Positions 1 to 64,000 of a stretch of 64,000 nucleotides of DNA are shown one piece after another. Position 1 is the first letter of the stretch. Each line of letters begins with the position of its first letter. The position numbers and the translations under genes were made by a program. Origin of the DNA: Quercus robur (lineage: Eukaryota > Streptophyta > Magnoliopsida > Fagales > Fagaceae); assembly GCF_932294415.1 (NCBI RefSeq), contig NC_065542.1, forward strand, positions 2,125,501 to 2,189,500, given 5' to 3'. The notes beneath the pieces are model-generated. The model was given only the letters and a program-made list of their open reading frames with translations, had not been told where the DNA came from and made no database searches.

Positions 1-348
1 AATCTATCAAATAATTAATCCCTGGATGTGATTCTGCTATTTTACAGGCAGCAACAACAGCTATTTGCCATCTTTTGACAAATTCTGCATAGTCCTCCGA
101 TAGTGCTATATTTGGATAAACAGTATCAATGATAAACGTCTTAAGTGAGACCGCGATGTCAAGTAAATCCTTAGCAAAATCAACATGACTTCCACTTCCA
201 TCAAACCCAACCCATTTAATCTTCTTGAGACATTGATGGGGATGCTTTGAAGCCTTCCATATGTTGTAATTTTCCACTAGCTTCTAATAATCAAAATATA
301 TTGAAGTAAAGTAAGTAATTAATTGTTTGAGTTAAGCATGATCATTCA

Positions 349-382
<34 letters not shown>

Positions 383-2960
383 ATGAGGATCAAGAACATA
401 TATAAATAGTGAACATAGTAAGGACTGAATGGCCATCGTACCTCATTTTCAAATGGTTTATGACTATAATCCATTTCCAACTGCCACATGCAAAAAAAAA
501 AAGAGATATTAATATGGATCAATCATATTATATTTCTGATTTTTTATTATATAAGTAGATTACATTCTTTATGTCAAGGTATTCTGTCAATTTAATATTG
601 TATCAACAGCATAAGGATATAAGTTGTCTCATTTAACAAAACACAGCACAAATCAAACAATCATGGAATAAAGCATACAAATATCTTGATCCTAGTTGCA
701 ACTCATATTAACATGATAAGTACACATATCATTGTAATAGCATGCAATCATGTGAGTATATTGAAAAATCAGCATGCCAACCTGATTTTAACCATAATTA
801 ATATTAAAGCACAAACTAAGTTAATATATTATAGAAAAAAAACATACAATAAATATCTTGATCCTACTCAAAACTCAAAGTATACATATATCACTGTTAT
901 AGTAATCATGTGATTATGTATTAAAATCAGCATGCAATTTGATTTAAAAGATATAATTAATATTAAAGCACAAATTAAGTTGTATATATACATGCACAAA
1001 TATATACTACCGTAATTTATATGGCACTCATAACTGTATAATTATTCTAACAATATACACTTCTCAATTGTGGGCTGCAAAATAAGAAACTAACCTCCAA
1101 TGAAAACATCTTCAACAAAGGAGAGGCAATTATAAGAGCAATTAACGGATGGAGGCTTTGACCTAGATAAGTGTAAACCTTCAATTCCACTTTTTTGAGG
1201 TTACAAAATACTGGAAGCTTGTATGGGAACAATGAAGTTCTGTCAACTACCTAATTAAGAGGAAAGAAAAAACACATTCAATATACGTAAATGATATTCC
1301 AAATTAAAGGAGAGGTTAGGAAAAAACAAAATGGGAAGCGTTATAAGAAAACTTTTCACTAACCTCTTTGGTAAAATATAGTACAAGCTTCTTAAGTTGA
1401 GAGAGATAGCTTGCATGTTGGTCAGAATCAAACTCAATTGATTCACAATATTTCCCTCCAAATGCTACCTTTGAAAGAAGAGGTACATGCTTTAAAGTCA
1501 TATTTTTAATCTTCGGTCCATCGTACCCAAAAGAGACAAGATTTGGTGCTGAAATTTCAAGATTTTCTAAATTTGAGCAGTGAGCTACTTGAAAGCTACT
1601 CAATTTGGGTGGCTGATCAACAAGCCTCAGATTTACCAAACTATTGGAGCTACTCACATATAGTTCCTCAAGAAATGGACAATTTGATACATAATGCTCA
1701 AGAACCTCTCCAATGACATTTACTTCAGTCAAAAAAAGTTTTGTTAGAGGAAAATCTTTCATGACAGGGAATTTTTTCTCAATAGTGTAATATTGTTCCA
1801 AGTTCAAATCAAGCATCTTGACCCAATTTTCCATTGCAAAGTTTATCCACTCATTAACATCACGAGATGTTGTTCCATCGTAATCAAGTAAAATGGTCAG
1901 TTCTTGTGAAGGGTTATATGTACAAAAAACATCAAGGATGAACCTACACTTTCTCACAGGACGCAATTCCATTTCAGGTGATGACATATAATCCTTGATT
2001 ATTAGACTAGGGACATATGTCCATAGATTTTTCCATCTACGTGAAAGAACACTAGTCCTTGCTGCTTCTTTGACTGGCAAGAGATATAAGATATTTGTAA
2101 GAATCTCGTCCGGTAATTGGCTTATTCGATCCTGTAATTAGTCCTCGTAGTTAGCATGGAAACAAAGAATTCAGAACACATGAAAAGCTACCATGTCTTC
2201 AAATTTATAACCACCTATTCTAATATCATGATAATCTATGCTTCATTTAAAATTTAAACTACCATCATATCAATAGCCACCACATGTTTTAAAGTAATTA
2301 AGTTCTTACAAGATATGAGTCAATATGATGATAATATATAGAAGAATGAATATTGTACCATATAAACTAGCAATTCTATCTAGGAAAAATGTATTTTATT
2401 ATAAGACAAAATCTCTTTCAAAATATATGTGGAACTCATGTATTTTAAGAGGTTTGAGACAGGCTTGTATGATAATCTCTCTGATTAAAGGTATGAAAAA
2501 GAAGGGAAAAAAAATAAAAATAATAAAAATAAAAGCTAATTAGATCAACTTAAATAACCCTAGGTACCTAAAGGTTATTTTTGCATGTATTGCACATAGA
2601 CCAAACCAATATATACAGTTTTACCTAAATTTGTTTATTTATATAGTACAACATGTAAATTACAATGATGGCCACACGGCCGACACTATACATATATAGC
2701 AACAATGTTCATGAAACATGAAGTAAATGCATCACAAATATAAGTAAAATTTGCATAACGAACTAAAAGTATTACTTTATCCATAAATAATTAAAAATAA
2801 CTAAAAAGAAATTGATGATAAGGAAGTTAATCGATGACAACCTCAATTGTATTGAAAAGAAAAAAAATATTTGATTTTTAATCTGTGAATTTACCTTTAG
2901 TCGAAGAGATATGATCCGAGAATGACAGATTCTTCTTTTTATTGAATCCCGATTGTCCAT
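1..2960 (-). CDS. F-box/LRR/FBD protein, 3' end cut off by window
   Basis: Substrate-recognition subunit of an SCF-type ubiquitin ligase, by family. My exon model on the minus strand is 2960-2895, 2131-1364, 1250-1095, 480-442 and 280 to beyond the left edge; all junctions are GT-AG and phase 0. Exon 1 gives 22 residues starting MDNRDSIKRR. Exon 2 opens with the F-box (DRISQLPDEILTNILYLLPV, then RTSVLSRRWKNLW), followed by an LRR-like region up to LKKLVLYFTKE. Exon 3 continues the repeats (LPVFCNLKKVELKV). A 13-codon exon (LEMDYSHKPFENE) leads to the last exon, which carries the FBD signature (LKKIKWVGF, then VDFAKDLLDIAVSLKTFIID). At least 436 residues are visible; FBD proteins usually run 400-470, so little is missing. 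The start fits the usual short basic leader before the F-box. The gene is open throughout. The particular substrate cannot be read from sequence. Confidence 0.88.
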
Positions 2961-2973
2961 TATTCAACTAGCT

Positions 2974-3077
2974 GTAAAATATAACCCAAAAAAAGGAAGA
3001 GCAATATTTTCAATATCAATCACCATAGAGAGAGAGAGTAAAATATAAACCAAAAAAAGGAAGAGCAATATTTTCAA
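2974..3077. repeat. 64-bp tandem duplication upstream of the F-box gene
   Basis: A segment beginning GTAAAATATAA and ending AATATTTTCAA occurs at 2974-3013 and again at 3038-3077, separated and followed by GA tracts. It lies just upstream of the F-box start on the minus strand, so it sits in that gene's 5' leader or promoter. No binding site is recognised in it. Confidence 0.8.
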
Positions 3078-3299
3078 GAGAGAGAGAGAGAGAGACTAGT
3101 CAAGCAACCATGAGATTCTAGCTAGCTTACCTGCTGAATAGGCTTAAGAACGTCACAAACAAAACCGTGATAAATATCCAAGAACACCACACAGAAACAC
3201 AGAGAATAAGAACCTTCTTTCTTGTTTGTAATCAGGGACACAATGTTCTTGCATGAGTTTTCAAGAATACCTTTTATTGACAAAAAACAAAAAAGGTCA

Positions 3300-3900
3300 G
3301 TGGTCAATTATATAGGTTTTTTTTAACCGACCTCGAATAAATAGGAAGGCCAACTTACACTTACTAGTTCCACTAGTAGGATTAGTAATCTAGATAAATA
3401 TTACGGAAATTCTTGATAAAAAAACAAAGACAAGTGGTTCATTATATAATTTTTTTTAACCGACATTGAATATAGTTTGTTAATTCTATGAGAAATTTAT
3501 TATCTATGACAATTCTGTACGTAAAAAAACTAACTTTTGCCTACAAAAAATAATCTAATTTTTAAATTTCGTAGAATAGATAAAATTGCCAACTACTAAT
3601 ATAATATATTATGAATCTAAAAGAAAACTAGTATATTTATTTATTTATTTTTATAATTCGAGAGATAGGGATCAAAATATACCTAACGAGCTACGTGTAA
3701 ATCAAAATTCTATCACCATGCGGTAAAAGAAAACTTTTTTTTAATAAACCGACATTGTATATAGCTTTTCCAACTACAAATACAAATACAAGTAGAAATA
3801 GGAATAGGATTATTATTCTTAAAAAATAAATATTTATGATAATTATTGACAAAAAATACAAAGACAGGCCATGGTACATTATAAAGCTTTTCTTTAACCG
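3300..3900. repeat. Diverged repeats with a poly-T/AACCGACAT motif
   Basis: A T-run followed by AACCGAC occurs near 3314, 3447 and 3884 (a fourth copy near 3738 has AATAAACCGACAT), with related flanks (TTTCGTAGAATAGAT, ATTGCCAACTAC, tatattatgaatctaaaa). A further copy of the 3440-3670 part is at 7970-8270. The remainder of 2961-3920 shows no gene. The family is not recognised; it looks like local duplication of promoter-type DNA rather than a transposon with clear ends. Confidence 0.55.
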
Positions 3901-3920
3901 ACATTATACATAGGAATTAG

Positions 3921-3930
3921 TATAAATATT
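3921..3930 (+). promoter_or_regulatory. Probable TATA box of the bZIP gene
   Basis: TATAAATATT at 3921-3930 is followed about 25-35 bases later by a pyrimidine-rich stretch suitable for a transcription start. This would give a leader of roughly 300 bases, long enough to hold the upstream ORFs at 4003 and 4106. The assignment rests on motif and spacing only. Confidence 0.5.
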
Positions 3931-4002
3931 CTTTGTCCTCAACCTTCAAACCTACCATCATATTTTTCTTTTGCTCCAGTTATTCTCTCTCTTTGCATTC
4001 AT

Positions 4003-4020
4003 ATGTTATTTGGGTTTTAG
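4003..4020 (+). other. Short upstream ORF 1 (5 codons) in the bZIP leader
   Basis: ATG TTA TTT GGG TTT TAG lies 86 bases before the larger upstream ORF. S1 bZIP leaders commonly contain more than one uORF, so this may be part of the same translational control, but a five-codon ORF also arises easily by chance. Confidence 0.35.
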
Positions 4021-4105
4021 TGTTCTTCCTTAAGCGAAGTCTTCATATTTCCATTGTTCTAAGTGATATCTCGCTAGAACCACCTCAGTTCTCTCGAGTT
4101 GTTTA

Positions 4106-4189
4106 ATGAACTACAGTCATATTCATACCCTTCTCTTATTGCATTCTATATCCGTCTTTTTATTATATTTTTACTACATCTACTCTTGA
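4106..4189 (+). promoter_or_regulatory. Conserved sucrose-control peptide uORF
   Basis: A 27-codon ORF ends 67 bases before the bZIP ATG. Its C-terminal half reads HSISVFLLYFYYIYS then stop. From memory, the sucrose-control peptide of Arabidopsis group S1 bZIP leaders ends SFSVVFLYWFYVFS, so the two match in spacing, aromatic pattern and the terminal YxYS/YxFS plus stop. In that family the nascent peptide stalls the ribosome at the stop codon when sucrose is high and represses translation of the main ORF. An in-frame TGA at 4064 precedes the ATG with no other in-frame ATG between, so the start is fixed. The match is to a peptide, in the correct place, ahead of the correct gene family; conservation of function is inferred. 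Confidence 0.85.
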
Positions 4190-4256
4190 ATTTTCTTTTA
4201 CTACTTTTATTAACACCTTTTTGAGTTCATCTTCTTTCAAATTTGGGAGAAAAAAC

Positions 4257-4616
4257 ATGTCGTCGGGGCCTAATGTTGATCGATTCATGGATGAGAAAAA
4301 GGAGAGGAAAGCGCTAGCAAATAGAGAAGCGGCAAAGCGTTCACGTATAAAGAAACAAAAGGAGTTGGAGGGCATAGTCACTGAAAAGAGCGTGGTATTA
4401 GAGGATATAAAGAACAAAAGAATTGAAATTGAAAACTATGACAATGACTATTCTATGACGGAGAATGAAAATAACTCTTTGGATGCTGGAACTTTGATTG
4501 TGAATAAGTTTCTGAATTGCATGAGCTTGTACAAGAAAAAACTTGGGATTCCAGACCAGACGCTCGAGACTCCGGCACCTACGTTCAATCCTTGGCAGTC
4601 CCAGTTTAGACACTAA
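4257..4616 (+). CDS. Group S1-type bZIP transcription factor, divergent zipper
   Basis: Intronless, 119 residues. The ATG at 4257 is the first in this frame; the upstream in-frame extension begins only with TTG. The basic region at residues 17-36 has the canonical N-x7-R (N22, R30: NREAAKRSR) and continues IKKQKELE. The heptad positions that should hold leucine are I40, V47, K54, Y61, T68 and L75, so three of six are polar or aromatic and the zipper looks weak. The C-terminus has the NPWQ motif (residues 111-114) typical of group S1 proteins such as bZIP53 and bZIP11. Length is below the usual 145-170. The leader carries the S1 sucrose-control uORF. The frame is intact, so this is probably expressed, but its dimerisation may differ from that of its relatives. 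A decaying duplicate cannot be excluded. Confidence 0.85.
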   Translation: MSSGPNVDRFMDEKKERKALANREAAKRSRIKKQKELEGIVTEKSVVLEDIKNKRIEIENYDNDYSMTENENNSLDAGTLIVNKFLNCMSLYKKKLGIPDQTLETPAPTFNPWQSQFRH

Positions 4617-5303
4617 TTAGTTTGCTCTAAATTTAGTTGCTAATTTGAATGTTTATGGAATAAGTTTGCTTGACACAAATTTGTGTCTTTAGGTAGATAG
4701 TTTCTGTTGGAATGTTTTAATTTGCAGTGCCTTTAGTCTTTTTATTCAAGTTGGTAGTGTCTTGGTTATCTTTCTTTAGCCTATTATTAAGTTCTATTTG
4801 CGTCTTAAGAAATTCGTTTCTTTGTTATATTAATTGCAAGTGATTTTTTTTTTTTTTTTTGGGGTTTTTTGCTGAATAATTTCAAGTGATCTAATTGAAT
4901 TGCCATCTGGGTTGTTTTCCAATTTACATAAGCTCTTAGTACACAGGCAAAGGGCAAAGCTTGCTTGATAAACGCTTCAATGGCCCAAAAGGTTGTGAAC
5001 TTGTGATATGATAACCACCGTGTATTCTACATTTAGCTTTAGGTCAATCGATCAAACTAATGTAAAGAAAGAATGCCTAATTTTCTATAGAATGGCCTTC
5101 GAAGGCATATTAATTATGATCTCATATTTATTCATGACCAATATATAACGAGAGGAATTAAAATTTGTATGTCAAAATATCATTACTATGATTCCTCCAT
5201 GCCTTTGTCATCGCACTTGCAACGAAAGGGACAAAACACTACAACAAATATGTAATCAACTAATCATGACTTGTCATAGTTTAATTTGTAATATTCGGAA
5301 CTC

Positions 5304-5342
<39 letters not shown>

Positions 5343-6466
5343 TTTAATCAATACGTGTTTTATACGTTTAATTATAAAAAATAATGTGTATTTGCAAACT
5401 ATTTTTGTTTTATTTGGTAAATGAGAATTTTTTTTTTTTTTCCATACATACGTATCTACATATAGTCTATATTTATATATATAATATCAAACCGAAGTGT
5501 TTTACCATTTGTTGAACTTATAATATGTTGACACATGCTTAGGAAGAATTATAAAACAAGGGTTGGAAGCTTTTTTTTTTTTTTTTTTTTCATGGTGTTG
5601 ATTTATACTTTGTTTTTTTCGCTTGCGATTCACAAAAAAAAAGATTCTAGCCTGTGCATATATCTCTATTGGTTTTGAATTTGGAGTATTCATAGTCACC
5701 ACCGAAGACCTTCTCATCAAGCAACACATTTAGGACATTGTAGTCCCAATAAAGATAGCAATTATATATGTCTTTACATTATTTATTAATTTGGAGTATT
5801 AATAGCGATTATTTATTGATTTATGCTACGTCCTTGTATGATTTATATCTATTTTTTAGAATTATTTATTGCTATGAGTCATTAGGATTAATTTTCTCAT
5901 GCTCATCCTGCAAAATATTTATTAAGAAAAAAAATTATTGATTTATCCCTCCAATGTAAAGAATTATATGCTACAAGCTTCGTTTTAACCATTAAAATTG
6001 TTTTCACTTTTTTGTTAAATCAGATAACTTTTACGGTTGGTATTATATAGTTTTCAAAAGGACATGGTCAAACTCCCTGATGGAAAAAAAAAATTGTATG
6101 TTTTCGATACCAAGATTTTATATGATTGAATCTTATATAATTAATTTTTGTTGTCAGGGATACAAATTTGGTTTAAACACAAATTTATACATCAAAATTT
6201 TTTCTTTTTTCAAAATAAATAATGGAAAAAAAAAAAAAAAAAACCGGCCCTAAGCAAATGATGGTCTCTTAAAAGATATCCACAAACTCTAATGTAGCAA
6301 GATTTCTTCCGTCACCACTCTCATTTAACTTTCAAAACTCTCTTCCTTACGATATTATTAACCTAGATTTCTTTCCTTCTGTGTGTACATTACCTTACTT
6401 TCCCTTCAAAATTTAATAATGAATCATGATGATATATGATTTAAAGCACCCACCTCTATTTGTCCG
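4617..6466. other. Intergenic, no gene seen
   Basis: AT-rich spacer after the bZIP gene. It holds a (TA)n-(GA)n microsatellite at about 5304-5342, T-runs near 4847, 5430 and 5571, and an A-run near 6223. Open frames here are short and of biased composition, with no recognisable domain. Confidence 0.6.
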
Positions 6467-6745
6467 CTCCGGCTATTTGGTCCTATATATTCGGTCTATG
6501 TCGGTCCCATTCAATCTACTTTAGTTCTATTCGGTCCTATTTTGTCTACTTTAGTCCTATTTGGTCTACTTTAGTCATATTCAATCCACTTTGGTCATAT
6601 TCATTCTGTTCATTTTGGTCCATTTAGTCCACCTTAGTCCTATTCAGTCTATTAGGCTCTATTCAGTCCATAATGGTCTTCTTTGGTCCATTCTGTCCAC
6701 TCTAGTCCTATTTGATCCACTATGGTCTATTCAATTTGGTTCATA
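6467..6745 (+). repeat. Degenerate minisatellite of GGTCC/AGTCC units
   Basis: About 280 bases consist of imperfect short units of roughly 10-11 bases, alternating forms like TTTAGTCCTA and TTCGGTCCAC, with GGTC or AGTC recurring throughout. Copies are mutated, so the array is old. It keeps a small frame open, but the product would be low-complexity and is not called as a gene. Confidence 0.7.
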
Positions 6746-7815
6746 ACTATTCAATTGTGTCAATGTGGTCCCTAGTATTTTAGTGTTGTGTCAATTTAGT
6801 CCATATTGTCAAGATTGTTAAAATCGGAATCTTATATAGGATCGTAGAAGATTGGTGAGATCGTGGATTGTTGGATGAATTTTTTTTTTTTTTGTTTGAA
6901 AAATAAAAGCAAAAAACACATTGATAGTGGTTTTATGTTGAATAATCTCGTACTGTACACATTCATTCATTAAAAAAAAAAAAAAAAACAAACAAACAAA
7001 CAAAGATTTGCATCAACATTATGCCATATTTATACCATGAATTGCAGCGTGATTTCCGTGGCTACTGCTATATACCTATACTTTATACTAATGAAACAAA
7101 TATTTTTGAATTTTAACCCAATGTATCCAAAAATTTCACCAAGAGTTTTAATTAGCCATCAAGTGCCATAATAACTATTATAAACACAATTAGAAAATAT
7201 TTTCCAACTCTAAATTCCAAGTTCAAAATCCAAAATAAGTTTGCAAATGACAACTAGCAAAGTAGCTAACTATCGTACAAAATCCAAAAGAAAAATCCAA
7301 TTGGAGAGGACGGAGAGAGTGAGAGTGCTGTCAAGTTGATTTTAGGGGTTTAGTGAATAAGTTTTTAATTTAAGGTGAGGTTTGTTTGTTTTGTTTTTTT
7401 TTTTTTTTTTGGTAAGTATAGTGCATATTGGGTTGTTTCTATCCATTAGGCTAATTGGATTTTTTTTTTTTTTTAATACCAACTCAAAGCATATTTGGGT
7501 TTTTAATTGGATAGTTCAATATTGTAGGATCAGTACAATCCTATTGATCCCACGATCCTACATGGGATCTTGAAAATTGCATGATCCTATTGTGATTTGA
7601 GTTGTTTTGACCTAGCTAGTAGGATCTTAGGATTGTACAAATTGCAAACATGACAAAGCTCCAAAAAAAATAAAAAGTTTATTGTTATATCAACGGAAAC
7701 AAATTTTTTTATTTTAGTCATTTGTCACGTTAGCAATTTTCATCTAAGAGATAACGGCAAAAACTAAATTGACACAATACTGAAATGTTAGGGACCAAAT
7801 TGACACAATTAAGAA
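6742..7815. mobile_element. Element or composite bounded by a ~60-bp inverted repeat
   Basis: The sequence around 6745-6805 (AATTGTGTCAATGTGGTCCC, then TTTTAGTGTTGTGTCAATTT) returns in reverse complement at about 7765-7815 (GGGACCAAATTGACACAATT). Between them, at 6830-6875 and 7525-7625, lie GGATCGTAG/CGATCCTAC-type segments that are also roughly inverted. This fits a non-autonomous DNA transposon about 1.1 kb long, or two facing copies of one small element. No transposase and no convincing target duplication were found. Confidence 0.45.
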
Positions 7816-7862
7816 CTAAATTAAAATATGGTGTAAAAGATAAAAACCAAATATATAGTTTA

Positions 7863-7968
7863 TCTACACCGAAAACTGATTGATCTTTTAGTTTGATGAT
7901 AAAGAGCTATCATCAGGAGTAGACATCATAAATTAAAACATTCTCAAAAACAAAATAAATACATAGTT
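7863..7968 (+). mobile_element. 5'-truncated tRNA-related SINE
   Basis: The stretch from TCTACACCGAAAACTGATTG through GTTTGATGATAAAGAGC to the A-rich end matches the 3' part of the SINE at 33323-33503. It is flanked by ATATATAGTTTA (7851-7862) and a similar ATACATAGTTTA ending at 7980, a likely target duplication. Confidence 0.55.
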
Positions 7969-7969
7969 T

Positions 7970-8269
7970 ACCTTATATTTTTTTAACTGACATTGTATAA
8001 TATTATATGAAATTTTTGACAATTTAGTATGTAAAAATATAATTTTTTTTCCCAACAAAAAAATAAAAATCTAATTGTTGAATTTCGTAGAATAGATAGG
8101 ATTGCCAACTACGAATTATGAATTATAATACAAAGTATAATTATGAATCATCTATTAAAAAAAAAGAATATATTATGAATCTAAAAAAAAAAAAATACTA
8201 GCACATTTTATTTATTTATAATTTGATAGATTGGATTGCCAACTACTACTATTAGTAGGATTATTAATA
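7970..8269. repeat. Second copy of the repeat found upstream of the bZIP gene
   Basis: Resembles 3440-3670: an ACTGACATTGTATAATAT segment, then TTTCGTAGAATAGATAGGAT, TTGCCAACTAC and tatattatgaatctaaaa, with A-run length differences. The LTR element at 8275 inserted at its right end. No gene in it. Confidence 0.6.
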
Positions 8270-8274
8270 TTTAT

Positions 8275-8952
8275 TGTGGAAGGACTCAATTTGTAACGAC
8301 CCAAAATGATATTGGGTTCGCACGTAAAAAGGCCCAAACAATATCACTTGTAGAGCGTGGGTTTGAAAGGCTAGGCCTTGGTCACCGGACAGTGGTTAGT
8401 CGTGGTGTTCATACAGAATTAAACCGTGTTCGCTTGATGAGTCTTTCTCCTTGAGGCGGTCTGGGAGGCTCTAGTTCTTGGCCTTTTTTCCTAGCCCCTT
8501 CTCCGGATTGCTTGCTTCTCCTTTTATATTAGCCTATATCCCTTCTCCTACGTCCACGTGTAGGATCGACTTTCTAGGACTGATACTTATCTCATCAGCC
8601 CATACCCAAAGTGTTTGGGGGTGGTTGTAAAAATTGAAGAGCATGGCTCTGTCAGGTGCAGAGTATTCAATGGCAGTAATGACAGCTTTCCCTTTGTCCT
8701 TGGTCGTTATACTATCCAGCGTTCCCTTCTCTATTGACATAGATATTTTAGATTTTTTCCAAAACTGTTCCTATACCGTTTTTGCCCTTTCTTTCAGGGG
8801 GACCTCGGATATGCCAAGGACAGAATTATCCTCGACTATGTCTCAAGACTACTTGGACTTTTATTACACGTTCTTGGCTATACCCCTCATCGGCTCGGGC
8901 CTTGGGCCCCAATGTAAAAATGGGCCAGGACCACAAATTCTTGGGCCCCACA
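8275..8952 (-). repeat. LTR (3' LTR in element orientation)
   Basis: Left-hand LTR of the 8275-12099 element, paired with 11424-12099. It borders the purine-rich tract at about 8953-8970 (minus strand). Short open frames inside both LTRs are not genes. Confidence 0.85.
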
Positions 8953-10077
8953 ATAGCCCCTCAAAATCCTGCTGTCCGACCTCTTAGTCGGAGAGGAGGG
9001 TTTTGGCGATGCCCATCCTTTATTACAGTTCGTTCGGCTCTAACCTTCATTAGTGTTGGTGTCCCTTCATCTATTTAGTAAATGCGCTGGGTTACGAGAC
9101 ATTCGTCTAGATTTTCACACTGGGCGTTCCCGCCGTTTCAGTGTACGAGGTGCATCTTTAATAGATTTACACTACGAGGCCGATCAAATCTGACGGTTAT
9201 AGATGACATTGAGGAGTTGAACAGACACTACCTCATTTGCAGATCTTCTTGGAAATCTGTACGGATTAAATGCCACTGAATTTACCTTCCATATAAGAAG
9301 CTAAATGAGAGGGTATTCCCTTCGTGTAAAGACTCTTTAACCTTCCTAAAGCCTCAAACCTCAAGCTGTGCTCAAAGTCTTCCTTATCAGCATAGCCAAA
9401 GCTTATAGTGTGACATGTTTGAAGTAAAAGCGGGGATGAAAAGATCACATCCTTCTCAGAAGCGTTATGTCCCTCCGAAACTTAAGATGGCTCGGTTGGG
9501 GTAGGGTTGGCAGAGACTCAAGATGCTTCCCATCCTCCTTCAGCCAAAATCCGAAGCAGGTGCTTGTCGCATCAAGCATTTGGTGCGATTGAGCTAGGGT
9601 TATCCATTATCAGTACCAGCCGCTCTCTTATGAGCATAGCTAATATGGCACCAGCGTGTTAGGAGTCAGGGCTGACGCAGGGACTAAGTATCCCTACTTC
9701 TTCCTCTGTTCCTTCACTAATGCCCCCTTTTGCCTCCCCTTCTTCTTCTTTCCCATCACCAAATCCATCCTGGTGCTTTTCCTTCTTCCTCTTCTTCTCC
9801 TCATCCATCAAAAGAGGTCATCCTCTCAATATGGTAGCTACTAGAGCAGAATTTAGCAAGACTTCTTATTTTTGTTGCTTTTTTTTTTTTTATTCTAGTT
9901 CTTGTAATTTGTTTCCTATATAGGCTTGTTTAAACCCTTCATTGTACGCTGTACTACTTCTTTACATTAATAAAAGTTGTCATTGTTTTATTCTATGTAT
10001 TCTTTCTTTCTTGCAATGGTTATGCCGTGAATGGACGTACTACTGTATGACTTCTTTTCATTTTTATACTCTGAACG

Positions 10078-10360
10078 ATGCTTTAGGGCCGAAATCCCTA
10101 TTAATAAAAAAACTTTACTCTGCGCTTATTGAAACTATCTAGCATAATAATGCCGATTTGAACAAATGATACTTAGGGCAGAAACCCTTACTAAGAAAAA
10201 AGAAAAAGAGATTATTATGAGCTTATTAGAGCTGTCTAGCATAATAATGCCGACCTGAGAAAACGATACTTAGGGTCGAAACCCTTACTAAGAAAAAAGA
10301 TGTTATTATGAACTTATTGAAGCTATCTTGCACAATAAGACCGACCTGAAAGAGGGTTGT
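10078..10360. repeat. Three ~110-bp tandem units inside the LTR element
   Basis: Each unit carries a segment like GATACTTAGGG, then GAAACCCTTACTAAG, an A-rich stretch, and TAGCATAATAATGCCGA. Copies begin near 10078, 10169 and 10266 and differ by small indels. Internal arrays of this kind are common in non-autonomous plant retroelements. Confidence 0.65.
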
Positions 10361-10557
10361 ATACCCCAAGTTGAACGAGATGATGGCTGAATGCTCGATG
10401 CTATGTAGGAAGTAATCATCCGAGGATATGTAACCCAAAATGAACAGCCCCTGCAGGTCGCTGAGTAATAAGGCGTTTCGCCATCTTCCTAATGACTTTC
10501 ATAGCCTTAGTCTTTTCTGGTATTTGGTCCGAGGACTGAGCGACTTAGAATTCTCCT

Positions 10558-11154
10558 TAAGTAGCTAATTTTTCCATAGGTTTGAGTCGGAGGACCATGC
10601 AATACATTGGTTCTGTCCAAAACTTAGCTTTTAAGTAGTTGGTTTCCCCATAGGTTTGAGTCGGAGGACCATGCAATACCTTGGTTCTGTCTAAAACTTA
10701 GCTTTTTAAGTAGTTGGTTTCCCCATAGTTTTGAGTCCGAGGACCATGCAATACCTTGGTTCTGTCAAAAACTTAGCTTTTTAAGTAGTTGGTTTCCCCA
10801 TAGTTTTGAGTCCAAGGACCATGCAATACCTTGGTTCTGTCCAAAACTTAGCTTTTAAGTAGTTGGTTTCCCCATAGGTTTGAGTCCGAGGACCATGCAA
10901 TACCTTGGTTCTGTCCAAAACTTAGCTTTTTAAGTAGTTGGTTTCCCCATAGGTTTGAGTCCAAGGACCATGCAATACCTTGATTCTGTCAAAAATTTAG
11001 CTTTTTAAGTAGTTGATTTCCCTATAGGTTTGAGTCTGAGGACCATGCAATACCTTGGTTCTGTCCAAAACTTAGCTTTTTAAGTAGTTGGTTTCCCCAT
11101 AGGTTTGAGTCCGAGGACCATGCAATACCTTGGTTCTGTCCAAAACTTGATTTT
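10558..11154. repeat. Eight ~75-bp tandem units inside the LTR element
   Basis: Units begin at 10558, 10632, 10707, 10782, 10856, 10931, 11006 and 11081; a ninth starts and fades at 11155. Each reads TAAGTAGTTGGTTTCCCCAT, then GGTTTGAGTCCGAGGACC, ATGCAATACCTTGGTTCTGT and AAAACTTAGC. Units differ from each other at a few sites. The array lies near the primer-binding end of the element. Confidence 0.9.
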
Positions 11155-11423
11155 TAAGTAGTTGGGGGAATTAACCCCTCGGCTATGGCGTGGGACATTG
11201 GTTTAGGGGGACTAGCTCCTCGGCCAAGCCTTTAGAACCATCCGCACTACTGACGCTTCGAAGCGTAACCCCTAGTGAAGAAACGTAGCCCCTAGTGGAG
11301 AAACGTAGCCCTTAGTGGAATTTTATGCTAGAACACTACAACCAGCTGTTGGAAATGACGGGGGGACTGTCTCAACCCACCGCCTGTGCCAACACACAAG
11401 CCTTTCCCACAGACGGCGCCAAT

Positions 11424-12099
11424 TGTAAGGACTCAATTTGTAACGACCCAAAATGATATTGGGTTCGCATGTAAAAAGACCCAAACAATATCACTGGTAG
11501 AGCGTGGGTTTGAAATGCTAGGCCTTGGTCACCGGACGGTGGTTAGTCGTGGTGTTCATATAGAATTAAACTGTGTTCGCTTGAGGAGTCTTTCTCCTTA
11601 AAGCGGTCTGGGAGGCTCTGGTTCTTGGCCTTTTTTCCCAGCCCCTTCTCCGGATTGCTTGCTTCTCCTTTAATATTAGCCTATATCCCTTATCCTACGT
11701 CCACGTGTAGGATTGACTTTTCAGGACTGATACTTGTCCTATCAGCCCATACCCAAAGTGGTTGGGGGTGGTTGTAAAAATTGAAGAGCATGGATCTGTC
11801 AGGTGCAGAGTATTCAATGGCAGTAATGACAGCTTTTCCTTTGTCCTTGGTCGTTATACTATCCAGTGTCCCCTTCTCTATTGACATAGATATTTTAGAT
11901 TTTTTCCAAAACTGTTCCTATACCGTTTTTGCCCTTTCTTTCAGGGGGACCTCAGATATGCCGATGACAGAATTATCCTCAACTATGTTTCAAGACTACT
12001 TGGACTTTTATTACACGTCCTCGGCTATACCTCTCCTCGGCTCGGGCCTTGGACCCCAATGTAAAAATGAGCCAGGACCACAAATTCTTGGGCCCCACA
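11424..12099 (-). repeat. LTR (5' LTR in element orientation)
   Basis: Right-hand LTR of the 8275-12099 element. On the minus strand it ends CTTACA and is followed after two bases by the primer-binding site TGGCGCCGTCTG at about 11409-11421. Confidence 0.85.
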
Positions 12100-12104
12100 T
12101 TTAT

Positions 12105-12471
12105 AAATTTAAAAAAAATTAAAAAAAAAAACTGAGTAGGATTATTAGTATTTTTTTTTTTTTTTTGAGAAGAAGGATTATAGTGCTATGGGCCGAGCAT
12201 GAAAGACAAGGCCTCTATTTTGGGCTTACGGCCCATTAATCAATGACAAAAACAAAGATGGGCCGTTTCTATTGAATATTTAAATTATTTTATATCAGAA
12301 ATTAGATATATATGTTATAAAAAAAAAAAAAAAAAAAAAATTTAAAGAACCAAATGAATTAAATAAAGAGAACTGATAGCTGAAAAGCACTTTGATCGAT
12401 CGCTAGGAAAAGCAAATTCCTTCGGATTTCGAAATTCCAATTCCAATTCCAATTCCTTAGTTCTCAGGAAA
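12105..12471. other. Upstream region and leader of the methylesterase gene
   Basis: AT-rich, with A/T runs near 12150 and 12320 and two GGGCC/GGCCC motifs near 12190-12250 of the site II/TCP type often found before plant housekeeping genes. The leader directly before the ATG repeats CCAATTCCAATTCC. No separate gene. Confidence 0.5.
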
Positions 12472-15400
12472 ATGGATTCCTCAAACCTCACCACGCTTTC
12501 CGAAGAAGAAACCTCAGGCTCAGAAGATCAACATCAACAACAACAACCTATCTCTGCCTTTGCCTCCGCCTCCGTTCCAATTCGCCCCCCAACTCAGTGA
12601 GTTCCCCTAACTCGCTCTCTCCCCATTCACTGCTTTCGTTTCTTTTTTCTCTAAATTTCAATGGTTTTTTTTGTTGTTGTAGGAGTTCGTTGCAGAAATA
12701 CGCACCGTTGGATTGGTCCGCTTATTTTGATCGTGAGGATGACATTCGTATCAAAGATACAGAAAACGTTAGTCTCAGTCTCAGCAATTGGTGCACTGTT
12801 TATTCTAATACAAAAAGCTTATTTTTTTTGTGTGTGTTTGTAATTTTAGGTATTTCATGTATATATGGCGGGAACAGAAGGCCCTGTGGTTTTTTGTTTA
12901 CATGGAGGTGGCTATTCTGGGTATGTCATTGCTTTCATTTTTAATGTTAAAATTGGAGCTTTGATTGATTTAATTCATTTCTGAGTTGTGTAATATGTGT
13001 GCTTTAGAATGATTGTTTGTTTTGCCATTCATAGGGAAAAAAAAGTTTGAATATGTGTTTTTGTGTAATAAAAAAATTTGGGTTTTGATTTTTTATGAAA
13101 AAAAATTTGATCTTGAGGATTTTATGAATTTGTGTTTTTTTTTTCTGGGTGCTTAAAATGCATTTGTTTAATACACACACGCGCGCATGTGTGCTTGTGT
13201 AAATACAGTGGGTTTTGAATCCATGATCTTGTCGTCTACCTTACTGTTATAAGGGAAGGAGGTGTCATTTGTGTTGGAGCTCATTGGCTATACGTAGTGT
13301 TGGCTAAACTATGGCAATGTGATTTGATTATATTTCATGTTGTACCTTCGCCAGGCTTTCATTTGCGTTGGCAGCAAGTATAATCAAGGAGAAAGCTCGG
13401 GTAGTGGCAATGGATATGAGAGGACATGGGAAGTCATCAGCAGAAAATGAACTCGACCTTTCTATTGAGGTGTAAATATAAACAGCATAAAATTTATTCC
13501 GCTGGTCATGTAATTTAGGCCTTTTTTGCCCCCTTTTAATTTTTAATTTTTTTTTTTTGTCATAGTCTCATGAAAATTGGTACTTTCATATTTGCAGACT
13601 ATGTGCGATGATGTTGTCGCTGTGGTGAAAGAAATGTATGGAGATTCACCCCCTGCAATTGTACTTGTTGGCCACAGGTTGAGCTCCTTCCATCTAATGT
13701 TCTTGTATTTTATAGTTCTCTTGGTTAGTGGAAATCCTTTAAGAACGGAGGTTGGGGTGGGGGGGTGGGGGGCAATGTTTACATACATGGTTACATTGAT
13801 GAAGTGACAATTTAGTTACAAGTCAAAAGTGTTTAATGCCTTAGGTCTGATTGCTGTTTCTTCAGTAAGATGTTTTAGTATTTTCTTACAAAGTTAAAAT
13901 TGTAGTTTTGTATAAGCAATTAATCCATATAAAGTATATGGACACATACAAGAAGAGATAGGGAGATGGTGTTATGTACAATTTCATGTTTTAGTGATAT
14001 TTTGCTGACGTCATTTCATGTCCTTAAGAATAAAGTGGAGTCATGTTTTAGTGATAGTTTTGTGTAGAGGGTTAGTTCAGGGAAGGGGGTAATTAGTCCT
14101 TTTAGAGAGGGGGAAAAGAGGGAAATTTTAAAATTTTCAGGGGTTGTGTAAGGAGGTGTTAAATAAATGTTTATCAAATACTAAAATTTGGTGGAATGAA
14201 GAGTAATTGAACTATGTAAACTGGTAAAGAGATATTATTACAGGATGGATGTTTTGGTGTTGATAGAAGGTTTTCCAACAAGTTTTATTGAATAAAGCAT
14301 CAGGGAGGGTTTGTGAGGTTTTGTTGGAGATAGGAGATTTATGGAACAATTCAATTGATGGGTTACAATTTTTATTTTTGGATCAGTAGGATTACAATTT
14401 TTATTGGTTGCTTGCAGAATATGAATTTGCACAATTTGCTTAGCTTTTATGTGCTGTCATTTTAATATTGAATGTAGACTTTTACATTTCTCTTAAGATT
14501 TCCCTTCGCAGAGTGGAGAGTATTTGTGACGCATTTGTACTCTTATTTTGCTTTGTTCTCATTAACGAAACTTAAAATCTTACTTAATTCTTCTGTTTTT
14601 GATTAGACTTTACTTCCTTTACTACATTAACTAATTATTATCATTGATCTGACTAACTTAACCATCATACAGCATGGGAGGCTCAGTTGCCGTGCATGTT
14701 GCTGCAAAGAAATCATTGCCTAGCTTGGCTGGACTTATTGTTGTGGATGTTGTGGAGGTTGCTTTCTACAATATGACCTTGTCGCCGCTGCCTGTGATTA
14801 TTTTCTTATCAGTGGCACATTGAAGCTATGTTGACAATCACAAAATTTTCAGGGAACAGCTATGGCTTCATTGATTCATATGCAGAAAATCTTATCAACC
14901 CGGATGCAGCATTTTTCAAGCATTGAAAAAGCGGTACTTCTTGTCTAGTTTTTTATTTTATTTTTCTTTTCTTTTTCTTTTTGGGTAAGTGAGTTTTGAT
15001 CCCAAGGGGAGGGGAAAGGGAAATTCAAACTAGCGATCTCCGCTTCATGATGCCTGGTCCCTGGTCAATTGTGGTACCCCTTGGGGTTAGTATTTTATGT
15101 TACTTGGTTTATGATGGAGACTGTGTGTAGCTGTAGAAGTTTTATCCACAAGCCATAATTTTTTCTTTATGGGTTTATCCCTTGAAAGTCAAACAATAAT
15201 TTTTGACATCTTTTTAAGCTGCGGTCTAAACATTAGAAAATTTTGCACCAAAATTCATAGTCTGTTATGCACTTATATCTCAGACTGTACGAGCATGGTG
15301 CAACAGAAATCATATCTTTGCTTGTTCATTGTTGCTTTGCTTGTCTTTGACAAATGACATGTGGAGCAAAACAGGGGAGAGGACATCTTAGCTTTGTAAA

Positions 15401-17671
15401 TTTTACTTATTAATTTTTTAAAAAAAAACTAATAAAAAAATTTTATCTGGAGGATGAAAAAATTAAGTCTTGAGCTACTTTTTTCTATAAATTGTACGTA
15501 GAAATCTCAGATTGGTGATGCACTAATCTGCTGCCTCATGGGCCAACATAATTTTTCACACGATGTTGGAGTAGCAGTTCTAAGTTTAAGTGATATTTTT
15601 TTTGTGTAAGCCTATTTTCACTGCTGAAGTTTGTCAGTCATAATGGATTGAAATATTTGTTTGTAGATTGAATGGAGCATAAAAGGAGGCTCTTTAAGAA
15701 ATGTGGATTCAGCCCGTGTGTCCATCCCTGCTACATTGAAGTATGATGATTCAAAGAAATGGTAAATGCTTCTGTAATGTAACTATACATTTTATGTTGT
15801 GAATATTTCCAAGTGTCCTGGATTCCCCAATTTTATCCATTTACATGACCAGTTGGGGCCTATTATGGTTTAGTCAGTGTAGACCGTGGTGCAGCACCTA
15901 ACAGGCATTGTTCTAATTCTTTGCTGCAGTTATACTCACCGAGCTCGTCTTGTAGAGACAGAACAATATTGGAGGGGCTGGTATGATTATTATTAGTATT
16001 TACATTTATAACATACCTAGCGATGATGCTTAATTTGGTGCTTGTGGGTATTAGATTTGATACCTAACTCTTCAGTGTATATATGAGATGGATTGTCTCA
16101 TTTTGTATTCTTGGATACTGTGGTTTAACTGTCCTAATGCTACATCCATGCATGTAACAATGGTAGCTTTTGTTATGTAAGGAATTTTCACATCAATTCA
16201 ACTACTGAAATTATTTACGCACAGGTATGAAGGCCTTTCAGAAAAATATCTGTCATGTACTGCCCCAAAGTTATTGCTGTTAGCCGGAACAGACAGACTG
16301 GACAGGTTCTTTCCACTAAACTTGCCTTATATAATCCATTGAAGTTTAACAAGATCACCAGTATTTTATCCCAGTTATTGGACCTTTTTAACAACTGGCT
16401 GGCTGGTCTTATAAAATTGAAATTGGTCTGGTTGATTTTCTAAGGAATTCTTTGTATTGTTTTGTGACAGAGCTCTCACAATTGGTCAAATGCAAGGCAA
16501 GTTTCAAATGGTGGTTGTTAGACATACTGGGCACGCAATACAGGTCCATATTAGTTATTTTTTCATGGTGAATTTCTTTTTGTTTTTCTGTCTTTTTTCT
16601 TAAAAGTTGTTTAACTTTTATTTTGCACATTGTTGCAGGAAGATGTACCTGAAGAATTTGCTACTCTGGTACTGAATTTTATCTCTCGCAACCGTATAGG
16701 ACCTCATGGAGTTGAGGTTGGTATCCATATTCTCGTCCTTAACATGATATCTAGGAAAGGGATTCTGGACCTCTGGTATTCTGTAGGAATTAGTTTTTTG
16801 TTTAATTTCTTCAAAACCTGAGTTGTGCATTCCACCTTAGAGATCATTGACTTCAAGGTTTCATGTGTAGAAGCGCCAATGAGCCTACCTCCTCCACCTA
16901 AAAGTTCTAGGTGGAGGGTGAGGTTGTGGATTCAAGACGCATTGGGTGTGTGTGCAACTTACCAATAAAAAAAAGTTTCACATGTAGAAGCAATGCTTGG
17001 TGAAATGCCACGGGACTTGGCATATCTATTTAAGGCTTCCAACTCCAAAGTTTTTGGTTCTTGTGAGCCCCCACCTGGAATGCCTCAGCGGAGAGTGCCT
17101 AGACTAATTTTAATCCCAAAAGTCTCTAGTTTGACTCTTGGCCAAGGCATTTCGCGATTTACCCGATGCCTGCTCAGTAGAGGTGTGTAGGCATTCGGGG
17201 TTTTACTCTTAGGGGTGTCCCAATGGCCCATACCTTGAGGGGTTTCCTCATCATTGTGAGACACTTGCCTTATTTGTTGAGGGGCTTAATTTAGGCCTAT
17301 TGTTACACTCCTGATTGTCATCTATAATCTATTCCGTGCCTTGCTAGGAAATGTTTTCAACTTCTCATCATGTGCTTTGTATTTTTTCCATGCAAGTCCC
17401 TTTTTTTGCACAAACTTGGCAAGAAATTACATAGTGTGCTGGTGCAGCATTGTGCATGATTTGAAGATAGTATTCTACAATTCTATTTTGTCATCTAGGT
17501 TGTCTTTCGAATTAGATGTCTAACCTGGCACGGGAAATTAGGACAATGAACAATGATCTGTCAGTTTTAACTTTTAAGTTATAAGTTATTCTTCAGTTTA
17601 GCACTCAAATCTTCTTTTTAAATGTTCTGCAGATACCAGGACTCCGCCGGCCATTCCAGCCTCAACCTTGA
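12472..17671 (+). CDS. PME1: Protein phosphatase methylesterase 1
   Basis: Serine hydrolase that removes the methyl ester from the C-terminal leucine of the PP2A catalytic subunit. My exons are 12472-12596, 12683-12767, 12850-12920, 13355-13469, 13598-13677, 14673-14757, 14853-14933, 15667-15761, 15930-15980, 16225-16305, 16471-16543, 16639-16716 and 17633-17671. All junctions are GT-AG with agreeing phases, giving 352 residues, as expected for plant PME1 (about 350). The alpha/beta-hydrolase fold is clear: FCLHGGGYSG near residue 90, the nucleophile motif GHSMGGS (S159), the acid in VVDVVEGTAM (D184), and the histidine in RHTGHAIQED (H311). The N-terminus is Ser/Glu/Gln-rich and poorly conserved, as in homologues; the C-terminus ends RRPFQPQP. 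Introns 7 and 12 each contain a SINE. The gene converges on cytochrome c. Identification is secure; the first ATG is the only sensible start. Confidence 0.95.
14976..15088 (-). mobile_element. tRNA-derived SINE in methylesterase intron 7
   Basis: On the minus strand it starts AACCCCAAGGGGTACCACAA, has an A-box-like CAATTG region, then GAAGCGGAGATCGCTAGTTT with GAATTTCCC in the B-box position, and ends near a GGGATCAAAAC tail. This matches my memory of a common Fagaceae SINE whose intact form has GTTCGAATC at this point. Ends are approximate. Confidence 0.6.
16875..16974 (+). mobile_element. SINE in methylesterase intron 12 with 17-bp target duplication
   Basis: About 100 bases ending in an A-run after CTTACCAAT. 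The flanks GTTTCATGTGTAGAAGC (16858-16874) and GTTTCACATGTAGAAGC (16975-16991) are a target duplication with two differences. The B-box-like GTGGATTCAAGACGC supports a tRNA origin. Confidence 0.75.
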
Positions 17672-19013
17672 ATCTGATGTTGGAAAATCAAATGATGACA
17701 ACCTCCTCCACGATGAGCAACCTTTTCCATGACTTCGGCCTTTTCTCGGTTATTGCTTCTTTTTCTTTGTCGGTGTTTGAGGGGGAGGGGGTGTTTTCTT
17801 GGGGTGGAGGTAGTTAATGGAGAGTCAGAAATAATGATAAGCAGACAATGTTTGGTTGTTTATTTTCTGAGATTTGCCAAAGCTTTAGTAAATATTTCCA
17901 GCTGCTTTCTTTACTAGAGGTTCTAGCTTAATTTGCAATCATAGCCTACAGCAAATCATTTCACAAAGGTCTGCTAACATCATAATCTCCTTAAAAACTG
18001 AGAGGATCAAAGTTACAAATAGAATGATATTGCCCTAATCAAAGCATTAGATCCTACTCAACTCTCAAGTAACGACCCAGTATTACCTCGTTTGTGTAAA
18101 TTTGTAATTTGCAATAACCTTTTAGCAAGATTATACTCTCTTTTAAAAGGGTCTTTATAACTAGTGAATTAAGGATACATAAAAAAAATATTATACATGT
18201 TGATTATTCGATTACCATGTGTGTGTTTTGCGTGGTTGTGTATACTCTTTTTATTTAAAAAACGATAAATTATATATAAAAATCCAGATTAGTTTGCAAT
18301 TTTTTAATTAGATCATCTAAAGTTCTAAACTTATGTAATCATTTCAATTTCAAGTTTTTGTTTCCTCCTACCATCTTTGTTATCATGGACAGTAAGAAAG
18401 CATAGAAAAACTGTTGATAAAATTTGTCTAAGGTTATCCATAAATTAATTTGACAACCATTGAACAGAGAGCACAAAGAGAGAATTTTGTCTAAACCTAT
18501 CCAAATAGAGATAAAAAAAAAAAATTCCTCAAGAACGAGTTTTGCTCGCTCCAACCATATCACCCACTTTGCCGAATATATGTGCAAGGCAAAGTTTCAT
18601 CATCTAGATCGTAGGGCCTCTTGGAAAAAGGGCATGATACCAAGAAGCACCCAACCACATGTTCATTCTTTTCATCACTTTCAGTTCCAACATTTTCAGT
18701 TCAAGGGAAATGACATCAGAAACTAATCCTCAAACACAGACGAACATTATCAAGAATCAAAATAAAATTATCATTAGCCCAGTATATTCGGGAAATATTC
18801 GTAAAAAACTAACTGAAATGAATGTTCCGCTTGCCAATTACAGCAATCTCTTCCTTGGGACGCAATGACCAAGCAAAGCTCAACAAACAAAAGAGCATTG
18901 CAGACCTAAATGGTCTAATTTATTGGTAAAAAATAGTGCTTTTATCCGCACTGTGTGAATCTCCAACAACTGCAAAATGGAATTGGGGAACTAAAATAAA
19001 AGTCTGGGAGTAA
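17672..19013. other. Intergenic between convergent genes
   Basis: Contains the 3' untranslated regions of the methylesterase (plus strand) and cytochrome c (minus strand). No further coding region is supported; short frames at 18339-18868 lack any recognisable domain. Confidence 0.6.
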
Positions 19014-20866
19014 TTAAGATGCAGTAGATTGCTTCAAATATGAAATGAGGTCAGCCCGATCCTGTGGCTTCTTCAGCCCGGGGAATACCATCTTAGTCCC
19101 AGGAATGTACTGCACAAACAAAAACAAAAATCAGAAGATTTAGTAATGAAAGCTACAACAAAACACTCACACCAAAAGAATTTATTGCACACACAAATGC
19201 ATACTCGCACCAATGAAAAACCGCTCTCTAAAACATTGCAAGGCGATATTCCCAAAGTAAGATAAACTATCTTCAGTTTACTCTCTCTATTGCATACACA
19301 CATGTGCAAGGTGATCATTGCATTTTCTAACATTATGGCAAGTGTCTTTTATATTGAGTTGATTCATACCTTTTTGGGGTTCAGCAAGTAATCATACAAT
19401 GTCTTTTCCTCCCAATTCACAGCCATGTTCTTGTTAGCAGTTGAATAGGAGTACCCAGGAGTTGTACCAGACTGCCTTCCGAACAAGCCATTCAGATTGG
19501 GACCTGAAAATTTAGAACAGTTTTATACACAACTCCAAAACTTTCAAGAGAGTAGCGATCACAACAGCTTTCAAAAAGAAGTAAGCACAAAAAATTCTAA
19601 AGCATATTTACAAAACTTATTAATAATAAACTAACGAGTGCATCTGCATGAAGTTATATCCATAAGACACGTTACTTTTCTCAGAGCATTCATCTAAAGA
19701 AAGAAAAAGCCAAAGGTAGTTTGTTTTTTGTACAATTTAAATCATTGCCCAACCTAGTAATGAAATCCTTGAAATAGCAAAATATTGTGAATTTTAGCAA
19801 CCTTGAAACATGTTCTCCGCAACACCCATCACAACGTCCAATAATGCAGTGTCCAACAATCTTAGCTCGGACAAGAAATTTCTCATTAAACAACAAATCA
19901 GAGAACAATTTAAAAATCCAAATAACATACAAAATAGTGTCATAATTCATTTCTACTTATAAATAAAAACAAATATGGAAAACAGTCCATATCTTTTAAA
20001 ATCAGCATCTAAAGCCTTACACACCCGCCAAGGAGTAAGTTTTGCGGGTAAGAATCACTCCAAATCTAAAGTCTTACACACCCATAAAGTGACATATCCT
20101 TAAGTTATAACATAAAATATGTATAACAACAAAACATAATGAGTTTAATCATTAATCTCGTGTCCAAAGATCGATAAACATTCTTCATCAACAAGCGAAA
20201 GTCGCCACCCTTAAGCTACCTATTTTTGTTGGGTCTTCATAATTTACACAATAAACCTTTCTCATGTTACAAAAAAGCAATCTTACTTTTTTTTTTTCAA
20301 AATTATATTTTTATTTCTCCAACTCTTTCAAAATTATATTTTTAAGACTACTTGACAATTCTCATATCACTAAACAGCTTCAAAAATGAATTCCAGCTCA
20401 AAAAACTGTTTCTATTCAGAGAATAACATTACAGAAATAAAAAAAAAATTTCTTCTTTTTTATTTTTGTCTTCAACTTTCTAAGTAGCCAAACAGATCAC
20501 TCGAATCAAAACCAGTCAGATCTATTCAAATTTCATTTCAACTACATCCTCATAATTAACCAAAAAAAAACAGTTCATTCAACCCAAACAGATCTCAACA
20601 GATCAAAACCACACAACAAAAATCCAATATACATGAGCTAAAGTCACAAACTTTGAATTTCAATTTATCACTCAGATCCAAACACGCCGCAACCAAACCA
20701 AATATATATAAAAATAAAAAAATAAAAAATCAGAAGAAAAAAAAAAGTGAATACCTTGCTTGTGACCAGCGCCTTTGTCAACGGTGTGGCACTGAGCGCA
20801 CTTGGTTTTGAAGATCTTCTCTCCGACCTTTGGATCGCCAGGTGGAGCTTCAGAAAACGACGCCAT
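19014..20866 (-). CDS. CYTC: Cytochrome c
   Basis: Mobile electron carrier between complexes III and IV in the mitochondrial intermembrane space. Exons on the minus strand are 20866-20755, 19503-19370 and 19109-19014, all GT-AG, giving 113 residues, the usual plant length. The heme-binding CAQCH is at residues 23-27, and the sixth ligand methionine is in GTKMVFPG near residue 89. The start [19 protein letters not shown] has the plant-specific N-terminal extension, and the end [11 protein letters not shown] is typical. The second-exon core is [20 protein letters not shown]. Intron 1 is long (about 1.25 kb). A TATA box is at 21072-21079 and a G-box just upstream. Nothing is broken. Plants usually carry two or more copies, and I cannot tell which this is. 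Confidence 0.97.
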
Positions 20867-21071
20867 TTCTCTCTCTCTTTTTTCGGTTCTTCTACTAGAG
20901 GCTGAGAAAGTTGGAAGTGAAAAGGAGAGGTTTTTAAGAGCAAAGCTTAAAAAAAGAGAGAGAGAGAGAGAAAAAGAGAGTTTGCTGAAATTTCTAGGAA
21001 GAGAAGAATATTCGAGAAGAGGTGGCTGAGAAAAGGAGCGTGGTGTGCCACAGACCACGCGGTTATTGCCT

Positions 21072-21079
21072 CTTTTATA
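21072..21079 (-). promoter_or_regulatory. TATA box of cytochrome c
   Basis: TATAAAAG on the minus strand, about 206 bases before the ATG. The intervening leader is rich in CT repeats (20944-20985 on the plus strand read as GA), a common plant leader feature. Confidence 0.55.
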
Positions 21080-21129
21080 CGCATTAAATTTGACAACAAG
21101 TATTACAAAGCCCTAGCTTTTTTGTCACA

Positions 21130-21135
21130 CACGTG
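21130..21135. promoter_or_regulatory. G-box CACGTG upstream of cytochrome c
   Basis: The palindrome CACGTG, in the context ACACGTGGC, lies about 50 bases upstream of the TATA box. ACGT-core elements of this kind are bound by bZIP and bHLH factors and have been reported in plant cytochrome c promoters. Use here is inferred. Confidence 0.45.
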
Positions 21136-22500
21136 GCGGGTTTATATTACTCCGACTCGAGCCACTTTGTCGTAATTGTTCTACGTGATCGACTGTGATT
21201 AATAATCTAATACAATTGTATAGACTAGTTTTTTTTTTTTAAAAAAATTGTTTATTGTAGATTTTGTAGGATAATTATGACAAAATGTGCACTTACTAAT
21301 ATTATTAGTCAAAATATCTATGCGTTTAGTGGTATTATTGGTCAAAATTTCCTTTCAATTTTGTTATGCATGACTTTTCTGAACGTGCCATTCCTGTTTT
21401 TTTGTTATTTTTTATAGTCTCGAGTCAATGAATGGTTTCTTTGTTTGGGTTCTAGCTTTTTTTAGTGATTGATATACCAAAAAATGGCTTCACCTGTTCG
21501 GAGCTTTGCTAAACTCATGGCACTCATGGCAATTAAATGTTCATTGAAAAAAAAAGAATAATAAATTGTTTTATATGATTGAATGAAAAATTTGGTGTGT
21601 TTTGAGCATTATAACAAAAGGGTGTTTTAAGAATTTTAAGTTCTTTTAACATAATTTTTCAACAGATTCGTAATTTTTCTAAATTCCTTGAGGAGGTTTT
21701 TAAAAAGGGAAAAATAACTTCAAAGTTATAGTTAAAGTTTGGAATTTTTAGGAGTTTAAAAAATAAAAATAAATAAACGTATTTTAATGTCCATATATTT
21801 TAAAACTACCATAAAAAACGTTAAGAGTTTTTTTCAATTAAAATTTTGCCTTTTACATTCAAGCCTTTTTTTGTTGTTTTTTTTTTTATACAATAATGCT
21901 GAACAAGCACATGGTCATTTCTATTATAAAACAAACACAATCAATAAAATGCAAATATTTATGTTATCATATTAAGAAAGAAAATATTTTATTAAAAATT
22001 TTATAATATAAACCGTTAAATTATTGGTTGTCCCAAAAATTTAAATTATTAAAGTATGATAAATTTAATTATTTAATCACACAATTCTAACACAAATGAC
22101 AAATAAAGACGAGTTCAAATCTCTCCTCCTATAGTATAACTATCAAAAAAAAAAAAAAATTCAGAGTATAACTATCAAAATTATTTATAAAAACTTGCGT
22201 TGAACCTCCACCAAACCATAATCCATAATTAGAAATTTTCCAAATGGCACCATGGCTTCACTTTGCCCACACCATTTGATTGTGAAGAAGCCCATGATAT
22301 GTACTACAATTCCTACCCCATTTGTCCATACAGCCCATATAGAAAGCTCCACCAGCCCAACCCAAAAAAAAAAAAAAATGTCAAAAAACTTTTCTCTCTC
22401 AGCAAAATCAGCTTGAACTCTCGCCGCTCAGCTAGCCTTTGTTCTGTGTGTGAGCTCAGTCAGTAATGTGTGCTCTGACTCTGAAACCATAGAATCCACC
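21136..22500. other. Intergenic between divergent cytochrome c and PPR genes
   Basis: AT-rich, with many A/T runs and no coding signal. A TATAAAAA at about 22187 could serve the PPR gene, with a leader of about 280 bases. Confidence 0.5.
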
Positions 22501-24120
22501 ATGGAAATCCCAAGCCTTTACAAGAAGCTCAGGTACTTCTCAAACTCTTGCTCTGTTTACTCTCTCTTCTCTCACTCCCCACACCCATTTCTCTCTCCCA
22601 AAACCCTCGTCTCACCCAGTTCCTCTCCAGAAATTTTCTTCCTTTCCAATCATTTTCATTTTCACACAAAACCCACTTTCAGTTCTCTGTATACACTCAT
22701 TTCCTCATCTGGGTCATCCTTATTTTCCGCCATAACCTGCCCAATTCCTCAATCTTCACAAAATTTACATTTCTATAGCTGTAACAATAATGAGTATAGA
22801 CATCAATTTTGGAATCTAGGTTTGGTTAAACCTTGTGTTAATAGATGCATTCGTTGGTTTTCAGTGTCTTCTAAGGATGTGTCATCGGGTTCAGCTGGGT
22901 TGAGTGAGATGAATTCTATTAAAAATGTTAAATTTCGAAAAATGGGTGTTGATGGGATTAGGCCAAAACCTACTCGAAAGCAAGTTTCGGAAATTATTGG
23001 CTTGGTTATGAGGGATGAAAATGATTTGGAGTCTAAGTTGGATTCTATGAATGTAATCTTATCTATTGATTCAATTACTGAGGTTTTTCGGGTTTTAAAT
23101 TTTGAAAGAGTGTCCGCATTGCGTTTCTTTAATTGGATTAGAGGTTCGCGGCCGGATCTTTACTGCAATTCTGATATTTGTAGTTTGGTTATTGATAATT
23201 GTGGTTGGTTAGATGACCACAAGGCCATGCTTTGTATTCTGAATGAGTTAAGGAAAAGAAAAATTTGTCTGAACAAGAAGGCATTTGGGTTCTTACCTGT
23301 TTTGGTTTCAAACAAGGAATCCATTATGCACTCTGTAAGAAGAGTGGTAGAGGTGTTGAAGGAAGTTGGGGGGTCATGCCGGAACTCTGGGATTTACTCA
23401 TTGATTGAGATGTTTGTCTCTTTGGGTTCCTTTGAAATGGCAGAATTTGTGATGGAAATAACAGAGAGGAAGGCAGTTTATTACAATGTTTTGGTTAGGG
23501 AGAAGTGTCGAAGATGCGATTTTGAAGGAGCTAGAGAAGTGCTTGATGAGATGAGGCTAAGGGGTTGTTGTGATCGAATTGTCATTGGTTATAATTATTT
23601 ACTTAGTAGTTTATGCAAGAATGATAAAACTGTTGAAGCTAGTCAGGTACTGGAAGAAATACATGGAAGGGATTGGCTTCCTGATGCATTAACCTTTGAG
23701 ATATTTATTTGTTACTCGTTTAGACTTGGAAAGCCCGATCTTGCTTCCCAGTTTCTTGACAGGATGGTGTCAAATGGCGTTGAACCTCGTCATAGCACAC
23801 ATGCTGCTTTTATCAAGGGTTATTTCAGTTTACTGAAATATGAGGAAGCATATAAGTACGTGGTTGATTCAAGTGTTAAGCTTAGGTTCTCAAGCAATCT
23901 AAATTACAGCTTGCTTGCAAGCCTTCATCAGAAGAAAGGAAATGTGGTCATTGCACGAAATATTCTTTTGGAAATGATTAAAAAGGGTCTCAGACCAAAC
24001 TTTGCAGTGTATATGAGGGTTTTGCGTCATCTAAATAATGCAGGCAGGGAAGACTTGGCCAGAGACTTAAAGAGCAGCTTCTCTAGTTTGAGTTTACAGC
24101 CAAGTTTAGAAACTGGATGA
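22501..24120 (+). CDS. P-class pentatricopeptide repeat (PPR) protein
   Basis: Organellar RNA-binding protein by family, acting in splicing, processing or stability of particular transcripts. Intronless, 539 residues. The start at 22501 sits in a perfect ACCATGG context; the open frame extends 51 bases further upstream only from GTG, so that part is not counted. Residues 1 to about 100 are rich in Ser, Phe and His and poor in acids, as in a mitochondrial or plastid targeting peptide. Residues about 180-290 look like weak repeats or an N-terminal helical region (ALRFFNWIRGSRPDL). From about 297 to the end there are roughly seven helical-pair repeats, for example YYNVLVREKCRRCDFEGARE, GYNYLLSSLCKNDKTVEASQ and LTFEIFICYSFRLGKPDLAS. 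No E, DYW or SMR domain follows. The ortholog and RNA target are not identified. Confidence 0.9.
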   Translation: MEIPSLYKKLRYFSNSCSVYSLFSHSPHPFLSPKTLVSPSSSPEIFFLSNHFHFHTKPTFSSLYTLISSSGSSLFSAITCPIPQSSQNLHFYSCNNNEYRHQFWNLGLVKPCVNRCIRWFSVSSKDVSSGSAGLSEMNSIKNVKFRKMGVDGIRPKPTRKQVSEIIGLVMRDENDLESKLDSMNVILSIDSITEVFRVLNFERVSALRFFNWIRGSRPDLYCNSDICSLVIDNCGWLDDHKAMLCILNELRKRKICLNKKAFGFLPVLVSNKESIMHSVRRVVEVLKEVGGSCRNSGIYSLIEMFVSLGSFEMAEFVMEITERKAVYYNVLVREKCRRCDFEGAREVLDEMRLRGCCDRIVIGYNYLLSSLCKNDKTVEASQVLEEIHGRDWLPDALTFEIFICYSFRLGKPDLASQFLDRMVSNGVEPRHSTHAAFIKGYFSLLKYEEAYKYVVDSSVKLRFSSNLNYSLLASLHQKKGNVVIARNILLEMIKKGLRPNFAVYMRVLRHLNNAGREDLARDLKSSFSSLSLQPSLETG

Positions 24121-27100
24121 GTTCTGTAGGCTAACACATTAGAGCATTTCCAGTGGATTTTATTTCTCACTTTAATTGAACAAGTAATGAAGTTCTTCTC
24201 CTCTAAGTTTGTTTCATGTAAGCTTCAATTTTTTTAATTGAGTTATATTGAGCTTGAGGTTTCATTTTTGGTGATAACTATATACCGTTCTTTTGAGTTA
24301 AATGATTTTATTTTCAGGACACCTACACAAACTGAAAAAAAAGACAAATTATCAATTTGTTTCCGCATATATATTGTAGTGGCAAGTTCTACCTTCAGAA
24401 CATTATGTTGTTCAACCATACTGTTAATTGACTTCTCAATTACTATTACAAGTGATTGATATTATGAGACCTGGAGCTTGCTTATTTATTGTTGCTATTT
24501 ATTTCAAATTTGATGCCTTTTGTTAAATTTTAAATATCATTGATTCTACTACCAATCTTTAGAAATACCACAACTGAGTGGGATATTCTTAGTGAAATTA
24601 TTATGTCACACCTTCACAATCAACTAGAAAAAACAAGGGGCAGAACTTCATGATTAAATTTATGCAATTTGCTCACTGAATTTGTCATTTTAAGAAGATA
24701 TTTACTTCTTATGTCATAAGATTATGAATTATGCTGCATTTCTTTCAGAATTAGAGACATAAACAAGCTGCTTATAGTGTTCATGTCCTTGCACTTATGT
24801 ATGTGTTTGTCTAATGGATTTCTCTTAGTTACTTGGACTCTGGGCTCCTGCTCATGGTGTATCCCTGAAATCCTGGGTAGAGCATTATAAAACTAGTTCA
24901 ATTGATGAAACTATCATCTGACTGTAAAAAGAAAAATATTCACAGGTATTTGTTTCTGATTCTTGTCAAGGTTTCTGCATGACAAGGCAGCAACTAATGA
25001 AGAGAGCAAGGTAGGCTTCTGAGAGTAGGCTGAAGCATGAAACTCAGAATTTCTTTTCTTTGTTTTTTTGGGGATACACAAAGTTTTTTTTTTTTAATAC
25101 CACTATAGGAAAAGAATTCAAACACTGGGCTCTTAAGTGATTTACAAAAAAAGCTGAGGCTTGGGCAGCCCAGCTGGAAACCACTGCCAGTATGCCATCA
25201 TTTATAATCCTACAGCCAAAAGCAAAACCCTAATTCCTCTATGTGTCCATGTCTTCCAGTAGAACTGAGCAGAAGCAAGGTGCTGTTCTCATCTCTTCTG
25301 GTGCAGCCAATGTGTGGCTGCATTGAGTCAGCACTGTCTTATTTGGATTCCTCTGGTCCATGCTTAGTGAATGGCTTCTCTTGCAGCGATCTATCTTATA
25401 TGCTGGTGGATTTGCACCCATTTAGTGTGGCATCCTTCGAACATTAGGCTTCCATCTCTATCTTTTTCCATATATGCTATTCCACCTCTATTGTTTTTGT
25501 GATTTTTGCTCCCAGCAATCGGTAGAAGGGTTTGCCAGTCTGCTGGGACGTCTCCTGCAGCGACATTTTTTGGTACTGGCCCTACTGGGACCTTCTGTTC
25601 TTGTACATTGGTTTCCAGGCTGCATGGAATTCAGCTTGACTTGTTTGTATAAGCCTGAATGTTTGTCCAAGCCTTTTGCATGGTGGAGTAGACACTAGAC
25701 AGCATCATCCACTTAAATATACTAGACACCTTTTGTAACCAATGTAGTATGGAAAAGGGTATTGTTTCTCAGAACTAGTATTACATCTGTGAGAATCTAA
25801 ATTTGAGTATAACAGGGGTAACAGTTTAAGAGTGGGAGAGGACAGACATTGTATTATCATTATCTTATCATTGTCAAATAATTTTTTCCATCTTTGACTC
25901 ATGAGTGTAGCCCAAAAGTTGAACCACATGGTTCATGTGTTTCTTATGCAATGCTCTTTTTTCCCTTAAGATCATTATATTGCTTCAAAAGTAGCATTAC
26001 AAGCAATTTGGAGATCCTATGGCTAATGGAAACCCGGGAATTAACCCTCTTTCAAATTAAAAGTCACTTCCAGGTTTTAATATTCATTTTACAGCTATGG
26101 GTGTTTCTTGAGTATTAGTTCTCATTTTCCAAGGTTTTTGAATCAAAGTTCTTCCTTATACCAGAAATATCCTACTTCCATGTGTATTCTAGAAGCTGCA
26201 GAAGGTAAGTTCTTTCCACAAATCTGCTATATGGTTTATAACTAAGTATTTTGTTATTAAACAAAACTGTAAAAGCCCTGCTACTAAAGAGTACTTGGTT
26301 GTTGTTTTGTGCTCAGTTCATGTCCTTAGCCTAATCAATTAGGCAAAGGGGAGAATGGTGATGGAGGCTAAGGGAATTGTTGAAGCATAAGCAATGGTAA
26401 AGTTGCATTAAACCTTGCCAATAAAGGTAATAATAGAAGTGGACTTAGGTTTTCGTATGTTTTGGATAGATAATGTGTAAAATTCCGTTGGTGCTTAGGC
26501 CTAGCAAGTTAATCTATTTTCAATAACTAAATTCTGATGCTTTACACCAAGCTGCAACTTTGTACAAGTAAATTCTCTTTGTCAATCAATTTTTTACAAT
26601 CGTTATTAAAGCAATGATTGACTCATTGCATTGTGAATTTGTAGATACAATCAAGTCCATCCCTCTTATTGAATACTTAGTGTTGCTTGCTAGTCTCAGC
26701 TCTATGTTAATTTGTTTATGCGTCTGTATGTTGCATAAGTTTAAATTGTTGTTGTTGAAGGACTTTTTAACATATATAGAATATAGTCACTTTTTAAATT
26801 TCCTGATACACAATTCTTGCGGTGTGGGCGGGGTGGTGTATCTGGGGTTTACTCAACAGGATTGGGTACACGAAGTGGGCCGGCCTTGAAGAGGCTCCTT
26901 GTCATAAAAAAAAGTCACTTTTTTAATTAGTTGAGCTATTTTGGATTCTGATTCATATGTTGTTTCTTTCTTTTTTTCCCCATCTTCTCTTCTAATACTC
27001 TGTTTCATATATATCTGACAGGCACAAAAAGGCAGGCATTTATTTAATTTTATTTTTATTTTTAAATTCTGGCTATCCTGCTCCCTGTAATGCTTAATTG

Positions 27101-27213
27101 CAATTTCCTGTGATATCTCCCATACTAAGTTGTGCTCTTTATCATTTCTCTTTAAGATAAATTTGTTAAAACCAGATTGTTTGAAATGCCTCAATCAGGA
27201 TTTTTTCTTACAG
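24121..27213. other. Long stretch without a complete gene
   Basis: Starts with the PPR 3' flank. The 25.1-25.7 kb part is less AT-rich than its surroundings and has several short open frames on both strands, but none gives a domain I recognise. A SINE lies at 26801-26912. It may be the decayed remains of a gene together with the orphan WD-like exon at 27214. Confidence 0.45.
26801..26912 (+). mobile_element. SINE with 16-bp target duplication
   Basis: About 112 bases including GGGGTTTACTCAACAGGATT and GTGGGCCGGCCTTG, ending CATAAAAAAA. The flanks AGTCACTTTTTAAATT (26785-26800) and AGTCACTTTTTTAATT (26913-26928) form the duplication with one difference. It resembles a SINE I associate with Fagaceae. 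Confidence 0.75.
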
Positions 27214-27317
27214 GAAGAATGGGATCCTGATCATGAAACTCTGTTGGCATTGTCTACTGATGATGGAAGGTTGATAGTTTGGGATCTCAATGGGAATTTT
27301 ACATTAGATATAGGTGC
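27214..27317 (+). pseudogene. Orphan WD40-like exon
   Basis: Between an acceptor (TTTTTTCTTACAG) and a donor-like G|GTGCTACG is an open stretch reading EEWDPDHETLLALSTDDG then RLIVWDLNGNFTLDI. DGRLIVWDL is a textbook WD40 strand ending. No neighbouring exons with matching phase were found within several kilobases on either side, so this is more likely a captured or leftover exon than part of a working gene. A gene with very long introns remains possible. Confidence 0.45.
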
Positions 27318-28327
27318 TACGAATGTGCTCACTTTTCTTTTGTTTTGTTTCGTAAAACTTAATATTAGCACCCTAATTTCTCTTCACATTAATTTGTATA
27401 TATCTTTATGCAAAATTTGGCTACCAAGAAGATTAAGGAAAATAGGAAAAGCATTGAAAATATTGTTGATTTTTACCAATTGTAAGAATCTGCTCCTAAT
27501 TTTTGGTAGAACTTTCTATTGAACATGTGATTGATGTGTGTATTAATCTCAGTTGTTCTTTATCATGGGAATTTAATTGAATCTTGTGTTCGGCTTATTG
27601 ATGATTTAGACTTGCTTTTCTATGTTTGAATCATGATTAGTGAACATGGAACCATGCATTGGGAAGATTCACAAACAAGTTTTGCATTTCAATATGAGAT
27701 TTTTCTTGCTATTTTTAATCTGTTCTTTCAACAATGAGATGGTTCATATTATACCAAGACATTGAAGTTATGGTCTTCTTGTCTTATATATCAAATTACA
27801 ATACTATACTTAAGACTCTCTGATATATTTGTGAGAGTTCTGCGCACAAGGAATGCTTTACCTTCTTTAATTGATAACTAATGCCATTAGAATTAGAAAT
27901 GAGTTGTCAGAGAGACCTGTGGAAGATGGTCCTCTGGAGCTTCTATTTTCTCACAGGTCAAAAGGCAAAGATATCAGATTTTTGTTTGAACAAGTATCAG
28001 CAATGGGTCATTAGCATCCTTAGCCTCAAGAGAGTGTTTTTTAGTTGTAATTTCAGTGGGGTTAGGAGAGATTGTAATTCAGCAGCGTGAGCTGCTGCAA
28101 GGCTCTCCCTTTTATCTTCTAAGTCATTTTCTTTTAAATAAACTCAGTCTTCTAGATGTCTTAAGAACAATTTATGAGGTTGACTGTAGTGCCCCTATTT
28201 CCGTTTGATTTATATATATTGAAGTTTATAAAAAAAGAAGAAGTAAATGGCTAAAAGTATATATTGTGGGAGCATATTAGACATCTTGGAATGCTTTACA
28301 GGGTTGGAATGCTTGAACTGCCCAAAC
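27318..28327. other. Intergenic with one coding-like scrap
   Basis: At about 27894-28010 a frame reads ELSERPVEDGPLELLFSHRS and continues KGKDIRFLFEQVSAMGH to a stop. Its composition looks like protein rather than noise, but I recognise no family. It could belong with the WD-like exon 600 bases upstream. The rest is AT-rich spacer. Confidence 0.35.
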
Positions 28328-28831
28328 ATGTTCTCAATTAAATATAGCATATCTTATAGTCGAATTTTATACAATTTTTGACAACTCTTATTGTGTATAT
28401 CATATGAGATACCTAATTTATTAAATTTAATCAAAATAAAGAGTAAATTTCAATTAGCTGAACTGGTAATATCTTTTACCAATACCAAAACTATTGATAT
28501 TTTGGCTTGATGATAATGAACAATTATCATAAAGTGGACGTCATAGGTTTAAAATACTATAGTATTTACTAAAAATAAATAAATCATAGCAAATAAAATT
28601 CTTATAGAATGAACCAAAAGTTACAAAGTGTCATGAGTTTATATATTTATTTTTCATTAAAAGAAAAGGCTGCAGATGTACTCATATGGTAACTATATTT
28701 TACTAAACTACTACCATTAATTTCAAATCATTGTCTTCCACTTATAAACAATATATACTATCAACAATGAGCCATGAAGATAATGTAAAGTGTAGGCAAA
28801 ACTGCATAGCAAATCTTAGGTTACTGCCAAT
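28328..28831. repeat. Duplicated 3' flank, copy A
   Basis: Shares about 500 bases with 33199-33765, starting at ACATGTTCTCAATTAAATAT and ending about 15-20 bases short of the stop codon of the gene at 28832 (minus strand). It contains a degraded copy of the SINE seen intact in copy B, at about 28440-28590. Copies differ by many substitutions and indels, so the duplication is old. Confidence 0.75.
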
Positions 28832-29898
28832 CTATGGGTGTTTTAAACAAACACCAAACAACTTCACTTGTTTTGGCTCGTCACGAAGATCTAGCTTGGC
28901 TAAATTGGCCTCTGTTGATATCATCCTGTCAACGACAATCTGTTTGTCACAGCACTCAATGCTACAAAATGTTTGATTATCAAAACTGCATTTACATAAT
29001 CAAGTTTCAGTGTCAAGTACACATATATGATATATTTTTGCTAATCTAAAAGTTTCAGAAAGAATTATATGATTATCATTGACTTTCACTCAAGGAGGAA
29101 TAAGATGATGTATATATACACATACACCTGACTTCATTTATCAACTAATGCATGAAAAATTATTGATAGAATTGTATATAATAAATCTTAATTGGACATA
29201 AAATTATGACCTGTACAATTCTCAAGCAAAAAAACAAGAAAATTATAGATAAAATCGAAGTTAGACGAAGCTACCCTGAATAAAGTTAACCTAAGTTCAC
29301 CTTAAAGACGTGGTAAATAAGTTTATCTTGTGTTGTAGATTAATTAATCAATCCAAGTGTCAAAGTCAATATTATCAGCTCTAGCTAATGGAAGTTCCAA
29401 GGTATTTTTTAGAACATAATTACCAGTATATTTCCAATTTTCTTTTTCTTAGGGATCGAGTCTTTTTTGATGTCTTCTATATTTTTTTGACAAGAATTAT
29501 TGTGTAGACTGTGAATAGTTATGGTCAAATATTAATGAAACAACATCAAATCCCATCACACAGATATAGATATATAGTTATTAATATAATGGAAAAAAAA
29601 AAAAAAAAAACAAAATGAGGAATAACATCTTTAACATAGCAAATTACTGGCGTTCAAGAGAGAAAGAATGAGGAAAAATTAAATGCTGGAAATATTTATG
29701 AAAACATAACAATAAAGTTATTCTACTTGATCAGTCATAATAACTACTTGAATACATATAATGCCTAATAGAAATTTAAGAATGGATAGACTGACTAAAA
29801 TATTAGACGAATTGAACAAGAGAAGATCAAATAATCAAACAATTAATTATAGCATTATATTAAAATATCTCTGAATCCATCAGTCTTGACAAGAAGTT

Positions 29899-29930
<32 letters not shown>

Positions 29931-30528
29931 CAACTCAACCTCGATAATCAATAATATGTTTCATTTACAGGGGAAAATCGCACGAATCTTCTTTATGTTT
30001 TCGAGATGTCGACACAAAGTGAAGGGTAAAATAAAAAATTCAAAATTTTTAAAGCTATTTTAGTCCTCCAAAAGAGGAAAGTCAATATAAATAGTTTGAA
30101 TTTTGACTAATGTGAGTGTCTCATTCTAAATTAGAGAGAAAACAGCAATTTTCTCTTTGATTGAGTCCTTACCCATAATTACAGTATCCTTTCTCAGGCA
30201 GCCTATTCAAGCACATGTCACAAACACCACTCATGTTGGGATTTTGAGGCACTATGATATCATCGTTTTTGGGGGCATAATAACATTCCAAGTCAGACAT
30301 TGAATCCCCATAAAAGTACTTGCCAGACTCTGAATCCATGGCAGCCAACAACTCAAACTCTGGTTCCACAGGTACCTCCAAAGCTTCCGTGGCTTCCAAG
30401 ATTTCTGTATCTTCAGGGAGGGTTAAAGGGTCTGGGTTTTTTGCGGCTTTGTTTTTCGGCACATGAAGCGTAGGCACATTTAACTGATTTAAGTGGCAAT
30501 AAGGCTTGTTTTCATCAAAGGGATTCAT
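28832..30528 (-). CDS. Unrecognised two-exon gene, Cys-containing 161-residue protein
   Basis: Exons on the minus strand are 30528-30173 and 28961-28832. The donor GG|GTAAGG and acceptor TTTTGTAG|C join in phase to give GYCNYGIECCDKQ. Both exons are open and the joined frame ends at TAG, giving 161 residues. Residues 1-100 are acidic and Pro-rich (repeats like EATEALEVPVEPEFEL), probably unstructured. Residues 103-123 carry six-spaced cysteines CDMC-x9-C-x5-CC (C103, C106, C116, C122, C123), perhaps a small metal site. The C-terminal part STEANLAKLDLRDEPKQVKL has strong codon-like character. No signal peptide or membrane segment. I do not know the family and assign no function. The splice model is inferred from sequence alone, but its phase agreement and the cysteine continuity across the junction argue for it. 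Confidence 0.65.
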
Positions 30529-31098
30529 GGTTATGGTTAGGGCCGGAGAGAATATTAGCGTTCAGGACAAATTAGGGTTTTCATGGAAAGTTGGATTATA
30601 TACACAAGAATTTTTGGATAAACATATACACAAGCTTATATAACCAAAATCTACAAGACCAAAGATCAGTGGCGTGACTCACGATGAACTCTTTTTAATT
30701 TTTAATTGTTTTTGCAAAAAGGTCTTCCTAATAAATCCATCTTACGAGTAAAATTAGCATAAATCTATAATCTATAATCTATAATATTACTTTTTTATAA
30801 AAAAATCTAAAAAATATTATTATAAAATTAAAGGCGTTTGACAATTTATATTTTTTAGTCAATTTAAAACTTCGATTAATTAGAATTTTTAGTACATGTA
30901 CTTTCTTTATATGGTTGAATGTATATTGTTTGATTGTGTTTGCTTGATACACATCATTCCATATATAAATAAAATCATAATAAATTTCTATTAATAATTA
31001 TTAAATTTTATATTTAGATTTTAAAAAGTAAAAGTGAGAAATCGTTTTATGGTGCATTCCACGAGTTACCTTATAGTTATATTTTAAATCTGAGTAGT
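30529..31098. other. Upstream region of the two-exon gene
   Basis: AT-rich with short direct repeats (ATCTATAATCTATAATCTAT near 30763). Nothing else recognised. Confidence 0.45.
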
Positions 31099-31108
31099 GT
31101 TAGGAATT

Positions 31109-31710
31109 TAGGGGTGTTTGCGGTGCAGTGTGGTTTTGGGTCATTTTTAACACCGTACTTTGCGGTGGAGTTTAGTTAAAATCATAATTGCACCGTACCT
31201 TATTTTTACGGTCACATGTGCGGTGCAGTACGATATGGTGCGGTTTAGAGTTTAGCCAAATCATAACCGCCCCACAGCTCATTTTTGCAGTCATATGTGC
31301 AATACTACGTATAAGATGCGGTTTGAAATCGATATATTTTTCAAATTTTGGGCTTTTCTTACTTAGCCCAAAACTTGTTTTTCCCTTTTTTTGGGCCCAG
31401 TTTTAAATTATTGAGTTAGTTTTTCTTTATTTTGGGTTGGCTTTTCTAGTCAACACTTGCTATGGTTATTAAACTTTTTTTTTTTTTTTGAAAACTAGGA
31501 TTATTAAACTATTAATAATATATTTAATATTAAAAATAAATAAATATATTAATATATAGAGAGGGTGCGGTGAGGTTTGTACAGTTTTCTTATTATAAAA
31601 CCGCAAACCGCACTGCACCATGCAGTGCGGTGCGGTACACTATTACTTACGGTGCGATGCAGTTATGCCACTTTGCGGGCGGTTTTAGTGCAGTTTGGTG
31701 AACACCCCTA
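31109..31710. mobile_element. Non-autonomous hAT-like element, 602 bp
   Basis: Ends are TAGGGGTGTTTGC and GTGAACACCCCTA, near-perfect terminal inverted repeats. Flanks GTTAGGAATT (31099-31108) and GTTAGGATAT (31711-31720) are an imperfect duplication. The motif GCGGTGCAG or close variants recurs in both orientations in the outer 150 bases at each end, as subterminal transposase-binding repeats do in hAT elements. No transposase. Confidence 0.7.
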
Positions 31711-31720
31711 GTTAGGATAT

Positions 31721-32405
31721 TACCATTTGAATTATTATTATATTATTGACATGACACTAATCATATTTATTGTCACCTTAATTGATAAGGTTTTTTAAAC
31801 AAAAAATTATTAGTAACTTTATCATATATATTTTTTTAGTAAAGTTTTCAATTAAACTCAATAGATTTTAAAAAGTTTCATATTAGATTTTAAATTTCAA
31901 GAATGTCACGAATTAAATCCTAAAAACTCCCAAATCAAACCCGAAAAATCTAGGGTTTAATTTATATGGTTTTAAAATAACTGAGACTAATCTAGGGTTA
32001 ATAATTGAAAGTTACCCTTATAGTTTTAAGGTGGGCAGCTACAATTAATCTTGATATTAAATTCATAAAGACCTATGATAATTTGTTTTGGAAGATAAAA
32101 AAAAAATTGAGGTTATCAATGATTTTGCATTGTTGTACAATAACAAACAACAAACGTCAAAACCTTAGTCCCAAATTTTTGAGGTTGATTATGAATTCTT
32201 GACAAATAAGTTAAAATTAGTTACAAGATTTTGCATTATTATATTTAAAAATATAAGATAATTGAGAACTAAATTGAGCATGCGTCCTCTCAACAATTTG
32301 AATGTTAGCTTCAAATGTGTGGATAAAAACTATACAAAATTGCAAATTATTCTATTAGCTAAGAATTTTATCTAGTTGTTGGTCTTAATGGATTTATACG
32401 ATAAA
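31721..32405. other. Intergenic, nothing recognised
   Basis: AT-rich spacer between the hAT-like element and the first copy of the 530-bp repeat. No coding signal. Confidence 0.5.
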
Positions 32406-32939
32406 TGATAGGAACACTCCTTGAACTTTCATCGAGACCAATTTTACACTTATATTGCAGGTTGTTCAATGCTGTAAACCATGTTCTTTTGGTGTGGAAA
32501 AATAGTCTCTTTTCATCAAAAAGAGACAAAAAATACCGCCTCTCATTCACCGATCTTGGGGTATACATAGGATTCAATTATCTAATCCACGATGTTACCT
32601 AAGCAAAAAATGCAATAAAAGTATAAAACTAAAATTTATAGATGCCTTATTGGTCAAATTCTATCCAATTCTTTTGGGTCACAAGAGTGATCAAATATGA
32701 AATGGACACACTACATTTCTAGTAATTGGAAGGACAACTCAACAATCCAAGTTATACATCTAAAGAAAATCAATTGCTCCTATCCATTTATATTTATTGG
32801 AACCAAGAAAATCATTAGTACAGTAATGAGATTAATAATAAATAAATAAATAAATAAAAGGAGAGAGAAGAAAAATCAAACTTTATTGAGCATTACTACG
32901 TAAGAGTTAAGAGCAGAAATTCTCAAAAAGGAGTGACAA
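32406..32939 (-). repeat. 530-bp dispersed repeat, copy 1
   Basis: Pairs with 36127-36632. The similarity starts at TGATAG and ends at GGAGTGACA in both copies, so the unit has TG...CA ends. Read on the minus strand, copy 2 contains CTATAAATACC, a good TATA box. I found no matching target duplication, primer-binding site or purine tract, so an LTR origin is only a suggestion. Confidence 0.6.
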
Positions 32940-33198
32940 AAATACAATTGACCACTAAAAATACAATCAACTAAATGAAAACAAATATTTCTTTGCACTT
33001 CTCACATTAGTAACATTATCCAAAATAAACACCTTTAGCTTATTGTCATTATCCATAATATTGGCAAATTCAATTAGTTGGCATATTCTGATGTGTCTAT
33101 CACATCCCCGATTCAAATCCCTCTCCTATATTGTCACTATTGAATTATCAAGATAGATATGTTACTACTAGGTAATGCGGCGCTCTTCTATATTCTTT

Positions 33199-33765
33199 TA
33201 ACATGTTCTCAATTAAATATTGCATGTCTATTGCTCATTCAGATTTTGATACAATTTTTCACAAAATTTTCATTGTGCATGTCATATGACACACCTAATC
33301 TACTTTATTTAAATCATAACAAGGAGTGGGTGTTAGTTATCTCAATTGATAAAGTTTTTGTTATCTAATAAGAAATTTGGGTTCAATTCTAATCAACACT
33401 AAAAATTAATTAGTGTCTTAGTCTGATGATAAAAACAATCAACGTGAAGCAAATAACATATATTTGATAAATTTTGAAGTACTATGCTATCTATAACCAA
33501 AAAAAATCATAACAAAGGAAATTCTTATAAGCCGAAGCAAAAAATACAAAGTCTCATAACTTTATATATTTATTTTCATTAAAATAAACAAGCATATGTA
33601 CCACATATGGTAACAATATTCTAAAAAAACAGTTACCATTGTTTCAAACTTCAAATTATCGACTCCCACTTATCGATATAATATATAACATATACCATCA
33701 ACGATGAGCCTTGAAGATAATGCGGCCTAATGTAGGCAAAACTGCATTGCAAATCCTAGGTTTTT
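33199..33765. repeat. Duplicated 3' flank, copy B
   Basis: Second copy of 28328-28831. It includes the SINE at the same place and ends after AACTGCATTGCAAATCCTAGG, the point that in copy A is about 15-20 bases from the stop codon of the Cys-containing gene. No part of that coding region is present here. Confidence 0.75.
33323..33503 (+). mobile_element. Full-length tRNA-derived SINE with exact 12-bp target duplication
   Basis: Flanked by AAATCATAACAA at 33311-33322 and 33504-33515. Near the start is an A-box-like TTAGTTATCTCAATTGATAA and then a B-box-like GGGTTCAATTCT, followed by the tRNA-unrelated body ending in an A-rich tail. The same family is at 7863-7968 and 28440-28590. Confidence 0.8.
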
Positions 33766-33926
33766 TTGAAGTTTGAAAACAAGATATATCATTTGAAGTT
33801 TGAAATATGGAGAATATATGAAGATAATGTAATTCAATGGTGGATTTGTCAAAATTGTCATCCTATTAAAAAATATTGAGTAATGTTATATTACTTAGAG
33901 TTATATCAGGTGTAACTTGAACCCAA

Positions 33927-33966
<40 letters not shown>

Positions 33967-34745
33967 CAAGCTGATAATTATCCTACATACCTAGTGGAAG
34001 TCTTCGTTCAAACTCATTCAAGCAAATATTGATAATTTGTTAAAACTGTCTTGTATGGCTGGATGTAATTTTTTTTTTAGAGAAGACAATATGTGTAGTA
34101 TATTAGTGGATTAACTATTTTATGTCCTTTATATTTCAGCCCTGTTTGTAAAACTTGGAAATTATTTTCTTATTGATGCCCTTTTGTCATTTAGTTTCCT
34201 AATTTGAACTCATTGGCGGTCCAAAAGGCTCTCCAAGACATAGAGAAATAGTTAGAAGATCCGGTGGCAAAGAGCAATAAGTAATTCTCTACCGGATTTC
34301 ATAATTCAACTTGTTTTATAACAATCAGTTATGCGTATTAGGTCATCATGTCATTTTTGGACATTTAAGGATAAGGTTTCTTCCTTCTTTCGCTTCTTCA
34401 CATTCACAGAATTTTGCCTATTTACAGAGCTTCTTATTATCCATGCAGGTTTCCTTTCCTCATTGATCCAAATACTGGTATTTCATTGAATGAAAGTGGT
34501 AAGCATGAAGCTTAGTCTTATTTTCAGGTCTCGTATAAGCAAATTTGTTGATAATGGATGCCTCAACTATGTATTCTCATTCATTGAGTGTGATTATTGT
34601 TGTAAATGTGATTCTTTCTTTAAAATTATTTATGTTATCCCTTAATGAGTCAGTCCCAATTAGTACGTATGGTTAATATGGTCACAACAATTAGCCATAA
34701 GCAATAAGATTCGTAAAGTGCCAGTAGATTTGGGGAAATTATTGT
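33766..34745. other. Intergenic with a (TA)n tract and one exon-like fragment
   Basis: A (TA)n tract covers about 33930-33963. At 34449-34500 an acceptor-like CATGCAG and donor-like GTG|GTAAGC enclose an open FPFLIDPNTGISLNES. No partner exons were found and no family is recognised, so it is not called as a gene. Confidence 0.4.
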
Positions 34746-34863
34746 ATACTCCCGGAATACCATAAATACGTACTCCCTCCTCTCACATAAATGGTGGGTC
34801 CCACGTGAGACCCACCATTTATGTGAGAGGAGGGAGTACGCATTTATGGTACTCCGGGAGTAT
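34746..34863. mobile_element. 118-bp near-perfect foldback element
   Basis: The arm ATACTCCCGG...ACCATAAATACGTACTCC returns in reverse complement at GGAGTACGCATTTATGGT...CCGGGAGTAT, with only a few mismatches over 55 bases per arm and a loop around CCACGTGA. This is the structure of a snap-back MITE; the transcript would form a long hairpin. A decayed relative is at about 46845-46920. Confidence 0.8.
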
Positions 34864-35002
34864 CTAATAATTTTACATAGATTTGTATAGTAGCATTCTT
34901 GTTTGGAACTCATTATAAAATGCCTGCAGGAGCAGGGCTGAGAGCGAGAAAATATTTATTTATGTTTTGTTCTGTTTGGCAACTGGCTTGCCATTTAGGG
35001 AA

Positions 35003-35042
<40 letters not shown>

Positions 35043-35800
35043 TGGTGCCTAAATTTAAGGATATGGATGAGAAGTTATAGTAGTGATTTTATAGTTTTTT
35101 TTTTTTTTTTCAAAATAAGGAAGAGATTTGGAAAAAAGAAAAATAACTGTAAGATTAGAGTAAGAAAACTGAAAATTTTATTGAAAATAAAAAGGGACAA
35201 AAGAAACAGATAAATCTCTCTTTTTTAAGGTAGAAACAAATAAGTCTTGATAAAGGAAAAATAAATAAATAAATAAAAACGTGGGGTGAGTGGAATATGG
35301 GAGAGATAAGAGAGTTGAGGATATAGAATAGTAGCTGTTTTTTTATAGTAGGAGTTTTTAGGAGTTGTTTGGTAGAGTAGTTTGAGTAATATTGTTTGTA
35401 GTTTTTTGAAATACATGTGGGTGAAAATGTGTGTAATGTTGTTTAAAATGTGAAAATGTGAGTTTGAGATGGCTTGCCAAACAGGATTTTTCAAAATAAA
35501 AAAGAGGAGATTTGGGGGGGGGGGGGGGGGGGGGGAACCATGAGACTAAGGTAAGGATAAAGGGGAAAAAAAATTTTAAAAAACTTGGGGTGAATGAAAT
35601 ATAGGAGAAATGTGAGAGTTGAGTTTGAAAAATTAACTGGAAGAGTGATCTTATTTTTTAAGAAATTTGAGATGATTTTTTTACTGAAAGAGTGATCTTA
35701 TTTTGTAAGGAATTAGCGATGATTTCCTAAATTACTCTTCTCATCTTAATTCCTAACACTAACCCTAAAGTAAACCTGCCCCCTTATTCCCAATTTCGCA
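34864..35800. other. Intergenic, low-complexity
   Basis: Holds an A-run plus (AT)n tract at 34999-35040, a T-run near 35098, and a run of 22 G at 35514-35535. The phrase ATTTGAGATGATTTTTT-type is repeated near 35660. No gene is supported. Confidence 0.5.
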
Positions 35801-36004
35801 ATGTCGATGTCATCAGTTGGGTCAAGTTCAGGTTCAGGGTCTGGGTCAAGGCAATGGAGTTTTGAGATCGTTTTCTGTGGGTATCATTTGACGCACCAAG
35901 AATGCATAGATTGGCATAGCTTTAAGATCCCTGACCTAAAGGCAGAGTTAAATGGGTATGATCAGCAGCGGAAGAAGAAGCAGCCGCTGTGGGCGCGGAA
36001 GTAG
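35801..36004 (+). CDS. Small hypothetical ORF, doubtful
   Basis: 67 codons starting MSMSSVGSSSGSGSGS, then RQWSFEIVFCGYHLTH and a basic end QQRKKKQPLWARK. The Ser/Gly start is reminiscent of small plant GRF-type zinc finger proteins or transposon-associated ORFs, but the required Cys and His residues are not in place. The local base composition is less AT-rich than the surroundings and codon use is plausible, so it could be a remnant of a coding exon. It stops 120 bases before copy 2 of the 530-bp repeat. I assign no function. Confidence 0.3.
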   Translation: MSMSSVGSSSGSGSGSRQWSFEIVFCGYHLTHQECIDWHSFKIPDLKAELNGYDQQRKKKQPLWARK

Positions 36005-36126
36005 CAGTGGAAGCAGATGTTAGATGAAAGGAACGGGTTCCAATCGTTTTCGAGGATCAGGCTCCACTCTGTATAATATTGGATTTATATGATGTAGGTG
36101 TAGGTTTTAATGTATTTATATGATGT

Positions 36127-36632
36127 ATGATAGAAAGTACTCTTTGAACTTGCGTCAAGACTAATTTTTCACTTATATTGCAAGTTGCTCAATGCTGTAA
36201 ACCATGCTCTTTTGGTGTGGAAAAATGCAGTCTCATTCATCAAAAAATAGTCTCTCATTCACCAATCCTGTGGTATTTATAGCATTCAATTATCCAATCC
36301 TTGATGTTACCCAAGTAAAAATGCAATAAAAATAAAATTATAGATGCCTTATTGGTCAATTCGATCCAATGCTTTTGGGTCACAAGAGTGATTAAATATG
36401 AAATCGACACAACATTTCTAGTAAATGGTAGGACAACTCAACAATCCAAGTTAAACATCCATAGAAAATCAATTGTTCCTATCCATTTATATTTATTGAA
36501 CCAAGAAAATCATTAGCACAGTAATGATTTTAAAAATAAATAATTAAAAAAAAAGGAGGGGGAAGAAAATCAAACTTTATTGAGCAATACTACGTAAGAG
36601 TTAAGAGCACAAATTTTCAAAAAGGAGTGACA
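36127..36632 (-). repeat. 530-bp dispersed repeat, copy 2
   Basis: Second copy of 32406-32939, same orientation, 3.7 kb away. It has the cleaner TATA-like CTATAAATACC on the minus strand (about 36270-36282). Confidence 0.6.
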
Positions 36633-37117
36633 TCCACCATAACCTACTAAGAAAAAGTGTTAAAACCGATCCTACAAATTATCAAATATCAGATGACATT
36701 CACATAAAATTTATTGGTACTTTCATAATATTCAACAATTCAAGAAACTATCAATCTGTGACCCGGTTGAATGAATAGAAATAACTAGTCGTATCCGAGG
36801 CGACAACCCTCCAAGAAAAAAGAGAAAATGAAAGGAATTCTGTAAATATTATCAGCTTGCCTCTTATTCCATAACTCTTAGTTGAAATACATCAACCACG
36901 ACCAACTCAAATAAAGGGATAACCACAATTAAAAAGATAACAACCAACCTAATAGCTAAGTCTATCCAAGATAATAAGATGAGTCCTATCTCCAGGAAGT
37001 TTATTGATAACAACAACTAATGACAACATCCTAATTCAAATACGAAACTATCAATTAATTCAAATACGACACTTGAGGCATTTGTCTTCAGCTGCTCTGC
37101 TTTATCTTCGACCACTT
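36633..37117. other. 3' flank of the IST1-like gene
   Basis: No gene recognised; probably includes the 3' untranslated region of the gene ending at 37118. Confidence 0.5.
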
Positions 37118-39381
37118 CTAGAGTCCAACTTTAGTTGCATCTCTTGTTCCCTCTTCCACGTGTGCTGCAGACATAGCACATCGCCTATGCTCTTCCTTTA
37201 TAGCCCTCATTTTGGCCACCACATCTTCGTAGTTGGGAAGCTTTGGATGGACATGACTCAAGCGAGCTGGGCTGTCCTTTAGCTCTTCATGATTAGAAGT
37301 ATGAAATGAATGGTGATGATTTTTGACCACGCTAGGAGTCTTCTTTCTCTCACTATCCCAAGAGAAAGGGCATGATTGAATGTCACTTTTGTTAGCTAAA
37401 GGAGTAGTAGTGCTTGGATGAAATGTGTGTTCTTCAGCTATTTCACTCATCAATGTGACAATTTGATCAATAGGTACCACATATTTGCATAGATTCTGCC
37501 TCATTTGGAATGACACAAAATGTCCATGTCCTAATTGGACATTGGCAGTCTCAAATTTACGACCATAGCGCCCTGTGAAATAATGACTGAACAAACGCAG
37601 CTCTGGCAATTCACCAAGCCTGGACGCAGCAAATATCAAATTTGCCAAAGCTTGGCGAACATCAATGGGCAAGGATCGTATGTCACTGCAAATATCAACT
37701 AGGACTTAGAGTAACATTTTACTATTGTTTATGAAACTATGAATACTCAACTAACTAATCAATGTCGTTCACATGTAATCAAACCTTTTGAAATTTAATA
37801 AAGTTTGAGTCCAAGATATGTACCTCTGTTGGCAAATATGGGAGAAATTGGTGAGGACGCATTCACAGCAATTATTTATTTCATCATATGCTGCCAATAT
37901 TTTTTGATCCTTGAAGACTTTCTTGACCTAAATATAATTTTAAAAGGTCAAAAAAGGCATTCATGAGCCCGACCCTCCTAAGAAAATAGTCTTGACCTAC
38001 GTACAAATATTTTAGAGTATACTTAAATGGTAATTTTGTCCCTGATTAGCTTTTGAAATTCATAATTATTAATAAACTATAAATTGAAGAAATTTTAGAG
38101 GTGTGCATGGGTCGAGTTGAAGGATTTTTTCAACCCAATCTAATTAACCTTGTAGGGTTGAAAATTTTCCAACTCATTATATGAGTAGAAACCAAACCAT
38201 CCCAACCCACATTGGTCAGGTTGAGTAGGGGGATTATATTTATATGTTTAATGACTTATAAAAATTTGGATTTTCATAAAATAGTTAAGCTTTAAAAAAA
38301 AAAATTAACATGTCTAAATTATATTCTAAAATTTTAAATAAACAATTCTCAAAATATCAAAATAAGTCATACTAAAAATTATAATAAGAACAATAATATA
38401 AACAAATATACATATTGTGGAACGAATGGGTTAGAAAAACTAATAGCCTAAACCCTGACCCAACCTGATGTTCAAAATAAAATCACAACCCAACCCAACC
38501 CATGAAAACCAACAAAGGTGTCAAGTTACTTTGGATTGGATTAGATCAGTCTCATAATTTTGGTAGGTTGAATGAACATCTCTTATAGATCTTGAGTTTG
38601 TGCAAGGACCATAATTTTAATAAAGAAATTAATTTTGAAAAGAATTTCAACCATATAATTCCAATAACAAAAACTTGGTGATTAATGTCACTGTACGTAA
38701 ATGAGAAGAAATCATACCCTAGATAAGGCATTTTCTTGCTGGCCAAGCTGTAGGAGCTGAGCAATATCAGCACGAGACTGTCGTATAATTGAATTCATCC
38801 TTTTCTTCAAAATAGCAAGACGAAGTTGAGCCTCCTCTATCGCACGCTTGCTACAACAAAAGCATAATTAGTGTGTTATTTTTAAGACAAGTAAGAGAAG
38901 GAAATGAATGGACAAAAAGATTATAAAAAAAATAAAAATGTAATGCTATATAAAAAAAAGGCACAAATAGTAGGCCAAAAAATATTGATGGGGCTTATAA
39001 AATTAAAATTTGGGAAACCTTTGTGAACTCATTAAGGCTCTACTTTCTATATTGGATCCTCAATACAATGGGTACGAGGGTTACTACAACTAGTCTCTTC
39101 CCTACCCTTTTCATAGAAGTAGAAAGAATATATAAGAGTAGCATATTCCATTCATGTTTAAGATTGAATTTTTTTTTTTTTTAATGGATAAAAGGTTATA
39201 AAATATTAAAATGCATGTTTAAGATTTTGAATCATAGTAGTGAAGTTTTATGAATGAAAAAACAAGTAGGAAGATTAAGTAGAATTATTTACCACTTAGA
39301 GGCTTTTCTCCACCTTGACACTTCTGTCAATAGGAATAGAAGGGCTGCATAATACACTCGGAGAAGCATTGATTTCCCCAT
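37118..39381 (-). CDS. IST1-like protein (regulator of Vps4/SKD1, ESCRT-III pathway)
   Basis: Member of the IST1/DUF292 family, which binds ESCRT-III subunits and the Vps4-type ATPase in multivesicular-body sorting on endosomes. Exons on the minus strand are 39381-39293, 38850-38718, 37927-37824 and 37685-37118, all GT-AG and in phase, giving 297 residues. The fold is a helical bundle: ACKRAIEEAQLRLAILKKR-like start of exon 2, RADIAQLLQLGQQENALSR, then YDEINNCCECVLTNFSHICQ, and SLPIDVRQALANLIFAASRL with ELRLFSHYFTGRYGRKF. The C-terminal third is low-complexity with His/Ser stretches and ends after PNYEDVVAKMRAIKEEHRR, a conserved helix in plant members. The starting helix MGKSMLLRVYYAALLFLLTE is short and more hydrophobic than usual (typical starts are longer and basic), so a different start is possible. 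Intron 2 holds a hAT-like relic. Confidence 0.88.
38096..38520. mobile_element. Decayed hAT-like element in intron 2 of the IST1-like gene
   Basis: The left end TAGAGGTGTGCATGGGTCG and the right-end CCAACCCAACCCATG, followed after some bases by AAAGGTGT, are the inverted GGGTTGGGTTG-type ends widespread in plant hAT elements. CAACCC and GGGTTG motifs recur inside. Ends are approximate and no target duplication is clear. Confidence 0.5.
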
Positions 39382-39399
39382 TTCTCCTCACTCACTCAA

Positions 39400-39960
39400 A
39401 CAAAGGAATGAAGAAGATTTTTGGTCTCTCTTGGTTGAAGAAGAAGAATAAGAAGGAAAGACCAACAATGAAATGGATTTTGGCTTTGGAATTGTACGTG
39501 ATTAGGAATGGATTCATGAGAATTATATTTATAATCTTATTCTCACATTTGTAATGCGGTAATGTGATAATGTCCATGGTAAAATATCTTCACCGTATCA
39601 TTATTCCTACGTTTTGACAAATAATATGATCATGCAAATATTTTGAAAAAATATTTGTAATATTTGACCTAGTAAGGTCGATTCTTATATTGTGTGAAAA
39701 ATTGGCATAAATCACCATGTGATCTTACAAGTTTATTGTAATTTGGATTCTAACATATCAAGCAAAATGTTTGCTTAATTAAGTTTTATTTTGAATTATA
39801 AAGCACAATCTTCAAGAAAATATTAGTTTATTATTTTCTGGGATTGTTTCCTCTCATGAAGAAAAGATTTTGATTTTAATCCCCTTTCCAAAAAAAAATT
39901 TGAAAAAATGTTTAGGAAAATCGTGAGTATACTGTACAGTGTATACAATACAGTAACAAA
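39400..39960. repeat. Duplicated upstream region of the IST1-like gene, unit 1
   Basis: Begins just upstream of the start codon and matches 40021-41062 in order: GAAGAAGAAG, TTTGGAATT, TATTTATAATCT, AATGCGGTAATGTG, the TTTGACCTAGTAAGGTC part, GAATTATAAAGCA and GGATTGTTTCCTCTC. It therefore includes the promoter or leader. Confidence 0.7.
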
Positions 39961-39985
39961 TACATACAAGTCAATAAAATATTCG

Positions 39986-40020
<35 letters not shown>

Positions 40021-40023
<3 letters not shown>

Positions 40024-40278
40024 AACTTCTCTTTGTTGAAGAAGAAGAAACTGAAGAAGACCACTGACTTTGGAATTTTGATTTAGAATTGATTCAATAG
40101 AATTATACTTATAATCTTTTTGATACATGAATTATACTTATAATCTAATTCTAACATTGAAATGCGGTACAATGTGCACGGTAAAGTATCTTCGTTGTGT
40201 CATTCACCATACTGCCCAAAAAAAGACACACCATTTGTTTTCATGTAGATCGAGATTCCTAAGTTTTAACAAGGTGAA

Positions 40279-40322
<44 letters not shown>

Positions 40323-40440
40323 TTATATATATTTGCAATATTTGATCTACGTAAGGTCAAGTCCTATATATTGCGTGGAAAAGTGGCATAAAAATTACCT
40401 ATTATAAAGATCATTGTGATTTGGATGCTAACGTAATAAG

Positions 40441-40495
<55 letters not shown>

Positions 40496-41062
40496 AGATA
40501 TAGATATATTCTTTTGTCTGAGAAAAATTAAATAGGTATATAATTAAGGATTATGTAGGGTTTTGGGTCCTTATATTCTTTGGCAAGACAAAACAAAATC
40601 AAGGTCTATGAGCACTCTACCAACTCTTAGCTCATGTAATTTTCATTCTCATACAGGTTGAGTAATTACTAGATAAAATCTAGAGAAGAGTTCATTAGCA
40701 GTGGGACTCGATGATTAAGTTTTAAATTCTACTGCTAAAAAACATTCAAACTTCTCTTAAACATGCTAATTAAAAGACTTTAACTGTTCATTTCGTCTTG
40801 CTGATTGTACAATTGGATTTTTCATTCTATTAAATGTTTTTGCTAAGAGATGGAAGTTTTATTTTGTATTATAAAGCAAATTGTTCAAGTAAACATACTT
40901 TTATTCCTCTAAATATATATGTATATATATATATATATATATACTTTTATATATTTTTTAGGATTGTTTCCTCTCGCAATGGAAAAAAAAGATTTGATTT
41001 TGATACCTTTTTCCCAAAAGTGAAATATCATAAAAGAGTTTATATGACAATCATGAGTATAC
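40021..41062. repeat. Duplicated upstream region, unit 2, expanded by (AT)n
   Basis: Colinear with unit 1 but about twice as long, because of four (AT)n tracts (about 40288-40330, 40445-40493, 40910-40942 and one just past the end at 41065-41086) and an extra 300 bases at about 40500-40800. A further (AT)n tract, at 39989-40018, lies between the units. Confidence 0.7.
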
Positions 41063-41086
41063 TATTATATATATATATATATATCG

Positions 41087-42196
41087 CATAATTATATCAT
41101 ATCAAACTATCAAATCAAAACCAATTATTCACATGTTTTTTAACATCACCATTACATGAAAAGATAATTTAAAATATTTCGTTACATAACAAGATAACAA
41201 GGAGTCCATTAATTTAGGATGAATCAATAGTTGAGTCTAATAGGACTAAATTTCAAAGATCAAATCAAGAAAAATTAAGAAGAATCAAATTAATTTCTCA
41301 AAATTTTCATGACAATATACAATATCAAATCAAATTTCAAATTTCAAATTTAATAAAAAGTACCCATAAAATGTCAATATTTTGTTCACATATTGGCCCA
41401 TATCAACATTTATCGAAAATTGAGTGAAATGGACCTAAACGGGTGGAATAGACTAAAATGGGGTAGGAATTTAGGTTGAGATGGAATTTGGTTGATTCTT
41501 ACCGATTGATTAATTAGCACATAATTTTTTCACCGGAATGGAATGGAATTGATAACTTTAATTTTATTCCATGTTCTCCACATGAAAATGACTAAACAAT
41601 GCCATTAAATTACATGACTCTTGGTTAAGTTATATCTTTTACTATATTCCAATTTAGTAGCATGCATGCATACTTACGTTACCTTAATATTATTTTGTAA
41701 GATATTATACAAAATCAACTAATAAGCATTAATATATTTTGTGTATATATATTTCTCAAATATATTTTGAGTATATATACAAAATCAACTAATAAGCATC
41801 ATAAGATCTCATGTTTTTATTCAATTTGAAATGTTAGAAGATTTGAAATACTTTCGGTCTATCTTCTGAAGTTGATGACAGCCTTATGATCCATACAAGC
41901 ATGAACTTTATATACAATCATTAATTTCTGTCACATATTTTAAGCCCTAAATGTTACATTTTTTTGTAGCTGCTTCTACAAAATATGTATCTCATATGCT
42001 TGAATTACCCCTTCTAAGGTTCTCCTTTTGGTTTCTTGCAATTTCTTGAGACCATAATTCGTGCCAGCTTGAAACCTTTCCCTGAATTCATAAAATCCGG
42101 TGCAGATACCTTCGATTGCAAATGTGATGAGTATGACAAGTGACAGCCTCAGATTCCTGGGCTATGATAATTCACGAATCCCCTTGAGTTTCAATT
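41087..42196. other. Intergenic and 3' flank of the WVD2-like gene
   Basis: AT-rich. Short direct repeat ATATATACAAAATCAACTAA-type near 41705 and 41775. No gene. Confidence 0.5.
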
Positions 42197-45100
42197 TCAC
42201 CGCCAACTTGGCATCTTCGGTCTGCATTGCAATCAAGTCACAATCACAATAAGGTAACATAAAAGCCTAGATGAATTTGGGCATGTTAATCCAAGGTAAA
42301 TCTTACTCATGATCAATTGTTCATAAAATGCTCAAATTTAAACAAGTGTATACTTCATGTTTAAGAATTAGTAGGGGGATAGTAATTGAAGAGTAACATG
42401 GAGCATATGGTACCTTGGTTCTCTTCTTGCATGGGTCATATCTGCAGATTCTGGTAATGCAATCTGGAAATGTTGATCAAATTGTTATATGATGGCACAA
42501 TTTCATGATTTTTTTATTCCAATTAATAAAAGAGAATAACATAAGATAGAATGGATAAGGAATAAAATCATGTCCTAATTTTCTGCAGTAATTTCCAAAC
42601 CCTTAGAAGAAAGAATAGAAATATGACCTTAGGAACTGGTTTTGGATTTGGAGCCTTGTGAATGGTGAACAAGGTAGATGATGCATATTTTGAATCTTTT
42701 CCAAGCCCAGCATTACTTTTCTCGTCTCCCTGCACACAAACAAAATGCAAGCATGATCTGTGCATCCAACACTGAAAATTCCTCTATATATAACAAACAG
42801 AAGAATGTTCATTACCAGAATGCATGCCTTTTCAAACTAAACATAACAAAAACATAGTTTCATAAATCAGTCATGTCTTAGGCATTAAGATTATAGAATT
42901 ACAATTAAACTCAAGTATTATTGAACAATATGATTGAACCTTGTCAATCATAAAACTACATTTCATCGTCCGCGCCATAAATCTCTTCAAGTAACAAGCC
43001 TAAAATTCTAGCAAGAACCAGCACAACTTTTCATTGTCATTGTATTGATGTCTTGGTAGGCCACATTTGTGATCCAGGTGATGGAGGTGTAACATACCGT
43101 CAGTAATACCAAATCTCTAACAAAATCAGTAAAGATGGATAAGAAAATCACTTGCCCATCTTCTCCAAATTGGAGATCCTATAATAGGTAGTAGCCTAGA
43201 AACCATTAGAGATGTCATGAACCTATAATAAATACTTTAAAATGATGCTTCACGAATTAATTTTGTAAATGCAATCCTTACAACCAAAGTTCTCTACGAT
43301 CCTGAGATTCCTAGTGTATGCAAGATCTTTTGACCATTTCAATGTGTTCAAGCTAATGGAAGCTGAGATTAGGATAATTCTAAGTCCAATGGTCCAAGCT
43401 CCCTAGAGGAACCTAGTTAAAACGATCACATCTTTAAAATGCAGAAACCGACATACGCAAATGTATGCATGCTTAACTAAATCATATCCAGTAGGAATTA
43501 CCTTTTTCTGCAGTCCTTTGACATTACTCTTTCGCTCAGCTTCAACTCCATAATTTTGATTAACATTATTCTGAGCACGAAGGTTCATAGACCTTTTGTA
43601 TTTCCAAACCATTAGAATATCACACAAGCAAAGAAAAATCAGAAAAAAAAAAAAAATGGTAGTGACAGTATCTGAGGACAACAAATGTAAATGGATATAG
43701 CACATTACATTATTTTCGGTCTTTGGTTCTCGGATACTCCGCCATTGGCTCTAATTTGGCAGCCACTAGGCTCTAAAGGCTTTCTACCAACTCCATCACA
43801 GCTCCTAAAAATGAACAAACAATTCAGATTAGTGAGGGAGTGAGGGGAGGGAGAGGGGTTTGGGGGGAAAGGGGGTTGTTAAGAGAGAGAGAGAGAGAGA
43901 AGCATTCTAATTGGTGAAACCAGACCTCCTGTTATCCAGAGCTTTCTTTCTCAAACCACCAGTAACAGAAGCCTCCTTTGTAGTGCTCTGCATATATAGT
44001 TGCACGCAACCAGCAAGAAAAGCCATCAGCAGAGGAACTAAAATTCAATATGAATACAACCATGATAGTCTACCTGGGTGGATCGTTCATGGAGTGGCAA
44101 CTTTGTTGGGAACTTGTCTACTGACCCTTTGGAAGTTGAAATTGCCTTCACCTGACTAACTATACCAATGGGTGAAGATGTCACTGAGCTAGCCCTCACT
44201 AATGAAGTGCACAGAACAGCGGCATTGGGGCGTATTTCCGTATTTTGTCTATTTGAGTAAACATTGTTGGAACTAATGTCTTTTGAAATCTTAGGTTTAC
44301 TTCTTTTGCTTGAAACAAGACCGTTATCTTTCTTGCCAGCAATTTTATCATTGATAGACACTTTCGGCTTCTCAGATAGCTTAACGGCACCTTTGGTAAT
44401 TCTGTAGTCCAAATGTGTTCTGTTTTCAGCAGACACAACTGTCACCTGGTAGAACAACTTAAAACTGAGTAACAGAAAATCACCTATCTATTGCACATTA
44501 GCAAACTTTAGCAACTAACCACAAGTTCAATCAAAATATAAACGGGACCACAACTTGATACAGCAAGAGAGTTCCAATTAACAAGACAATGCATACAGCA
44601 GTATAACAGCTATTTAGTAATCAGGTCTAAACACATTAAGAATTTTGTTTTTGGCAGAGTTTCACCATGACTATGAGGCTGTCAAAATCTTCTTCTTACA
44701 GTATTTTAATATTTTTTCTTACTTTTCAATCTCCTATATAATTAATGGAACCGAAAAAAAGGAGACCCTCATTTTATGGATCAGCAAACATGAGAACCAC
44801 CTTGCAATACATAAAAAAAAATTTGTTGGCCTCTAAAGTCAGTGTTAATAAGTAAATAGTCCTCAAGCAAAGTGAGAATCTTTTCACAGATTTTGATATC
44901 ATCGGTTAAGGGGAAATGAGACACAAATTAGAAATCCAACATTTTACCTTAGCATTTAGACTCGATGATTGTTTCTTTTGCTTGTTGGCATCATGCTTGG
45001 CTCTGTCAGAGACAGAGCAGTCATGCTGGGCAGTTTCTGAGCTCTTACTGACTGATGAAGTGGAGGAAGCCTCTTTTACAAAATGTTGGAGTTCAATGGC

Positions 45101-47302
45101 AGATAAGGACACACTGGTTTCATTTGTCAGGCTAGCTTTGTCATTGTCATTACCACAGCAACCTAATTCCTCTTTGGTAGCATCTTTTGAACTATCCAGA
45201 ATGCCTCTAGTTGCATCATTCTCTAAGACCTGTCTCTCACTGACATTGATAGGCTTCTTTTCCTCTTTCATGAAGTCAGCATTGACAGCATTTTCCACTT
45301 GTGTGATGGTGCTCATTGCCACCAGGCAAGAATCAGGCTGTGTTGTCTGTTGCTGTTCTGCTTGTAATGCCTTCATAGCTCTAACTTTTTTGTAATATTC
45401 TTCAAAGTATGCCTTCTTTTGAGCAACAAATCCAGGGGCCTTAAACTTCTCCAGCTCCTCCTGACGTCTGTTGTGGGAGAACACTGACCGCTTTTCCCAT
45501 GCAAGTGATTCGACAGCAAATCTTCCAAAAGATATTGAACCATGATCCAGAATGTCAGAGATGGAAACAACCTGCACGCCAAAGTAAAATTTAGATAAAA
45601 TAACAAAACCATACAGCAGAAATGTTAACATAGAACCCAGTAAAGCATAAGAAAAACATCTTATCACATTTAATTTCAAGATTTAGGGCCATCCAAATTT
45701 CCCAACTTGAGCCTTTGGACTCAAAAAGGCTAGAGAACAAGAAAAGTGGGAAAAAGAAGAAGAATCAGTGTATGTTTAAATGTCAAATACAAAAGTCAAT
45801 TGAACTATATCTAGATTACAACAAATATAATGCTCCAATTTTTTTTTTTTTTCTCATATAATTTGGAAACCAAGTAGACTCTTGAAGAGAAGAAATTTGC
45901 TATAGTTCTTACAAATTTTCCTTACCAATAAGTCTAAGCCCACAACCAATTTCTCAACTGCTAAGGTGGCAGTTCATGATTGGTATGCAGTAAAAGTGAT
46001 GTTAGCGGGGTCCCGTGTGAAAATGATATATTAGAAATCATAATCTGCCACCTCAACAAGAAAGTGAAATTTGTTATGCTTGTAGCATCTTTATATACTT
46101 ACAGATTATTAAGTTACTAACAGACATGGCTGCTACATTGACTTGCCACGTGCATCACACGATCCTACATTCCACAAATTAATTTGTACCACCACATAAA
46201 AGCCACTGCAGTTTGCAACAAAATTGTAATAAACTTTGTTTCAACCTTACCATTACTCTAAAGAATATTTAGATGTCCATGTAAAATACAATCAATCTAT
46301 TTTCACAAAACATTTATTAAAACTCATTTCTCAAGCTTTAAAATTTCTCCAAAAACAGAATAGCCTCGCATCAGAACAATATACTTGCTAATAACATTCC
46401 GAAATATTAGATAACTTAACCAAGCCAACCAATGCTTCAAAAAAAAATTGTGAAAGTTTTAGTTTTTGTTCTTCAAATATTAAAAAGGTAATAATTTCAT
46501 CCTTCTATTTTTTGTTAAAGCTACTCCAAGTCACATCTGCCTTTTAGGAAAAGGATCCTTTCCATTTGAAAAAAATCTAGTTCATGTTTCAATTATACAT
46601 CACAAATCTAAAGGTGTACAACTTCATTTAAAATCAGAACCTTGAAATGGTCTCCATTTCTAGAAACAGAGAAGAGATCATGTTATAGCCTTTTAATGTA
46701 CAATGTCAACACTTTGTCTATCACATAAAGAATTTCTTTATAGGTAGTCATATGGGTATATTACATGAACCTTTCTCAAGGTTTCACAAAATGACACTCC
46801 CCAAAATAATGGACGAAATCACACTCATGAGAAATTATTTGGTACACCGTGTGTATTACACCTCCTTCTCACATGTGGGATCCGCCATTTTGTGAGAGGA
46901 AGGTGCAGGACACTAATGTTCATTGCTTCTCAGTCAAATTAAATTGCAGCTGTTTAACTTTATAGTATGAAATCCAAATTTGACCAAATTTTAAGCCTTT
47001 CCAAAACTACTTCAAATAGTACAGACAGCTTAATTGAATACTTCAACAATCATTCATATATTTATATCACCATCACAAAAAGCAACTCTATCTTTGACCT
47101 TAATCACTTTACCTTTTATTCAATCAATAATTCACCCAAAAAAAAAAAAAAAAAAAAAAAGAAAAAGAAAAAAAAAGACAGCTATTGAAAGAGTAATTTT
47201 AGAGTGTACCTGAGATTGTTGGCCCTCTAATGGTACCTCAGTTTGTGACCATTCATTGCCACAATAGCTATGATGATAATGATGATCCATATCAGTTGCC
47301 AT
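42197..47302 (-). CDS. WVD2-like / TPX2-family-related microtubule protein
   Basis: Exons on the minus strand are 47302-47210, 45571-44948, 44445-44074, 43987-43926, 43804-43709, 43592-43502, 42729-42628, 42463-42414 and 42221-42197, all GT-AG and in phase, giving 504 residues. The N-terminal signature HGSISFGRFAVESLAWEKRS then FSHNRRQEELEKFKAPGFV is that of WAVE-DAMPENED2-like 7-type proteins, which bind microtubules. The middle is Ser/Lys-rich and probably disordered, with KQKKQSSSLNAK closing exon 2. PLHERSTQ in exon 3 is also family-like. I see no TPX2 C-terminal helix of the KLEEK type, so either the family branch lacks it or it has been lost. The last two exons (IALPESADMTHARREPR, then PKMPSWR stop) follow the agreeing phases, but another frame is also open across them to a different end, so the C-terminus is less certain. 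Neighbouring spacers are long. Confidence 0.85.
46845..46925. repeat. Decayed relative of the foldback element
   Basis: In the first intron of the WVD2-like gene: CTTCTCACATGTGGGATCCG and CCATTTTGTGAGAGGAAGG form an imperfect hairpin resembling the centre of 34746-34863. Confidence 0.5.
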
Positions 47303-50300
47303 TTCCCAATTACTCTCTACACTCAAACTACTCTAACAAAACCCCCTGTCCAATAATAACCACCAAAAGAAAATTTAGGCCCAAAAAAAAAAAAAAAAAA
47401 AAACATGGGACCAAAATATTTTCTAGATTGTACCTTACTACAATAAACTTCAACTGTTTCATGAATTTTACAGAGGAAAAAAAAAATGCAGAGTACTCAC
47501 AGTAACAGATAGAGATTCCAAGGTCTTTTAACAGTTGAAAAGTTAGTTACTTCAAACTTATTGTGTATTAAGGATGTGTTTGGCTGTTTATTTTGGGGGC
47601 TTTTGTTTTGAAGGTTACAGTTACCAGATTGTGGTGTTTTGGTTTGTGAGAACTGAAAAGTGAGCAAAATGGAGAGACAAAGAAAGAGTGAGCAACCAAA
47701 CTTGTTCTTAAGGGAGTGAAGTGACGTGGCTATGGTGCGGTTACTCACAACCGCTTTTTTTTGCATCTGGGTCCTACTGCCGCCACGTTGCACAGTTGAT
47801 TTTCTGTGAAAGATTTGGGTCCACGATGAAGGGTCGGGTCCAGTGGTTGTTTGTAATATCTGGGGTTTTAATGAATGTGGTGACACGTGTGTGGATACTA
47901 TCGGTTGGTGGGTCCCGGCTGCAATATGAGTATATGGGTGTGGTTCTGCCGAATAAGAAAGTTTTGTTTATTTGGTTGCTTTTTTTTCTCTTTAGATGAG
48001 AATCTTTATTTGTTTATTTATTTATGGTTTTTGTGTCCAGTGGTGGGTGCGTACCCACGTGGATGGACTATGTTAACAAGATGGGTCTTGCATAAGGCTA
48101 CATGTGATGGAATCATTATGGTAGCCACTTAACAACAATATCACGAGCACATTCATTTTTTCTAATTAATTCTATAATCTTGATTTGTGTGATTGCAAGT
48201 GATTAATTAAAAAAATGTAGATCCATGTAAATAAGAATTGGGAAAAAGTGTCACTACTCATAATTGTATACATCAACAAATTATAACATTGGACGTGATA
48301 GTGTGTGTTTTTTTAAAATTAAAAGATTGTAAATGAACCAATTTGTTTATGAATAATTTGAGCTTAGTTTGGAAAAAAAAATATTTGTTTTTGTTTGTTT
48401 GTTTTGCAAACAAGCTATACTCAAGCCTAAGTTTATACTTGACTATTAAATGACACAAGCTCAAACATAGTAATGTGTTTGTGAATAAACTTGCGAATAT
48501 AAGTATAAGGTTCAATTTAACCATATGCAATTATATTTTTTATATGTACAATTTTCTAAATTTTCTAAAAAAATAGTTATATATATATTTGAAATTGTCT
48601 TGTATATGTTTTGTAAATAGAATTATACAAGATATCAAATTATTATTGATAATATAAACAATCTATTCATAATAAAAATTCATAGATTTATGAAGGGGTA
48701 AAAAATTTAGTCATAGTTTTACAATATATGAAAAAGAAATAAGTTAATCAAATAATCGGTGGACAAGTTTAAGCTTGTTCAACAAGAAAATGATTGGGGG
48801 ATAACAAAGACTCGAAGATCCCAAGCTCAATTCATCATACTATTAGTTCATGGAGTAGTTTTTGAAGTATCTCCTAGTGAAAGAGTAGAATAACTTAATC
48901 AAAGGTTGGTACATTATTAGGTCCTAAGCACATGCAAAGATTTGTCTCTTTGACAAGCTTTTCTGATAGATCATGGCTACACAAACTTCCAACCATCTCT
49001 TCTTTTTCTTTTCTTTTAATTTTCTTCCATTTAAAATGTGATTAATTCTTTTTGGAGTTATGGGTTTCGATATATTTTTTCTTTGTATTTTACAAAAAAA
49101 ACACGATGCATTTTTTTATTTAATGTACAAGTGTTATACATTAAAAAAAAAAAATGAACTTGATTAATACACAATTTGTTTAACTGTGTTTAGTGACTGA
49201 GATTTATATTTGACATGACGATTCCACCATGCGTTTTGTTAATAGCACAAGCCTTAAATTCTTTATTTTTATTTTTATATATTTCCATTCATTTTAACAT
49301 AGTAAAAGCAAAAAGAAGAATTTCTAAAATAGTTAAAATATTACATATATTTAGTGATCAAACGGGTATGCGGAAAATAAAATATGACTTGGTCTATTAA
49401 TTGTATTGTTTATTTAGATTTAACTGCAGTCACATGACACCCATGGAGTATATATTGTTCGTGGATAGTAAAATTGAGCTACACATTTCAATCACATGAC
49501 ACCCATGAAGTATTGTTCGTGGATAGATTATTAAAAGAGGGATTAAGCTCTCGCAGAGTTCCAATTGAATTTAGACATACTTTTTAGACATTAAAGTAGC
49601 AAACACTTTCTTCAATTTCTACTTTCTACTGTTTGAAAAGTAAAAAGTAAAAGTAGCCTCAGAGGCCATACGTTTTCGATCCCTGAATTACTATTGTAAT
49701 TATTATATGAAAGTATTAATATTTGGTACATGAGTTGACCAAGAAGTTCTATAACTTGTAATAATTTGCTTCCATTTATGTGGACTCTAAACTAACCACA
49801 AAATTAGAGTAGTAATTTTCATCAAGATTAGAACCTGGTCTCCCTCATTAGAGGTTTGTTAGGGTTTTTGGATGACAGCTCTTGCTACACCAGTCAAAAT
49901 GTTCATAGTCTTATAAATAAAATATTTCAATTCACATTGGTGAATATCGGTGGAGGAAAGGTCCATGTTTACCCTTTTTGAGAACCTTTGTTTAATTAAT
50001 ACTCTTTTTGCGTAAGGGAGGTGGTGACAAGACCAATGACTTTACATTTTCATCTCAAACCCATGTTCGGTAGGCCCAAGTAAAATTTGGGCGGCGAGTC
50101 TAAGTCCAAATGAAGTTGGAGTAACGAATTTTTTACTCTTAAAAAAAAAAAGAAAAAGAGTAAATTTCATAAAGGTCAACCCTACTTTTATTATTTTCAA
50201 AATTTAAATAATTTTATCGAAACTTTCTACTGAAGAATTTGCTTCAATCTAGAAAAATTACCATTGAAAATCTCTTAACTCAAAGGTTTAAAGTCTTAAG

Positions 50301-50483
50301 TATTGACCCAATTATGTTATACTAATTCCTCAAGTTCCTTGTTTTTTCACTATGTGAGATTTTTAACTACTTACATGCGCAAAAGCATGCCCAACAAATG
50401 AATAATATCATTTATTTTTTTTTATCATTTTGAACTTTTTAATATGCAAAGTTGCGAACAATGCCAGGTTCAATCACGACTAA
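47303..50483. other. Upstream region of the WVD2-like gene and intergenic
   Basis: Within 600 bases of the start is a GC-richer stretch (47710-48080) that may be promoter. A tandem duplication of about 60 bases at 49428-49530 repeats CACATGACACCCATGGAGTA and TTGTTCGTGGATAG. The 48330-48790 part has AAGCTTGTTC/TTTGAGCTTA-type motifs that recall a decayed hAT element, without clear ends. No gene. Confidence 0.5.
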
Positions 50484-50686
50484 GAGTCTGTTTGGATACC
50501 GTTTATTGCTGAAAACTGAAAATTGAAAACATTGTAGCAAAATAATTTTTAAATGTGTGAATAGTACTGTGGGACCCAGTTTTAAAATTGATTTTGCTGA
50601 AATCTGTACTTGCGGGTCTCGTGAACAGTGCATGAAATCCACACAAAAAACGCAGACGTGCCGTGGGATGCTATCCAAACCCAGCC
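50484..50686 (+). mobile_element. Tourist-like MITE, TAA target duplication (copy 1)
   Basis: Runs from GAGTCTGTTTGGATACC to CTATCCAAACCCAGCC between TAA at 50481-50483 and TAA at 50687-50689. The body has CTGAAAACTGAAAATTGAAA and AATAGTACTGTGGGACCC. The 3-bp TWA duplication and GTTTGGATA ends indicate PIF/Harbinger. Related copies at 57416 (inverted) and 60227. Confidence 0.75.
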
Positions 50687-50796
50687 TAAAATGACTTTTA
50701 CAATGAAATCTTCACGGGATTCACACAAAAAAACGCAGACGTGCCGTAGGACGCTCTCTAAACCCAGTCTAAAATGACTTTTACAATGAAATCTCA
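50637..50796. repeat. Tandem duplication across the MITE end
   Basis: The last ~50 bases of the MITE plus ~25 bases of flank (CACACAAAAAACGCAGACGT through GACTTTTACAATGAAATCT) are repeated directly after. The duplication came after the insertion. Confidence 0.75.
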
Positions 50797-52437
50797 TTAA
50801 TCGGTTGTTCATAATACATAGTGGATGTGATTAATTTTTGGAATATGATGTCAAGAGCTTTGTAGCTTTGCTCAACTGATTGATATTTTTTTATATTTTC
50901 AAAATATTTAAGATCTAAATACTTATTGTAACTATCAAATTAAAAATCAAATTAAAAAAGATCGTGATTCGTGATTAGTTGGTGGGGAAATGAAAGTTAA
51001 ATAATAATAAAAATCCCTTCAAATATCTTTTTTTTTTTGGCAGAGATTTTCTTGTTGGAAAAAGGTTGGACTTGTTCCACTCCCTAATTTAAGTTGGAAA
51101 CAATTAACTATTCACCTTTTTAGCTGCTTGGCAATTCTATACATTCTAGGAAGCTGCTTGCTTTGAGAACCACACCAATTCTCCTTCAGTTCGAAAACAT
51201 GCAGCCTTAAATTAATACTTTATATACGTTGTAATTAGACAACCAAATGGTTGACAGGCAGGAAAGCCAGACAATATGAAACCTGACTTTTTCTATTTTT
51301 TTGAGAAGAATATGAAACCTGACTTGATCATTCATTAGTGTTGAGTATTGGTTTTGGCATTTGGAATTTTCACATTCAATGTAGAAATAATTCCACTCTT
51401 CCTCTTTTTTCATTGGAGTTCCACTTTACAAGTTACAACCATAGTAATCTAATAAAGCACGCATAAATGAAATTCGAAAAAACACACGTGCTAAATAAAC
51501 CCCATTTCAAAATTTAGTAGTGTTTTTCATTGTCTTTGACCACAATCGTTCAACCACTGTGGTTAAATAAATTGACTTCAAGATCATTATATAACTTGTT
51601 AATTCTAACTTTTTGGTACACCCAGAAATTGTTTTAGGTTTATTTAATTGTTTATTTTAAAATTAAGGTAGTTGTGTAGATTGTTGTTACTGTTTGAACT
51701 TGGATACGCAGATGAGAGCCAATTATGCAAATAAAGTACTAGAACTCTTCCGTTAGAGCTGATTAATATTAAAACTTGCTACAAGAAGCTAAAAATTGAA
51801 GTGAACAATATGTAATAGGCTTTATTAATTGGTATGAATAAACCACTTATTTTACATAAGTAAAACAAAATACATAACTGTTTTTAACAGTTGCTACATA
51901 CAAGTAGCATAGGGCTGAAATGAAGAGAGAAAAAAAGCCCCCAGAAAAGATATATAGTAATAATGTAATAGTACAATAAAACCCAACAAAAATAGACTAC
52001 TATGTGAGAGGGCCAGAGCTAGTAAAAAAACAAAACCCCAATTTGATGCTTCAATAAAGCTAGCCTCCATCCAAATTCTTAAAAGCTGCTCATTTAATGC
52101 AAAACTCGACCCACGTGTCTCTTCATGACTCAACCACAATGATACTTTGTACCAGAAAAAACTTGCTCATACTTGAACTTGAACCATTCTCCACTGAATG
52201 CCTCAAATGACCAGACTAAACTACAGAGGAGTGACCTCAAATGTATTGAAGTAAAACCTTTCTAAAAGGGGGGGAAAAAAGTTAAAAGAGTTACTATAGT
52301 TAAAGGCTTCTTTTTGTCTTAGGTAATTACTGATAAATTATGTGACATATATTGTTCAGTTCTCTGATAAAAAAGAACTTGTGTTTAATCTCCCTCTCTC
52401 ATTTGTTGTAAGAGAGAAATGGAGATGAATATGATGC
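50797..52437. other. Intergenic and 3' flank of the ERF gene
   Basis: AT-rich, no coding signal on either strand. The last few hundred bases are likely the ERF 3' untranslated region. Confidence 0.5.
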
Positions 52438-52956
52438 TTACGAGTCCCAAATGGACTCATATTGCAATTCTTCCCAGTCACTGAACTCAACATTGTTGTC
52501 ATACAATACCATATTCTCCTCAAACAAAAGAGCTCCTGTCAACTCCATCCACATCTTTGGTGAGTCCAAAGGTGACTCATTAATGGCTTGAATTTGGCTA
52601 GGTGAAAGTCCCACCCTGACCGGCATCACATTAGCTCCAGAGCTTCCCATCTCAGGCCTTCTAAACCGCAATGCCGCCTCTTGAGCCGCCATTTGCACGT
52701 CCTCAGCTCTCGAGCTCTTTGGCCTCGGCAAGCTATCAACCAATTCAGGAAAATTCAGGCGTGCCCCACGTCCTCTAAGGTGCAATGCCGCCACATCATA
52801 GGCCGCGGCGGCCATTTCTGGCGCCTCATAGCTCCCCAACCATATCCTTGTTTTCTTCCCTGGCTCACGAATTTCAGACACCCATTTTCCCCATTTGCGC
52901 CTTCTCACACCCCTATATGTTGGTGCAACAACGTTAGGATTGGTTGGTTCTTCCAT
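52438..52956 (-). CDS. AP2/ERF transcription factor, DREB type (ERF021-like)
   Basis: Intronless, 172 residues. A single AP2 domain starts at Y14 ([20 protein letters not shown], then [20 protein letters not shown] and [18 protein letters not shown]) and ends near residue 71. WVSEIREP, with Val and Glu where ERF-type proteins have Ala and Asp, places it in the DREB subfamily, and the AP2 sequence closely resembles what I recall of Arabidopsis ERF021-ERF025. Downstream is a Gln/Ala helix ([16 protein letters not shown]) and an acidic C-terminus ending [16 protein letters not shown], a likely activation segment. By family it binds DRE/CRT-type sites in the nucleus and responds to stress or development. 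The first ATG is used; the length fits. An AT-rich TATA-like stretch (TATATTTATATC, minus strand) lies near 53063-53075. Confidence 0.92.
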
Positions 52957-53740
52957 GTGTATGTGTTTGAGCTTTTGTGAGAGAACACTATTGTTGAGTG
53001 TTTTTCAATGAGCTAGCTAGAGAGATACTGATTTTGGTAGAGAAGAGTGTGAAGCAATCATGATATAAATATAGGAGATGGATGTGAAGTATTATTAGTG
53101 TGAATGAAATTTAAGAAACTCTTTTTTTTTTTTTTTTGGAGATTGAAAGGGAGTTTCCGAGTAGCTACGTAAGTGGGAAGATGCTGTCAATGGGCGCATG
53201 CGCACGTTTCCTTTGGTTTTGCATTATCGAGTCATACCATGCCACATGTCTATTCTTATTTTGTATTTATTTGGTTTTGTTTAATTTTTTTAAGCACATA
53301 TAGGAAGTTTAGAAGGAAAAAAGGAAAAACTAAGTTTTCTCACAATTGATAACTTTATTTAGAGAAATATATTATTATATCTACACTTTGAATATATTCT
53401 TTCTTTCACCTTCCTTATTATATATATGGGTCTTACATCCATTCTCTCACATGATGAATCTCACATATAATATAAAAAGAATGTGAAATAAACTAATATT
53501 GGTGTGAAAAATTCATAGTTTTTAGAGTATTCAATTCATGCTAAAGTGTTTTTTTTTTAATAAAAAGCATATTAAAGTGTATTATATACAAACTATTTTA
53601 ATTAATAAATGGTAATGCTTTCTTAATGCTAGAACCTCATATTGTCTACGAGAATTGATCCCAAATTACCTTAAAACAAACCAAAGAGTAATCAACAAAC
53701 TAAAAATATATAAACTTATACAAATTATACATATTGATTC
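52957..53740. other. Upstream region of the ERF gene
   Basis: Leader and promoter for about 120 bases, then AT-rich spacer with a T-run at about 53122. No gene. Confidence 0.5.
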
Positions 53741-53748
53741 CATCTAAC

Positions 53749-54586
53749 CAGGGCCAGCTCAAGGCCTAGGCAAGTTAGGCCTAGGCCTAAGGCCCCACCA
53801 AAAAAAAAAAATTCCTTAGAAAAAAAAGGCCCAATTTTTCATAGTTAAAGACCCAAATTTTTATACAATCATATATATTTTCTAAATGTTGTACATTTTT
53901 TTTATTAGTGATATACAAATTTTACTATTGGCTTACAAATTGTCATGTTATTAATCACAAAAAACATGATATAAACATTCATTAGTTAAATTGATGAAGT
54001 TTATCAATGAGAGACAATATCACATTATATTTTGAAAATTTTATAGTGCTTTTAATTAGCGCATTTTTCTTTTTCATTTCTATTAAGACTCTCAAAGTAC
54101 GAGACTAATAGAACCTTAACTCAATTGAAACCCTAAAATATTTCAAAAAGATGTTGCAAATGTGTTAAATCATCAATTATAGATTAATCTCCCCTAAGAG
54201 TTTGAGACTTTGATTTTTGTAAATTAATATCCTACAAAACCATACACCAAATAATATCTATCTCTCTCTCTCTTAAAATCAAAAAATAAAATTAAAAATT
54301 AGATTACAACTTTATTTAACTATGCGTCGTCTTATATCAAAAAAAAATATATTTTTCAATCATAATATATTTTTATTTCTTTTTATAAATATTTATAATT
54401 CAACTATGATATTCAATTCTCTATATGAAATTAACATTAGTCTAGTTGGTATTATTTATGTATTTAATGTATCAAATTAACCTTGATTTGATTAGTGTTA
54501 AATAATTTTGTTTAATTAATATTTACATATTAAAGGCCCCGTATAAATTTTTCGCCTTAGGCCCCAAATTATATTGGGCCGCCCTG
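53749..54586. mobile_element. Non-autonomous hAT element, 838 bp, exact 8-bp target duplication
   Basis: Flanked by CATCTAAC at 53741-53748 and 54587-54594. Ends are CAGGGCCAGCTC and GGGCCGCCCTG, with AGGCCTAGGC and CCTTAGGCCCC motifs just inside. The 8-bp duplication plus CAGGG ends identify the hAT superfamily. The interior is AT-rich with no transposase-like frame. Confidence 0.9.
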
Positions 54587-54594
54587 CATCTAAC

Positions 54595-57415
54595 CACTTT
54601 ATTTATTTATTTTTATGATGACTTTTAGGGAAAACTTTCACAAAACAATATAACCAAGTCCTTTGATTAGATGGTTTTCTATTACAAGACGCGTTACAGG
54701 TGTCTTTAAACTTTAAAGTGGTCCTAAATAACGTACGACGCGATCTAGTCCATTGATTAGATGGTTTCTTCTTCAAATTGTTTTTTTTTTTTTGGCCCAT
54801 TCTCTCATTCTATGCATGTTTTCTACATGGCTTTGACAGCATAATATATATCGATGTATTGAAAACTTTAAGATACAGATTTATAAAATCATCGTACTTA
54901 ATTGCTTTTAACAAAGTTTAATTCATACCAAAAAAAAAAAAACAAAGTTTAATTAATTTAAGTATAAAACGTGCACCATGCAACAGTTGAACATAGAGAA
55001 AGTTTCTAAACCAAGGTTTTCTGTCTCAAAAAATGTACTTCTTTTATAAAATATTTGGACATATGTTTATGTAGAATTTATAATTGATCCATATAAAAGT
55101 TTTTTAATTGTAAAATAAAAAGGTATAGACTATTTAATAGCTATGGTACTTGCTTTTAGAAAAGTTTAATCAGCTAACTTCATGGTCATAAAAACGTGTT
55201 ATACCATGCACAAATTGAAAAATGTAAAGCTTGTACTCTTTTTTTTTATGTCCAACATCATAGTTTGGCCTTATTTTTTTTTTCTATGAAGAATGTAGAG
55301 TCCTCACGTCTGATCTCAGGAGAATAGACAAGAAATAGTTTAAAGGTTGATGCTTGTGACCCATATTGATCAAATTCATTCAAATATTTCAGGAAAATCA
55401 CCGCCCAAATTGCTTAAAGAGGGGACATATGGTCAAAAGGAAAATGACCCCAAAAAATGTCACTTTCGCAAACCGAATGGGGGGAGATGGGATGTGGGGT
55501 ATTATAAGCCACTAAAATTTTATCTCTTAATTTGTATATGTAGCTTTCTAATTTATATGTTCCCGAAGGGGGGGGGGGGGGGGGGAGAGAGAGATTTTAT
55601 AAGAAGTTTCAAATTTTATATCATATTTTTCTAATTAGAATTTAGGTTTTTTATTTTGTTGATTAAAATCTTAAATTTGTGAAATCCTTTCAATTTAAGG
55701 TATTTGTCCATCACCATTATTTATTTCCGTTATTCTAAACAGTATTACAAAATCTTATTAACAATTTCTCAATTTTTTCTTTAGCCCATTACAATTCAAA
55801 ATAATATAGTGTAATAATTTTTTTATTTTAATTATTGAATAAGGGATCTAACTCATCTAAGTTCAAATTTTAGTTACACAAAAGAAAAAATAATTAACAT
55901 TTTAATTTGATGATAAATAATAATCTTAGTAGAAAGGCTGCTATAAGATTAATTAGATCTTAATACATATTTTTTAAATTTGTGTCCTCCATTTCTAATT
56001 TATCAATCTTATAGTAATTAATTGGTTTATCATAAAAATAGTATTAAAAATGGACTAATAGTCTAATTACAAAAAACTATATCAATTTATTCAACAATTA
56101 TAAAAACATATAGTGATGCAAGCATTTCTATTTCTAATTTCTATTTGCCATATTCTAGCGCAGTTTATAGCCTTTGACACTCTTTGACACATTCTTATTT
56201 TCCTAAGGTTGATCTATCTCCACGAAGTACACATTCTCAATCTCCAAGGACATCCTCTCACATCCAAAAAACACGTGCATACACCTATATATAAGGTTGT
56301 TTAGGACGGCAACCAATTTGACGCTTATTTTTACCGATATTTATCTAGCTGTCTTTCACTTTCGTGTCACTTTTATATGAACTCGGAATTTCTTTTTTCC
56401 ACAACTTAAATCATAACATATAGTTATGAAAGTGAGTGAAATTGGTTAGAGTATTTGTTTTAATGCTTGTATAATAGAAAACGTAACACATTTTAGCAAA
56501 GTAAGTTTAAAATTCACCTACATCAAGTTATGTGCAAAATTGGGTGAAAACATATGATTACTATACATAGACACTATTTATCTTACCTTTATTTATTTAT
56601 TTATGTATTTTGAGAATAAAACAAAAGAGTGAAAGAAAGTTATTGTATGTAAAATAATAATAATAATAATAAAATATAATGTAAAATAAATAGTTTGATA
56701 AGAAATTTCTAATAATGTTATTAACAAACTGACCCAAAATTTGTATAAAAAAAAAAAAAAGGAAAAAAAAAAGGGTTTGTTATTATAAATTTTTAAACGT
56801 GCTGATAGGAACACTCTTGTCATCTTATTATTATTATAATATTTTTGTACATGCACTGTGAAGAAATCTTAGACTGTGTCGACAGTCGACACACACTTTG
56901 CTCAAAACTGCACATTGCAGATAGGTCAAGCCCCCGTGGAAGCGAAACAGCTGGATCAAGCTAAGACTAATAATTGAGCTTCGGTGTTCCATCAAGGTCA
57001 AGTCATTGATTTATCACCAACAACCTTGATAGAAGCAACTTTCAGGGTTCGACTGCAGCACTAGCTGGCACCGCCTCCCCCTCTCACCGTACACCAGTAC
57101 GCTTTGCGCGTTTCTGGAGACCGTAGCAAAATAAAAATATCGTACCATGTACGGTCTTCCATATCTTTTTCTTTGTCAACATTTTGCTTTTTTCCCAGCT
57201 ATATTATTTTTTTTCGATCCATGTACTTTCACAGTTCGCTAGTCAATGGTCAAAAACATGCTGAGCTTTAGCAGTTTAGCCCATCTTCTGTGTGGAGTTT
57301 CCTACTTTCCTGGGTATATATATAACTTAGTTTCGATCAATTTAATCAAAGTATACTTTTTTTTTTTTTCTTTTTGGGTAGATTAAAGTATACTTTAAGT
57401 AAAAGTATGCTTTAA
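54595..57415. other. Intergenic, with a G-run and a small GC-richer island
   Basis: Contains a run of 18 G at 55568-55585 followed by GA repeats, an ATT-type repeat near 56655, a weak SINE-like stretch at 55830-55940, and a GC-richer island at 56870-57130 that starts with the palindrome TGTGTCGAC-A-GTCGACACA. TTGATTAGATGGTTT occurs at about 54663 and 54754. No gene. Confidence 0.5.
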
Positions 57416-57695
57416 GAGGGCGTTTGGATTCAGATGAATCCTGCGTCCACATTTCCAGAGTTGCATTTTGTTTTTTTTTTTTTTTTTGCCCGCATTTGTT
57501 GACTTGGAGGACAAATTTTACTGTTATGAACAGTAAATACACTGTTTATGTACTGTACTGACACTGTTCACGCATTAAAAAACATTAAAAATGGGTCTCA
57601 TGGTACTATTTACACATTTAAAAATTATTTTGCTACAGTGTTTTCAGTTTTCAGTTTTCAGTTTCAGCAACAATAAGCTCAATCCAAACGGACCT
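57416..57695 (-). mobile_element. Tourist-like MITE, TAA target duplication (copy 3)
   Basis: Runs from GAGGGCGTTTGGAT to ATCCAAACGGACCT between TAA at 57413-57415 and 57696-57698. The body matches 50484-50686 in reverse (TTTTGCTACAGTGTTTTCAG and AAATGGGTCTCATGGTACTA). It is about 75 bases longer, owing to an extra GACTTGGAGGAC segment. Confidence 0.75.
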
Positions 57696-57698
57696 TAA

Positions 57699-60226
57699 GT
57701 ATGTTCTTTGACGCAGCTGATGGAGAGCTTTATGTTCATTATTATTCATCAAGTTTCATGTAAAGTGTGTCTTGATTGGATTAAAAAAACAATAATCATG
57801 AAACATATGCCATAAATTTTCTCTAAATAGACAAAATGTCGTAAATTTAACTTTTATGATATCTATAAAGATTAATAAAAAGAATTTCTCGCATGGACTA
57901 TGATCTATGAAGGAGGAAAAAAAAAATAGATCGAAGAACACGCAAAAAACATTTATGCAACATGAAAAATATTTACATGGTTCACCATTTGGACTATGTT
58001 TGTAAAGTTGTATCAATTTTCACTATATCAGAGATAATAGTACAAAAACTGCTTGTAGTCATAAAACTCTAATTCTGTATTGACAAAAAACGAGTTAAAA
58101 CCCTATTTAAAACGGTAACGCATACAATTCCAAGTCAGATCTGGTCTAAACCCTATCAAACATAAAATTAGGCTCTATACAATCTAGTCAATTTGAGACA
58201 TATCAAATCCCATGATAAATGAAATTTTTATGAAAAATAAAACAGTCTTTGCAAATATTTTTCAATGAATATTTGCGCTTTAAAGTAGGCAAGATTTGAA
58301 TCTGTTACAATGTTACTTGATTTTCGATAATTTTATGAAAGATATTGTATTTTTTTTAATAGTATAGAACGGAAGGAATATTGGAATAATATTATAAAGC
58401 TAAAAATATAAAGTTTCAAGATTATTATACTAAAATAATATCAAGCGTGTTTGGGACCTTGGGTTGGTATATCCCACCAAACCGACAGCCCCATTTCCGG
58501 TGTCTTTAGGCCTATTGCAAACTTTAATATGTATTTCCTGAACAGGGCTACAACCCATAACTTTTCCCAATGGGCCTTTATTTTTTATGTTCCCTACTTT
58601 GGATCTAATATGGGCCTTCCCCATGATTTTTTACTTTTTCGAAATGGTTAAAAATAATTATGCAGTTGAACTTACAGCTTGAACCCATGCACCTGATAAG
58701 TGGAGAGGTATCATTTCACCTAATACTGTTATAATGTTTTTAAAATTCTATCCATCTATCTTAAAATGAATTAGATGAATTTTCAATATATATATATATA
58801 TATATATATATATCATCGTCATTGGCTAGATTATTTCATTTTCTATCCATGAGATATCTTGAAAACCTCGTGGATTGATAGTGTGGTAGATTGAACCTTA
58901 AACCTTCAAGTTACGTTATATTCTAGACCAATGAGCCCACTACCTGTGTATCTCCATGGAAGTCAATCAACTAAAATCTATAATATAGAAATCAAACAAA
59001 AGTCATATTAATTATCTACATATATTTCTAATATGAGAAAATCTATAAAGACAACAAAAATATCATAACACATATAATAAGTGTCATAATATTAGTTCAC
59101 TTATGCTTCACAAGTGTTAAATTAATAACATTATGTATTTTTATTATTTTTTTTAGAATCACAATCATATGATTTTTAAACAGGTGGGTTTCCGAGTGGA
59201 AAATAAATGTATGAATTTGTTGCTTATATGAATTGACTCAACCCTCCTCAAATCTATGGCTTTTGGAACTAATGTAAAAAGTACAATAATTATGTTGACG
59301 ACTTATCAAAGGAAACTCATAAACAAAAGGAATTACATATAAGAAAAAATAATTTGACCAGAGCCCTCTCAGAGATTGCCTCGTTAATGCATGCCACATA
59401 TATTAAGCCACAAACTTAATTGAAGTTCAAAACAACTTATACAAAACCTCAACTTTAGGCCAATCTTGGACTTAGCATGGGGCTCAAGAACTTTCAACAA
59501 ATAGAGCAAGGCAGTGCAAATAGAATGCAAGCAGTGGCAAGGGACAACACATATTTAAAGATAGCTAATTTCTAAGGACCATGTTGTCATAGCAGCTATA
59601 CGATGCTAGTACAAAGTTATTATTATAATGCAGCTCAAATTAGTCAAAAACTCATCAAAGAAAACTCATAAACAAAAGGAATTACATATAAGCAAAAACA
59701 CTTTGACTAAAACCTTCATATATTTTATTAAATTGCCCTGGATGTTATATTTTTATGTATTTGTTTTCAGATTATCCATATACATTAAATGGTTCCTGGT
59801 CATTCTGCGCAAATGAAGTTGCTCTAATGGTTTTATTAAATGGTGTGAAGCCTAGCATAGGCATTAGATAGCAACAACCATAATTCAATCTACAAACACA
59901 ATGCTTATCATTGAAATTTTTAGCTGTCTATTGCAGCTAATTCTTTTGATCGAATTTTAATTGCTCACTAAGTAAATAAGGTGTCTGGTGGAGCAGGAAT
60001 TAATTCTTAGAACTCAGAAAGGCTAAATATACCTGTTCCTATCTCAATAATTCTCACAATTTACCTTATAAATGCCACATTATAATAATCTTTTATAGGC
60101 ATCTTATCAAAAAACATATCATGCATTATTGTTGCAACTTGCAACCACTCTCCCCCTACATATAATGTGATTAAAGAATTACCAACAAATACATCCAACT
60201 CAAAACCCCCATCAACAAAATCCTTA
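57699..60226. other. Intergenic
   Basis: AT-rich. (AT)n at about 58786-58812. A direct repeat of about 65 bases at 59303-59365 and 59650-59712 shares AAACTCATAAACAAAAGGAA and TTACATATAAG. No gene. Confidence 0.5.
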
Positions 60227-60444
60227 GGATCTATTTGAATACCGTTTATTACTAAAAACTGAAAACTGAAAACATTATAGTAAAATAATTTTTAAATGTG
60301 TGAATAGTGCCGTGAGACCCAATTTTAATAAAAATTTTGCTTAAAAAAATACTTGTGAGTCCTCTAAACAGTGCACGGGACCCACTTATTTTGACACAAA
60401 TGCAGCTGAAAGTGAGTTTCAGCTCTATCTAAACTTACGCCAAG
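60227..60444 (+). mobile_element. Tourist-like MITE (copy 2), more decayed
   Basis: Same orientation and body as copy 1 (CTATTTGAATACCGTTTATT, AATTTTTAAATGTGTGAATA), ending near CTATCTAAACTTACGCC. TTA on both sides (60224-60226, 60445-60447) may be the target duplication. Confidence 0.6.
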
Positions 60445-60447
60445 TTA

Positions 60448-61852
60448 CTCAAACTCTTTATCAATACCCAACTTTGAAATTGAAGCCCAATCTACCTTTA
60501 AATTAGTTTTGTTAGCTACCACAAACCAGCAAGCATATATGGTAAGATTAACAACTTTGGTTCTTAAGAACCCTTACAATAACACAACCAAGAAAAAAAA
60601 GAAAAAAAGACTACACCACAACAAAATTACAAATAATCAACTCATTTAAATTGTGAATCGTTTATTCAATGACATCCAAATTGTGAGTAGCACAAAAACA
60701 ATGAAAATTAACAGCAAATTGTGGTTAGTTTTCACACTAGCCATGAGTTATGACACAACAAAAATACTTTAAAAAAAAAAAAAAATTTACTATTTATAAT
60801 ACAAGGTTCCTAAGCCTATGCAAGTTTGGAGTCAGAATAAAACATACCAACGTCGGTGACCATGAAATACTATAAAAAACCATAATGTCGCAGTATTTGG
60901 GCCTACAACTAGAGCTTGGTTGGGTTGGGCTGAAATTGATAGCCTAATTTTTGGACATACTACCACCTATATGCAAATCAGTGAATTTTTAGGGCCTCTT
61001 AGACTGGGCTGGGATGTTAATGGTATATAATACCTCTCTAATTTTGTTGAGTGCTTCGGATACCCACAGAAAACGATCTCAAAACTCCTTTGCCCTAACC
61101 CTCCTGACATTGACAAACGTTGCTCCTCTATACAAAGCTTCTAGCCATGCTTAAGGTTTTGAATTGGGATGATGAGAGTGAGAGGTTTCCTTTGTCTGTT
61201 TAACAAACAATAACAGCCCATGTATACGTATGCTATTTGGGCCAACCCATATATGTGGTAAGAAAGTCACTATAGTTTCTTTTGGGTCAGTTGAGATATG
61301 GGCTTTTGGGTTTAGTAGAGATAGTATCTCCTTTGGGTTGTTGGTGGGATCAAGGTATTTGAGTGAGCTTTGTTGAAGATGGGCTTTGTGCACAAAAAAG
61401 AAAAGAAAAGAAAAGTATCTTATAAGTCAGTTTTACTAGAGTTCTCTCGTGTAACATGTTCTACGCAGGGGAGGTCTCATACTCTCATGGAACTTGTGCA
61501 ATTAATAAGAAATTTTCACAAAATATTTTTTTATCAAAGCAAAAAATTTAATAATTATGGTAATTATTAATAAACATTTATTATGATTTTGTTCATATAT
61601 GGAAGTATGAAACTATATATTATACTATATAAAGAAAATAATATTTTCTATCAAAAAAGAAAAGAAAAAGAAAATATGATTTGGTAAGATTTTAATGTAA
61701 GATTTAAATATAGAATAAAATTTATAATTATTTGAAAATATGTAATAGAATAATGACATGTAAAATTATTCTTACTAGCTTTTTAAGGCAAAATATTATG
61801 ATTTTTTTTTAGAGAGTTTCAATTTATGGTGTCCGCTTAATCAAAAGTTAAA

Positions 61853-61886
<34 letters not shown>

Positions 61887-62559
61887 AATCTCTAATAATA
61901 TATATGCTCACAATACATTTTTTTTATTTATTTGAGAAACACACACACACATATATGGGCTCACAATACATGAAATGAGATTCTAAAAAAAAAAAAAAAA
62001 AACAGTAATTATATAAGCCTTTAAAAGTTAACATAATTTTTTAGTAATGTTTGTGGTGTGCTTTTGTGTTAGAACCTCATCCTATCTCCCTTCTATGTAT
62101 ATTTGTTTTTACAAAAAGAAAAAAAAAAAAACTTTATCTTACATTGCTTAAGAAAGTGTGTTATGTGTAGAACAATTTGGCCATCTCTTTTAAAGCTTAC
62201 CATTTCTTTAAAGTGAAGTTAATCGTATTTCTATGTTTGTGTGCGTTTTCAAAAATAATTATTGGTGCATTATTACGTTTTATTCTCAATTAATTAATTG
62301 GTAAACCATTCAAAATTTTCTTTTTCTTAAAAAAGAAAAAAGAAAAGTATAATGACTTATACTTGAAAGGCAATTTTAAGTTAATATGCATTTCCGGGTA
62401 GAACTCTTATGAAGATGAAGGTTGGTTGTGTGGGACTTCGCTGTACAGAAGCAGCAACCTTTGGCGTGCTGCCAACAACAGCAAAATCATTATACAATGC
62501 AACTGCATCATCCTAGAATGCTAGAAATTCATACAAAACTTGTAGCAACCAAGAGCACT
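60448..62559. other. Intergenic
   Basis: AT-rich with an ATT repeat at 61853-61885 and several A-runs. The 61150-61400 stretch is less AT-rich, with TTTGGGCC and ATGGGCTTT motifs, and could be an unused promoter. No gene. Confidence 0.5.
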
Positions 62560-62891
62560 TGAGGTCAAGTGCTTCTTAAGAGGGAGAGTCCTGATGTAGG
62601 GCATTTCAAGTGCTTGCATCCTAATCATCTTGTAACTAGTTAGTTAATTAGTTAGATGATTGCTTAAGCATTAGCCAATAGGATTTAGACACTTGTCAAG
62701 TATCTAGAAGGCTGCCAATGCCAAATATGTACCAGATTGTAGTTACTTTGTGATTAGTTTTGAATGCAATTACATAGATTGGCCTAGTACTATTTTCAAG
62801 AGATGGATTTCTCTTAAGAATGTTTTGTCACACCTTGTTCCTTGTTCTAAGCAACTCGAATTTCTCCCTTAATCAATTCTATGCCTAAACA
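62560..62891 (+). mobile_element. Copia-type LTR relic
   Basis: CACTTGAGGTCAAGTGCTTC, then the purine tract AAGAGGGAGAGTCC, and then TGATGTAGGG resemble the 3' end of a Copia element running into its LTR. The LTR would start at 62592 and may end at CA near 62891, about 300 bases. The rest of the element is not in place, so this is an old fragment. Family assignment comes from the tract and the LTR start only. Confidence 0.5.
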
Positions 62892-62897
62892 GCAGTC

Positions 62898-63465
62898 CCC
62901 TTAGAATCCCTGCCACTACTGCTTGGTCACTTTGGAACCAAAAAAACAAATGCCGTTTCAATGAACCAACTATTCCTCTGAATTTTGTGGCCGAAAATGC
63001 AGGGAATTATCTCTCAGACTTCAAACGTTTTAATGGGACACCAGCCAAATTACCTCCGCTTGTAATCAGAAACTCCGTTGGCGAAGTAATGGCTTCTCTC
63101 TCTGAAAAAATCCCTAAGCCCTCATCAATGATTACCCTGAAGCCTTGGCAGCTAGGCGTGCAGTTCTGTTTACAAAAGAGCTTGGTTTCACAGAGTCCAC
63201 ATTAGAAGACGACTCAGACATTGTCATCAATGCTATCTGTAAAGGTAATATGTATCACTCGGCTTTTGGTAATTTCATCAAAGACATTCTGTCTTCAATA
63301 AGCTCGCTTTAGAGTTTTTCATTTTCTCGTACTTATAGACAAGGTAGTGTTGTAACTCATGCTTTGGCAATGAGAGCTTTAGTTTCTTTTTATTTATTAG
63401 TCTGGATGGAGTCTATTCCACCAGACATTGAAAACATTGTATTGGCTGATTTTCCAGCGGGTTGA
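62898..63465 (+). pseudogene. LINE 3' fragment, RNase H-like region
   Basis: Frames read TTAWSLWNQKNKCRFNEPTI, then LPPLVIRNSVGEVMASLSEK, and after a shift of frame EALAARRAVLFTKELGFTES with DDSDIVINAICKG, and then SVVTHALAMRALVSF. This is the order of the plant LINE C-terminus: the zinc-knuckle linker (AWxLWxxxN), then RNase H with its R-x-S-x-G, EALA(A)R and SDxxxxxxxI/A and the closing THALA. It is 5'-truncated, with at least one frameshift and one stop. It cannot make a working enzyme. Confidence 0.75.
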
Positions 63466-64000
63466 TTTGAATTCAATATGTTTCTATTTCTCTAAAACAA
63501 AATTTAATATTCGGGAGGGGCAAGTATGGTTGTTCTTGACTTCTTGTAGTTCCCATATTTGTTCTGTGAATCATGACATCTGGGGGGTGCGTTTCAGGTG
63601 CAAACATGACAGTTACATGCGTAAGATGACAAGAACTTATGGAGCATGTGAGTGGGAATATGCTGCTGAGGCCAAATTTATGGTCACAGTTGGACCAAAC
63701 TACGAGATAGCCTAAAATTTGGGCATATAAATCTAAGCCATATCATGTTGAACACAACAGGTCAAAAAGAGTTTAAGAGCTAATAGCAATAGTAGTGGTT
63801 GAAACTGTTTGAATCAGACTAGGAAATCTGAATAGGCACTGTTTGTTTCGGAAGGAATTAAGGTAGGAAATGGAAGGGAAGTGGGAGGTGTTTGTGAAAG
63901 AGATAAAGATGGTGAGCTTTTTATCAGAACCAATGGTAGCTGTCTCGGTCTTGCAGTATAGCCTGCCGTTTGTTACCCTGATGATGGTGGGACACCTTGA
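63466..64000. other. Right edge, one exon-like stretch
   Basis: At 63597-63715 a TTTCAG acceptor is followed by an open frame CKHDSYMRKMTRTYGACEWE then YAAEAKFMVTVGPNYEIA and a stop. It looks like a last exon, but I do not recognise the family and see no earlier exon; it may be a gene scrap carried along with the LINE. The remainder has no feature. Confidence 0.35.

Follow-up and report, generated by a model that had tools for sequence, protein, structure and literature searches.

A 27-codon upstream open reading frame (uORF) that lies directly ahead of a bZIP gene, and whose peptide differs from its Arabidopsis counterpart at most positions, raises the question of whether it still belongs to the sucrose-control (SC) uORFs and, if so, whether it could still convey sucrose to translation. 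The SC-uORFs form a known family, designated CPuORF homology group 1 (PMC2075485), so that the uORF at 4106-4189 would be a new, divergent member of it; among the S1 bZIP genes of Populus tomentosa, 5 of 10 are reported to carry one (PMC11120861). We analyzed the uORF within its window, a 64,000-nucleotide stretch of Quercus robur DNA. Our overall reading, to which we assign a probability of roughly 0.7, is that of a divergent SC-uORF homologue which probably still arrests ribosomes at its stop codon under high sucrose, on a fast-evolving S1 bZIP copy.

A two-uORF leader ahead of a bZIP frame

The position given in the initial annotation, 4106..4189 on the forward strand with 27 codons plus TGA, was confirmed; the frame encodes MNYSHIHTLLLLHSISVFLLYFYYIYS-stop, a peptide rich in Ser, Leu, and Tyr in which Arg is absent from all 27 residues. 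Its C-terminal 14 codons (4145..4186, +), encoding SISVFLLYFYYIYS, hold the four-residue pattern and the identities described below and would constitute the arrest segment. Two ATGs occur within 3880-4256. The first opens a short upstream uORF1 of five codons, MLFGF-stop (4003..4020, +), while the second, at 4106, starts the SC-uORF homologue in a weak context (T at −3, A at +4). Between the uORF stop codon and the ATG of a 119-aa bZIP ORF at 4257-4616 lie 67 nt (4190..4256, +), bearing out the earlier placement of the uORF ahead of an S1-type bZIP. We infer that one mRNA carries both the uORF and the bZIP, and that the uORF is translated.

Upstream of its ATG, the uORF frame (4061..4105, +) reads AAG, a TGA at 4064, and then YLARTTSVLSSCL. 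No in-frame ATG lies between this TGA and 4106, leaving the uORF with a single one. The segment may once have extended an ancestral uORF2 at its N-terminus, a weak suggestion based on a provisional sequence of the Arabidopsis peptide. A TATA-like TATAAAT at 3921..3927 (+), the sole match to TATA[AT]A[AT] in 3501-4257, would put the transcription start 5′ of 4106, judging by the consensus match only. As an aside, the uORF was also considered as a fusion partner or alternative N-terminus of the bZIP, a candidate rejected because the two frames differ; the frame of the main ORF is open 5′ to 4110, with no ATG before 4257.

The region 5′ of the bZIP leader also contains four degenerate direct repeats with the core TTTTTTTTAACCGACATTG (3317-3345, 3450-3478, 3739-3767, and 3888-3916), the last of which ends 4 nt before the TATA-like box. 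Each contains ACCGAC, the drought/cold DRE core, and together they account for 4 of the 12 RCCGAC sites in the window, a whole-window count barely above chance (shuffle mean 7.4; 12 reached in 5 of 100 shuffles). Since AACTGAC takes the place of ACCGAC in a related stretch at 7925-8015, the TTTTTTTTAACCGACATTG repeats may represent a dispersed repeat rather than promoter design.

Four residues of the SC peptide are conserved in exact spacing

Ser29, Ser31, Leu35, and Tyr39 of Arabidopsis bZIP11 are thought to be essential for sucrose-induced repression of translation (SIRT), according to PMC4960570. In the window uORF, Ser14, Ser16, Leu20, and Tyr24 correspond to these residues with identical spacing, so the match in spacing first claimed for this C-terminus is exact. 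Three residues lie between Tyr24 and the stop codon, and the position of the stop relative to the four residues matches that in a provisional 42-codon bZIP11 uORF2 reference; this stop anchor (Tyr plus three residues) derives from the provisional uORF length, only the residue spacing being taken from the paper. In angiosperm SC-uORFs, the stop position has been called invariable (PMC4960570).

How often would such a pattern arise? Taking, in six frames over the whole window, each stop codon with 14 open codons before it, we obtained 3071 tails, exactly one of which fits S.S...L...Y...-stop, namely, that of the uORF at 4106-4189; three of the four residues were present in six others. Residue frequencies predict 0.12 such tails per window. 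The same mean (0.12) was returned by 1742 dinucleotide shuffles, which on average contained 0.017 ATG-started ORFs of 20 to 60 aa with the pattern, 29 of the 1742 shuffled windows having at least one. Given the peptide's own composition, the probability of finding all four residues in place is ∼0.001 by hand calculation, 4*3*6*5/(26*25*24*23).

The likeness extends beyond composition

As the reference for a residue-by-residue alignment, we used a provisional sequence of the Arabidopsis bZIP11 uORF2 peptide, which comprises 42 residues, with S, S, L, and Y at positions 29, 31, 35, and 39 and with 28 residues counted from the second methionine. This provisional reference agrees with the numbering in PMC4960570 and with the published SC peptide, counted as 28 residues in PMC8795868, a count expected if translation begins at the second in-frame AUG of the provisional 42-residue uORF2. 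The window uORF had initially been described as short; its 27 codons stand, but next to the 28 residues of the published peptide it is not unusually short, and what is absent is the longer N-terminal form.

Aligned without gaps from the stop codon, the uORF and the provisional reference peptide are identical at 9 of 27 positions, 7 of them within the last 14, and differ at 18 of 27; the Trp of the reference is a Phe in the window uORF. The stop-anchored offset was the best among the offsets tried, and among all window tails of 14, 18, and 27 residues (3071, 2361, and 1317 tails, respectively) the uORF ranks first against the reference peptide. The nine identities include all four residues (hypergeometric P of 0.007; 0.035 within the last 14). 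When the peptide was shuffled with its composition preserved, the BLOSUM62 score was reached in 361 of 100000 cases for the last 14 residues, 93 of 100000 for the last 18, and 17 of 100000 for all 27. The likeness thereby held beyond mere hydrophobicity in the pattern scan, the dinucleotide shuffles, and the composition-preserving alignment shuffles alike.

For the last 14 residues alone, the composition-preserving p is just 0.0036, a modest figure by which composition accounts for part, though not all, of the likeness. It is this figure, along with an S/L/Y-rich peptide in an AT-rich window (GC 33%), that gives some credit to the alternative of a chance ORF, that is, an AT-rich leader giving a Tyr/Leu/Phe-rich peptide with a fortuitous match. 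We nonetheless consider this very improbable, given that the four-residue spacing is exact and unique in the window, that the shuffles lead one to expect so few such ORFs, and that the uORF sits just ahead of an S1-like bZIP. In our judgment, 4106-4189 is very probably homologous to the sucrose-control uORF (CPuORF homology group 1; bZIP11 uORF2), though divergent.

The downstream gene resembles bZIP53 but is much diverged

A single open frame of 119 codons makes up the main ORF (4257..4616, +), whose product is an S1-type bZIP as indicated by Pfam and by comparison with provisional reference proteins. In Pfam, it scored 22.9 bits for bZIP_2 (cut-off 22.3) and 26.5 bits for bZIP_1, just under the cut-off of 27.6, and its basic region shows the N-x7-R arrangement with N22 and R30. 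A PDB search with the bZIP returned 4 matches up to an E value of 1, the best at 0.39; two of them were CREB. Poplar S1 genes are described as single-exon (PMC11120861), and the coding sequence at 4257-4616 is likewise intronless, as read from the DNA alone.

The comparison set consisted of four provisional reference sequences, three of them S1 and one, HY5, non-S1. The best match was AtbZIP53, with 29% identity over 114 columns (z 15.7) extending through NPWQ near the C-terminus, followed by AtbZIP1 (z 14.4) and AtbZIP11 (z 11.7), and the control HY5 scored lowest (z 5.0). Beyond the basic region, shuffles reached the score in 2 of 1000 cases for bZIP53, 10 of 1000 for HY5, 357 of 1000 for bZIP11, and 741 of 1000 for bZIP1. 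Since bZIP53 and HY5 but neither bZIP11 nor bZIP1 exceed chance here, it is mainly the basic region and the NPWQ tail that support the S1 assignment. At its heptad positions, the zipper has I V K Y T L V where the AtbZIP53 reference shows L L I A M L L; the zipper appears degraded, making a regular leucine zipper doubtful. By resemblance, we would describe the main ORF as a bZIP53-like S1 protein that is much diverged. The bZIP and its leader seem to have diverged in concert.

Divergence on both sides could also mean that the uORF, while homologous by descent, is a relic on a decaying S1 duplicate, where any translation of it would repress weakly and without sensing sucrose. Such a history would account for the heavy divergence from both provisional references (9 of 27 identities for the uORF, 29% for the bZIP), for the lack of Arg and of a second ATG in the uORF, and for a zipper whose heptads include Lys, Tyr, and Thr, which may signal a decaying gene. 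It is harder to square with two frames that are both open and with the retention of all four residues. In a neutral simulation, substitution-only and started from the window sequence itself rather than from the true ancestor, the 119-codon ORF remained open in 25%, 13.7%, 6.3%, and 2.8% of 600 runs at 80, 70, 60, and 50% identity, respectively, and the uORF frame with its four residues was kept in 4.3%, 1.3%, 0.25%, and 0.025% of 4000 runs at 60, 50, 40, and 33% identity. The simulation speaks for past selection on both the uORF and the bZIP; a recent loss of function would look alike. We regard the relic as rather unlikely.

A putative sucrose-dependent arrest at the uORF stop codon

Among the four uORFs of the Arabidopsis leader, it is the second that inhibits strongly and through which sucrose acts (PMC3020687), with high sucrose causing stalling at termination (PMC11883436, citing Yamashita 2017). 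Many CPuORFs with C-terminal conservation show degradome ends at −16 and −46 (PMC9305500). When the bZIP11 uORF cluster was simplified, reinitiation could follow it across spacers of at least 50 nt (PMC3020687). The anatomy of the window leader fits this bZIP11 scheme: another uORF comes first, the SC-uORF homologue starts in a weak context and has its conserved C-terminus at the stop codon, and the spacer, at 67 nt, exceeds 50 nt. For a divergent SC-uORF that still functions, we envisage that scanning ribosomes would pass or leave the five-codon uORF1 and that some of them would start at the weak-context ATG at 4106. By the time the stop codon is reached, the nascent C-terminus SISVFLLYFYYIYS would occupy the exit tunnel. 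Under high sucrose, termination at the TGA would be slow, a ribosome queue would form, and little bZIP would be translated; under low sucrose, termination would be followed by leaky scanning or by reinitiation across the spacer, permitting translation of the bZIP.

We infer the arrest as well as its sucrose dependence, and lean somewhat, at odds slightly better than even, toward the sucrose response having survived in this uORF. The absence of Arg might weaken the effect of the uORF. One variant of the proposal would have the arrest machinery kept, as the four residues and the stop position suggest, yet without the Arg cluster and the Trp the arrest would be constitutive or responsive to a signal other than sucrose. 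To this we attach only a small probability. If true, the sensor would have been re-tuned and would control a neofunctionalised S1 bZIP that no longer pairs through its zipper in the usual C/S1 way.

Searches for relatives and other features of the window

Neither Pfam nor PDB returned a match to the uORF peptide, and a tblastn search of the window with both peptides for a second SC-uORF or S1 bZIP gave only weak non-self matches (best E value, 0.015 with the bZIP and 1.1 with the uORF peptide as query). In viral contigs, the SC-peptide DNA pattern picked up three stretches, none of them an SC-uORF by translation, and none of 55 pattern stretches was confirmed as a bZIP relative; a longer SC-peptide DNA pattern yielded no match in genome contigs. 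Rfam at gathering scores found nothing in the window. In the literature, letter strings of the SC peptide gave no match, and the locus did not appear among the matches listed for Fagaceae bZIPs and uORFs or for natural SC-uORF variation, as judged by titles and the start of abstracts. In the accessible text of a paper on chestnut bZIPs (PMC10106562), the term "uORF" is absent.

Elsewhere, the window holds several repeats and ordinary plant genes. A tandem array at 10574-11165 has a 75-base unit in 7.9 copies with 94% matches, and short tandem repeats of the TCTATTCGGTCCCATTCAATCTACTTTAGT type occupy 6495-6581. Two open frames in the same orientation, 8631-8987 and 11778-12122, have translations that are nearly identical over most of their length (KLKSMALSGAEYSM... 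and KLKSMDLSGAEYSM...) and may represent either a local duplication or a repeat element. An open frame at 1319-2137 (−) has F-box and LRR (AtMIF1-type) matches. Further genes encode a PPR protein (22417-24117, +), an Ist1-domain frame (37121-37705, −), and an AP2-domain protein (52441-53004, −).

Comparison with known SC-uORFs

The closest point of reference is bZIP11 uORF2, with which the window uORF shares the location ahead of an S1 bZIP, an earlier uORF, the four residues with their spacing, a hydrophobic aromatic C-terminus and, judged against the provisional reference, a stop codon three residues past the Tyr. Different from bZIP11 uORF2, the window uORF has one in-frame ATG, no Arg, and Phe in place of the Trp of that reference. 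Two of the uAUGs of bZIP11 presumably open uORF2 in frame. In total, five uAUGs are described there for four uORFs, one of them named uAUG2a (PMC3020687). Both in bZIP11 and in tobacco tbz17, the SC-uORF is the second uORF (PMC3020687 for bZIP11); as in the window, another uORF precedes it.

On the side of the regulated protein, the provisional AtbZIP53 reference and the window protein have in common the N-x7-R basic region and NPWQ near the C-terminus. The window protein is ∼29% identical to it and shorter at both ends, and its heptads differ.

Strawberry FvebZIPs1.1 likewise carries an S1 SC-uORF with a conserved C-terminus, but this has two ATGs and a conserved Arg pair (PMC7470447), in contrast with the one ATG and lack of Arg seen here. 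In a strawberry reporter, alleles in which one or two Arg codons were changed together with the internal ATG raised the signal by 28.7% and 32.8% over wild type, compared to 22.0% for the ATG alone (PMC7470447). While described as conserved, the Arg pair appears to add a small effect when changed, and we do not treat it as defining an SC-uORF.

The S1 uORFs of Picea abies and Pinus taeda are, like the window uORF, divergent SC-uORFs. Although Leu35 and Tyr39 are retained without either serine and the stop codon is placed differently, these uORFs still mediate sucrose repression in Arabidopsis cells (PMC4960570). That gymnosperm uORFs with only the Leu and the Tyr mediate SIRT documents a tolerance of divergence, and it bears on which parts of the SC peptide sucrose sensing needs: four residues are thought essential in Arabidopsis, yet gymnosperm peptides with just two of them function (PMC4960570). 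The window peptide, in contrast, keeps all four. It had been proposed as an informative natural variant, and this assessment stands: a peptide that retains exactly these four residues, with 18 of its other 23 positions differing from the provisional Arabidopsis reference, constitutes a ready-made test of their sufficiency.
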